From NCBI RefSeq assembly GCF_004011695.2, contig NC_082416.1, positions 1,178,001 to 1,242,000 on the forward strand: a DNA stretch of 64,000 nucleotides. The letters run 5' to 3'. The position numbers and the translations under genes are program-made. The stretch's first letter is position 1. Every line of letters begins with the position of its first letter. The stretch is from Ascochyta rabiei (taxonomy: Eukaryota > Ascomycota > Dothideomycetes > Pleosporales > Didymellaceae). Positions 1-64,000 of the stretch are shown in pieces. Under the pieces are notes generated by a model. It did not search any database and had not been told where the DNA came from. It saw nothing but the letters and a program-made list of their open reading frames with translations.

Positions 1-1002
1 GGACGTGAAGGATGCGGTAGCCGCGTCGGCGAGGGGGTTTGGGGGAGGTGGGATGCAGTGCTCTCGCGCTGTTAGCGTGGGATTCGGGTCTTCGGTTGTG
101 GTGCGAAGTGGTGGTTGTGGTGGTGTTGTTGTTGTATCGCGAGCTGCGGGATCTCGAGGGCTTGTTTCTTCGCTGCGGGGGCTGGATTCTTGGGCGTGGG
201 CGCTCTGGAGGCCGTGTTCTGACGTCGTGGATGTGGGGGCTGGGGTGCTGAGGTTTGGGCTGGGTGGTGTGTTTGATGGCGGAGAGGTGGGATGAGGTTG
301 CGCATCGAGATGGGCTGGGGATGTGGCGTGTTTGAGGTTGATGCTGTGGTTGGAGTCGGGGGTGAGAGGAGCTGGATCTTGGTGCTTTGTAGTGTCGATC
401 AAAGGTTCGGTCTCGTTTGATTGAGATTGAGAGGACAAAGGGGCGTCAGCGTCTGGACCGTGAGTTGGTGAAGGAGAAGATAGTAAATCGGGCCCCGGCC
501 CAAGACTTGTAGTTAGCTGGGCAATTGTCTTGATCTTTGCCTTCTTGTTGAGTGTGTCTCCACGAAGCGCTGGCTTTGTGACTGAAGCAGTAGTCTGCTT
601 TCGCTTCGCGCTTCTACCAGTCTTTCTTGCATTCCCCTCCTCAAGCCGAGCCTCCGGTTTATGCACGTTCGGAAAAATAACTGGCACATACCCCTCGTGT
701 TCGTTGCTGTCTATCTCTTCATTCATCTTCCTGAAAAATGCGTTGTGCTGCTTCGCAATCATTGGAAAGCTCTCTGTCACGAACTTCGCCATGGCCGTTG
801 CAGACTCCGGCGCACATGCTTTCGCACACATGAGATCGCGGTAGTGTTCATCGTAAATGGACTGTGTTGGAGATGGAAGCTGCCTGAGGGCTTTCAGGAG
901 ATCTTGTTGGGCTGGCTTGGGGAGGTAGTAGCTAAAGCCTCTAGAGGCTGCGACGGCGTATTTGGAGGACTTGTCCGGGCTAGGTTTGCGAGAAGTAGCC
1001 AT
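1..1002 (-). CDS. Hypothetical protein, N-terminal 334 codons (runs off left edge)
   Basis: Reading the minus strand from the ATG at 1002 gives 334 codons with no stop before the window edge, so the gene continues to the left. The first 130 or so residues are of mixed composition. Basic clusters follow (SAKRKQ near residue 131, NKKAKIK near 152) that could be nuclear localisation signals. From about residue 170 the protein is low-complexity, rich in Pro, Ser, Thr and His, and probably disordered. No catalytic motif or family was recognised. Codon use looks genuine, with many C-ending codons. Several overlapping plus-strand ORFs here are shadows of it. Sure that it is coding; function unknown. 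Confidence 0.7.
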   Translation of the reverse strand, partial: MATSRKPSPDKSSKYAVAASRGFSYYLPKPAQQDLLKALRQLPSPTQSIYDEHYRDLMCAKACAPESATAMAKFVTESFPMIAKQHNAFFRKMNEEIDSNEHEGYVPVIFPNVHKPEARLEEGNARKTGRSAKRKQTTASVTKPALRGDTLNKKAKIKTIAQLTTSLGPGPDLLSSPSPTHGPDADAPLSSQSQSNETEPLIDTTKHQDPAPLTPDSNHSINLKHATSPAHLDAQPHPTSPPSNTPPSPNLSTPAPTSTTSEHGLQSAHAQESSPRSEETSPRDPAARDTTTTPPQPPLRTTTEDPNPTLTAREHCIPPPPNPLADAATASFTS

Positions 1003-1419
1003 GGTCGACAAAGTGATACTTTTCGGGGCGGAAGATGTGTTTTGCACGATATCGACGTCAAGCTCAGTCAGTGGTGTGCTTTTTATGGGTGCTTTTGTTA
1101 GCTGAAGTGGCCTTAGATGATCTCGTGGAGCACGGAAAGGTGAGTGAGTGAAAAGCATGCCGCGCAACCTGTGCCGTCCGAACCCTTCCCAAGAGTGTGA
1201 AAAGTGAAATTCCAGTCTATACATTACAAGCGTAGTGTTTTCCCAGCTGATATATTCACTAGAAGCAGGAGAGCACAGCGTGATTGTCAAAACCCGTCCT
1301 CTATATCGAACTCATCCCTACACGGATTGATGTATCGAGACTATTCGGTTGTCGCTGATTTTGTTATTAACGATAAAGCACAAGCCAGGTAGGTATGCTA
1401 GGTTGTCCATCTCTCAGCC
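1003..1419. other. Intergenic spacer between two minus-strand genes
   Basis: Contains the 5' side of the left-edge gene and the 3' side of the kinase gene. No convincing ORF, RNA gene or repeat was seen. Confidence 0.5.
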
Positions 1420-2409
1420 TTACAGCTCTTCTACTCTCTCCACATTTCTTTGCCTGTCCAATACAACCCTGACCATTCTGCCCTTGTCTTTGAAAAGGCC
1501 CTGCCTCAGCGTATCTAGATAAATCTCATAGCTCGGCATATAACCGTCAATGAAAGCCTTGACCTGCTCATCTGACATACCGGATCCTTTCGCCGCGATC
1601 ATCTTGTGCTCTTGCTCCAGTCGCCAGATGTATACATTGTGCAGATCACTAGTGTCGATGTGAACGAAGAAATCAAAATTCTGAGGACCCATAAACGCAT
1701 CGTAATATCGTTTTAGGTTGTCGTTCACCTCCAGCAGATGGGGCAACTGATGCTGCGCAGGAGTGTTGATGGGCAACTGTCCAGCAAGTGCTAGCGAGCG
1801 CTTTTCCTCGACCGCAGAAGCTGGGAGCGGCTGGAAGCCGACGCACCAGCCCTCGAAAACTACGACGTCCGGCTTTCGCGAAACCGAATGCCATGCCGAA
1901 ACAGGTGCGCGGTCACCTTCACCGCTGAACTGACTCTTGTCGAAACTTGGGATTCGGAGCTCGCCCTCCCCACTGTACGATTCCAGCTCTTTGAAGAACC
2001 CCGCTGCCAAATGCTCGTCATGTGTCCCTGGTTGACCTCGTACACGATAGAGTCCGTTTTTGGGATCCTGATCTCTTTGCGACACCAGACCTTCGTGTGT
2101 CTTGTAGAAGTCATCCAGGGATACCGTGATTGTGTTGAGCTGGTGTTCAGACGTGAGAATCTCTACTATCTTTGACGCCCATGTCGACTTTCCGGACCCT
2201 TGCAGTCCTGTGATTCCAAGTACAATTGGCCTCGAGGATAGTTTGCGTTGCTTCTTGATCTCTGGCAACAGTATGTCGAGCGCCCGCCTAATGTTCGACT
2301 CAAGCGTGGACATTGCGGGGTAAATTGGTAGGTGGTCCAGTTGTACAAAGGGAATGAGACTAAGTAAACCACAACTTTGTCCAAGAGAGGTCACAATCTT
2401 CTCGTGCAC
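1420..2409 (-). CDS. P-loop kinase of the D-glycerate 3-kinase / TDA10 family
   Basis: Single-exon ORF of 329 residues. A Walker A motif, GLQGSGKST, lies at residues 68-76. It is followed by TVSLDDFYKTHEGL, the substrate-side signature of the phosphoribulokinase/uridine-kinase-like fold, and later by VVVFEGWCVGF, typical of the D-glycerate kinase group (yeast TDA10/YGR205W, plant GLYK). Known members phosphorylate D-glycerate or are ATP-binding kinases of unproven substrate, so the exact reaction is an inference. The in-frame Met at residue 33 (position 2313) is an alternative and perhaps better start, because the first 32 residues do not look like part of the conserved domain. Length fits the family. 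The gene is divergent from the downstream oxidoreductase. Confidence 0.88.
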   Translation of the reverse strand: MHEKIVTSLGQSCGLLSLIPFVQLDHLPIYPAMSTLESNIRRALDILLPEIKKQRKLSSRPIVLGITGLQGSGKSTWASKIVEILTSEHQLNTITVSLDDFYKTHEGLVSQRDQDPKNGLYRVRGQPGTHDEHLAAGFFKELESYSGEGELRIPSFDKSQFSGEGDRAPVSAWHSVSRKPDVVVFEGWCVGFQPLPASAVEEKRSLALAGQLPINTPAQHQLPHLLEVNDNLKRYYDAFMGPQNFDFFVHIDTSDLHNVYIWRLEQEHKMIAAKGSGMSDEQVKAFIDGYMPSYEIYLDTLRQGLFKDKGRMVRVVLDRQRNVERVEEL

Positions 2410-2915
2410 TTTAGACTATGAGATTGTAGCAAGTACAATGTCCGGAGTGACGGAGAAAGAAAGGCCTAAACACGGCGTCGGCTAGGCCTTCTCCCCGCAT
2501 CTTCTTGGCATCTTGGACTAGATAGCTCTTGCTTACGACAGTTAGAGGATTTTGTCGTAGTATCTGTGGCTATCGGCAGGCAAATATTAGACCAACACGT
2601 CAAAGGAGATGCGAAGAATCTTCTTGGGGAATGGTACATAATGGAGAGGTGAAGAGTCCTGGTGTTGCAGCTACTGAATCCTTGCTTATCTCCGATATCG
2701 ACTTAAACCCGAGCACGCAACTGCCACTCGCAATGAGCCCATGACGACCTCCTGGCATCAAACACCCTCTACGATTGAATCCAGGCCTATCGGCGTAACT
2801 CTTCTTATTGTTTTGTATCGTTACACTTAGCGGAAACCTGCTGTCCGAGCAACAAGTGTGTCATCACCTTTCGACAGCCTTCCACAAGTTAATAGATCAG
2901 TCAACCCGTACCACG
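2410..2915. other. Divergent intergenic region between kinase and oxidoreductase
   Basis: About 500 bases separate the two divergent genes, so both promoters and 5' UTRs should lie here. An in-frame upstream ATG for the oxidoreductase exists at 2808. I saw no clear TATA box. Confidence 0.4.
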
Positions 2916-4471
2916 ATGAAACAAGCCGACAATTCTAGCGCTGAGATTGCAGGTGCTGGTAGCGTCACGCTGAATAACTCTCCCGCCGCCCTCAATGTTG
3001 AAGAATATGCCGCTTCCCCGACCAATTCAATAAGAACTGGATTACCAAAACAGCGTGGGCAGTCACTATCGTATTGGCTTCAACAAGTCCGTTCTGATCC
3101 GCTATTGGACCATAGAACCACAGGAGACTTGCCAAAGGATTCCGACACTGTGATTATCGGATCAGGGATTACAGGTACACTTGTTGCTCGAGAGCACCTT
3201 CGCACTTTCCCAAACAGAAGCTTAGTGGTCATTGAAGCACGCGAGTTCTGCTCGGGAGCAACTGGACGCAACGCCGGACACTGCAAGCCTGATCAGTGGC
3301 GAGGTTTCGGCAAGTTCGAAAAGGCGTACGGCAAAGAGCAAGCTATCAAGATTCTGCAAAACGAAGCAGACACCTGGAATGCACTCGTCGCTTACGTAAG
3401 GGACCATAACGTAGACTGCGATCTTTGGCTTGGCGATACATTAGACGTGCCAGTTGATGATGAAGTTGCAAAGGTGGCCAAGGAGACTTTTGACAGGTAC
3501 AGAGAAGCTGGTGGGAAAGTAGACCACATCAAGGTCACACAAGACCCTGCTGAGGCAGCGCGACGATCGAGGATCAAGTATGCAAAGGCGTGCTATGCAT
3601 GGCAAGCGTCGACTCTTCAGCCTTGGAAGTTGACGGCTCACATCATGCGCGAGAACCTCGAGAGTGGTGCCAACTTGCAAACGTATACAGTCGCGACTTC
3701 TATCTCGGAAGCCACTGAAGGACAAAGGAAGTGGATTATTCATACCGATCGTGGCAACATCACATGCAACAACGTCGTTCATGCCACAAATGCCTACAGT
3801 GCTGCTCTTGAGCCGTCATTACGAGGTGTCATTACGCCGAAGCCGCACATTTGTACGAAAGTAGTACCACCGCGGGTTGCCAGTGGTTCCCAAGCCATTC
3901 GGAATTCTTACGGCGTTCTTCTTCCGGACGGTGCCCTCTTCAGCATCAACCCTCGCTGCACTGCTGATGGAAATGTCATGTTTGGTGGATCGAATCCTGG
4001 CCAACAGGCGCTTGATGATTGGGTCGAAAGACATCCTGAGAATTGCATCAACGATGGTCTGTTGAACGTTGAAGGTGTGACTCAATGCGTCAAAAGCTTC
4101 ATCATCCAAAACTTCGAGGGATGGGCTGATGTTCATTATGGGCCAGGAGAGGGGATCGAATACAGCTGGAGCGGCATCATCGGGTTAAGTGTCGACGGTG
4201 TGCCCTTCGTGGGAGAAATTCCTAGCAAGCGCGGACAGTGGATCTGCGCCGGACATCATGGACAGTATGTTGATCAGATTGCACATTTCACATGACAACA
4301 CTAACTTCGAGCAGCGGTATGGCACGAATTTTCACAGCAGCGCCTGGTCTTGTGAAGCTCATGAGCGGCGAATCTTGGATTGCAACTGGTCTTCCGGAGG
4401 TGTATCAAATCACAACAGAACGATTGGCAAGACTCAAGAGCACATCGGCCTCGAAAGTCGCAACTGTTTGA
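2916..4471 (+). CDS. FAD-dependent oxidoreductase (DAO family), two exons
   Basis: Exons 2916-4264 and 4315-4471 encode 501 residues. Residues 82-87 are GSGITG in a Rossmann-type dinucleotide-binding motif (VIIGSGITGT). Further on is CSGATGRNAGHCKPD, a hallmark of fungal DAO/glycine-oxidase-like flavoproteins related to gamma-glutamylputrescine oxidase. The reading frame in exon 1 ends soon after AGHHG. A 50-base intron (GTATGT..CTAAC..GAGCAG, 4265-4314) joins to GMARIFTAAPG, which restores the conserved C-terminal GHGM segment. The ATG at 2808 is in frame and would add 36 residues without similarity to the domain. I prefer 2916. The substrate (amine or amino acid) cannot be told from sequence. 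Confidence 0.88.
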
Positions 4472-6985
4472 AATTCAACCGACCAAAACAGTGTTGGGAA
4501 GTTCACACCTGCTGTGAGTGACTCTTTCGATTGTAAATTGAATCAGACTTGCATAGCCTTGAGTTCCTTTGTTTCTTCTTTCTACCTTTTATGAACCCTT
4601 TCGTAGTGCTCCCTGGCCGCTATTTACCGAAACAAGGCGTTGTGTCAGGCAAGTCGCCACATCGCATAAAAATGGCAGCGTGGACCGTTTATGCAGCCGT
4701 TGTGCAACCATCAACCACGGTTCTGAGACGGCAGAGGCGTGCACATCAGGTAATTTGCGACAGGACGAACCGTGGAACAGATACCGTATTCGACACTTGG
4801 CCACGCGACTTGCCTGACAGGGTAATATCACAAATGCAAGGATTGCGTTAAGACATGGATGTGTGGAATCGCGGGACAGAACCGTGGTTGCTGTTGTGGC
4901 AAGGAAAGCTTGCAGTGTCTTCATTGCCTCTCAATTCAAAGTTGCCGCGCGCCAATACTGCCTTGTGGGGTCTATGACATCAGGGTCCGAACTTTGGCGC
5001 CAAGACACAACGCGTGGTGGCTATAACTGACAAACAGCAGCACTCAACGCGGTCAATAACGTGACCAGCACACTTTAAAGCGTGAAGAAGTCTCTTCATC
5101 ATATCTGACAGATATCGAGAACGCGTTGTTGACCGTACAAAATTAGGCTTTAGATGTGAGAGCAGGAATACATGTTATTTTGCAAAGACAAGACCGCGAT
5201 GACGGGATCCGGAGAGCTGTTCGGTAGCGATTCCGGCTCGAGACGAGCTGAACAGCGTCAGCATCTTTTGAACAAGCCATTTCCACTAATAGTAAAGCAA
5301 GGCTAAAGAAGCTAATAGTGCTACATTTGTAAGTCAGGCATGTGCTTCTAGGCTGATGTCCACCACAGTCAATAGTCCTGGTAAACTAGGAATCTATGGC
5401 CAGCAAGAGGCTGTACAAAGTATCTTAAGACTCAAGCAAGATATAGATACTCGCTGAGGGTATTGCAGAAGTAACTTTGCGGGTTTCAGATATCTCCATT
5501 AATATGGCAGCCTGTGTTGTTCCCATGCATCTCTATTTAGCTATCCTTTTGAAAGAGAGTACTAGGAGGGTGTGTTGGTATTAGCGTTGGCGAGACTATT
5601 TTGCTCATGGGAACAGTTCTAGGCCATCAGCCTTGAGGCGTGCTTAGGGATACTGGATCTCGCAGAGCTCAAGTGTCTCCTAGCATATATCAGTGTGTAT
5701 TCGGTTTGATAATGAGCATGGGAGTAGCAATTTACTTCGTCAAGCCAACAAGGGGCTTGGAGATACCATCTGTTAAACTTGTACTGCTTAGCATCAGCAG
5801 TGTTGCATTGGTGATGTTAAGAATGGAACAAACATGCCTTTAATTTGTAGTTGCCCCATCCAAACCTTTCCTTGCATATCTCCAAGAGCTTTTCGTCGTC
5901 TATGTATCGGTCTTCGATGATCTGAGCTGAGGGGTACATCGGAGCTGCTGTGGAGAACTTGGGAAGTGGCATCATGTTTGCCCTTGTGAGTGCAGCAGCC
6001 GCTTTAGAATTCAAATGCCTTCTCAGAGTGGGAAAGAATACAAGGGAGGGTTGTTGTCGGTTGAGTGATATTTGCCAGCCCACTAGGTCGCGAAGCGGAC
6101 CACTGTAAGCAGTCAAGAGAGCGAAATCGGGGGGTCACTGCCCAACGGGCTGTGTCAAGAGAGCCTGGAAGAGAGCCTACATGTTCTAGATGACCTGACA
6201 GACTGCCACGTCTTCGCTGGCTCAGCTCACGCAGCAGTTTCTTAGAGTGACCCAATCAAGCTTACAACCTACCCTGCCCATGGCCGAGGCCTTGTTTCGT
6301 ACCCACGAGCATCCTGCATTGCATCATGCAGGTATGCATCTCCAAAAAACAAGACAGTCATCCATAGCAATAGTATTCAATATAGCGCTCGTCCGTACTG
6401 AGCGGAATGTGTCACCGGAGTCGCGACTAAACTCTAACGTGGCGATACACTGGCCCATATCCAGGTCGACAGGAACTTAGTGGACTCATTGACTGGTTCT
6501 GTGATGCAAAGACGGACATCATTGATGTGTTGGCGATGCATGAAGACATCGTTAGCTTGCCAGAACTGCAAGGCGCTGCACATCCTTCCACATGCCGTCA
6601 GGTAACGACTTGGGTCAGTGGTTGAAGTCAGAAGCAGGTGAGGTTGGTCCAGAAGAAACATTCGTAGACGCGAGACATACGGTGTTTTTGTGAACTGGTA
6701 GAATTGTTGTAGAACGAGACGCAGTTGCCAGAGGGCGATGGTGATCATCGACAGCACGCTAGCGAGCTAATCGAGTTAGCGTCACATGCAGCGCGCTGAC
6801 GTGCAAGGCTCCTGCCTCTCAGCCTTCCTCGTTTACACCCAGAACAGTATCATGCACAGTCAAGGAATACTGAATCATCTTGTTGCATCTTTATTTATAG
6901 ATGCTCACTCAAGCTGTATTTTACCAAGAGCCGAGATGAAAGGCGCATCCTCACCTGCCGACTAACACTGTACGACGTCTGTACC
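4472..6985. other. Long gene-poor stretch
   Basis: No gene can be supported across these 2.5 kb. Short ORFs occur on both strands without recognisable domains. The only one with protein-like composition is the minus-strand ORF at 5817-6116, listed separately. No long repeats or RNA genes were seen. Confidence 0.45.
5817..6116 (-). CDS. Possible exon or remnant of an unrecognised gene
   Basis: The C-terminal half of this 99-codon frame (around IIEDRYIDDEKLLEICKERF) has the charge pattern of a real globular protein, unlike its surroundings. A TTACAG acceptor-like site sits at its upstream end, so it may be a last exon. There is no ATG at its beginning, and no family was recognised. It may be a gene relic. 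Low confidence. Confidence 0.22.
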   Translation of the reverse strand: MTAYSGPLRDLVGWQISLNRQQPSLVFFPTLRRHLNSKAAAALTRANMMPLPKFSTAAPMYPSAQIIEDRYIDDEKLLEICKERFGWGNYKLKACLFHS

Positions 6986-8948
6986 ATGGAAGCCACTGAA
7001 TACTTCAAGCGAACTCTGTTCTACGATAGAAGTCCTGCAGCAAACGAATACTATGAACGATCTGCAGAGCGGATATTTGAAAAAAACTCCTCGAAAACTC
7101 AGATAGACGTTCACGTTCAATTCTGCAACGACGATAGTCAGTGCAAAGGAAACAACAAAGATGAACCCTCAGGCAACCTAAAACACACAGGCGTCTTTGA
7201 AAACCATCGAGAGAAAGAGCATAGGAATGGTCAACGATTGCCTTTGCAGACTGGACCGGATGTCCAGCACGCAGCCGACGGAGGCGGCCACTCAATCAGC
7301 TATGAAAAGGATTCACCGTCGGGAGGTCATCGTACCTCAGACGAGGACGATAGTTGGTCTTTGTCGAGCCAGACATCCAGTACAGCTCTACCGTCTGGGA
7401 TGGACCAGCGTCAAGCAGACTCAGGTCCGCCGCTTTACCCTGGACTTCCCAAATTGGCGTTCACCGACATTAAGCCTAGCGAGATCGAAAGTTTCGTCGA
7501 ACGTACAAAGCTCGACTTCCGAGTCTTCTACCTACGACAGAGACACTCATACAGCCGCCTGCAGATCACCAAGGAAGAGTTTGAGAGGTTGCTTGCGTCC
7601 TGCCATGTCTTCCCTCGGTTCAGCGAATACGTGATAGGATTTGGCATCAAAACTAGTGAACTTGAAGTGGGGCCTCCACCTCTTAAGTTTCGACCCATTT
7701 GTACATCTTATGGAAACCAGTATCGCGGCTTTGGTAGGTTCTCGTGTCCGTCAAGATACTCATTGCTGAACGAAGTAGAGTGTGCGTACATCCTGCGATA
7801 TGTCGAGAGGACAAATCGACCCGGTGAGAGAAAGCCTTGGTCGTTGCGCCAATTCGCTGTCTACCATCGGTTCAAGCCTTCTCTGCAAAGTCGGTGTTCG
7901 ACATGGATTCTGGTCGGAGCATCGGAAAGGACGGTAACGCGTCTTGATCAATATGCTAGAAGTGTGGACGATTTGATCGATGCCAATCCAATTGAGCTGC
8001 ATGCTATTTTTCTTGACACCGTTATCACAAGTTGGAGACCTTACTTGTCTTATCTCACACAGCTCGTTTCCGAACAGGTATTTAGCCCCATTTGGATTTC
8101 AGGGTCAATACTGACTGGAAGCAGTCCAGCAAAGCTTCCGGTGTGTCAATACGCATCGAAAAAGAAGAAGAGGAAAGTTTCGTCTCAATCAATGTTGAAG
8201 ATCATCAGCAACTGAAGCAAATTGAAGATTATGTAGCTGATCTAATCCTGTGTCTTGATTCGACCTCAGATACCCTGACTACGCTGAGAGAGATGTATGA
8301 GCAACACTGTGAGCATCAGCAAAATACTATACGCCGATTTCAGAATCGAACTGGATCAGCGCATACCGATGCGGTTGCGGTTGCTCTTACGGAAAAAGCG
8401 AAAGAGATCACATACACCCGTAGAAAAGCTGAGTCTCTGCTGTCGAAGGTTCAAAACACCAGGACACTGGTAAGATGAGTGTCTTTCTAAAGTCTTTCTG
8501 TCGTCCTAACTCTGTAATGCTGACTATAAATCCAAAGATCTCATCATTGCTTGAAAGGCAAAGCGGTTGTAACATCGATCAACAGATAGCTGCACTCCAA
8601 CAACTTGAGCAACAATGACAAGAGGAAAACACTATTATGAGAGCAATTGCCGAGAAAAATAGTCGCGACTCTTCTAGTATGCGGGTGCTTACTATCATCA
8701 CTATGATATACCTGCCGTGTACGATCGTATCCAACTTCTATTCCACACAGTTCGTCAATCAGACAGAGCTGGACGGGGGCATCAAGAGACTTGCTTACGC
8801 GCAAAATGCTTGGCTTTTCTTCGCCATATCGCTTCCTCTGACCGTATTCACATTTCTGGTGTGGTACTCGTGGGTGCATGCGGACTGCATGCGAAGAGTA
8901 TTAGCATCCCGGTCATCTCTAGCTAGGAAGGCTGAGCTACCTCAATGA
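6986..8948 (+). pseudogene. CorA-like Mg2+ transporter-type membrane protein, broken
   Basis: The first frame (6986 to about 8088) starts at an ATG and encodes a soluble region with an EIESFVERTKLDFRVFYL-type block of fungal CorA-like proteins. The downstream frames give helical segments and then two membrane helices (around LTIITMIYLPCTIVSNFY and NAWLFFAISLPLTVFTFLVW), matching the CorA C-terminus. The usual GMN loop is absent. Two lesions interrupt it. One is a one-base frame change near the CCCC run at 8086-8089. The other is an in-frame TGA at 8616-8618 in exon 3 (CAA TGA CAA, most simply CGA to TGA). A normal intron lies at 8470-8537 (GTAAGA..AAAG). Either this is a recent pseudogene or one lesion is a sequencing error. 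Confidence 0.75.
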
Positions 8949-9794
8949 CTTGCTTTCGATATCAGGATCTTTCGTAAGGCTTGAACATGTGGGGCGGAGC
9001 AGGAAAGTCCTAGCCTACCAGGAGTATATCTGCCGCTTTTGTGGCTTTCCGACCACTGAAGCCTGCAGAAAATTTATATGCAATCAGTGCTTAATCGCCA
9101 TATGGTCCTCCAGACTATTCATGTATTAGCCTCTCATCCAGTAGTTCTTGCTGTCTTCGCATTGAGGGTCGGCTCAGAAGGCCCTGGACGCGGGTTGCGC
9201 TTAGCATTCACACGCTTCCGTACTAGTTCGCCTCCATCGCCCGCTCCCTGCCGATAGAAGCGACCACTGCCGGTACTGGAAAACGCCTTGATCAGCACTT
9301 GCGACCCCGCCTCCGGCTTCTTGGGCACATCACCACTTGCACTGCCACTTTTGCTCTCATTGTATTGACCGGTTTTTGGGTGCAACGCTTTCTATCTTGA
9401 GGCGACCAATAGTAACAACATTCCCGTCAAGCGTAAGTGCTGAGATTTACAGATAAAAACCCCACAGGTTCACTCAATGATTTCTGACCATACAAACCGG
9501 TGCTTGGGGCTATAGCTTACAGCATCGAGCGGCTTACAACCACCAAGCTCGATTACTGCGGCTTCATTGCCTCGTTGCCTTCTTCTTCGATCGAAGATAA
9601 AAGGTCTCGAGCGCACATAGTCGTGCTAGTTTACTCCATGAGCCACCGCTTCTATTCAACCGTGGCTTGCGGCCCCTAAACGGAGTTCTGTTTTGGCACT
9701 GCATCACGTGCTGTGCTTTCAGCCCTTTCCCAATCGACAATCTGATACCCAGTACCAGATAGCTCGCCAAACATTTCCCTATACCATTGCCTAA
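8949..9794. other. Spacer with one doubtful minus-strand ORF
   Basis: An 83-codon minus-strand ORF at 9134-9385 is rich in Gly, Ser, Lys and Pro (starts MHPKTGQYNESKSGSASGD). It could be a small disordered protein but has no recognised family, and I cannot support it as a gene. The rest holds the promoter region of the kinase-like gene. Confidence 0.35.
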
Positions 9795-11454
9795 ATGGAC
9801 CCAAAACTAGAAAATGCCGCTGAAGTCCTCGACTATATGGACGAACACATGGCAACGACCGAGTTCAGGGGAGAGACACAAAAGTTTCTACCAAACCCGA
9901 ATTTTGACATTGTCACATCCGAACGCGTCATTCGCAATCTGGTCTCGAAAGATAGACAGCTGTACATAGGAGAGCTGGAAAACGAAGAATTCGTCCACAG
10001 GGTTCGTCGGGAGGGTCGTAAAATGTTTGCCACATGTATCTTTGGCGAATTCCCTTTGACTTGCCTCAAGGCATTGTTTGAAGATGGTCTCAGCGATGCA
10101 AAATTTCCGTTTGAAGAAAAGGACTGTCCAGGACAGATTAAGAAGCGAAAGTTCTGTGGATCTTTCATCGGGAACCAGAAACTGTTCAATCCAGCATATT
10201 TACATACGAACTCGGAGCAGAAGTGGGACGGCCGAGTGACGAAACCTATTGAATATAGCGAGAGCAAGAGCGCGTTACTTGGCCAAGGAGCTTTCGGCGA
10301 TGTTTACGAAATTCGGATACATCCCAGCCAGCGGTCATTCTCAAGTGTAAGTTACGTTGCTATGCTCAAGTGTATGCCGTTAACCGTTCTGCTAGGGTGC
10401 AAACAAGTGTGGCTTCTTTGCGATGAAGGTTACGCAACACGAAGGAACACGAGAAGTGTCGTTTCACCGCGCCATGGCGAACTTGTCGCACCACCATCTC
10501 CTCAAGTGCCTTGCTAGCTTCACATTCAGCTCACAATACAACATGATCTACGAAAAAGCTGACTGCGATGTCGAAAAATTCATGGCGAGGTATTCTGATC
10601 CTCGGAAGCTACCTGGTATGACGTCCGACAACCTGGCACAGCAACTTTTTGGACTAGCCGATGCCCTCTCTGTCATACACAATCAAGGCCAATCCGAGCC
10701 TGCAAACAGCGCAACCCTGCTTGTTCCAGGTGCTGAAAACCAGAAAACAGGATACATTCACGACATCAAGCCTGAAAATCTCCTCATGTTTATCTATAAC
10801 CAGAACGGCAAGAAGACCTATTGGTTCCGGCTATCGGGTTTCTCGTGCGCAAAAGTAGTTGACGTCTTGACTTCCGTCAGCGGTAAAAACAGGCACAGCT
10901 GGAAAACCGTCAGTAAGGCAGGCACTCCAGTATATCGAGCACCGGAAGCCACCGCTAAAGGGAAGACTTCTCGTCCATACGATCTTTGGTCGCTTGGTTG
11001 CGTTTACCTTGAGCTTTTAGTATGGTTTCTTGATGGATACACTGCATTGACAGAATTTCGTGAGAAACGCGAATGCCTTGTCAGTCCTGGTGGTAGAGAA
11101 GACGAAGGCTTTTATTACACTCCCAAGGAGAACGACCAATTCAGACTACGGGAGGTGGTCTTACAGAGGATTGAAAGTGTGACAAGCCGTTGCAAAGGGC
11201 CCCTTAAGGATATTGCCAACGCCATCCCCAAACTACTACAAATCGATCCACAACAGCGACCAAGTGCGAAGAGCTTGGTGGAAGATCTGAAACACATCAA
11301 TACAGGTGCAAGACCACCTGTCGAAGTTGGACCGTCTGAGCAGTCAAACTTCGCAGGTACCAGTCATCTATCCGTTCCTTTGTACGTGTCTGACTCCGAC
11401 TCCGACCCCAATTTTGGTAGTGTAGTAAGGATTCAACAACCCACCAACAAGTAA
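9795..11454 (+). CDS. Protein kinase-fold protein with degenerate DFG (probable pseudokinase)
   Basis: Exons 9795-10346 and 10396-11454 (intron GTAAGT..GCTAG, 49 bases, phase 0) encode 536 residues. Residues 1-155 form an N-terminal region I do not recognise. The kinase domain follows: glycine loop GQGAFG at 163-168, the ATP-binding lysine in FFAMKV at 195, catalytic-loop HDIKPENLL starting at 306, APE at 366-368, and YDLWSLGCVYLELL after it. The metal-binding DFG is replaced by GFS (residues 332-334), and the residue before the catalytic-loop Asp is His instead of Arg or Gly. Loss of the DFG Asp suggests weak or no catalysis, though such proteins can still bind nucleotide or act as scaffolds. 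The reading frame is otherwise intact, so this looks like a divergent functional gene and not decay. Confidence 0.85.
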
Positions 11455-12057
11455 GGATAAATTGAAAGTTCTCTAATCATTTCCCTTCTTTCTTCAGTTT
11501 GTTGGCTTTTGCTCTTCCTATCTATAAAGCACTAGTGTTCTCTATCTTAGATTGTACGAAGTGATTATGCTGCGTTGTAAGCCTACGATCTGCGAATGTG
11601 TACATGAGTATTTACAGAAGGTTTCGAGCACCACGTTTTCTTTTTTGGCGGGTAAGAAGTGGTACACGAAGATAGTTTTTCATTTGTCGAGAAAGGGATG
11701 CAAACTGGGCCCAGCCTTGGAGGTGGGCATCCACTCGGATATACTATGCAACCACGCGTAGGAATACATCGTATAATGACTGTATCATCTATGCTTATGA
11801 CAGCGTCAAGATCACTGTGACACAAATTGATTCAAACGCCGGTGCCTGCGCCAGCCTTCATTGCGCGAAGATATCCCGTCGAACAACAGCATCTACAGTG
11901 TCTACATCCACAAAGACACAACAGTGAAGAGAGATCTATAAGACTCTGCTCAATACTTTCATGTATGTGGATGGCGATTCCAGTGGTATGACGCCCTGAG
12001 CTTGGCATTCTTCGTATTGCATCGTGCAAGATCATTCAACCTCTCCGCTCCCAGGAT

Positions 12058-12300
12058 TCATGACTTGTTCATGAGGGCCTTGGCACAAGAGATGATGTAG
12101 AGCATAATTAGCTCAAGATCAGATCTAGAGAGATTCGGGCATATCACTCTGCTGACCATCGCCATTGCATTCGTCAATGGTACACAGAGTCCTGCAGCTC
12201 GGCGACGTTCGCCACCAAAAGTGGGTATAAGGCGTACCACAAAGCAGATTCCTGCTGCAATTGGTGCAAATGCCCGAGAATTACATGGAACGTCGTCCAA
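12058..12300 (-). pseudogene. Possible remnant of an unrecognised gene
   Basis: An 80-codon frame containing AMVSRVICPNLSRSDLELIM and a hydrophobic stretch FAPIAAGICFVVRLI reads like a fragment of a real protein. The frame stays open some 13 codons further upstream. It has no ATG start of its own, and the flanking frames are closed. I do not recognise the family. It overlaps nothing else. Confidence 0.2.
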
Positions 12301-12412
12301 GGCTACTCCATCGAGCGTAGGGCCACCCCAAATTCAGTGCAACCTAGTATTGGTGCATCCGTAAGAGTACCTGACAGTCTAAATTTAGGTCTCCGTTTGC
12401 GATTTTTGAAGA

Positions 12413-12419
12413 TATAAAA
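12413..12419 (+). promoter_or_regulatory. TATA box of the secreted-protein gene
   Basis: TATAAAA lies about 125 bases before the ATG at 12545. A pyrimidine-rich stretch between them could hold the transcription start. Assigned on position and sequence only. Confidence 0.45.
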
Positions 12420-12544
12420 TCGAGCAGAATCCCGCATTCAAATTCCATTGCACCAATAGGTCTCGCGTTGCATCGTCACTTTATTCTTCAGAACCTCAAG
12501 TTCATCTTCATTGCACGCGGTCCTTCAGTTTAACGTACTTCAAG

Positions 12545-13129
12545 ATGCTCTTCACCACAATTCTTCTCGCAGGCCTTGCCTCTGCCGCCCCTGCCCTCTC
12601 TTCCCGCGAAGCCACCACCGGGCTTGATCCGTGGGAAATTACCAGCGTCTTTGCGGGCAGGCCCTCCGGTCGTCCTGGAAGTGGCACAAACAGCAGCCTC
12701 CGGATCAACATTAAACAGCCCAACACCATCAATGTTCGTCAAGCGCCTACTGGCCAAGCTGTACTCCCGCCTTTCGAGGCTTCCTGCACATGGAGCTGGG
12801 TAGCCGCAGGGAAGAACTTCCCCGTCGGCGTGGAGACGCTCTGCATACCTGGTTCGTATGGTAACTTCACTATGACGCTGTCTGGAACGAATCAGGCCGA
12901 CTTTACGGTGGCCATCAAGGAAACAAGAGAGGTGAATGTTCTGCAACAGCGTTTTGTGCGCATTTTCGATGGAGATCAAGCTTTTAAAGTTGGCGACGGT
13001 CTCTGGAGGCAGAATTGTGGCGGAAGTGGGGTCTGTTCGTGGCAGGTCGCGGCAGGATCACTTCCGATCGAGGTGCACCAGGAGTTGACAGAAAGTATCG
13101 GAAGCTGTGAGGACACTGGATCTTGCTAG
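12545..13129 (+). CDS. Small secreted six-cysteine protein, effector-like
   Basis: Single-exon ORF of 194 residues. Residues 1-15 or so (MLFTTILLAGLASAA) form a clear signal peptide with an AxA-type cleavage site. The mature part carries six cysteines at 81, 100, 158, 164, 188 and 194, enough for three disulfides, and one or two N-glycosylation sequons (NSS, NFT). A GRPSGRPGSG stretch near 38-47 looks flexible. No domain was recognised. Small size, secretion signal and even Cys count fit many fungal apoplastic effectors, but that role is an inference. An upstream TATA box and the undamaged frame support a working gene. Confidence 0.8.
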   Translation: MLFTTILLAGLASAAPALSSREATTGLDPWEITSVFAGRPSGRPGSGTNSSLRINIKQPNTINVRQAPTGQAVLPPFEASCTWSWVAAGKNFPVGVETLCIPGSYGNFTMTLSGTNQADFTVAIKETREVNVLQQRFVRIFDGDQAFKVGDGLWRQNCGGSGVCSWQVAAGSLPIEVHQELTESIGSCEDTGSC

Positions 13130-14577
13130 ATTGTGTTTAGGCATTCATTAGGGCATTCTAGAAGTCAAATAAGAGCCTTGTAATCAGTGACCTCGTCATG
13201 GACACCCAAGCATTGGATTGAACTTCCGCGTGACTGGTCATTGTAAAAGATCTTCGCAGGATGACGGCATCACAAGAACATGCATCAAAGCCGCAATTTA
13301 GCAACCGTCTTTCCGAGGTCGGTTAGGGGATAGAACCACTTAAAGTGTGCTTGGAATTTGATGCCGGTTGAACTGTCCTTTGACGGAGAGAGGAACGAAG
13401 ACCTGAGTCGGGAAGACATCGTACGAGTTGGTGCGCTATTCCGAAGTATGTTATGTTCGGAGCCTTCGGCCAGAGCTTCGCTGAAGAAGGTACTCCGGGA
13501 TCCTTGGTTTCAGGAAGCTTAATGCAGGCGGTAGGGTGGTCTTTGTCTCTCCGACTTAGCTTTAACAGCGCTTCACGAACGCAATCTGACGATGATCTGT
13601 GGGATTTTAATTTCAGGAAACTGTAAGTAAATTACAAGACAATATACTATTGACTTACCAAAAACCACAAGGCTTTTCGTCAAGTGACAATGGCCGGAGG
13701 TCGCGGCTCAAATGCGCAAGCTTGCATTATATCATCTTTGCTGTCTTGTACTTCTCTAGCTCTAATTCTTCTATTCGAACGCCCTGAACACCTCTGGGAC
13801 ACCCTCTGCAATTTTTCCATTCCCTGCAAGTGCAACTAAGTCATTGAACAACCCGTACTGCATATCAGTGATAGTATATCTATTCCCGTTTCTCAGAGTC
13901 AAGACGTCAGCCTTTTGCGATGACGTGCACGTTTGAGCTTGCGCCTCCGCCTCAGCACCGACATTACGCTTTTTGCCAGAGAAATTGTAACCTGGTACAG
14001 CCTAGCCCTTCTCATAACAAAATCTTAAACGCCAGCTCTACCCAACATCGCAACAAAGATACTTTAGGCTGCAAAAGCCCTTTGTAAGACAGTACTGTGC
14101 CGACGTATGTACTAATTTAAAAAGCTACTGTGTTTTATTGCGATTGCAATTGATTGCTTTAAAGTTGCACCAGGTGTGATACGATCGTAGAAAGAAAAGC
14201 GCATTCGCCGGTTTGATGCTGCTCATTTAATGCACTGAAGCTCACCTAAGAAGTCTTCACTAAAGAAACTTTTGATCAATCTTACGGTAGGGGGGCAGAC
14301 CTTAGGTGAAGTACTAGGACGGACTCAATACTCAAGATCTTTAGGACGTAACTGACGCTAGTTAGATTCTGCTTTCTCTTGGATTGTGACCTAACTATCG
14401 TACCGCCTGAAAACCCTTCACACCCGAGCAACTGAGCAAGTGTGACAAAAACGGGAGCAAGGCGCAGTCTGCACATGTCTAGACTGGACTTTCCTGCATT
14501 CAGCCTTGAAATGCTGTAATTCTGGGAGCAGTCCTTGGAGCTGGACCCCAAATCATTGCCTCGGCCCATGCAGCGAA
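13130..14577. other. Gene-poor stretch
   Basis: No supportable gene, repeat or RNA gene. Short ORFs at the right end are shadows of the remnant on the minus strand. Confidence 0.45.
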
Positions 14578-14913
14578 TTACCGTTTCCAATCTTCAGTGT
14601 TTTCGAGGTCAGATGCTGTACTTTTCACCTTGTTCCTTAGTGCAGCGTTCTTACTAGTCATCATCAATAATTGAACACTGTCAGTTGTACGAAATTTCTC
14701 GCACTCTTGCAAGGTTTTGACAGCTAGCTCCAAAGTCTGCAGTCTTTGCTCCTGTGACTGTCGATTTCGTGAAGGCGTGGCTTGTTGGCGGTCAAGAATT
14801 TCTGAAATAATTGGGGACGTTGTGGGTAATGCAATGGTATGGCAGATAAGAGCAAGGCCATTATTGTTAGACGTAGTTAATGGAGGGAGGTGAGCTGTTG
14901 AACCTTGTTGTGT
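14578..14913 (-). pseudogene. Coding-like remnant, possibly the C-terminus of a pogo/Fot transposase
   Basis: A 111-codon open frame without a starting ATG ends at a TAA (14578-14580). It has a Pro/Thr/Ser-rich part, then a helical, Gln/Glu/Lys-rich part (SQEQRLQTLELAVKTLQE) and a tail NAALRNKVKSTASDLE. This pattern resembles the coiled-coil C-terminus of fungal pogo-type transposases. The similarity is a visual impression. Upstream sequence on the same strand is closed by stops. It could equally be a fragment of another coiled-coil protein. Confidence 0.3.
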
Positions 14914-15572
14914 TTAGGCCGAAGCCCAATCTTATAGTGATGGCTTTAAGCTTATTAGCAGGCAATTAAAAATTCGATTCCAGAAAATTGAAAACAGATC
15001 TCAACATTTATATCAGGCATTTGTTTGGGTTCTTACGATAAGGGCTGCTGCTTTACTCTAGGCTGCTTATTATGGGAAATTATTGGCATATAGAATTGAA
15101 GAGCAACTAAGGAATTACGAGATCAAGCATGACAGACATCCTTAGTCAAATTGACCACCTTCCCAGGCCGTAGAGCACTCGAAATTGACCAGCTCTAAAT
15201 AGGGCCTTAGAAATTCTGGGTCCTCGCGCTTAAGATCCAAGTATTTGTGCTGTCTTTGTCAGATAAGTGCGATTTCCAGGTGCTACAAGATAAGACACAA
15301 AATCGGATCGCAGCATCTCACATTCTGGAAACCAAGAACGAATCGCAGGAATTTGAACGCTGGGTAGGAGATCATGGTTCCATCAATCGGGCCCAGGGCC
15401 GGCTTTGAGGTCGGCGCGCCGTCTTGATGCCTGCCCCAGAGCCCTACGCATTCTTGACCCCTTTCTTTATTTGCTGCGCTCATGGGGTTTCAGTCACATT
15501 TTCACTTGGACAGATGAACCGTGGGTGCTTGCAAGCTTTAATCGTCGTCTTTGACTGACTGTTGGAAGCAAT
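14914..15572. other. Non-coding stretch
   Basis: Somewhat AT-rich with stops in all frames and no recognisable feature. Possibly the decayed upstream part of the remnant at 14578-14913. Confidence 0.35.
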
Positions 15573-15770
15573 GTGCACTATCCTCCGCACAAGCACAGCA
15601 ACAAGACTACGCCCCTCATCCTCGACGGGTCCTTGACTATGAGATATCCCGACGATGCAGATGCGAAGAAGGAGACCCTTGGAGTAGGAGAGCGGTGGGA
15701 TGTCGACGCGAACAAGATGCATGAAGTGTGGGTTGGACCGGAAGGGTGTACATACGTCATCGGCGAGTGA
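15573..15770 (+). pseudogene. Cupin-like protein fragment
   Basis: A 65-residue frame reads HYPPHKHSNKTTPLILDGSL, then WDVDANKMHEVWVGPEGC. This is one half of a cupin beta-barrel: the HxH metal-ligand region, the glycine-containing turn, and the second-half His (MHEVWVG). The frame starts at a GTG with no ATG nearby, and no convincing upstream exon is visible, so I regard it as a truncated gene. A missed 5' exon is the alternative. Confidence 0.5.
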
Positions 15771-15924
15771 CCTCGGTATCAATGCCTCTTGCACACATAC
15801 TGCACCTTGTCACGGCCAACTAGACATCGAGCTCATGTAAAGGATTCAATCAACAAAAGGCAAAAGGAAAATGCGGTTAATAAACATTGCAGTCACCTTA
15901 AGAACTTCTAAAATTATCTAGAGA

Positions 15925-16470
15925 TCACCAATTAGACCTGAAGTCCTCCATTGACTTTGCTATCCTCGCAGTGTGCTCGGTGGCCAGTCGGTCGTGACGA
16001 GGTGCAGTAAATCTGTTCTCGAACATAACAGGTGCCACATATCCTCTCGGTTTGCGGGGGTTGTGGATTGAGTGCGCCATGTTGAATCAGTTACTTCCCT
16101 CAAAGGGTCCATGGTCCCCACGGCAGTGACTAATTTCCATCGCAAGAACGCAGGAGCAAAGGCACAGTATTGATAGCAAGCCAGTTGAGTTGATGCCACA
16201 TACGAAAACCCGACTCGCCAAGTCTTAGTCCAACCATGGCTCCCAGGACCACCGATGCGCCAATGGCCCAAACTTGCAAACCGCAGAAACATACAAAAAT
16301 GGCTACACCCTCCATAGACCTTCCGAGGCAACCTTGAAGCCAACAAATATCGTATTCGACAACCGACTGTTTCGGGGGGCGCAGTCGGATCAGACCGGTG
16401 ATGACTTGGAAGTCTGTCATCGACAGCATGTTCTGAGGTCTGAAGTGAATGAAGAGAGCCTGTAAGGAAG
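15925..16470 (-). pseudogene. Decayed multi-pass membrane protein gene
   Basis: Two minus-strand frames look coding but do not connect. One (16130-16429, extendable to a TTACAG acceptor-like site near 16467) begins LSMTDFQVITGLI and has a hydrophobic helix GVAIFVCFCGLQVWAIG. This pattern is seen in a common but uncharacterised family of fungal integral membrane proteins (LSD-QQLVTG type). The other (15925-16080) is a 51-codon frame containing FENRFTAPRHDRLATEHTAR. Different frames and missing segments suggest a pseudogene. Confidence 0.33.
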
Positions 16471-18608
16471 ATTGCCTGGAGTCAGCCTCTGAAGCTCATA
16501 GACAGGGGGACTTTTTCCAGGAACATGTTTTTTCGTCAACGGCCTAAGCCTCAGAAAAGTCGTATTCGACCTTCATTCACTACCTGCCTTTGCTTGTGTT
16601 TGTGCCAGTGTGTGTGTGCCAGTGTATCCACTCAACGAGTATAGCACAGCAAGCACGTGCAATGGTCGTCCAAGTTAGGCGTCGTGATGGTGTTCGCATT
16701 CGCAGTCAAGACTTTGATGCAGGACATGGCCGGTCGCGGTCGACAGACTTGAACGGCAGAAGCTGCATGTGACAGTCAGTGTATAGTGCAAAAGTGGATG
16801 AGGAAGAAAGCGAAGCCCGAAGGTGTGCGAGGGAGAGAAGGAGGTCCGAACAGACGCACCGAGACTGCACAACGGACTTGCAATGACCGAAAGGCTTGTT
16901 GGGAAGGTATATTGGTCGTCAGGTGCTGAGTAGAAGGCAGTAATTGGTGTGGCAGCGTGGGACAAATGACAATAAGGTCGAAGTCGATACCACTATGAGG
17001 CCAAGCTGGGTCGAGGTGTGGATGCTTGAAGTATCAGACAATATGGGGACAGCGACACTGCAAAAGATGCTTGAGAAAGTTGAGTGTGGAAGAGATGATC
17101 AGCTCGGAGAAGGATTTAGGTTTTAATACACCCGTGTAAACACTCTGACCATGCTCTCACTTCTGTCTCTCGTGTGTAAGGTACGGTACTGCGTGTGGAA
17201 ACAAGAGCGCAGCCGCAACACGTGTGGTGTGGCAGTACTTTCCATTCACAATGGTAATGACATATAACCATGAGCCGCTCCTGTATGATTGCACAGCTAA
17301 GGGTCAGCGTCTCGCCTTCCCACGTGCTCGCTCGCAGAATCCATGATGTGTGGTAATCATAGAGCAGTTTGAATGTATTAGCCACTACTCCTACTTCTTG
17401 CTACCTTCTCAGTGATCTAACACTCGTGGTTTGCCTCACCCTTCTCATACCAGCCATTTAGTCGTGAGGTTCCGCTGTTGAAGCTAGACGTTCGGTTCAG
17501 ATCCTGAAGACTTAATTTGTTCCTCCTTGGACACGTTCCATGGTACTTTCAAGTAAATCCTCTTAATTTGGCGGAGGCGGGTTGAGGAAAGGGGAGGGGG
17601 ATGGTGTGTTGGTGGTGTAGCGATGAGCGATGAGCGATGAGTAGTGCGTCAAATCATTTCAATCTTAACACCAGTAAACGGCCAAAAGATATAAAACAGA
17701 GCCTCAATTTTGGATTTCATTGATTGCTAAAAACACTGATTGTACCTCCTTAACAAGTGGTGCAATGGCGTTGAAGGGAACACTGGCATAAAGACGCCTG
17801 GTGCGCGCATACTGCTTCGCCTAGCACAGCAGCATGTCTGGTTCGGATGCAGTCTTCTGATAGGTAAACCTTTAACTGATGACAAGCTTGGCCTCCGGCT
17901 CGCTAACCTGGACGCGCGAAGCTGCGTCTGCACATCTGAAATATCAATGAAATGTAGAGTGGATACGAAGACTAGACTGTATGATTCGACTTTTCTACAT
18001 ATGCGTTACGGTAGTCGCGCTTGAGTCGCTAGCTAGCTGCTCGCTTACCCACTCGACAGATCTTGCCCACGTCCCCGCACAATCTGTGTTGTCTAAGGGT
18101 CCAAAAGGACGAGAGACTACCAGAAGCTGGCAGCGGGATTTTACTCACAATTACTATAATATATAATCTTTAAAGACCTGAGAGACATATCAATTACAAA
18201 GATTGCATCGGTGGGTTAGTGGAACTACCGATGCGCGAGTAGATATAAAGAGTTTCTCTATATTCTGTGCGGTCTGTTATTTATCGTTTGTTAGAGTTGT
18301 AATTTGTCTTTTTGTTTCTTGATACGCTTTCCGCGCCAGGCTTGGCAACATGCCAGAATGATACCAGAATCGGAATATGGAAAACGGGAAGCGAATCACC
18401 GTGGAATATGTCCCACTATGTTCTGTTTTAAGTCTGTCTTACTGCAGTTTGTGCAGCACAGCCGCCTGCCTGCACACGCATTAGCCTGCAGCTGTCTCAC
18501 GACGGCGGCTGGGTCGATGTGCTTGTCTTCAGGGTAAATAGGTCTTGCACTGCCGCTCAATCAGAATTACAGGTTCAAACATTCAGTCAAGCTTTTCTAC
18601 TTTACAAC
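16471..18608. other. Gene-poor stretch upstream of the recombinase
   Basis: No gene supported. It holds a small TG-rich tract near 16600-16625, a GCGATGA triple repeat near 17620-17640, and the mini-hairpin at 18205-18234. I looked for a TTAC-type Starship 5' end in 18,100-18,600. TTAC occurs several times, but none fits the reported spacing to A. Confidence 0.4.
18205..18234 (+). ncRNA. tRNA-Gly-like mini-hairpin (truncated tRNA relic?)
   Basis: Eight bases GCATCGGT pair perfectly with ACCGATGC 14 bases later. The 5' part, GCATCGGTGGGTTAGTGG, resembles the acceptor and D-arm half of a eukaryotic tRNA-Gly including an A-box-like core. The 3' eight bases complete the acceptor stem. The anticodon and T arms are missing. 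This could be a tRNA relic, a tRNA-derived element, or chance. Confidence 0.35.
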
Positions 18609-20972
18609 ATGGATCAATTCGATGACATTGCAGCTTTAGCTGAAGACGTATCCATACCTGTGTCGATTAAGGATGCTGCTGAGGCTTACGAAAGGGAAAG
18701 CGTCAAGAGATTACTGAGGCTATGGAAAAGGTACCAGTCTCTTACACTGAGTGCGTAGCTGTGTCTAACTCTATTAGATTTGCTGTCAATCTTCCATCTC
18801 CTCACAAGGAAGCAGAAATTGCCGCCCCGTTCCAATCCGACCTGCAACTTTCCTGGGTGAAAGCCTACATGGCATGGAGAGCTAAAACCGGACAAGGCAG
18901 ATTTGGTGAACGTATCACAGTGACAACGCTTCTGAAGGAATTGCAGCAGCTGCAACGCGTGTTGCGCTTAGCGAACAACGTTGTCTGGGACAACAAAGAT
19001 ATCGCCATCATCAAGAAGGTATACATAAACTTGCTGGCGTTATCTGCTAATCTGATCGTCCCTCATAGTTCGTTCGTGACCTTGCAAAGATAGGGAGAGC
19101 TTCTACCGCAATGAGGCCAAAGTCCGTGGCCTACGCTCTTGACGCAGACGAGATCCAATATTATCTTTGGAATTGTTGTGAACGCGTGTATGCGCATCCA
19201 CGGATGATGGTACAGTTCTCTTTCTGGCTTCATCTTGTGTCAGTGTGGGGTTTGCGAACTGGGGAGATGACTGAATCTTCTTCACATCGCGGCTCCAACG
19301 AAGGTATCCATTACGGTGACGTTACACTAAGCCTTGTTCCAAGACAGAGTCAGCTGCGTTACCAGATCAAGATTGCTTTGCGAAATCGAAAGTTCTCGCG
19401 TGGCATCGAAAGTAAAGTGTTGGTCTCCGTGAGCTTATAACTGTCGTTGATGATAGAGCTGATTTTACCAGGAAAATTGTTACCTTGAACGAGCACACAG
19501 ATCCGAAAGAGCGATTCAAGTGCCCTATACGTAAATTCCTTGCGCTTGCCTTAGCAGACGATGTGTTTGTACAACAGCTAACGCCCGAGGATTTCGACAA
19601 TCGGTGGATGTCAGACTCTGCAGGCTCGCGATCCTTCAGCATCAAAGAAGACAGAAAGGAACTACCCATTTTCCGAAAAATGTTGCCGGGAGGAGCTGTC
19701 TCACCGACCCAAATCATATCAGCCATGTCTATCAACACTTTCCTGAAAGAAATCTGCGAAGAGTGTGGATATACTGAGCCTGTCACAACCTACACCTTCA
19801 GGCGTGGAGTAGCAAACAAGGTGGAGGGTGAGTACAAGACGCAAGAGCTGTCTACATTTCGCTTATCATAATCAGCAAATGCAAGTTCAAAGAGCACCAA
19901 AGAGGCCCTTGGCCATAAAGGCGAGCGAGCATGGCATGCATACGCTGCACCTACAATCAGCGTAGATGCGCAAGCAATAGCATATGATGAGCCGCAAGAC
20001 ACATCGCACGCCGAGCACACTCAAAGCATTGCTATGACTCGAGATTTTGCGGGCCCTAAACCCCCAAGAGCAACCATGGGGATACTCTCAATACCTTCGA
20101 AGAGTGTTCTACAAAAGGTTGTTGCGGCACATCCCAAGAGTCGTCCAGAAATGATTGTACGGAAAGCACGTCGTCTGCAATACCAGCTCGAACTCGCTGA
20201 ATACTCCGACAAAGCAGGGCGTAGCACATCTCCTAGAGAATCAGATTTTTCCGGCATAGCAGATCTCACAGAGAGTTTGAACACTGCCATGATTGTCAAC
20301 CCACGGCCGAAGCCGACTGCAAAATTCAAGCAGATGCTCAAATACAACCAGCATCATGGACGTGTGATTGAAAGACTTTGGACTGCGGAAGATGCTTCTT
20401 TAAGCGAATGCATTCGACCGTTGATGGCTCTTGCCGATCCAAGACCTTTTCGACCCTTCTATCCAGGTCCAACCTTGCGGCTCAATACCGATGGACAATG
20501 CCCTTACTGCCACGACAAGGTCGACCAACTCCGTCATCCAAGGCTTGCTTCTCATCTGCTTCACTGTCACTCTCGCACTAAACAAGTACGTTTCTGTCAC
20601 CAGTGTGCATTCTTCGTAGCACCAGAGTTGTGGGCGAGCCACGAATGCACAGATCTCGACGAGGACAATCAGGAGTATGGGGCAATCATATGGCATGGTC
20701 TGATTATTAGAGAAGGACGGTGCCCGTATGGCGACAAAGGATGTCATAAGAGGTTGTGGTCCGACCCAAATAACCTTTGCCGTCATATCGAAACTCACCT
20801 CAAAGGGCTACCAGAAGAATCCCTAGCGTGCCCAGTTGAGGGGTGTGAGGTTCAACGCGTTTCTAAAGACCAGGTGAGAATCCATTTCCACGAGGTGCAT
20901 CACATTCACATGGTGTCTGGTCGAGATATCCTGACTGGAGGTATCGTGTTGCCGCAGCAGATTGAGAAGTGA
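18609..20972 (+). CDS. DUF3435/FluG-type tyrosine recombinase with C-terminal zinc fingers
   Basis: Five exons (18609-18730, 18778-19018, 19069-19418, 19472-19827, 19876-20972) give 721 residues with all splice phases consistent. Introns are 47, 50, 53 and 48 bases. Intron 3 uses a weak GTTGGT donor, chosen because it alone keeps the conserved spacing. The catalytic domain shows the first Arg in VWGLRTGEM (184), then CPIRKFLALALADDVF, a second Arg in TYTFRRGVANK (348), LGHKGERAWHAY with His 370 and the presumed nucleophile Tyr 379. These are marks of DUF3435 recombinases, which include Starship captains and Crypton-like enzymes and are often annotated FluG-domain proteins. Residues 565 to about 700 hold tandem C2H2-like fingers (CPYCHDKVDQ..., CHQCAF..., CPYGDKGCHKRL..., CPVEGCEVQR...). 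The frame is intact and not RIP-damaged. Confidence 0.82.
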
Positions 20973-22475
20973 AAGGGCACATCCTTCGACTAGCGTGGGA
21001 AGGCATCATCAATGTACATTGTCCAGCATGCGTGAACAGAAGCTTTGAGAAGCATGCGCCACAGCTCTAGCGATTCTAGCATAGCGCAAGTGTACAATGT
21101 AGGCTACTAAACATACAAAACGTGCTTTCTTAGCAGGCAAACACATGTTACGTCCGCGCTAGGGGCTACGTGTCTCTGCAGATAAATCTAGAGAAGGCTT
21201 TGTAGCTTGCTGCACAAGTCTGCAACTTTATAATATCTCTTTAGCATATTAGCGCTTGTCTCTAAGTATCTAAGAAAGCAATTGTTATTGTTACTAATAA
21301 GAAAGCAGAAGTAAATTGTTGTTGTTGCGTCTGTCGCTGCGAGCAGTTTGCCTAAAAGGATGATCAAGACAGCTGTAATTTTGCTTTCTAAGTCTCTAGA
21401 TTGATTCTGGTGCTTGAGACGTACGATAGAAGACCAACAGGAGCATAAGAAGATGGCGGGCTGGTCAATGCTGTCGCTTTAAATCCTTTGTGGTTCTGCG
21501 CGGCGGGATGTTGTAGTGAGTTTTCTTACGCCTTGTGGCCTAGCTCCCTACAGCCTCTAACTGTTGCCCTAGAGGTTACACTATGTGTTAAATCTTGGTG
21601 TGTGAAGAAGCTTGTTTCGTTCTATTCTTGAGCGATTTTCGTGGTTGTGCTTGTGAATTATGCCTCTTTCCCTACCGGTGACGCTGCATGTTGGTAACGG
21701 CAACAAAAGTCGTTTACCAGGGCAGGTGGGTTCGGTTACATGTTGTGGTCTGATCTACGATTTTCAAATTTTCGAAAATCTAAACCTCGAGAACCTGGTC
21801 GATGAGTCAGCAACAACATCATGATCACGTGACAAACTATAGGTTTGCTTGGGATGCCTCGGGTGTACTTTTGTTACCTTCGCGTTATACAGCCGCGAGC
21901 ACAATGGGTTCTGGTTCCCGCACTAGCTGCGTTCTCGGCGCAAGGTCTGCATGACACGGCCTCATCGTGTCTGTCTTAGTGGTTGGCTTATGTCATCATT
22001 GGCACGGTTGCGTGTAGACGTTGGTTCGGCGGACGCGTCCACCTTCCAAGTACAATTACCGCCCAGCTCAAGCTCAACGCCGTGCTACGCGTCGCGACCT
22101 TGTAAATCTTTTCGGAGAACAATCTGTGACCGTTACAAATCTATACCAAACGCAGAACATCACTACGAGGTCCAATTCCACAGCAACATCAGGCATTCCA
22201 CCCAGTTACAAGTTAAGCCACCCTCTAAAGTTGAATTGTAGTTTGCCTCTTGCAGTTACTAACTCTTTCCAGTTATCAAGCTACAGTACTCAGGCCACCG
22301 CCGCCAGTCCAGACCGTGTCCAACAACCAGCCAGCCTTTAACGCCTTCCACACCGTCGTCAAACATATCACCATCTTTTGTACAGCGCCCTACCAGACAT
22401 ACAGTACCCCTAAGCAGCTGCAAATCTTGTGTTAGAGTGGGCAATACTGCACAACCTCAGAGCCACACCGTCAAA
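20973..22475. other. Non-coding or uncertain stretch after the recombinase
   Basis: Contains a loose inverted repeat near 21020-21100 (gtacattgt / acaatgta with agcatgcg copies) just after the stop, and AT-rich spacer. A plus-strand frame at 22021-22341 is basic at its start (VRRTRPPSKYNYRP) but has no ATG and no known domain. It could be an unspliced 5' exon of the next ORF. Confidence 0.35.
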
Positions 22476-22769
22476 ATGGGATCCGTGAACAACCCGAAGC
22501 GAGTTGTTCTTCGTTTTAGCGTTCAATACGAGCGTGAGGAAGCGACTATAAATGAACAATTCTTTGCACTGCACGGCCCTGAACCACCAAATAAAGATTT
22601 CTTTTCTCACTCGATGGCCCCCAACGAATCTTCGAAGATGCACATCGTTCTGGACATCTACTGTAACTCACACCCAACTATTGATAACAGCATGATACCA
22701 TACGAAGTCTTTAAAGTAAAAAAGAACGGCAAATTGTATGTCCCAATCTCTCCTAGAAGTTCGAGCTGA
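22476..22769 (+). CDS. Small hypothetical protein
   Basis: ATG at 22476 begins a 97-residue frame (starts MGSVNNPKRVVLRFSVQY) with an acceptable amino-acid mix and no repeats. There is no signal peptide, membrane segment or recognised domain. A pyrimidine-rich leader precedes it. It may be complete or part of a spliced gene with the basic frame upstream. Confidence 0.4.
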   Translation: MGSVNNPKRVVLRFSVQYEREEATINEQFFALHGPEPPNKDFFSHSMAPNESSKMHIVLDIYCNSHPTIDNSMIPYEVFKVKKNGKLYVPISPRSSS

Positions 22770-23618
22770 GTAATGAGTTAGTAAATTTGAAAAACTAGAC
22801 GCTGCTGCATGCCAACATGCTCGCAAGCGCTGCGAGTCGATTGGGATCAAATGGGGCACCAACCGATCTTCAATCTGAAGAATTGGATGGTGTCCGTGCA
22901 TTGCAAACAGGACACTCTCCGGCTACGTTTGTATCTTGAACATCAAGGGACAAAGGCAAGTCCCGTTGCTGTCCACTTGCAGGTAGACAGATTTGTTGGT
23001 TCGGGCGTGCTGACGCTAGTGCACACCGCAGATAGTCACCCCTTACTTCGTGGTGAGGGTTGCGGCGACAACGGGCATAGGTTATGACCTGAATCTCGCA
23101 CATATCGATTTGAGTAGATTTGAGTAGATAGGAATCGAAAAATTGTCTGAGCAACACTGACGTCGCAACGTGATGGGAGTGCGGGGTGCTGACGTGTCCT
23201 ACGCGAATACAATCCGTGACTGGTAAGTGCCAAGACTAGTCACCCGAGAGTACTAAGACAGATGTGGTGAGGCTGCATATGCTGACCGTCATCGATATGT
23301 CCATCTACCATCACCACATCTGTGCCACGGGTGCTCTCAACGTTTCCAGCATCGGATCAATGAGCTTGCTCGTGCTGCTTTGGCTGATGGTCCCGACGCG
23401 TCTACTTCTTGCTCATTTGGAACACTTTCTTCGGCCGCGACACGTTTACGTTTCCGACCACGTTTCTTCCCTGATTCGCCTTCATCTGCAATACCAAAGG
23501 CAAAAGAGAAGTGGCCAAAGGACAAGATAGAATTAAGCACGAAACGTTGAGTCTCGTCGATCCATCTTGCTGAGGGGCATTTCTCGCATACGGACAAGGG
23601 ACGTTAGAATATATATAG
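22770..23618. other. Spacer left of the inverted-repeat element
   Basis: No gene supported. Holds a tandem 11-mer (ttgagtagatt, twice, near 23107) and a perfect 13-base inverted repeat (23258-23270 with 23311-23323). Confidence 0.4.
23258..23323. repeat. 13-base perfect inverted repeat with 40-base loop
   Basis: ACAGATGTGGTGA at 23258-23270 is the exact reverse complement of 23311-23323. Function unknown; could be a protein-binding site or a small hairpin. Confidence 0.5.
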
Positions 23619-23710
23619 CAGGGATACTACACAGCTGTGGTGGTGCTGCGGGGTCACCACAGAGCTGTGGTTAGTGGGGCAAAGACAGCACAGCGGCTAT
23701 GGCTACAGAA
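23619..23710 (+). repeat. Left terminal inverted repeat
   Basis: Contains two palindrome-like units (CACAGCTGTGG and CCACAGAGCTGTGG) followed by a unique block shared with the right end. Confidence 0.7.
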
Positions 23711-24312
23711 CTAGTGAAGAGGAATTACGGTGACTGCAAATCCCCTCCTATTGCTCTATGTAATACTGACAACAGGCTAGAAACATCTTAAGGCCTGAAA
23801 AGCACCCCATACACAATCTTCTGCTAGCTGAAGTGGCCTACTTCTGTTTTAGTAGAGCCGATCGTGTACCTGAACATTGGCTAGAAACAGTTAGATATAG
23901 CCTTTCAGGAAGCGACAGGATAGCTTGCCTAGCACTTGTTGCTTTTTCGCCTCAGGATCAGGGTGACCACACGTTGGGCAAACTGTCCCTTTGATGCCAT
24001 CTCCACGGCAGGTTTCGCAGGAATGCATCTTTTGCGTAAGAATGTAGCTAGTTTGGGTGACTTTTCACTTACAGATCTTCGTGAGTGTGTTGTTGAGATA
24101 GAAACAAATGCAGCTTCAAAGGCCGTTTTGAGTCTTATTCATACCTCATGTGCGGTTTTTAACGGGAGCTGCGCGATATACTTAGTCAGCAAGATTTATT
24201 TTTGGCTTATCACATCGAGCGTTTCGGCCATACCATGGGGCCGACAAGCACGCTAACAAGGCAGCTGCTCTAACCCGCTTGCATTGCTCGTGAATGCCAC
24301 CTGATTTTTGAC

Positions 24313-25042
24313 ATGGATGCCCTTTCAGCAGAGCTTTATGAATGTGCTTGCTCTGCAATATTCCGATGTCGCGAAGGGCTTAAAAAACACCTTGCAGACG
24401 TCCAGGTCGATACCCTCATCACTTATTAGTACAAACCTAACTTCTCTAGATTGAGAAAAATTACCACACTACTCAGCTGGAGAAGTGCTTTGATCATTCG
24501 AGAAGGGATAACGAGGGACATCGCTGCGATGGCAGTTGTGCAAACCTATGCCTGACATGTCCTCACGAGGCCTGCGAGGCAAAATCGACAACATACAAGA
24601 CAAAACAGAAACTCATACGACACTATGCGATACGTAAAGATGCCTTTGTCACTGTTTAGATTACAGACTGACCGCCGCGGTAGATGTCAAATGCTATGAA
24701 GTCTGTATCTTCTGTTGCATACGGTTCGAGGAGAGCCAGAAGTTTTTGAGACACATCGAGGACTGCCACAACAAAGAGCGGGGCAGGAAAGCAGACTTCA
24801 TGAACACAACATGCACAGAGTTAGTGACGAACGTGTCGCAAGAGCTTCTCGTTGCATGGCATTCAAAGTCGTCTGCAAACACGAATCTGAATGGAAAGAG
24901 AATGCGGGCGTTGTCAGACGTAGCTTCTGTATTGGATCCTGAAAGAGCCACAAAAGTTCGTGTAACAAATGATGGACATCATGCCGCTCAAGCTGCTACC
25001 CAATCGAAGTTCCTCGGGGAATCAGATTTGACGTTCACGTAA
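24313..25042 (+). pseudogene. C2H2 zinc-finger protein gene, decayed
   Basis: Three blocks in different frames look like one fungal multi-finger protein. The first starts at the ATG at 24313 (ELYECACSAIFRCREGLKKH). The middle block has CPHEACEAKSTTYKTKQKL. The last runs to 25042 and has CYEVCIFCCIRFEESQKFL followed by RHIEDCHNKERG. Linking them needs introns that are too short or have poor donors (26-44 bases), so indels are likelier. It lies inside the inverted-repeat element, opposite in direction to the intact gene there. Confidence 0.45.
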
Positions 25043-25309
25043 ACGTCCACAGGAAAGGACACAGGTAGTGGTATCATGAGCGGAACAGTAGACATAAACA
25101 GTACGGTCATGGGTAGCGAAATGATCATGAACAGGGTGGGTGTGGTTGGAGGAGTGGGCGTGTCTAGTAGATTTGGGGAGGTCTCCTCAGAGATGATTTA
25201 CCCCACTCAAGCGCAAGGCGTCAATGATTTCGACTATGCTCCTATTTTACAGATGATAAGCTCACCAACTACATTATGGGACTCGTTCATCTGATGGAAA
25301 GGCAAAATA

Positions 25310-26084
25310 CTACGTGTTTATTGCACTGGCTGGACCTTGAAACACGATATTCATACCGACCCTCATGCTCTCCATATGTGCAACCCTTTCTCTTATTTCC
25401 GGCAAATCTAGAAGCAGGATCTTTGGCCAACGAGCAAGCACTTCCTCCGTTGCAAACAGGAAAGTGATTGTGTACCCCCTTCGAATTTCGATAAAGAGAC
25501 GTGGATCACGAATCATCCTAAGGCCATATCAGAAAAGCATTGACATCGCAGAAAAGAAACATACAAGCCTCCCTCAGGGAATTCCCTCTCGCTAGCTGTA
25601 CAGTGTGCATCGAGGAGCTCAGATTGAGTCGTTTCAAAAGTAGATCGCCTGCCTGTCACTGTAGGTGTGTTCACTTGATGTGATCCATCCCAGCAAGCCA
25701 CCGCTGATCCCTTGGGGAACTGATGAATAGCAAGCATATGCAGTTCAGCTTCAGATCCGGCTTTACTAAAGCATTCGATATGCCCTGGAAGTTCTTTATA
25801 TCTCAACCAGTGTCCGAGGCTGCATCTATCGAATAGGCCTTCGAGTACAGATCGAACCCGCTGAGGCGCGTTAGACTCCACCTATAGGCGTAGGCTAGCT
25901 GACTCACTGTGTTCTCAAGGACATGTTGTCTGAGATATTCTAGACCGTACATTGACAGGAACGGGAAACCTTTTTGCTCCATCTCGGACGCTATGTTGCC
26001 CACTCCTGTGTCTTCAAGAATGACATACCCCTTGTCAGCGAGTGACTGTAATGTTGCCTCAATGGAGAATATTGTCGATGCCAT
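25310..26084 (-). CDS. Unknown protein, three exons, cargo of the inverted-repeat element
   Basis: On the minus strand, exons 26084-25908, 25860-25565 and 25517-25310 join in phase to give 226 residues. Both introns are exactly 47 bases, with GTGAGT..TCTAAC..CTCAG and GTATGT..CTTAG sites. The protein starts MASTIFSIEATLQSLADKGY. Its middle part (HMLAIHQFPKGSAVACWDGS) and end (LMIRDPRLFIEIRRGYTITF, then LARWPKILLLDLPEIRERVA) look like a small beta-rich globular domain. The GSHQ-like segment recalls cupin or 2-oxoglutarate dioxygenase folds, but no metal triad can be assigned. I do not recognise the family. Perfect splice frames argue for selection. Confidence 0.7.
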
Positions 26085-26271
26085 AATCCACGCAAGTTGA
26101 TATTAAAACCGAGGTGCTGTGCACTGCCATGTGCAGCTGCACGTTGTGGCAAAACGTAGGTGGGGCAAGGATTTTGCACATCATGCACCGCATTTGCTAG
26201 GCTAAACAAAAATCCGTACCGAGTGGCTTATCTCGGTAAATAGAGGGGCTGGGCTTGGTACCGATGTGCAT

Positions 26272-26406
26272 GTCCTGTAGCCATAATGCTGTGCTGTCTT
26301 TGCCCCACTATTCACAGCTCTGTGGTTACCCTGCAGCACTAACCACGGCTCCGTGGTTACCCTGTGTGATACCCGTAGCGTTAATCACAACTTTGTGGTA
26401 TCCTTG
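26272..26406 (-). repeat. Right terminal inverted repeat with three palindromic units
   Basis: The reverse complement matches the left end over about 90 bases. Palindromes CACAGCTCTGTGG, CCACGGCTCCGTGG and a decayed CACAACTTTGTGG are spaced about 36-46 bases apart. Confidence 0.7.
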
Positions 26407-26494
26407 CCATGTTGATCGCGTCTCTGTTGTTCTCCTGCCGCGAATACGTCGGGAATTGGGAGGGATACAGTAGGAAAATTGTGGCTACGAACAG

Positions 26495-26503
26495 TATATA
26501 AGG
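26495..26503 (+). promoter_or_regulatory. TATA box of the split cysteine-rich gene
   Basis: TATATAAGG lies about 100 bases before the ATG at 26595, followed by a pyrimidine/adenine leader. This is the normal fungal layout, so the small ORF downstream was probably transcribed before the insertion. Confidence 0.45.
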
Positions 26504-26759
26504 AATCGCGTGCGTATGGTCACTTTCAAATTACCAGCCGTACAGCCAGCAACTCTAGTTTCCGCGCGACTCTCAAGTCAGCCCCAAGCTCAACATGCCT
26601 CAAATCACACCCACGAAGAAGATGGCATGCAACCATTGTCAAGAAGAAGTCTCCAGGACTGCTCCGGAGTGCCCTACCGTGTCCGTGCGCGTGATGCCCG
26701 GATTCGCGTGACGCCCCACTAACACCAAATACACCAATCTTTGACGCGTCACAACACAA

Positions 26760-27344
26760 CTAATATAGATCTAATTTAATCAGCAATAGAAGCAATTAAA
26801 CCCTTAAAACTAGGAGAGGATTTTTTGTATAACAAAGTTGCAGCTAGGTTTAGTGTTAATAGATTAACGTTAGCTTAAAGACACTAAGGCCTTTAGGCAT
26901 CACACGCGACTAAGATTATTAAATAATAACAACTTAACCTATAATAAGAGATAGAGCTAGTAAAGTATATAGAATTACTTACTAGCTGTTACTTACCTCC
27001 TACATAAGAGATAATACAGAATTTTGCGTTACTACTAGCCTAAAAACCAGTCTCTAAAAGCTAGGTTACGCGTTTTATTGATAAGTACTCTATCTATCTT
27101 ATCTTATGTTACTTATCTAGGATAGATTACTAGCGTTATAACGCTAATTCCTACAATAAATATAAGCTCTATTTTAACCTGCTATAGCTTAAGATTACTA
27201 AATACTCTATTAAGCCTTACTATATATATAATATAGACAAAAAGGGCTTTATAATTAGATAGACTATTAGAATAAAATATATGTTTAGCAAATATATATA
27301 AATAAAGGGAGAGGTTAAAGGATCTACTTAAGATAGCAACTAGG
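26760..27344 (+). pseudogene. pogo transposase, N-terminal part
   Basis: Translation with stops shows AAIEAIKPLKLGEDF-like helix-turn-helix sequence, then KVAARFSVNRLTLA, LPPT-EIIQNFALLLA and YNIDKKGF (from the conserved NxDEKGF). It is cut at 27344 by the gypsy LTR. Confidence 0.75.
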
Positions 27345-27825
27345 TGTTGAGTTTCACACTTTAGACAAAGTCCGTAAGTAATTGTTTAATTAGGTCTTAG
27401 GGATAAGTACGTGCAGGGGTTCTTAGGGGTAGTTGTCTAGTTAAAGACTGTAGTAACTAGGGGTTGCAAGGAAGAGTATAGAGTAGACTATCTGTTTTAC
27501 AAGTAGGGTTAAGATATCCTAATAATAAAGTTAATTAACAAAGTTAAATATAAACTATAAGGGTTATGTTTCTATAATCTATATACTTAAGGTGTTCTAT
27601 ATTATCTTATAGTTTCTTATAGAGTCCTATAGGGGGCCTTATAAGAAGTATAGGATATATGTAGAAATTGTAGGACATTATATAACCCTGTCTTATAGTC
27701 TTAGCTTAGACTTATATGTAGACTTTGTAGAACATTATATAATCCTAGGCTAAGCGTTGCGCTAATCCTACTTGCATTATTAGTAATAAAGTCCCGCCTT
27801 GCAGTCCTTTCCCAGGATTGTAACA
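27345..27825 (-). repeat. 3' LTR of gypsy-1
   Basis: TG..CA-bounded 481 bases. Retains TGTTGAG at its left, whereas the right LTR reads TATTAAG there (G-to-A changes). Confidence 0.9.
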
Positions 27826-27914
27826 CTATCCTTCTCCTCTACAATTTATGCCCTTATAAATTAACTAATAGTCTCTTAAAGTACCTAAGCCTAACACATA
27901 ACAGGAACCTAAAT

Positions 27915-28412
27915 AAATAATACTAGATATCTTGCTATAGTCGCCTGTAAGTACTGCGCTAAGAAGAGTATACCTTATAAGATGTTATTACTAAATAAGA
28001 AGTGTAGTAACTGTAAATACAACAGTATAAAGAAATGTAAACTAGTAGATCTTCCTATCCTAGATTTTACTAAAGTTAATAACAAGATGCTGCGTTTAGA
28101 ATAGATAGAAGATAAAGCTGCTAAGGCAGAAGAGGTAGTAATAGCTGCCCTTTAGGCGGCGTGCGTAAAGTTAGGTTACGTACGTAAGCAGAAGAAGTTC
28201 CTAAAGTGTTATAAACAGTAATAGTTTAATGTAAGTGCTTAGTTTGTTAAGGAGATTAAGCCCTTAGAGCAACAAGAGGAGTTGCTTAATAACGTTATTA
28301 CGCTAGAGAACAGGTTAATGCCTAGGTTGCTTGCCTTAGATTGGGCGACGCATCCCCTGCTACTAGATCCTAATACTACTAATACTAGCGTAATATCTAT
28401 TAGCAGTGCGTA
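27915..28412 (+). pseudogene. Antisense cysteine-motif ORF of gypsy-1
   Basis: On the strand opposite to gag-pol, next to the 3' LTR, a frame interrupted only at likely RIP sites reads VACKYCAKKSIPYKMLLLNK, then CSNCKYNSIKKCKLVDLPIL, followed by a charged helical part (IEDKAAKAEEVVIAALQAA). CxxC pairs resemble a zinc-binding head with a coiled tail. Other gypsy copies carry a related ORF at the same place. Confidence 0.5.
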
Positions 28413-28419
28413 AGATTTA

Positions 28420-31400
28420 TAGGTAGTTCCTATATGTTTTCTAAGTCTAGGTATCCTAACTATTTAACTAGGTACCTTTGTTAGTTACTATTCCCTTTAT
28501 GTATTACTATTTTTTTAACTTCCTATTTATCTTTACTATTGGCTTAATAATAGAAGTTCTTCTAGATAGGCGTTCTAGGGTTAGCTGGTTCTAACAGTGA
28601 GATGTGGAACACTAGGTAGATCTTTGCATCCTTTAGCAGATTAAGTCTGTAGTTAACTAGGCTTATCTGCCTAGAAATAAAAAAGGGTCTAACTTTAACG
28701 TGGTCTAGTTTTTTTGTTAGTCTTTGTGTTTAAAGGTTTTTTGTAAGAAGATAGACTTTATCCCCCTCTTTTAGCTAAGGTGCTGTTTTTCTTTTCTAGT
28801 TAACATAAGAGATTACTTATTCTTAAGCCTTACTAATGTTTTCTAGCAATTTCTAGTGTACTTCCTTTAGTTTAGCTACTAAGAATATTACTAATTTAGT
28901 CTAAACAGTTGTTTCTAGACTTCTAGTAAAGAGATTTAGGTGTCTCCTGTAATTTGCGAAGAACAGTGTTATACCCATTACTTCTAATAATTTATTATTA
29001 TACGTAATCTGTACTATAGGTAACAGTAAAACCTAATTATTCTGCTACTAGTTACTGTATATCTGTAGGTATGTTTCTATAGTCTAATTTGTTCTTTTAG
29101 TCTGCCTATCTGTCTGCAGATAATAAGGAGTTAATAGCTTCTTCTTAGTACCTATAGCTGCTAACAGCATAGTCTAATAGTTTAACGTGAAGAGCTTGTC
29201 TTAATTGCTAATAATTAATTCTAGTATGCTATAGTACCTAATTACTTAGTCTAAGAATACTTAAGCTAGTTGCTTAGCAGTATAATTGTAACAAAAAGGT
29301 ATTATCTTAGCGTGCTTAGTAAATCTATCTACTACTACAAAAATTAAGTTATAGGCGTATCCTGTAACAGGGTCCTTAGAGACAGGTAGCTGTGTAACAA
29401 AGTCTATAGTAATATTTATCTATAGTGCTGTTAGTAGCTCTATAGCCTGTATCTCTCTGTATTTTATATGTGTACTGTGCTTGTTTTGTTAATAATTAAC
29501 ATAGTTCTTAATGTATTTAGTAACCTTATCTTTTATATTCTTAAACTTATAATATCTTTTAATAAGTTCTATTATGCGTGTAATTCTAGGGTGTCTGTAT
29601 AGTAGGTTGTTATAATAACTAGCTATAATGTTTCTTAAAGTTCCTCTAGTACTTATAATAGGATGCGCTGTTTCGGTTAAACTTATATTATATTATTAAG
29701 CTACTGTAATAGTCCTAAGGATCTATCCTTGTTAATTCTAAGTATAGCATGCTTATTAATTGTTTTTATTCCTATAAGGTTATGTTGTTAACTAAGTATA
29801 TTAGCTCTACTATTATCTTTTCCTAGGGTATATAATATCCTAAACTTGTATCTTTCTAACAGTTCTAACTATCTAACTTGTCTTCTGTTAAGAACCTTAG
29901 TTATTATAAAATAAACTATGTTCTTGTAGTCTGTGTATATAGTAAGGTCTAAGCAGCTTTCTATATAGATTCTCTAATATTCTAGGGCTAATATAATTGC
30001 TATAAGTTCCTTATTATATATATAATAATTTTCTTCTAGTCCTATAAACTTTTATAAATAGTAGGTAATTAGGTGCTATAGTCTATCTTGTTCTTATATT
30101 ACGTAAGCTCCTAATACTAAGTTAGAGGTATTAGTCTTAATCTAGAGTAGCTTTCTACTCTTAAATATAATTATTGTAGGTGGTTCTATGTATACTTATT
30201 TAAGTAACTAGAAGGAATCTTCTTATGCTTGTTCCTATTTAAATAGAATATCCTTCTACGTTAGCTTAGTAAGCAGTAGCGCTTTTATAGAGTAGTCCTT
30301 AATAAAGTGTTAATTAAAGTTAACAAAGCTAAGGAATTCCTAGATTCCTTTAACTATTTTTAGTGTTAGCTAATCCTTTACAACCTAAATCTTCTTTAGG
30401 CTTATCTTTACTCTGTATCTTCCTATAACATAGCTAAGGAATTCTACTTCTTCCTTATACTATTCGTACTTCTCTAGCTTTAGGCAGAGGTCTGCTCTTC
30501 CTAGGCAGTCTAACACTTCCTTAATGTAGATTATATGTTCTTCTAGTGTCTTACTATATACTAGGATATTATTAAGGTATACTACTATTATTCTGTCTAA
30601 GTGTGCTCTTAACATGTTGTTAATTAGAGCCTAGCACGTAGCTAGTGCATTAGTTAGCCTAAATAGCATAACTAGGTACTTGTAATAACTGTAACAGGTT
30701 CTAAACGCTGTCTTCTATTCCTTACCTTCCTTTATACGTATAAGGTTATACGCTCTACGTAAGTTAAGTGTAGTAAAGTACTATACTCTACTAAGTCTCT
30801 CTTATAACTCCTTAATATTTAGTAGCAGATATTAATTCTTAATTATAATATTATTAAGCTTTCTGTAGTTAACATATAGGCGTAGCAGGCTATCTTTCTT
30901 AGCTGTAAAGGTAATAGGGAATCCTGCTAGAGATTCTAATTCTCTAATAAATCTTTTCTTAAGGTTCTCCTTAATGTACTTGCGCAGTACCTTAAGTTCC
31001 TTTTCTAAGAGTCTGTATATAGGTCTAAAGGGCGGTTCCTTCCCTTCCTAGAGCTTAATGTTGCAGTCCTATAGTTTGTGCTGCGGTAATACCTTTATAG
31101 TCTTCTTATGCTAGAAGAGTTCTATATAACTCTTATATTTATCTAGGATGTTAGAAGGTGCACTGTCCTTCTCCTTAACTACTAACTGTTGTTTCTTTAT
31201 GTTGTAGTTAACTGCTCTATCTTAGCGTGTCTTATGTGTTAAAGAGATATTGTTAATCTCCTTCTTATCTACTAACTGCAGCGTGCGTTGCGTAGGTATT
31301 AGTATAGCTATGCAGTGCTTACATCTATTAAACAAGATTTGTTACTTCTTCTAGTTAATTTGTAGATTGTGCTCTTATAACTATAGTAGTCCTAATATAA

Positions 31401-33832
31401 CATTGTAGGCGGCTGTCTTAAGAATATTAAGGTCTAACTTCTCTTTATAGTCTTGTATCCTTAGGGGGGCACCTTAAACTTTAAGCGTAATTCTTTCTTC
31501 CCCTAGTATTAGTTCTCTGTTAGCTACTTATAATAGGTACAGTTCTTCTTTATACTATAGTTAAAGTCTAGCTTCTTCTACTACTATACAGGATATGTAA
31601 TTTCCCTAGGCTCCTAAGTCTAATAATGCTGATAGCTCTACTCTATTTAGTATAATAGTAAGCTTAATTAGGCAATTAGTCCTAATAGAGTTAATAGATT
31701 AATCCCTAGCGCTCTCTAGCGCTGTCCTAAAAAAGACTTGTTCTTAAATCTGTTATGTTCCTTGTGTCCCTAGTAAACCTCGTAATTAGGATTTAGGCAG
31801 TTCTGCTAGTGCGCGTTATAGCACTATCTATTAACTACTAGCTATATCTAAATAATTACTTATAGGTTGTCTGTTCTAGGAAAGTAGGCATAGCTGTACT
31901 TGTTAATAAGGTGCTTCTTGTATAAGTTGTTTTAGCAGTTGTACTACTAAATATAATAAGATTAGTGTCCTAGAGGAAACTATCTATAGTTTAGCTTAGA
32001 TTCTTAGTGTACACTATATTAGTTATTACTATAGGCTGTCCATAATAAGTCTCTATATTGCAGATTTCTAACATCTAGTTTATACTAGGGTTGTAGGCTT
32101 AGTAGTAGTAGAAGTAACATTAGTAAGGGTTGTTGTTCCCTTATGCTTTGTAAGCTGCGCTATATCTCCTTTTTATACTAGTGTTAGTCTTTAGTAGCTT
32201 CTAGTAGGTTTAATACTTGTTAGCAGTTATTAGTCTCTTATTTAACCTGCCAGATAAGCTAGTTAAATTCTAAAGTAAGTTCTTCTTCCTTAGATCCTAC
32301 TATAGGTTAAATAAGTTCTTAGCATATATAGGCGTACGCTTCTTCCTTAGTATAGCGCTTATGCTATTAGCGTTAGTATTAGCAATGTGTAGTGTCTTAT
32401 CTAATTTCTATAAGTGTTTGTCTAGAGGTATCTAGAAGGTTGTCTATCTTGCGTTAGTAGTCCTTTGTCTCTTTGTAGGGTTTGCTAATGTTGTTAAGCA
32501 TAGCTTGCTCCTTAACAACCTCTTCTAGTTTGCGCTTAATAACCAGAAGTTCCTTGCCTTTAAGACTAAAGTAGCTTATTCCCTATTATTAGAACAGGCC
32601 TTTGTGTTTTTTACTAACCTTAAGGCTTGTTCCTTCTATACAGTATTCTACTGCATAATACTATTAGTTACTATTAGTAAATAGTACTCCTTTGCCCTCT
32701 GTAGTGTTATAGTAAGAGGTTACTATATAAATTAGAGGTTTAATATTTTTATTATTATCCTTAGGACTAGACTCTAGGTCTTCTATAAGTTGTCCTATAT
32801 TATTAGTAACTACTTCCTAGTTACTAGCATCTACAGTATTAACTTTGCAGGTAAGAACATTAAGCTGTTAGAGAACCTTGTTCTTTATCTTACAGTCTCT
32901 TGTAAACTAGCCTAGTTTGCTACAGTTATAGCAGTCCTTGCTACTGTCCTTATTAGAGTAATATCCTCCTCTACCCTTCGCGTTCTACTGTCCTAATAGC
33001 AGTCCTTTGTTAAGGTTTAAGAGATCTATAGCCTCTAGTCTAAAGTATCTACTCTGCGTGTTACTGTAGATGCGTTAGCTAGTGTTAGGCTAATAACATC
33101 CTCCCTATTGTCCTTAGTTTAGGTTGTTGCGCTATTAGTTCCTTAGTAGGCAATTGCTAGTAATAGTAACAACGCGCGTTCTAGGGTTATTATAAAGCTC
33201 TTACTAAAGTTTATATAGCTGTACATTAATGTTAATAGAGGTATTAATAAGGTTATTAAGGTTATTAGTACTTGCGCTGGTGCGCATAAGTTCCTCCTTA
33301 ACCTTAGGCTTTAGTCCTTGTCTAAACATAGTTATTAGAGTAGTGTTATCCTAGTTAGTGTTAGTAGCAAGTTACTAGAACTCTGCGGTGTAGTCAGCAG
33401 CTAACTTGTCCTGCTTAATCTTCTAAATATTGTGTTAAGTAATAGTAGGTTTGTTAGAGACTCTAAAGATTAGCTTAATCTTTTCTTTAAAGTTGTTAAA
33501 GTTGTTTATCTATTTATCTACTTCTACTAGTAAGTTGCTAGCTTAGAACTGTTGTATAAAAGGTTTAATCTATTAGAAAGCTTTACTATGCATATAGCTA
33601 GTAATAAGAACTACTTATTTGTCTATAGGAACCTTCTTACTCTAGAAGGTAAAGAAGAGGTCCTACTGTATAAGCTAGTTATTAAGTTTATTACGCTCTC
33701 TATAGTATTAATCTAGTTTATTAACGTTTATAATGCTTAAGGTGTAGACAGCTCCTTCTATGTCTACATCTATGCTAGAGCTGCTAGGGGTAGCGCAAGA
33801 TCCTGTAGTACTTATCTTAGGGGTGTTTAAAA
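28420..33832 (-). pseudogene. gypsy-1 gag-pol, RIP-inactivated
   Basis: On the minus strand a gag zinc knuckle lies at about 32893-32934 (CYNCSKLG..FTRDC, with a stop at the His position). Reverse transcriptase is recognised around 30550-30590 as VVYLNNILVYSKTLEEH, where the catalytic Asp pair reads Asn-Asn. Integrase and the C-terminal region are to the left. Numerous TAG/TAA make it inactive. Confidence 0.8.
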
Positions 33833-34313
33833 TATTAAGTTTTACACTTTAGACAAGGTCTGTAAGTAATTGTTTAATTAGATCTTAGGGATAAGTACGT
33901 GCAGGGGTTCTTAGGGGTAGTTGTCTAGTTAAAGACTATAGCAACTAGGGGTTGCAAGGAAGAGTATAGAGTAGACTATCTGTTTTATAAGTAGGGTTAA
34001 GATATTCTAATAATAAAGTTAATTAACAAAGTTAAACACAAACTATAAGGGTTATAGTCCTATAATCTATATACTTAAGGTGTTCTATATTATCTTATAG
34101 TTTCTTATAGAGTTCTATAGAGGGCCTTATAAGAAGTGTAGGACATATATAGGAATTATAGGATATTATGTAACCCTATCTTACAGTCTTAGCTTAGACT
34201 TATGTGTAGACTTTGTAGGACATTACGTAATCCTAGGCTAAGCGTTGCGCTAATCCTGCTCGCATCATTGGTGATAAAGTCCTGCCTTGCGGTCCTTTCC
34301 TAGGATTGTAACA
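33833..34313 (-). repeat. 5' LTR of gypsy-1
   Basis: 481 bases, same length as the left LTR with scattered C/T and G/A differences. Confidence 0.9.
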
Positions 34314-35435
34314 CTAGGATTAGTAGACGCTTGTAGCCTGTGTGTGTGCTAATAGATTAGTGTTACTACCTAGGCTTATCTACACGTCTAAGAAGAGCAA
34401 CATTAAATTAGACTAGGTAGCTAAAATTAAGCCAGGGGTACACTTAGTGATAGTTACCTTGTCTCCCTTAGGATAGTTAAACAATAAGATTAGGCTTGCG
34501 TAGCTAGAGTAGGTGTTTAATTGCTATACTAAGGAGAAAGCTTAGAGGAAGTAGAGGTTATTAATACTAGATAGCTATAGATCCTACGTAACAATAGACT
34601 TTATTAATTACTATAATAATAACAAGATACTCCTGGCTGTGTTACCTCCTTACTTAACCTAGACGCTCTAGCTGCTTAATATAGTGCTGTTTAAGCCTCT
34701 ATTAACAGTATACTTAAAAGCTGTTATAACAGAGATCTATAAGTCTTAAAACTATATAAATATTAAGAGAGCAGACTTCTTTTAGCTCTTCTATTAGGCG
34801 TAGATCTCTAGCTTTACTAAAAAGCTAATACTTAAGTCCTTTAAAGCAACAGGTATCTATCTACTTAATTCTAATATTATCCTTAATTACTTTACTAAAA
34901 CACTACTAGAGAGCTTAGAGAGCTTAGATTTAGATACTATATTATTTTCTGTTTATAGTAATAAAGACTAGCTTAAAATAGAGACGTTATTGCAGAGGGT
35001 TGCTAGAGATAAGAGTAGTCGCAACGCTAAAAAGATACAACAATTAATCTACTATATCTTAGTTAAGGCCTTACTCCTCTAATATAAGATAGATAGCCTT
35101 AAAAAGACCCTTAAGAAGTAGAAGAAGTATAAGAAAAAGAATAAAACTTTAGATTTGCAGTAGTAAAAGGAGTACTACAGTAGTGCTGTTTTCTAGTTAC
35201 TAAGGAAGATTAAAGAAGTACACTTCTGTAAAAGGATAAGAAAGCAAGAAGAGAAGGAGGAAGCACTTAGAAAAGTGACTAATAAGGATCTAGTAGCTGC
35301 TAAGAAGCTGGTTAAGGAGAAGGAGAAGGAGGAGAAGTGTGTAGTAAGAGAGGCAGCTAAGGAGAGGTATAAGAAGAAGAAGGCTAATACAGCAAATTAG
35401 AAGGCTAAACAGAAGGCTAAAAAGCAGCGTTAATA
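34314..35435 (+). pseudogene. pogo transposase, DDE and C-terminal part
   Basis: After the gypsy element the frame resumes, with stops. It includes RLLILDSYRSYVTIDFINYY (catalytic Asp region), ILLAVLPPYLT (from LPPHST) and a Lys/Glu-rich C-terminus. Stops are TAG/TAA at former Gln and Trp codons, the RIP pattern. Confidence 0.75.
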
Positions 35436-35871
35436 ATAAGAACTTAACGCTGCTAAAGCTATATAATTACCTTAAAAGAGTAAGAGGAAAGCTTTATAAG
35501 CAACCTAGCTAAAAAAGTATTAAAAATATACTTCTAGGGATAATGTTAGTAGATGTAGTCCCCTATTACCGCCTCTAGCTGCTCTAACTATTACTACCCG
35601 CAGCAGCTGTAATATTACACTTATAAGTAAATATAGATAGGCTAAATTAATTATAAGCATTACTTTACTACTCTACTATAAAATCTTATAATAATAGCTA
35701 TTGTGGGTGGCTATATAACCTCATCTCTGTATAAGCGTTGAGGCGGTTAGTGGGGCGTCACGCGAATCCGGGCATCACGCGCACGGACACGGTACCTGCC
35801 CACCAGGAGGTCTATGCAGACATCGCGACTGCAACAAGTATCCAGCGGTCAAGCACAAATATGTTAAGTAG

Positions 35872-36280
35872 TGTCGTGTATAATATCTTCCCCTTACCAC
35901 ACTGCTTTGCTAACAGCAAACAATTAGCGGGATCTTCATCTTTGGGATAATGCGTGGACGATGGACGCGATGGAGGAGGGGGGGGGGGGGGGCTTGTGAT
36001 TGGAGCATATCTTAGGCCTCTCGAACCATAGTTCATAGTACACTAAATCAGCCAGACAAGACGCTGTCCTAGAAATGAATACGAGACTGTGCCACATTAA
36101 TTGTCTATGAATGTGCGCATGTAATGTTTCCTCAAGACCTAAGGGCACATGCGACCAGGGCGACGTTCGTCGAGCACGATAGTCGAACGCAACCCCATGA
36201 AAGCGGAACGGATCAACGCTTGTCCCGCAGCAGCGCCAAGCCTTCTAACCGCGCAAAAGTCCTGGAGAAATCACGGCTAA
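35872..36280. other. Short spacer with a G15 run
   Basis: Single-copy-looking DNA between the split gene and the phosphotransferase remnant. A run of 15 G occurs at 35978-35992, otherwise nothing recognised. Confidence 0.4.
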
Positions 36281-37063
36281 AACCACGACTGTAGTCAGAT
36301 TAAAGCAAACAAATCAAACCGAACCGGCCGCACACGGTCTCGCTTAAAGATAGGACAGGCTGAGCGATGGAAAAGCCACGAGCGGCAGTATACTCTGACA
36401 GACTCAACATTTATTAAGAGCGAGCTCCCTGAAGAGGCATTGCCTACCGCCAGAGCTACTGGACAAAAGGTCTTCCCCCGTTGGTCCCGCGAGCGTCTCT
36501 AAAACGAAGCCGCCACGCTTAAGCTCATCGCATTAAAAACATCTATACCTGTGCCCAAGTTCCTGCGCTTGTACGAAAAGAATGGCCTGCTACACCTTAA
36601 GACTGCCCGCGCTTCGGGTATACCTTTAGACGACTTAGCTTCTGACACAGCCACCAAACATGTCGCCGACTGTATAGAGTCGTCCATCATACCCCAACTT
36701 CGCAAACTACAACATTACACTACAGGCAGCATCGACGCCACTCTACCACTTATCCCGCCGAGTTAGATAACGCATAAAGACAAACAGTTAAATTGGGTTC
36801 AAAAATCCTTACGCAATCCAGATTTTGTGTTCTGTCACAATAATCTTGGTCAACACAATATCTTCGTTGATCCGGATACCTTAGAGATCACTGCAATCAT
36901 CGACTGGGAATTTGCCGGATACTTCACGGAGGAGTTCAAATATCCTCTGTGGCTGAAGTCTTACAAGGAGCAAGGACAGGATCATTTGCAGACCGATCAT
37001 CTCATAAAGTTTCTTGACGATACTGGTGAGAGCACAGAAGCGCGAATGCAAACATCTCCATAG
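36281..37063 (+). pseudogene. Aminoglycoside phosphotransferase (APH)-family protein, RIP-like damage
   Basis: One frame stays in register for 260 codons: RQYTLTDSTFIKSEL, NEAATLKLIALKTSIPVPKF, then VFCHNNLGQHNIFVDPDTLE and ITAIIDWEFAGYF. This is the small-molecule kinase fold common in fungi. Two stops interrupt it, a TAA at 36500-36502 and a TAG at 36764-36766, both explained by C-to-T at a Gln codon. The Brenner motif HxD reads HNN, again a G-to-A change. There is no ATG at the start of the open part. Inactive on both counts. Confidence 0.75.
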
Positions 37064-38541
37064 TAATCACCAAAACGTTTGGCGTCAGTCTTTGGAGGCT
37101 TATGAAGAGGCTTTGCAGTCACCACCATGACAGCGTACGCTCGCCCAGCCTAACACCCGCGTCTGCAGCACGTCCGCACTCTTCTGCTTCGCATTTGCAT
37201 CAGTACCTTCCTCCAGCAGTATCGCCCGACGCATCACAACCCAATACATATGTTGGTCCATGGACTTAGGACACAGTTTGTGAGCAGTAAAGAAGGCTCG
37301 AGAAAAATGCATAGGTCTGGGCACCAGCAGCGAATCAACAAGGCTCTTAACGTTTGGAACTGATCAGATTTGGTGCGTGTAATTCGGGAATTAGAAGACG
37401 ATAGAAACGATTCTTAGTATTCGTCTTAATGCTCAATGCTGTACAACTCTATGGTTTCTAAGATTCACTCTGTGTATTGTGACCTGGCTAAAAACAAATG
37501 ATGAAGTTGCTTTTATCATTCATGCTTCATCGTAGGGTCTAATAAGATTGATGACTCAAATTATACACATAAGTCCAAATACACAGCATACCTTTTTAGT
37601 CTTGGCAGATACTCGTACATCGTGATGTTTGGTTCGCGCTCAGCACCCTCTGATGTTTCTTCTGTATCTTTATAGATTGTGTTAAGCCGAGGCGTAAAGC
37701 CACGCCTCAGACGCAATAAAAGTTTGTGAGTTCGGTAAAGGGCATGGTGGTGGTGGTGGTGGTGGTGGTGGTGGTGGTGGTGGTGGTAACGGAGTGATCG
37801 AACTTTGATCTGACGGCGTGATATGAGACGATTAACGTGCTCTGCCCGTAAGCGAGAAACGCCCCTCAGCGAGATGGACCAAACGTTCAGACAACTCACT
37901 CTTTCTCACCGGCAGCTAAATATTCTTGTTTGGTGTAATGCTGTTCTTCAGCTACTTCTCTTTGCCATCCTCTATCGCAGCAGAAAAAATACAACTGTTG
38001 AGGGCATGCTGGCGATTATCTTGCGCGTTACGTTAAAGACGTCTTTGCCTTCTAACCCTGCTGTAGCGCCGCTATCAACACATTCTTCCTGTTCCGGAAT
38101 GCAGATCTGATAGGCCTAGCTTAGACGCACATTGTCCTAGATTGCAAAGACGATCAGACCTTGAAAGTGTGGTCTCCGAGGCTATCTCCGTGTTAGGGGC
38201 ACCTGCCCTTAGCGCTGTGAAGTTTGGCAGCTGGCTCTAGTGTGCTTATGTGGGTGTAAGAAAACCAGCAAGGTGGAGTGTATTTTATTCAACGCTATGT
38301 GTGATCAGCTTGAACTGTGGCGCTCTTCCGCTTCCGTGGCAGCGCCACATGCTAGCAACCAATCTCAGAACGTGCCGGCTGCCAGTATCAATATATCTAA
38401 GACGCATCGAATCAAGAGACGTGGTTAGCCCATAATTTTATTTGCACATGTATTGAAAACGTTGCTAGCCAAGCGTCGCTGTAAGATACATAAGAGTTAT
38501 AGTTCAAAGCTAACTCGCCGCTGTTAGCCCTAGAGTTCTGA
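37064..38541. other. Gene-poor stretch between two pseudogenes
   Basis: No gene supported. The right end should hold the degraded beginning of the HET domain but I could not read it with confidence. Confidence 0.4.
37746..37787. repeat. (GGT)14 microsatellite
   Basis: Fourteen perfect GGT units. The poly-His frame on the minus strand is only its translation. Confidence 0.95.
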
Positions 38542-39664
38542 GGGAGCAAGTGGTTTACGCGTGGCTGGACGCTGCAGGAGCTTCTCGCACCTAGCGTGGT
38601 TAAGTTTTTTTCACGCGAATGGCACAAGCTCGGTAACAGGGTGTCGCTAGAGACTCAAATCCACGAAGTCACAACTGTTCCGCATGCCGTGCTCAGAGGG
38701 GCACCCTTGTCCCAGATCGAAAGAAGCAAACTGCTTAGGTGGGGAAGAAATCGCCGTACGAAGCTTAACGAAGACGCAGCGTACTCTTTATCAGGCGTTC
38801 TTAACGTTAAAGTCACGCCTGTTTACAGTGAGGGAACTTAGGAAGCATTCTGGCGGCTTCATAACAAGATCCAAAAGCAAGAGGAGTGCCTCTGCGACTT
38901 ACGCCCTACAGATCCCTGCAACAACAAGAAACATATTAAGGACACAAAGGGCGGCTTGCTAGAGGGCTCGTACTGCTGGGTGCTTAACAATAGCAGCTTT
39001 AAGTAATAGCACACAAACCTATAAAGCCAGCTGCTGTAGGTTAAAGGTAATCCTAGCAAGGGTAAGACAATGTTGCTCTGCGGCATTATTAACAAGCTGC
39101 AGAAGACAGTCGCTAGAACCGCGTCTGTGTCTTACTTCTTCTGCCAAGCTACTAACTTACGAATTAACAGCGCTACAGCTGTGCTGCGCGGACTGCTATA
39201 CTTGCTTGTTAATCAGCAGCCAGCGCTTACTGCGCACGTTCGCAAGAGATACAATTAGGCAGGCAAGAGCATGTTAAAGGATGCAAATGCATAGGTTGTC
39301 TTAACAGAGATCTTTGCAGACGTGCTGCAGGACCTGAATTAGATACTACCTACTTACTTATTAACGCGCTAGACGAGTGTGTAACTAACTTACCAAAGCT
39401 GCTCTAATTTGTTGCAAAGCAGTTGTCTGCCTCTTCTCGCGTTAAATAGATAGCGTCTAGTCGCAACTGGCCAAGCATCAAAGAGCAGCTTGAGCAGGCT
39501 GGGAACAAAGTAAGGCTGAGTCTTAAGCTGAATGCAGAGTCAGTGTTAGCGGCTGTTAGCGTCTTCATCTAACACAAGGTCTCTCAGCTAGCACTACATA
39601 AGAGGTACGACTTGCAAACTTAAGATGCAGTGTTCGAACGTTTAACGTCAAACGCCAACAACAC
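38542..39664 (+). pseudogene. HET-NACHT (NLR-type) protein, RIP-damaged and truncated by an LTR element
   Basis: Translation gives the end of a HET domain (WFTRGWTLQELLAPSVVKFF, then RTKLNEDAAYSLSGVLNV), the typical linker CDLRPTDPCNNKKHIKDTKG, and a NACHT domain. Its P-loop is GNPSKGKT at 39046-39069 (canonical GDPGKGKT), followed by LRGLLYLLVNQQPAL and Walker B LLINALDEC near 39351-39380. Stops are TAA/TAG at expected Gln/Trp codons, and one base is missing near 39340. The frame ends exactly where a gypsy LTR begins at 39665. Such STAND proteins mediate nonself recognition and incompatibility in fungi; this copy is dead. Repeat domain and C-terminus are not in the window. Confidence 0.85.
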
Positions 39665-42014
39665 TGTTACAATCCTGTGCCAGGGCACAGCACAAACATA
39701 AGTACCAGCCAACCAAGACCCCCTGACTCCGCCCTAAAGGATCGAACAGTGGAGAAGGATAGAACAGAAAGGGATGTTACGTGACTGCTTATTAATAACG
39801 TACTCCACAGGTGAGCGGATCAAACAGGTGAGCGGATCACTCTGCTAAGACCACACCAAATTTCTACCCTATTATAGCTCGCATTAGCCCACTTTAGCCT
39901 TATATACAGTAGTGCAGTATATAATATTATTTAGAAACATCTTCTACAGCCTTCCTATATGTACGTAAGTTATGTCTAATATTATAGCACTTTGTACAGC
40001 GTCTTTAGGTTACTTCCCCTCCTTTAGCGCGTACTTGCTTCTTTACCTTCTTACTATTACTACGCGCCCTAAACTTAGTTAGAGTAGTTAATTAAAGGCC
40101 TTCCTTAGCTGTTAGGACTTTCTCCTGCTGTAATTGCTTTCTTTTATGCGATTTACGTTACGTAGCAGCCTTATTTACTGCTTAAAGCCTAGTAATCTCT
40201 CTTTAAGCTAACACCAGCTTATACGCTACTATAGCTGCGCCTTTAGTAAGCTTTTTAAAGGCCTTAACTATTAAAGTTAGTAAGCTGCTTACATGCCTTT
40301 AAATCCTCTCTTAAACCAGCGTTAATTGCGACCCTAATTGCAGGGTAGTGCTTAGGGTTTAGGACTGCTAGGGCTTATCTTCTATAGTAGGTAGCGGTAG
40401 GGTACGTAGGCAGACATCAAGACCTATTATAACCTGTTCTAGGTTAAGGGGGACTATTCTAGCGCCTTAGAAGCCTCCTTAGATATTGCTAGAAGTAAAT
40501 GTCTCCTTATAGGCGTCTATAAAGTATAGTAGGAACTTAGTTTTAGTAATATAAGTAATATAGTTATATATAAGATTCTTAGCTTAGCGCCTATATGCCT
40601 TCTTTAGAGGGGCAAAACAACCTATATCTAGTGGTTGTAAGAGGTAAGATAAGTGTAGAGGCATACACAGTATAACAATCTTTGCTTCCTTACAGTATTG
40701 TTAGAAGTTAAGGGAGTTGTAGCTCTTGTAGCTGTTAATAAGGAGTAGCTGGTGTACTTCTTAGGTGCGCGTCTTTGTATAGGCATTAAAGTGCTTTAAC
40801 TAGTCTAGACTAAGCTTGTTAGTAGTCCATCTGTTCTTAGAGACTCTAATAACCTAGTTATAGGGCAGATTGTCCTCTTTGTACCAGGCAGAGAGGTAGT
40901 TGCAGCCTTTAAAGATAATAAAGGGTAGAATAGCCTACCCTGTGCTATTAATGCCCTGTATAACTGTTGTCTACTCTTAATTGCCCTGCTGTACTGCCTT
41001 TAGCTGTCCTTAACGCTCTAAGCCTGTAACAACTGCTCCTGTTAATATCTAGCCTATTATAAAGCCTGTCTTATTAAAGTTATATATGTTATTATCCTAG
41101 ATGCTATACTTAGCTTTAACATTTGCTACAAGCCTAAACCAGCCCCTAATAATCTCTAGATCCTTACAGAGGGCTCTCTTGTAGTTGTACTTGCGATTAA
41201 ACCTTACTTTAAGGTTAGGGCAGCGCTTAATAAACATGTTAGGCTAGTTTATACTAACATAGCCTATATTACGCTTAGCACGCAAAGAATTAGCTATATC
41301 AGCTATAGCAGCCAGCTAAGGGGCAAATCCTTATACATCTAGCTTAAGGATATACTTAGTAATTATGTCTTTCTTAGTCTAGTCTATAATCTGTTAAACT
41401 AGCGTATAATTAGCTTGTATAGGTTGTCCTATATATTAAGCGTGTAGTGTGCTATAAGGCATGTTATATATAGCTGCAGCGCGTTATATAGTAAGTATTG
41501 CGTCTTATTTAATTGCCTAGAGCGCAAGCTGTATTACAGCTTCTCTTAAGGGCGTAGATTAATGTTGTTGTTGAGGCATTGCGTGGTAAGGTGGAGGTTT
41601 GGTGTGGTCTTGGCAGAGTGATCCGCTCACCTGTTTGATCCGCTCACCTGTGGAGTACGTTAAGCATAACATATATAACTGCTTATTAATACGTATAGTA
41701 TAATATACTTATCTATAAGGACCTATATATATTTTATTAGACTAACTTTAGTTACTTATTAATAAGTATTATATCTCCTTAGTATATAGTTAGTAAGAAT
41801 ATAACCCTTATAGTTTGTGTTTAACCTTATTAATTAAGTTTGTCTTTAGAATCTTAACCTGCTCTTAAACTAGACAGTCTACTCTATACTATTTATTACA
41901 CCCTATCTTTACAAGCTTTACTTAGTTAATAACCCTAACTAATCTACTAGTGCTTATTCCTAAGAACTAATAGAATTAGTGCTTATAGTTTTTAACTAAA
42001 GTATAACTTTTATA
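39665..42014 (+). repeat. 5' LTR of gypsy-A, split by Fot-1
   Basis: 133 bases before and about 352 after the Fot-1 insert make an LTR of about 485 bases, like the other gypsy LTRs. Confidence 0.75.
39798..41660 (-). mobile_element. Fot1/pogo-like transposon Fot-1
   Basis: 1,863 bases with terminal inverted repeats ACGTACTCCACAGGTGAGCG (first 20), flanked by TA on both sides. Within each repeat a 17-base motif is present twice in tandem. On the minus strand the transposase starts MPQQQH near 41580 and has the helix-turn-helix block and the DNNIYNFNKTGF region of Fot1. It is broken by many TAG/TAA stops. Confidence 0.88.
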
Positions 42015-43267
42015 TTTTAAATACCCCTAAGATATGTACTATTAGATCCTATACTACCCCTAGTAACTCTATATCTAGTAACATTAATATAGATATAACT
42101 GTTACTACTAGCACTATAAACGTTAATAAGCCTAACCTTTACTACAGATATTATAGTAAGCTTAATAACTAGCTTATATAGTAGGACCTCTTCTTTACCT
42201 TCTAAGATAAAAAGGTTCCTAAGGGTAAATAGGTAGTCCTTGCAGCTAGCTATATGCGTAGTAAAGTGTTTACTTAGACTAAGCCCTTTATACAGCAGTA
42301 CTAAGCTAGTAAGGCCCTAGACAATATAGCTAAATAGATAAAAGACTTTAACCTATTTAAAGAAAAGATTAAGCTAATCTTTAGAGTCTCTAATAAACTA
42401 TATATTGCTTAACGCAACATTTAGAAGATTAGATAGGATAAGTTAGCTGCTAACTACGCTATAGAGTTTTAGCAGCTTACTACTAACACTAACTAGGACA
42501 ACACTGCCCTAATTACTATATTTTAATAAGAATTAAAGCCTAAGGTTAAGAAAGAACTTATACGCACCAGCGCAAGCACAGAAACCCTTAATAAGCTTAT
42601 TAATACTGCTATTAACATTAACGTATAACTCTATAAACTTTAGTAAGAACTTTAAGATAACCCTAGAGCACGTACTACTATTATTGCTACTAATAGGCTG
42701 CTACTAAGGAACTAGTAGCGCAATAACTTAAATTAAGGACAGTAAGAAGGCTGTAATTAGCTAAATACTAGTTGCTGTATCTACAGCAACACTTAGAGTA
42801 GATACTACAGACCTAAAGCAATAGACCTCTTAAACCTTAACAAGGGACTACTAAAGCAATAGAATAAGAAGCCTAAGGTAGGTAACTAACACAGAGGCAG
42901 CAGGGACTGCTACAACTGTGGTAAACCAGGCCACTTTGCTAGAGACTGCTAGAGGAATAAGGTTTACTGCTAGTTAAATATACTTACCTATAATTATAAT
43001 AATACAGATGCTAGTAAATAGGAAATTCTTACTAATAACATAGGACAACTGCTAGAAGACCTAGAGTCTAGTCTAGAGGACGATAATAACTGTATTGTAC
43101 CTCTAATTTGTGTGGTAACACCCTACTAGGACACCTAGACAGTATGGTGGCAAAAGGGTAGGGGTAGGGTAGGGTCCACATGGGGTAGGGGTAGGGGTAG
43201 GGTAGGGTCCACATGGGGTACGGGTAGGGGTTGGGTAGGGGTTGGGTAGGGGTTGGGTAGGGTAGGT

Positions 43268-43582
43268 GTCAGCGTCCAACTCTTTAACTAAAGCAGTTAT
43301 TGCAAAACTTTGTACTACAAAAATATAGAGCAAAACGAGCGCTTTCAAACGGTCTATATACCGTGAGATTCCGATCAGACCTGGTAGAGTTACAGCAGTT
43401 GTTGTGTAAATCCTAGGTCGTTACTACGTAGGCCTACGTAACAACTGCTCTAGCTCTACTAGTTTTGAACGGAATCTCACGGTATATGGACCGTTTGAAA
43501 GCGCTTGTTTTGCTCTATACTTTTGTAGTACAAAGTTTTGCAATAACTGCTTTAGTTAAAGAGTTGGACGCTGACACCTACC
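43268..43582. repeat. Hairpin unit 1 of the fold-back element
   Basis: Arms of about 135-140 bases (TGTCAGCGTCCAACTCTTTA ... and its inverse) around a centre TACGTAGGCCTACGTA. Arms differ at only a few bases. Confidence 0.8.
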
Positions 43583-43621
43583 CTACCCAACCCCTACCCA
43601 ACCCCTACCCAACCCCTACCT

Positions 43622-43925
43622 GTAACTCTTACAGTAAAGCAGATATTAAGAGATTTTGTACTAGAAAGATATAGAACAAGGAGAGCGCTTTCAAACAGTC
43701 TATATTTTGTGAGATTCCGATCAAAACTGGTAGAGCTAGAGCAGTTGTTAAGTAGGCCTACGTAGTAACAACCTAGGATTTACACAACAACTGCTGTAAC
43801 TCTACCAGTTCTGATCAGAATCTCACGGTATATAAACCGTTTAAAAGCGCTTGTTTTACCCTATAATTTTATAGTATAAAGTTTTATAATAACTGCTTTA
43901 GTTAAAGAGTTCCACGCTAACACCT
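43622..43925. repeat. Hairpin unit 2, diverged copy of unit 1
   Basis: Same order of blocks and the same TAGGCCTACGTA centre as unit 1, but with more C/T and G/A changes, particularly in the left arm. Confidence 0.75.
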
Positions 43926-44266
43926 ACGGGCCCTACTTAGGCCTACCTCTTCCCTACAGACCCTACCCCAAACCCTACCCTACCCTACCTCTACCCCTGG
44001 TCCGTGTAGACTGTACCCTACCCCTACCCCACGCTAGAGGTACCCCTACCCTACCTCTACCTAACGTCCGTGCGGACCCTACCCTACCCCTACCCCATGT
44101 GGACCCTACCCCTACCCTACCCCTACCACTGGTCCGTGCAGACCGTACCTAACCCCTACCCAACCCCAGGGTACCCCCTACCCTTTTGCCAGCGTACTAG
44201 ACAGGCAAAGAAACAGAGTACTACTCTAACAACAACTAGCAAACGATAGACAACCTACTAGACACC

Positions 44267-44761
44267 TGTTGAGTTTCACACTTTAGACAAAGTCTGTAAG
44301 TGATTGTTTAATTAGGTCTTAGGGATAAGTACGTGCAGGGGTTCTTAAAGGGGTAGTTATCTAGTTAAAGACTGTGGCAACTAGGGGTTGTAAGGAAGAG
44401 TATAGAGTAGACTATCTGTTTTACAAGTAGGGTTAAGATATTCTAATAACAAAGTTAATTAATAAAGTTAAACACAAACTATAAGGGTCATGTTCCTGTA
44501 ATCTATATACTAAGGAGATATAATACGTATTAATAAGTAACTAGAGTTAGTCTAATAAAATATATAAGGGTGCTTATAGATAAGCATATTATACTATACT
44601 TATTAATAAGTAGTTATATATGTTATGCTTGTTAACAATTAGTTACGTAATAACCCTAGGTGTTCTATCTTTTTCTACTTATTGTTCCTCTAGGATGAAG
44701 TTAAGGGTTTAGTTAGATAATACTTATTGCTGTGCTGCTCCTTCTGCACAGAATCGTAACA
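44267..44761 (-). repeat. 3' LTR of gypsy-2
   Basis: 495 bases. The left part resembles the gypsy-1 LTR, the right part is different. The adjoining AGGGGAAGGGAGGATAG (minus strand) is the polypurine tract. Confidence 0.9.
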
Positions 44762-44856
44762 CTATCCTCCCTTCCCCTTTAGTTTGTCCTTAAACTACAT
44801 AATTATATTTTAGAGATTTATATAATCTGTAATTTCTACATGTAGTAACCTGTAAG

Positions 44857-45371
44857 TTAAGATGTCTTTATATGCCTATAACCTTTACCTTATATCTAAA
44901 ATCTGTTAAGCTAACACGCCCTCTAAAGTTCCCTATAATTGTTATTTCTTTAAAGGACACAAGTGCTATATTATACTAGGTAGTTTAAGTTGTCTAAAGT
45001 GTGCTAAGTGTACTAAGGCTAGTAAGCTATATGTAAATATGTCTTAGATATTATTAGATAAGACTTATAAGAAGTATAAGAAAAAGGTAGAAGATAATAA
45101 ACCTCTTCTAGTAACTATAATTGCACGGTTACTACAGAACAAGAGAATTTTAAAATAGGCAAATAAACGTGTGCAGTAAAAGGCGCTATATCTAGCAAAT
45201 AAAATAGCTAAGTTAGGTAAACTTAATTTAGCTAAGGAGGTTAATTATTCTGTAGCGTTAATTAGCATGTGCGCTTTGCCTACTACCTAGAGTACCCTTA
45301 GCTTAATTAAAGAGTCTGTAGCAAACTATAGTACTTACGTACTAGTTAGCAGTAACTTATAAGGTGTATAA
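44857..45371 (+). pseudogene. Antisense cysteine-motif ORF of gypsy-2
   Basis: Opposite to gag-pol and beside the 3' LTR. Reads CYFFKGHKCYIILGSLSCLK, then CAKCTKASKLYVNMS and a charged region (KKYKKKVEDNKPLLVTIIAR) and ends SLIKESVANYSTYVL. Stops are TAG/TAA at places where the sister copies suggest Gln or Trp. Related to the gypsy-3 ORF. Confidence 0.5.
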
Positions 45372-48059
45372 CCAGTTCCTATATATTTTCTAAATTAGGG
45401 TATTCTAACTATTTAACTGGGTATCTCTGTTAGTTGCTATTCCCTTTATGTTTTATTATTTTTTTAACTTTCTATTTATCTTTACTGTTAGCTTAATAAT
45501 AGAAGTTCTTCTAGATAGGCGTTCTAGGATTAGCTAGTTCTAACAAGGAGATGTAGAACACTAGGTGGATCTTTATATTCTTTAGCAGATTAAGTCTGTA
45601 GTTAACTAGGCTTATCTGCCTAGAAATAAAAAAGGGTCTAACTTTAACGTAGTCTAGTTTCTTTGTTAGTCTTTGTGTTTAAAGGTTTATTGTAAGAAGA
45701 TAGACTTTATCCCCCTCTTTTAGCTAAGGTGCTGTTTTTCTTTTCTAGTTAACATAAGAGATTGCTTGTTCTTAAGCCTTGCTAATGTTTTCTAGCAATT
45801 TCTAGTGTACTTCCTTTAGTTTAGCTACTAAGGATATTGCTAATTCTGTCTAAATATTTGTGTTAAGGCTTCTAGTAAAGAGATTTAGGTGTCTCCTATA
45901 ATTCGCAAAGAACAGCATTATACCTGTTACTTCTAATAATTTATTGTTATATGCAATCTGTGCTATAGGTAACAGTAAAACCTAATTATCCTATTACTAG
46001 TTGCTGTATATCTGTAGGTATGTTTCTATAGTCTAATTTATTCTTTTAGTCTATCTATCTATCTGCAGATAATAAGTAGTTAACAGCTTCTTCTTAGTAC
46101 CTATAGCTGCTAACAGCGTAGTCTAATAGTTTAACGTAAAGAGCCTGTCTTAATTGCTAATAATAAATTCTAGTATCCTATAGTACCTAATTACTTAGTC
46201 TAAGAATACTTAAGCTATTTACTTAGCAGTATAATTGTAACAAATAGGTATTATCTTAGCGTGCTTAGTAAATCTGTCTACTACTATAAAAATTAAGTTG
46301 TAGGTATATCCTATAATAGGGTCCTTAGAGACAGGTAACTGCGTAACAAAGTCTATAGTAATGTTTATCTATAGTGCTGTTAGTAGCTCTATAGCCTGTA
46401 TCTCTCTGTATTTTATATGTGTACTGTGCTTGTTTTGTTAATAATTAACATAGTTCTTAATGTATTTAGTAACCTTATCTTTTATATTCTTAAACTTATA
46501 ATATCTTTTAATAAGTTCTATTATGCGTGTAATTCTAGGGTGTCTGTATAGTAGGTTGTTATAATAACTAGCTATAATGTTTCTTAAAGTTCCTCTAGTA
46601 CTTATAATAGGATGCGCTGTTTCGGTTAAACTTATATTATATTATTAAGCTACTGTAATAGTCCTAAGGATCTATCCTTGTTAATTCTAAGTATAGCATG
46701 CTTATTAATTGTTTTTATTCCTATAAGGTTATGTTGTTAACTAAGTATATTAGCTCTACTATTATCTTTTCCTAGGGTATATAATATCCTAAACTTGTAT
46801 CTTTCTAACAGTTCTAACTATCTAACTTGTCTTCTGTTAAGAACCTTAGTTATTATAAAATAAACTATGTTCTTGTAGTCTGTGTATATAGTAAGGTCTA
46901 AGCAGCTTTCTATATAGATTCTCTAATATTCTAGGGCTAATATAATTGCTATAAGTTCCTTATTATATATATAATAATTTTCTTCTAGTCCTATAAACTT
47001 TTATAAATAGTAGGTAATTAGGTGCTATAGTCTATCTTGTTCTTATATTACGTAAGCTCCTAATACTAAGTTAGAGGTATTAGTCTTAATCTAGAGTAGC
47101 TTTCTACTCTTAAATATAATTATTGTAGGTGGTTCTATGTATACTTATTTAAGTAACTAGAAGGAATCTTCTTATGCTTGTTCCTATTTAAATAGAATAT
47201 CCTTCTACGTTAGCTTAGTAAGCAGTAGCGCTTTTATAGAGTAGTCCTTAATAAAGTGTTAATTAAAGTTAACAAAGCTAAGGAATTCCTAGATTCCTTT
47301 AACTATTTTTAGTGTTAGCTAATCCTTTACAACCTAAATCTTCTTTAGGCTTATCTTTACTCTGTATCTTCCTATAACATAGCTAAGGAATTCTACTTCT
47401 TCCTTATACTATTCGTACTTCTCTAGCTTTAGGCAGAGGTCTGCTCTTCCTAGGCAGTCTAACACTTCCTTAATGTAGATTATATGTTCTTCTAGTGTCT
47501 TACTATATACTAGGATATTATTAAGGTATACTACTATTATTCTGTCTAAGTGTGCTCTTAACATGTTGTTAATTAGAGCCTAGCACGTAGCTAGTGCATT
47601 AGTTAGCCTAAATAGCATAACTAGGTACTTGTAATAACTGTAACAGGTTCTAAACGCTGTCTTCTATTCCTTACCTTCCTTTATACGTATAAGGTTATAC
47701 GCTCTACGTAAGTTAAGTGTAGTAAAGTACTATACTCTACTAAGTCTCTCTTATAACTCCTTAATATTTAGTAGCAGATATTAATTCTTAATTATAATAT
47801 TATTAAGCTTTCTGTAGTTAACATATAGGCGTAGCAAGCTATCTTTCTTAGCTGTAAAGGTAATAGGGAATCCTGCTAGAGATTCTAATTCTCTAATAAA
47901 TCTTTTCTTAAGGTTCTCCTTAATGTACTTGCGCAGTACCTTAAGTTCCTTTTCTAAGAGTCTGTATATAGGTCTAAAGGGCGGTTCCTTCCCTTCCTAG
48001 AGCTTAATGTTGCAGTCCTATAGTTTATGCTGTAGTAATACCTTTATAGTCTTCTTATA

Positions 48060-48493
48060 ACGTACTCTACGGGCGAGTCGAACACACAGGCGAGTCGGAC
48101 ACTTAAATTCACACCAAAAATCACAATTCTTACACCTTAATATCTCTACAACCACACAATAAAATTGTCTAGAAATTTAAAATCTATGCTGCATCTATAT
48201 AAAAATAAAGAGTCCAGAAGCACTAAGCTCTATTATAGATACACATAGAGGTATTTAAAAGTACGTTAAAATAATCCCTGTATTTTATATCTTACTTACT
48301 AACTTCTACATTAGTAGGAGGAAAGCTAAGCGCTTCTATAGTCTTTATCTTTATATACATGCAGCGTAGTATATTAATTTTTAAATAATTTTATTGTGTA
48401 GTTGTAGAGATATTAAGGTTCAAGAATTGTGATTTTTGGTGTGAATTTGAGTGTCCGACTCGCCTGTGTGTCCGACTCGCCCGTGGAGTACGT
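48060..48493. mobile_element. 434-base MITE with long terminal inverted repeats
   Basis: Flanked by TA. Ends ACGTACTCTACGGGCGAGTC and inverse. The arms stay complementary for well over 100 bases (TTGTGATTTTTGGTGTGAAT region), making it nearly a full hairpin. The matching site in gypsy-1 (31,110-31,125) lacks it, which proves the insertion. Confidence 0.9.
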
Positions 48494-48570
48494 TACTAGA
48501 AGAGTTCTATATAACTCTTATATTTATCTAGGATATTAGGAGGTGCACTGTCCTTCTCCTTAACTATTAA

Positions 48571-48825
48571 TGTGCTGGTGCACATGGTAACTTCCTTAGT
48601 AAGAACCAGGATGCTTAGCTAGTGTACGTAATCTGGCCGGCAGAGGGGTATAAGAGACCTTGACAGGAACTGTCAAGGCAGGACACCTACGACAACAACT
48701 GGAATCACCTACTTATAGAATTCAACTACCATATCACCCGTCTCTTTAACTCTTAACAATGATGATGATAAGTACACTTCCTGATGTGCCTACTAACGAG
48801 ATGCTTCGATACTTATACTGGAACA
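48571..48825. mobile_element. Solo LTR of the retrotransposon family found at 57,483
   Basis: 255 bases starting TGTGCTGGTGCACATGG and ending GGAACA, matching the LTR at 57483-57738. ATTAA/TTAA is duplicated around it, and gypsy-1 has the empty site. It is much less RIP-damaged than the copy at 57,483, so it is probably younger. Confidence 0.85.
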
Positions 48826-51476
48826 TTAACTGTTGTTTCTTTATATTGTAGTTAACTGCTCTATCTTAGCGCGTCTTATATGTTAAAGAGATATTATTAA
48901 TCTCCTTCTTATCTACTAACTGCGGCGTGTGTTATGTAGGTATTAGTGCAGCTATACAGTGCTTACATCTATTAAATAAGATTTAGCACTTTTTCTAGTT
49001 AATTTGTAGATTATGCTCTTATAACTATAGTAGTCCTAATGTAACATTATAGGCAGCTGTCCTAAGAATATTAAGGTCTAACTTCTCTTTATAGTCTTAT
49101 ATCCTTAGGGGGGCACCTTAAACTTTAAGTGTAATTCTTTCTTCCCCTAGTATTAGTTCTCTGTTAGCTACTTGTAATAGGTATGGTTCTTCTTTATACT
49201 ATAGTTAAAGTCTAGCTTCTTCTACTACTATGCAGGATATGTAATTTCCCTAGGCTCCTAAGTCTAATAATGCTAATAGCTCTACTCTATTTAGTATAAT
49301 AGTGAGCTTAATAAGGCAATCAGTCCTAATAGAGTTAATGGATTAATCCCTAGCGCTCTCTAGCGCTGTCCTAAAAAAGACTTATTCTTAAATCTGTTAT
49401 GTTCCTTATATCCCTAGTAAACCTTACAATTAGGATTTAGGCAGTTCTGCTAGTGTGCGTTGTAGCACTGTCTATTAACTACTAGCTGTATCTAAATAAT
49501 TATTTATAGGTTGTCTGTTCTAGGAAAGTAGGTATAGCTGTATTTGTTAATAAGGTGCTTCTTATATAAGTTGTTCTAGCAGTTATACTACTAAACATAA
49601 CAAGAATAGTGTCCTAGAGGAAACTATCTATAGTTTAGTTTATATTCTTAGTGTACACTGTATTAGTTATTACTGCAGGCTGTCTATAATAAGTCTCTAT
49701 ATTAGAGATTTCTAACATCTAGTTTATACTAGGGTTATAGGCTTAGTAGTAGCAGAAGTAATATTAGTAAGGGTTATTATTCCCTTATACGTTATAAGCT
49801 TCGTTACATCTCCTTTTTATACTAATATTAGTCTTTAGCTTCTTCTAGATTATTTAATGCTTATTAGCAGTTATTAGTCTCTTGTTTAACCTGCTAGATA
49901 AGCTAGTTAAATTCTAGAGTAAGTTCTTCTTCCTTAGATCCTACTACAGGTTAAATAAGTTCTTAACATATTTAGGCGTACGCTTCTTCCTCTGCTTAGC
50001 GTTTAGGCTGCTAGCAATAGTGTTAGCAATGCGTAGTGTCTTGTCTAATTTCTCTAAGTGTTTATCTAGAAGTGTCTAGAAGGTTGTCTATCTTATATTA
50101 GTAGTCTTTAGTCTCTTTATAGGGTTTACTAATGTTATTAAGCATAGCTTGCTTTTTAGTAACTTCCTCTAGTCTACGTTTAATAACCAGAAGTTCCTTG
50201 CCTTTAAGACTAAAGTAGCTTATTCCCTGTTAACAGAACAGGCCTTTGTATTTCTTACTAACCTTAAGGCTTATTCCTTCTACACAGTATTCTACTGCGT
50301 AATACTGTTAGTTGCTGTTAGTAAATAGTACTCCTTTGCCCTCTGTAGTGTTATAGTAAGAGGTTACTATATAAATTAGAGGTTTAATATTTTTATTATT
50401 ATCCTTAGGACTAGACTCTAGGTCTTCTATAAGTTGTCCTATATTATTAGTAACTACTTCCTAGTTACTAGCATCTACAGTATTAACTTTGCAGGTAAGA
50501 ACATTAAGCTGTTAGAGAACCTTGTTCTTTATCTTACAGTCTCTTGTAAACTAGCCTAGTTTGCTACAGTTATAGCAGTCCTTGCTACTGTCCTTATTAG
50601 AGTAATATCCTCCTCTACCCTTCGCGTTCTACTGTCCTAATAGCAGTCCTTTGTTAAGGTTTAAGAGATCTATAGCCTCTAGTCTAAAGTATCTACTCTG
50701 CGTGTTACTGTAGATGCGTTAGCTAGTGTTAGGCTAATAACATCCTCCCTATTGTCCTTAGTTTAGGTTGTTGCGCTATTAGTTCCTTAGTAGGCAATTG
50801 CTAGTAATAGTAACAACGCGCGTTCTAGGGTTATTATAAAGCTCTTACTAAAGTTTATATAGCTGTACATTAATGTTAATAGAGGTATTAATAAGGTTAT
50901 TAAGGTTATTAGTACTTGCGCTGGTGCGCATAAGTTCCTCCTTAACCTTAGGCTTTAGTCCTTGTCTAAACATAGTTATTAGAGTAGTGTTATCCTAGTT
51001 AGTGTTAGTAGCAAGTTACTAGAACTCTGCGGTGTAGTCAGCAGCTAACTTGTCCTGCTTAATCTTCTAAATATTGTGTTAAGTAATAGTAGGTTTGTTA
51101 GAGACTCTAAAGATTAGCTTAATCTTTTCTTTAAAGTTGTTAAAGTTGTTTATCTATTTATCTACTTCTACTAGTAAGTTGCTAGCTTAGAACTGTTGTA
51201 TAAAAGGTTTAATCTATTAGAAAGCTTTACTATGCATATAGCTAGTAATAAGAACTACTTATTTGTCTATAGGAACCTTCTTACTCTAGAAGGTAAAGAA
51301 GAGGTCCTACTGTATAAGCTAGTTATTAAGTTTATTACGCTCTCTATAGTATTAATCTAGTTTATTAACGTTTATAATGCTTAAGGTGTAGACAGCTCCT
51401 TCTATGTCTACATCTATGCTAGAGCTGCTAGGGGTAGCGCAAGATCCTGTAGTACTTATCTTAGGGGTGTTTAAAA

Positions 51477-51971
51477 TATTAAGTTTTACACTTTAGACAA
51501 GGTCTGTAAGTAATTGTTTAATTAGATCTTAGGGATAAGTACGTGCAGGGGTTCTTAAAGGGGTAGTTGTCTAGTTAAAGACTGTAGTAACTAGGGGTTG
51601 TAAGGAAGAGTATAGAGTAGACTATCTGTTTTGTAAGTAGGGTTAAGATATTCTAATAACAAAGTTAATTAACAAAGTTAAACACAAACTATAAGGGTTG
51701 TATTCCTGTAATCTATATACTAAGGAGATATAATACTTATTAATAAGTAACTAGAGTTAGTCTAATAAAATATATAAGGGTGCTTATAGACAAGCATATT
51801 ATACTATACTTATTAATAAGCAGTTATATATATTATGCTTGTTAACAATTAGTTACGTAACAACCCTAGGTTTTCTGTCTTTCTCCACTTGTTGTTCCTC
51901 CAGGAGGAAGTTAAGGGTTTAGTTGGATAATACTTATTGCTGTGCTGCTCCTTCTGCACAGGATCGTAACA
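51477..51971 (-). repeat. 5' LTR of gypsy-2
   Basis: 495 bases. Begins TATTAAG where the left LTR has TGTTGAG, the same RIP-like change as in gypsy-1. Confidence 0.9.
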
Positions 51972-54900
51972 ACACCTTAGGACAAGAGTTTAACTAAATT
52001 AGCGCCCTACTAACACGTAAATAAGAATACATAGCTTAACAACGCTAGAAGTATAATAACAAAGAAGCCTATTACTAAATATGTTAACAACTTATTAGTT
52101 CTATAGGAGTACCTAAAATTACAGAAATAACACTAGAACTCTAAGAGCTTGTTTACTAGGTTAGAAAAGAAATTAACAATAGTAAACAGTTTACTAATAA
52201 CCTAGAAGAAGCTAAAGACTAGCTTTAGTGTAAGTAAGAAATACAGCTTAGCCTAGAACGTATGCAGAAGCAGAAAGAAGCACTACTAACAATTAGCCTA
52301 CAACTACAGTATATCCTAGACTACTAAAACCTAAAATATAGAAACCTTACGTAGATAGTATACACTAAGAACAAATACATAATATACTATAATAAGAAGC
52401 TTAGCGTAGGATAGTTCCTAGCACAATAAAGCCTCTGTTGTAGTTAATAGTACTAGTGTTACAATAACCTATGTAAACTTTATCTTATTAACAAACACTA
52501 GAAAGCACACTTTCTTAGAGTAGATAACCTATAGGCCATAATACAAATATAGCTAGTAGTTAATAGAAGTTGCTACAATACACACTAGTAGAACTGCCTT
52601 AACACAGATTACAAGAAGTATTGCAGTACTAAGGAGTTTAAAGGGTTTAGTAAAGAGGGGACCTTTTTAGGCCAGCGCCTACAAGCCCTAGAGATTAATC
52701 TATTAATAGCATTAGGAACAATCACCTTATTAAGCTACCTATTAAACTAAATAGGGTAGCCTTAACAGCACTCTTAGACTTAGGAGCATAAGTAAGTTAT
52801 ATATCTAGAATAGTAATATAGTAAGCTAGACTTAGATTATATTATAAGGAGAACCCTTACTTACTCTAAGTAGCTAATAGAGAATTAATGCTAGATAAAC
52901 TACTAATTATGCTTAAAGTAATAGCAGCACCCCTACAGATACAGGGGCACTATAAGGAAATAAACCTAGATGTCTTTATAAAGGCTACACACAATATTAT
53001 ACTAGAACTTCCCTAGTTATAAAAGTACAACCTAAAGATAGACTAGGTATAAGAAAGACTTTTATTAGAAGGATGTAAATATAGTACTAATGTATCTACG
53101 CCTACACAGTGTACGCAGCAGCTAGTAGATAAAAAGAAGATTAATAATATCTCTTTAACACATAAGACGTGCTAAGATAGAGTAGTTAACTCTGCAGATG
53201 CTAAACGCCCTACAGATTACAAAGTAAGAGTTAAGGAGGAGAGGAGTGCACCTTCTACTATCCCTAACATATACAGACAGTATACAGAGATGTTTAGAGA
53301 AGAGCTTATAGTAAAAGCCCTGCCTAAGTATAAACCCTAGGACTATAAGATTAAGCTCTAGAAAGAAAAGATACTAACTTTTAGGCTATTATATTACTTA
53401 TTTAAAAAGGAACTTAAAGTACTTTGCAAGTACATTAAGGAGAACCTTAAGAAGGTATTTATTAGAAGATTAGAATTACCTGCAGGGTACCTGTTTATGT
53501 TTATTCCTAAGAAGGATAGTAAGCTACAACCTTATATTAACTTTAGGAAGCTTATTAAAATTACTATTAAAAACAGCTACCTGCTTCTAAACATTACAGA
53601 GTTATAGGACTAGCTAGCAGGAGCTTAGTACTTTATAGTATTAGACCTATAAGGCGCGTACAACCTTATACGCATAAAGAAAGAAAAAGAATAGAAATTA
53701 GTATTTAGAACGCAATATAGACTCTATAAGTACCTAGTTGTGCTATTTAGTCTAACAAACGTACTAGCAACATGCTAGAAGTTAATTAACAATATCCTAA
53801 GAGCACATTTTAACAGAACTATAGTAGCAGATCTAGATAATATCCTAGTATACTTAAAGACACTAGAAGAGCATAAATAACATGTTATAGAAGTGCTAGA
53901 ATACCTAAGGTAGGCAGACCTATAACTTAAACCTAAGAAGTGCAAATAGCATAAGAAGGAAGTTAAATTCCTAGGGTATATTGTAGGACGACACGGAGTT
54001 AAGATTAGTCTAACAAAAGTAGAAGTAGTTAAGACCTAGCAGACGCTAAAAATAGTTAAACAGATCTAGGAATTCTTAGGATTTGTTAACTCTAACTAAC
54101 GCTTTATTAAGGACTACTCTAAGATTATAATCCTGCTAATAAAGCTTACGCAGAAGGATACACTATTTAGGTAGGGATAAGAACAGAATAATATGTTTAA
54201 GGTACTTAAGCAAGCCTGTATTACACCTTCTATATTATTTATATTTTGTAATAGTAAACTAATACGCATAGAGACTAACGCCTTAGATCTTATATTAGGC
54301 GTATATATTATATAAGAAAAGAATAGACTATAGTATTCTATTACCTACTACTTATATAAGTTCTTAGGACCTAAAGAACACTATAATATACATAACAAAG
54401 AATTACTTAGAATTATATTAGCTCTAGAAAATTAGCAACTAAACGTAGAAAGCTGCTTAGAACTTACTATCTACACTAACTATAAGAACCTAGTATACTT
54501 TACTACTACTAAGGTCTTAAATTAACAACAAGTATGTTAGTCTAAGATACTTAGGTAATATAAATTTAAGATATTGTATACACTAGGCATAGACAATAGT
54601 AGAGCTAACGCACTTAGCAGACAATATAACCTTACTAGAGAAAAAACAATAAACTAGTTTGCAGTACTAGGAATTAACATAATAGGTTACTTAGACTATT
54701 GCAGTAACTAAACAATATAATGTAAATTAAAAACAAACAGCGTATTATATTAGACGTACTAGAGCAACTTTAGGACAGAATTATAGCTAATTACTACAAT
54801 AACCTACTATACAGACACCCTAGAATTACATATATAGTAGATTATACTAAGTAACACTATAAGTTTAGTGATATAAAGGACAAGGTTACTAAATAGATTA

Positions 54901-56603
54901 AGAACTGTATTAACTGTTAGTAAAATAAACACAGTACACACGCAAAATATAGAGAAATACAGGCAATAGAGCTACTAACAGCGCTATAGACAAATATTAC
55001 AATAGACTTTATTACACAGCTGCCTATCTTAAGAGACCTAGTAACTAGATACAACTACAACTTAATCTTTGTTATAGTTAATAGATTTACTAAGTATGCT
55101 AAGACAATACCTTTTTAATATAGCTATACTATAGAGCAGCTTACATAAGTATTTCTAGATTAACACATAAGGCATTATAGCATACTAGAATTAATTATTA
55201 GTAATTAAGACAAGCTCTTTACGTTAAATTATTAGACTACGCTCTTAGTAGCTATTAGTACTAAGAAGAAGCTTTTAACAGCATATTATCTGCAGACAGA
55301 TAGATAGACTAAAAGAACAAATTAGACTATAAAAACATACCTACAGATATACAGCAACCAGCAGTAAGATAACTAGGTTTTACTATTACTTATAGCACAG
55401 ATTGCATATAACAACAAATTGTTAGAAGTAATAGAAGAATTACTATTCTTCCTAAATTACAGGATACACCTAAATCTCTTTACTAGAAGTCTAGACACGC
55501 CAATTTAGACTAGATTAGTAATATCCTTAGTAGTAAGACTAAAAGAAGTGTATAAGAAAGCACTAGAAAATATTAGTAAGGCTTAAGAATAAGCAATCTT
55601 TTATATTAACTAGAAAAGAAAAACAGCACCTTAGCTATAAGAGGGGGATAAAGTCTATCTTCTTACAAAAACCCTTTACACACAAAGACTAATAAAAAAA
55701 CTAGACTACGTTAAAGTTAGACCCTTTTTTATTTTAAAGCAGATAAGCCTAGTTAACTATAGACTTAATCTGCTAAAGAATATAAAGATCTATCTAGTGT
55801 TCTACATATTGCTATTAGAACTAGCTAACTCTAGAACGCCTATCTAAGAGAACTTCTATTACTAAGCTAACAGCAAAGATAAATAGGAAGTTAAAAAAAA
55901 TAGTAATATATAAGGGAAATAGCAATTAACAAAGGTACCTAGTTAAAGAGTTAGGATACCTAGACTTAGAAAACACATAGAAACTACCTGCGCACCTTAT
56001 AAGCTGCTGCTAATTAGTATATAAGTACTATAATTTACTACAGACTCTTTAATTAAACTAAGAGCACTCTAGGTAGCTAGTAAGGCAAATATGCTAATAA
56101 GCGCTACAGAACAGTTAGGATTAACTTCTTTAGCTAGATCTAACTTACTCTCCTTAACTATTCTATTTGCTAAACAAAGCGCCTTTTGCCACACGCGTTT
56201 ATTTGCCTATTTTAGGATTTTCTTATTACGTAACAATTGCGCAATTACAATTATAAGGAGTAACTTGTCTACTTCTACCTTTTTCTTAAACTCCTAGCAA
56301 GTCTTATCTAACAACGCCTAAGACATGTTTATATATAGCTTACTAGCCTTTATATACTTAGCACACTTTAGACCTTTTAGACTACCTAGTATAATATAGC
56401 ACTTATAGCTGCTAAAGAAACGATAATTACAGGAGACTTTAGTAGGTGTATTAGCTTAATAGATTTCTAATATAAGATAGATGTTATAGGCGTGTAAGGA
56501 CATCTTAACTTACAGGTTACTAGATACAGAGATTACAGATTATATAAAACTCTAATAGACAATTATATAGTTTAAGGATAAAATAAAGAGGAAGGGGGGA
56601 TAG
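51972..56603 (+). pseudogene. gypsy-A pol (protease, RT, RNase H, integrase), RIP-inactivated
   Basis: Plus strand continues from gag. Reverse transcriptase is readable around 53400-53970, with LDNILVYLKTLEEH near 53835-53875 (catalytic LDD now LDN). RNase H follows (YSITYYLYKFLGPKEHYNIH). Integrase is at about 54770-55560, with INCxxC remnants, ITIDFITQLPILRDLVTRYN and LTAYYLQTD (from TAYHPQTDGQ). Stops throughout are TAG/TAA. The last part before the 3' LTR holds the antisense ORF on the minus strand. Confidence 0.8.
55990..56560 (-). pseudogene. Antisense cysteine-motif ORF of gypsy-A
   Basis: Minus strand, in the same relative place as in gypsy-2 and gypsy-3 (between the end of pol and the 3' LTR). 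Shares the CYIILGSLKGLKCAKCIKAS-like block and the SLIKESV block with stops at RIP-type positions. The open plus-strand frame at 56091-56297 is its shadow. Confidence 0.5.
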
Positions 56604-56787
56604 TGTTATAATTCTGTGCTAGGGCACAGCACAAATATAAGTACTAGCTAACTAAGATCCCTAACTCCGCCCTAAAGGAACAAATAGTAGAGAAGAACAG
56701 AACAGAAAGGGTTATTACGTAACTGCTTGTTAACAAGCATAACATATATAACTACTTATTAATAAGAATAATATATATAACTGCTTA
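56604..56787 (+). repeat. 3' LTR of gypsy-A (first part)
   Basis: Starts TGTTATAATTCTG, the RIP-changed equivalent of TGTTACAATCCTG at 39665, and follows a polypurine tract. Cut by Fot-2 at 56788. Confidence 0.85.
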
Positions 56788-57482
56788 ACGTACTCTACAG
56801 GTAAGCGGATTAAACAGGTAAGCGGATCACTCTGCTAAGACCACACTAAACCTCTACCCTATTATAGCTTGTATTAGCCCACTTTAGCCTTATATACAGT
56901 AGTGCAGTACATAATATTATTTAGAAATATCTTCTAGAGCCTTCTTATATGTACGTAAGTTATATCTAACGTTATAGCACTTTATACAGCGTCTTTAGGT
57001 TACTTCCCCTCCTTTAGCACGCACTTGCTTCTTTGCCTTCTTACTATTACTACGCGCCCTAAACTTAGTTAGAGTAGTTAATTAAAGGCCTTCCTTAGCT
57101 GTTAGGACCCCCTCCTGCTGTAACTACTTTCTTTTATTTAATTTGCATCGCGTATCAGCCTTATTTACTGTTTAAAGCCTAGTAATCTCCTTTTTAGCTA
57201 ACACTAGCTTATACGCAACAATAGCTACGCCTTTAGCAAGCTTTTTAAAGGCCTTAACTATTAAAGTTAGTAAGCTGCTTGCATGCCTTTAAATCCTCTC
57301 TTAAACCAGCGTTAATTGCAACCCTAATTGTAGGGTATTACTTAGGGTTTAGGACTGCTAGGGAGCATCTTCTATAGGAGGTAGCAGTAGGGTACGTAGG
57401 CGGACATTAAGACCTATTATAACCTATTCTAGGTTAAAGGGGACTAATCTAGCGCCTTAGAAGCCTCCTTAGATATTGCTAG
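56788..57482 (-). mobile_element. Fot-2, partial second copy of the Fot1-like transposon
   Basis: Begins ACGTACTCTACAGGTAAGCG after TA and is colinear with Fot-1 (39798-40492). It is then cut by an LTR retrotransposon at 57483. Its other end is outside the window. Confidence 0.85.
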
Positions 57483-57738
57483 TGTGCCAGTGCACACAGT
57501 AACTTCCTTAAGTAAGAACTAGGATGCTTAGCTAGTGTACGTAATCTGGCCGGCAGAAGGGTATAAGAGACCTTAACAGGAACTGTTAAGGCACAACACC
57601 TACAACAATAACTAGAATTACTTACTTATAGAATTTAACTACCGTATTACCTATCTCTTTAACTCTTAATAATAATAATAATAAGTATCCTTCCTAATGT
57701 GCCTGCTAACAAGATGCTTTAATACTTATACTAGAATA
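57483..57738 (+). repeat. 5' LTR of the second-family retrotransposon
   Basis: 256 bases, TGTGCCAGTGCACAC ... GAATA. Matches the solo LTR at 48571-48825 with many RIP-type changes. Confidence 0.85.
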
Positions 57739-57787
57739 AAATAGTAACCTAACTAGGGGGCACAGTATAGCAGGTAACATTAAAATT

Positions 57788-58015
57788 CTGCTACTCTAAA
57801 GGCTAGGGTATAGTTTAGGAATTATCCTGTTAACTCTAGACTAGGACGTTATTATCTGAATATCTGCCACTCTGAAGGCTGGGGCACAGCCTAGGAATTA
57901 TCCTGTTAACTCTGAACTAGGACGTTATTATCTGAATATCTGCTACTCTGAAGGCTAGGGCACGGCCTAGGAATTATCCTGTTAATTCTGGACCAGGACG
58001 TTACGATTAGACCTA
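57788..58015. repeat. Three tandem 76-base repeats in the retrotransposon leader
   Basis: CTGCYACTCTRAAGGCT recurs at 57788, 57864 and 57940, each followed by AGGAATTATCCTGTTAA. Lies between LTR and gag, so it may affect packaging or transcription. Confidence 0.9.
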
Positions 58016-58269
58016 TTATTTAGAAAATAAGAAAAACAAGCTTAAAACAAGGTAGACATCTAGTTAACCTAGAAAAGCCTTAGCAAAGGGACTATCTTAG
58101 TCTAATTTCTAATGCTTATTATATATATTATCTGTACAGTTCTGCTTAGCCCTATTCCTTAGGACTTAGGATAAGAGGAATATAAAAGACAGGGACTAAG
58201 CTGCTCTAACAGACAGAGTAATTAAGATTACTTTAATTATAAGAAACTATTATCTACTTAATATAACAG

Positions 58270-60912
58270 ACTACTAAGGATTAATGTATACTACTATAGA
58301 CAACCCTTTAGACTCTATAGAGACACTGTCTTCCCTAACAGGAAATAACTATTAGGTTGTTGTTCTAATAAAGGGAAGGTCTATCTAACTATCCTTTAAT
58401 AGAAAGGAGGTTATAGAGTTCCTTAATAACTATAACTACATAGCAGAAAATAGAGGGTTAAGTAACAAGCAGAAGGTTAGGGTCCTCCCTAACTACTGCT
58501 ATAATTACTGCAGGAGGTTTATTAAACGCCTAAAACTATACGCTTTAGACAATTAGGTTAAGCTTCAGATTGCTATAAAGGATTACTAGAAAGACTAGGA
58601 CACTGCTTAACGCAAAGGCAATTAAGCATTCCTTAAAGCCTATATTAAAGAAACCTCTTAAGCCTTCCCTAGACTATTATACTACTATACTAACTTTATA
58701 GTATATAGTAATGCATATTAGAAGAATAATTAAATTCTAACCTCTAAGGAAGGATACTACTTCTTCTTAGGACTGCTAAAGGTTAACAAAGACCTTATCC
58801 TATTTAACATATAAAACAGGCCAGATATACAGGATTAATCTTTATTTATACTTAATAACATCTATAATTTTATAAAAAGAGTGTATAAGCAGCGCTAAGG
58901 CTTAAAGGAATTAGCGCTTAGAAGGGATAATAAATATACTAAGGAAACCCAGCGCCTTATAAACAGTACTAAGGAGCTAATTAACGCTAAGTCTGTTATT
59001 ACCTAGGCTAAGGATTAACTGGCTGCTTAGGGTAGTAAGAGCAAAACACCCCTACCTCCTAGTGTTAATAAAGACGTTAAAGAGCTTGTCTAGGCAATAG
59101 GCAGATAGAAGTTATCCCTAGCAGAGGTTAGCACCCTTATAAACTCTAACAATTAGATAAGAGAGATTCTGCAGTCTCCTACTAATTACGCTTACTTTAT
59201 TTCTTAAGCAACTAGAGCTAGTGCTACCTAGGAAAGGAACAATAGCTCTTACATTACTAACGCACCTAGGAACGTTAACCTAAGATAAGGAGTAAACTAC
59301 TCCTAAAGAAGAGAGTATAGTAACTCCTATAACATGTGTAGAGAGCTAAACTACTAAGCCTATAAGTGTAAATTATACAGAGCACTTACCTACATAGGGT
59401 AGTGTGGTTTTTAACTTAACTAAGACAGTTAACGCAGATACTACTTTAGTCCTGCTTACTATTAAATTAAACCTATCTAAGGATCTGTCCTGCCTACTTA
59501 TTAACTTAATTAGTTAAAACAGAAGATTTAAGAGTACTTTAAAGTTTTACAGGATGTCTTAGACTAGCTAGCCTATGCAGTTAAGCCTAATCTATTTAAA
59601 GGTGTAGACTCTAGGCCTAGAGGGGTAATGTATAGATCTAGGCCAGGCCTAGACATACAGAAAAAGATTATTAGAAGTGTTAGCGTGCTAACTATAATAG
59701 ATAATTATAAGCTAGACTATAAGTTATTGCACTCTTTTTAGAACTTCTAAATCCCTAATAATAACTATTACAAAGTTTATAGTCTTAATTATATTAATAA
59801 CAGAGATATTGTACTAAGGGCATATAATATTAAAGATAGCTCCTCCTTAAACGCAGTAACTAGGTTAGACAAGGCACGCGACCGCTAAGTTAATACTGTC
59901 CTAGAAAGAGCTTAGAGAGCTGCAGTTAGGAAAGAAAGACCTTTAATATTTTAATAAGCTACAGTTAAGCAAGCATACAATAATGCTAGGGATAAGTTAG
60001 TAGTAGATATTAAAGACTTATTAGGGTTAAGCCCTTTACTAATAGAGAATAAGCAAACAATACCTTTTACTAGTTAACTTTACAGTTAGCTGTATGCTAT
60101 TATTAAACCACTATTATAAGAGAGGGTATTAGAAACTATTCTACTATTAAATTAGCAAAAGAAGAAGCATTTAATAACTAGCTTAGACAATGGAATAGCA
60201 GACCTACTTAAACTATCTAAAAACAAGATTCTAACTGCAATTCTTTGTTAAGAAGTACAAGGGATTACTGTTAGAGATTTAGTCTCCTAGGGTTATATTT
60301 AAGCAATGTTCTAGAAGCCTATAAAGGAGTTAGACTCTAACCTAATAGTTAGCAGGGGCGTTAACTTAGCAATCCTAGGGGCTAGGGGTTCTAACTAATT
60401 AGGAGTTAACAGGTCTTACTAGTTAACTACTAATTAGCTAGAAATTATAAGGGTCTGTACTAGCGCTAAGTTTAGCAAAAATTACCCCGCAATTAAGAAC
60501 AGCAGGGCTTAATGCTTTAATATTAGATTAGAGAGGAATGCTTATAGGAGCTACTAACTAGAAGCATATAGTAATACATAGGACAATAAAGACCCTCTAA
60601 ATAAGCTAGCTAAAACTATAGAAACTACTAGGTTAGAGAAGCTAGTGCACTAAGATTTACTAACATGCTAGGCTTGTATTAGGTTACATGCAGTTAGCTG
60701 CTTAATTAACACTAGAGCTTAGATAAATTTAATAAGGTTTAGTGCTTCTTAAGCGCTAGGAATGGTGTATAAAGAAATAATACACCTAATAGGAAAAGAG
60801 TAGGGCGTTATTACAGCTAATAGTAGCATAGATCTATTTGTTGGAACGTTGTAGAATATCCCAGTCTAGATTAGAGAAGTTACAACCTTAACGCACTTTA
60901 GACTTGTAAGGA
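58270..60912 (+). pseudogene. gag-protease of the second-family retrotransposon, RIP-inactivated
   Basis: Plus-strand frame with TAG/TAA at Gln/Trp positions: KVRVLPNYCYNYCRRFIKRL, a helical middle, KTPLPPSVNKDVKELV, SRPRGVMYRSRPGLDIQKKI, and the retropepsin-like end (VITANSSIDLFVG). Motifs are gag-like overall. The remaining pol is beyond the gypsy-3 insertion. Confidence 0.6.
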
Positions 60913-60914
60913 AC

Positions 60915-61408
60915 TGTTGAGTTTCACACTTTAGACAAAGTCCGTAAGTGATTGTTCGATTAGGTCTTAGGGATAAGTACGTGCAGGGGTTCTTAAAGGG
61001 GTAGTTGTCTAGTTAAAGACTGTGGCGACTAGGGTTGTAAGGAAGAGTATAGAGTAGACTATCTGTTTCGCAAGCAGGGTTAAGATATTCTAATAACAAA
61101 GTTAATTAACAAAGTTAAACACAAACTATAAGGGTTATGTTCCTGTAATCTATATACTAAGGAGATATAATACTTATTAATAAGTAACTAGAGTTAGTCT
61201 AATAAAATATATAAGGGTGCTTGTGGACAAGCATATTATACTATGCTTATTAATAAGCAGTTACGTGTGTTATGCTTGTTAATAAGCAGTTACATAACAA
61301 CCCTAGGTGTTGTGTCTTTCTCTACTTGTTGTTCCTTTAGGGAGGAGTTAGGGGTTTAGTTGGACGATACTTATTGCTGTGCTGCTCCCTCTGTACAGGA
61401 TTGTAACA
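60915..61408 (-). repeat. 3' LTR of gypsy-3
   Basis: 494 bases, TGTTGAG ... TGTAACA, close to the gypsy-2 LTR type. Confidence 0.9.
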
Positions 61409-61508
61409 CTATCCCCCCTTCCTCTTTAGTTTGTCCTTAAACTACGTAATTATATTTTAGAGATTTATATAATCTGTAATCTCTGTATCTAGTAACCTGT
61501 AAGTTAAG

Positions 61509-62015
61509 ATGTCCTTATACGCTTGCAATATCTGTCTTATATTAGAAATCTGTTAAGCTAATACACCTGCTAAAGTCCCCTGCAATTGTTGTTTCTTTAG
61601 CGGCTACAAGTGCTACATTATACTAGATAGTCTAAAAGGTCTAAAGTGTGCTAAGTGTACAAAGGCTAGTAAGCCATATATAAACATGTCTTAGTTGTTA
61701 TTAGATAAGACTCGCAAGGAGTATAAAAAGAAGGTAGAAGAAGACAAGTTGCTCCTTACAACTGTTATTGCGCGACTATTACGTAATAAGAAAATCCTAA
61801 AATAGGTAAATAAACGCGCGCAGTAAAAGGCGCTGTGTTTAGCAAATAGGATAGTTAAGGCAGGCAAGTTGGACCTAGCTAAGGAAGTCGATCCTAACTG
61901 TCCTGCGGCGTCTATTAGCATATGTGCTTCGCTGGCTACCTAGGGTACCCTTAGCTTAATTAAAGAGTCTGTAGCAAACTATAGTACTTATGTACTAATT
62001 AGCAGCAACTCTTAA
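61509..62015 (+). pseudogene. Antisense cysteine-motif ORF of gypsy-3 (best preserved)
   Basis: Frame reads CNCCFFSGYKCYIILDSLKG, then LKCAKCTKASKPYINMS, a charged helical stretch (KEYKKKVEEDKLLLTTVIAR), ARLLRNKKILK and IKESVANYSTYVL. Only a few TAG codons break it. Cys spacing suggests a zinc-binding head followed by a coiled coil. The open frame on the minus strand (61691-61921) is its shadow. Confidence 0.55.
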
Positions 62016-62029
62016 GATGTGTAGGTGGC

Positions 62030-64000
62030 TCCTATGTGTTTTCTAAGTCTAGGTATCCTAACTATTTAACTAGATACCTTTGTTAGTTGCCATTTCCTTC
62101 ATATGTTACTATTTTTTTAACTTCCTATTTATCTTCGCCGTCGGCTTAATAATGGAAGTTCTGCTGGATGGGCGTTCTAGGGTTAGCTGGTTCCAACAGG
62201 GATATGTAGAACACTAGATAGATCTTTACATTCTTTAGCAGGTTAAGTCTATAGTTAACTAAGCTTATCTGTTTAGAAATAAAAAAGGGTCTAACTTTAA
62301 CATAGTCTAGTTTTTTTGTTAGTCTTTGCGTTTAAAGGTTTTTTGTAAGAAGGTAGACTTTATCCCCCTCTTTTAGCTAAGGTGCTATTTTTCTTTTCTG
62401 GTTAACATAAGAGATTGCTTGTTCTTAAGCCTTACTAATGTTTTCTAGCAATTTCTAGTGTACTTCCTTCAGTTTGGCTACTAAGGATATTGCTGATTTA
62501 GTCTAAACTGTTGTTTCTAGACTTCTAGTAAAGAGATTTAGGTGTCTCCTGTAATTTGCGAAGAACAGCGTTGTGCCTATTGCTTTTAATAATTTGTTGT
62601 TATACGCAATCTGTGCCATAGGTAACAGTAAAACCTAGTTGTCTTACTACTAGTTGCTGTATATCTGTAGGTATGTTTCTATAGTCTAATTTGTTCTTTT
62701 AGTCTGTCTATCTGTCTGCAGATAGTAGGCGGTTAATAGCTTCTTCTTAGTACCTATAGCTGCTAACAGCGTAGTCTAATAGTTTAACGTAAAGAGCTTA
62801 TCTTAATTGCTAATAATAGATTCCAGTATGCCGTGGTACCTAATCACTTAATCTAGAAATACTTAGGCTAGTTGCTTAGCAGTATAATTGCATCAAAAAG
62901 GTATCATCTTAGCGTGTTTAGTGAATCTGTCTACTACAACAAAGATCGCGTTGTAGGCATATCCTATAACAGGGTCCTTAGAGACAGGTAGTTGCGTAAT
63001 AAAGTCTATAGTAATGTTTGTCTATAGTGCTGTTAGCGGCTCTATAGCCTACATTTTCTGTATTTTGTGTGTGTACTATGCTTGTCTTATTAACAATTAA
63101 CACAGTTCTTAATGTACTTAGTAACCTTGTCTTTTATGTTCTTAAACTTATAATATCTTTTAATAAGTTCTATTGTGCGCGTGATTCTAGGGTGTCTGTG
63201 TAGCAGGTTGTTGTAATAACTAGCTATAATTTCTTCTTAAAGTTCCTCTAGTACTTGCGACAGGATGCGCTGCTTCTGTTAAACTTATATTATGTTATTA
63301 AGCTGCTATAATAGTCCTAAGGATCTATCCTTATTAATTATAAGTATAGCGTGCTTATTAATTGTCTTAGTTCTAGTAAGGTTGTGTTGTTAACTAAGTG
63401 CGTTAGCTCTTCTATTGTCCTTTCCTAGGGTATACAGTATCTTAAACTTATATCTTCTTAGTAACTCTAACTATCTAACTTGTCTTCTGTTAAGAACCTT
63501 AGTTATTGTAAAATAAACTAGGTTCTTATAGTCTATGTATATAGTAAGGTCTAAACAACTCTCTATATAGATTCTCTAATGTTCTAGGGCTAATACAATT
63601 GCTATAAGTTCTTTGTTGTGCACATTGTAATTTTCTTCTAGTCCTGTAAACTTTTGTAAATAGTAGGCAATTAGGTGCTATAGGCTATCTTGTTCTTACG
63701 TTGCATAAGCTCCTAATGCCAGATCTAAGGTATTAGTTTTAATCTAAAGTAGCTTTCTACTCTTAAAGGTAATTATTGTAGGTGGTTCTACGCATTCTTA
63801 CTTAAGTAACTAGAAGGAATCTTCTTATGCTTGTTCCTATTTAAATAGGACGTCCTTCCGCGTTAGCTTGGTAAGCAGTAGCGCTTTTATGGAGTAGTCC
63901 TTAATAAAGCGTCGGTTAAAGTTAACAAAGCTAAGGAATTCCTAGATTCCCTTAACTGTTTTTGGCGTTAGCTAATCCTTTACAACCTAAATCTTCTTTA
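62030..64000 (-). pseudogene. gypsy-3 pol, 3' part
   Basis: Minus strand, colinear with the integrase to RNase H part of gypsy-1 and gypsy-2. Contains TAG/TAA stops. RT is mostly beyond the edge. Confidence 0.7.

Follow-up and report, generated by a model that had tools for sequence, protein, structure and literature searches.

The G-rich unit that sits in a decayed gag gene of Ascochyta rabiei is very probably a non-autonomous hAT transposon carrying an amplified, invertible palindrome, with ends that match those of a 6.6-kb hAT element and a palindrome that is probably foreign to it. Its membership of the hAT superfamily rests on the length of its target-site duplication, on the ends that it shares with the larger element and on the PF05699 domain of that partner. 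The unit belongs to the double-hairpin type and lies on the forward strand of the window, by which we mean the whole 64,000-nucleotide stretch of DNA that was analysed (Table 1). The initial annotation knew of no named element with this design, but a hAT element in this very genome has the same ends and G arrays. What seemed a G-rich fold-back structure outside all classes can in this way be placed in a hAT-derived family, and the series of one, two and three hairpins, together with both loop orientations, makes palindrome doubling and inversion traceable copy by copy.

Structure of the element

Table 1. Parts of the probable hAT element and its target-site duplication (window coordinates)
Feature	Position	Strand	Basis or remark
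Whole non-autonomous hAT element (double-hairpin type)	43143..44196	+	1054 bp; genome copies, ends and duplication
Target-site duplication, left copy CTAGACAG	43135..43142	.	single copy in 7/7 empty gag relatives
Target-site duplication, right copy CTAGACAG	44197..44204	.	perfect 8-bp match to left copy
Left terminal inverted repeat TATGGTGGCAAAAGGGTA (family form TACGG/TACAG-TGGCAAAAGGGTA)	43143..43160	+	tip pattern
Right terminal inverted repeat TACCCTTTTGCCAGCGTA	44179..44196	-	tip pattern
Left subterminal GGGTA/GGGGTA/GGGGTT array, built of 33-bp and 11-bp units	43156..43265	+	also present in the 6.6-kb hAT element, at its left end
Hairpin 1 with mirrored G array, loop orientation A	43219..43624	.	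arms 190 nt, 94% complementary
CCCTACCCAAC array between hairpins (x3.6), mirroring a section of the left array	43581..43620	-	repeat search
Hairpin 2, loop orientation B	43621..43914	.	arms 134 nt, 76% complementary
Right subterminal TACCC array and end	43956..44196	-	92% identity over 241-243 columns to the L048 right end

The inverted G-rich arrays at both ends and the two palindromes around TACGTAGGCCTACGTA that the initial annotation had described are present, although the unit, placed there at 43145..44194, proves to be two bases wider on each side. Hairpin 1 has its arms at 43219-43408 and 43435-43624, with the G array as part of them, and hairpin 2 at 43621-43754 and 43781-43914; the view that the second unit is the more mutated agrees with the lower complementarity of the hairpin 2 arms. 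The two palindromes are not head-to-tail, as had been supposed, but mainly inverted to each other, forming a 304-nt inverted pair at 87% with the loops in orientation A and then B. The left arm of hairpin 2 carries CTTACAGT, a marker of what looks like a double lineage (see below). Compared with several other copies the left array of the window element is about 90-120 bp shorter, a shortfall whose register is ambiguous because the array is built of 33-bp units. An Rfam search of the window gave no match.

Copies in the genome and their target-site duplications

When searched against its own genome (40.9 Mb, 23 contigs) the element gave at least 204 matches, and as only 40 of the 178 candidates were scored, copy counts here are lower bounds. 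With at most one mismatch allowed, the 18-base tip pattern matched the genome 222 times, against a single match for the reversed control. We assembled 54 loci from 39 element matches, six tip pairs picked by eye, eight places found with the hairpin arm and the window itself. Both ends were present in 45 of these, and 39 of the 45 have a duplication that agrees at six or more of eight positions. In the first set of 40 loci (the 39 matches and the window, besides the larger elements L048 and L049) both ends were found in 36, the exceptions being L021, L033, L035 and L045, and a duplication of at least 6/8 in 30 of the 36; in the second set of 14 loci an end is missing in five, and all nine with both ends have a duplication of at least 7/8. 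No good duplication was found at six of the 45 both-ended loci (L012, L018, L022, L025, L040 and L043), among which L018 and L022 look composite. Exclusion of these six and of the nine loci without both ends from later counts left 40 elements at 39 loci, with a perfect 8-bp duplication in 35 of the 40. Left and right sites paired at random between different loci reached 6/8 or better in 34 of 1937 pairings, and the next column outside the duplication matches in 13/33 and 14/33 of the agreeing pairs, which had been selected for agreement within the eight columns. We observe a weak target-site tendency to G, T, A and C at positions 1, 3, 6 and 8 (each 0.50-0.53), which is symmetric by construction, since both strands of the 36 distinct perfect sites were counted.

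The family has also jumped into itself: a single-hairpin element (L047:2702-3551) is nested in another family element (L047:2122-4189), and inner and outer elements each have their own perfect 8-bp duplication (GTTACAGG and GAATCACC). Separately, the duplication GGTCTAGG is common to L034:2016-2788 and L057:54-737 on different contigs, by chance, through a duplicated insertion site or because of a preferred site in a repeat.

The host of the window element is a gag relic. The initial annotation had set the unit inside a gag ORF, and gag it is, as the zinc knuckle PF00098 is found when stops are read as X; the reading frame, however, is broken by stops, and no ORF of at least 150 aa occurs in the element or its gag surroundings. 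Seven relatives of this gag, one inside L029 and six from the top of the genome-search list, all have the site empty with CTAGACAG once, in a match that spans 260-263 of 400 joined bases and stops about 60 bases past the site. The suggestion of a mobile family, and the searches for genome copies and empty sites proposed with it, are thereby borne out, and with many copies bearing duplications and empty sites at hand the counter-case of a single copy with no empty site falls away. The TA target site that had been envisaged is another matter: the duplications are 8 bp long, unlike those of Tc1/mariner MITEs, and this rules out a TA-site or Tc1/mariner reading. Elsewhere in the window, two reverse-strand segments (32690-32832 and 50334-50476) resemble the gag sequence that flanks the element, with an identity of about 81%, and are probably more relics of the same retrotransposon group.

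A larger hAT element with the same ends

Pairs of tips separated by 6.6 kb located two larger elements, L048 (6590 bp) and L049 (6645 bp), which are 93% identical to each other and each bear a perfect 8-bp duplication. We found that their tips and inverted GGGTA arrays are common to the window element, whose left end matches L048 over 93 columns at 92%, with a right-end match of the same identity (Table 1). The left 220 bases of L048 contain 13 copies of GGGTAGGG and two of CCCTACCC, and the right 250 bases contain 16 copies of CCCTACCC; neither is present in the 6120-bp body. Since GGGTAGGG or its complement is confined to the two ends, the clustered GGGTA arrays, and with them the G-rich arms of the window element, look like subterminal repeats of the hAT kind.

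With stops read as X, both large elements contain the hAT dimerisation domain PF05699 above the Pfam cut-off (E 2e-6 in L048, 1e-5 in L049). No other Pfam domain was found in the frames of L048, its three reverse frames giving no match at all, or in the coding-strand frames of L049; the three coding-strand frames of L049 had no match in NCBIfam, a PDB search with the broken L048 transposase returned none, and neither element has an ORF of at least 90 aa. The hAT superfamily is further characterised by catalytic DDE residues and a conserved W; the frames here are heavily damaged. The C-terminal part of an L048 frame aligns with protein P0005 of Boeremia exigua at 51% identity (215 identical residues among 420 aligned columns), and in P0005 PF05699 is found at E 8.7e-19, with a hAT-like RNase-H match below the cut-off. 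A protein of Sporormia fimetaria, fourth of 4 matches, is also a relative (43% identity), and both species belong to the Pleosporales. Joined to the hAT part of P0005 is a DDE_1/Tc5-type transposase (residues 782-1215) that has many stop-containing matches in this genome, and P0005 is perhaps a gene model misjoined across two adjacent transposons.

At least 11 full-length bodies of the 6.6-kb element are present in the genome (31 of 87 candidates scored); PF05699 was detected in nine of the 11, with 4-6 stops inside each, and in two it was not. The hAT part of P0005 matches six listed places (36 of 1178 candidates scored), with 31-41 stops in each. None of the 11 scored bodies and six listed places holds an intact transposase of the family, which makes present mobility doubtful. 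Two of the 6.6-kb copies, C2:1909122-1915772 and C2:1920372-1927022, lie 4.6 kb apart as mirror images and have the same match score, possibly as an inverted segmental duplication, and L048:1425-2090 consists of three head-to-tail copies at a spacing of 237-238 bp.

The typical hAT tip is YARNG. The family tips, TACGG at the left and TACGC at the right, fit at positions 1-2 but not at the third base, which is C, and position 5 fits at one end only, the right tip having C. As in MITEs, which are usually below about 0.8 kb in length, there is no transposase ORF of at least 150 aa, the ends are common to a larger element and copies are many. Non-autonomous hAT elements and hAT MITEs likewise combine 8-bp duplications, the short inverted tips of a larger hAT and many copies, but the family described here differs from hAT MITEs in its one to three long internal palindromes and in doubles of more than 1 kb.

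Hairpin number, orientation and shared markers

Among the 40 elements we counted one hairpin in 20, two in 18 and three in two, the latter being the triple L029 and the nested insertion L047. The singles measure 531-935 bp and the doubles 1054-1254 bp, with two exceptions among the doubles (L041 with 1428 bp and L026 with 2461 bp). The asymmetric loop of the singles lies in one orientation in eight and in the other in 12 (binomial p 0.50); doubles comprise ten AB, five BA and three BB, so that the two hairpins are mutually inverted in 15 of 18. Arms 1 and 4 of the doubles are the closest (0.904 vs 0.808-0.831 in the other five pairings). The two arms of one hairpin in the 20 singles are no closer (0.865) than the same arm compared across copies (0.865, 190 pairs), so that nothing points to arm conversion still going on.

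An inner-arm marker (CTTACAGT or CTTATAGT) is shared by 14 of 18 doubles and absent from all 20 singles (Fisher p 3e-7, with relatedness ignored); eight doubles have it in arm 2 and six in arm 3. Moreover, a second marker, AACAC, is found on the opposite inner arm in seven of the 14 marked doubles, both markers having been chosen after the alignment was seen. In three doubles AACAC is on arm 2 and the first marker on arm 3, and in four the order is reversed, one of these four having AACAC on arm 4 as well. Both orders are what reversal of a whole dimer between its ends would predict. Combined with the sharing of the first marker, they suggest that the doubles form a single double-hairpin lineage that transposition has spread and that is present in the form of inversion isomers. 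The lack of the first marker in four of 18 doubles and in the triple L029 makes a second doubling event possible.

Proposed origin of the family

We suggest that the transposase of the 6.6-kb hAT element may mobilise the window family in trans, copies then inserting elsewhere with an 8-bp duplication, and that the G arrays are putative binding sites of this transposase. The 6.1-kb hAT body would have been replaced by the palindrome, which is not found in L048 or L049. An ancestral single hairpin probably doubled once to an inverted pair, and the double form, of which the window holds one copy, would then have spread as such; the simplest cause of the flipping of loops and whole dimers may be recombination between inverted arms.

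It is unlikely, to our mind, that the palindrome is instead a nested transposon, a small fold-back element or MITE riding as passenger in a hAT deletion derivative. Within L048 and L049 nothing matched the arm core at E<=1, the sole weak arm match near the large elements being 17 bp (E 0.75) in the L049 flank, and this absence, like the two loop orientations, speaks for a passenger. The arm search that the initial annotation had called for gave at least 94 genome matches (40 of 100 candidates scored), which by eye are nearly always inverted pairs; of the eight arm places fetched, six have one pair, L062 has a lone arm and in L065 a pair is accompanied by a third, partial arm; L018 has an odd fifth arm, so that an unpaired arm is seen at three loci. 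However, no clearly independent copy was found among the places read from these candidates, no separate duplication was recognised around the palindrome, and the hairpin takes in the mirrored GGGTA array, a feature of hAT ends.

The palindrome might even be a working part of the hAT-derived element, with hairpin number rising, loops and dimers flipping and the double form spreading through the genome because the palindromes aid its multiplication or shield it through dsRNA, though we consider this rather a long shot. Multiplication might for example be aided by template switching or gap repair at a hairpin extruded during transposition. If true, the family would be a hAT element whose payload recombines; a literature search that excluded Repbase and most subscription papers found no description of a hAT element with such a palindromic payload. 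The tip letters TGGCAAAAGGG led to no transposon title in the literature, there was no literature match for a hAT MITE of A. rabiei or for a non-autonomous fungal hAT with subterminal repeats or G-quadruplex, and among the papers listed for a fungal fold-back hAT none used the fold-back term.

G arrays and folding

The prediction of quadruplex-prone arms was confirmed at the level of motifs, of which the 1054-bp element has three on the + strand and four on the - strand, while the remaining 62,946 bases of the window contain a single one; each of 500 single-base shuffles of the element yielded at most one per strand. This enrichment is the attraction of a quadruplex or i-motif element, in which the G-rich arms would be functional, through replication stalling or insertion targeting, and the transposon ends incidental, but we judge such an element very unlikely, because the G arrays are the ends of a hAT element and cease where the hAT body starts, and because the hAT enzyme Kat1 is one for which subterminal repeats are of importance (PMC4763223). 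The motifs are real as sequence, and their confinement to transposon ends better fits subterminal repeats; quadruplex formation is chemically possible and seems unnecessary as an explanation of the element. Genome scans may take from this the caution that quadruplex-rich arms can simply be the subterminal repeats of transposons.

The region 43262-43930 has a DNA fold of -242 kcal/mol, vs -62 +/- 5 in 20 dinucleotide shuffles (z = -34). Such a strong single-strand fold, several long inverted repeats and the 7- or 8-bp duplications known for Galileo (PMC4168063) would suit a fold-back element like FB/Galileo of Drosophila, moved by its long inverted repeats; we nevertheless give this very little credence, as fold-back elements have long inverted repeats from the tips, while here the tips of about 18 bp are followed by outer arms that amount to no more than imperfect arrays (97 nt, 71%), and the long palindromes lie inside the element and were not detected in its larger relative, which has a hAT domain. 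Misassembly is common at hairpins, but an assembly artefact, or a single in-situ duplication, is scarcely conceivable for 40 elements at different places, with different sequences, their own 8-bp duplications, shared marker haplotypes and empty sites.

Relation to known systems

The hAT-derived family has partial counterparts in three systems. In Pyrenophora tritici-repentis, a fungus of the same group as the relatives named above, a hAT pair of about 5.6 and 2.3 kb likewise consists of a hAT element and a shorter non-autonomous derivative, but that derivative, unlike the elements here, keeps an in-frame chimeric gene (PMC3538342). Galileo and FB resemble the family in their variable inverted-repeat structure and in duplication length, and differ from it as members of the P superfamily with terminal inverted repeats, where we observe internal palindromes and a hAT relative (PMC4168063). 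Kat1 of Kluyveromyces lactis is a hAT transposase for which terminal as well as subterminal repeats matter, yet it has been domesticated for mating-type switching, and its hairpin-capped breaks differ from the internal palindromes found here (PMC4763223).

Decay and base composition

Differences between arms are mostly transitions (1631 of 2217), so that ages cannot be read from them. The contexts of polymorphic transitions are mixed (AR 15, YA 11, TR 9, YT 8, CR 7 and others), and a clean CpA signature of RIP was not seen in them. Over the initial 27 kb of the window the TpA/ApT ratio is 0.77, rising to 1.98 between 27 and 35 kb and standing at 1.97 between 40 and 64 kb without the element. 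The hairpin region has a ratio of 2.3 and the whole element one of 3.3, the latter raised by the GGGTA repeats, while the body of L048 has 1.89. Median GC of the flanks is 0.342 in 30 of the 40 elements, the window's and nine short-flanked ones being left out. The AT-rich part of the window also holds a tandem array of 76-bp units (2.9 copies, 57787-58003).
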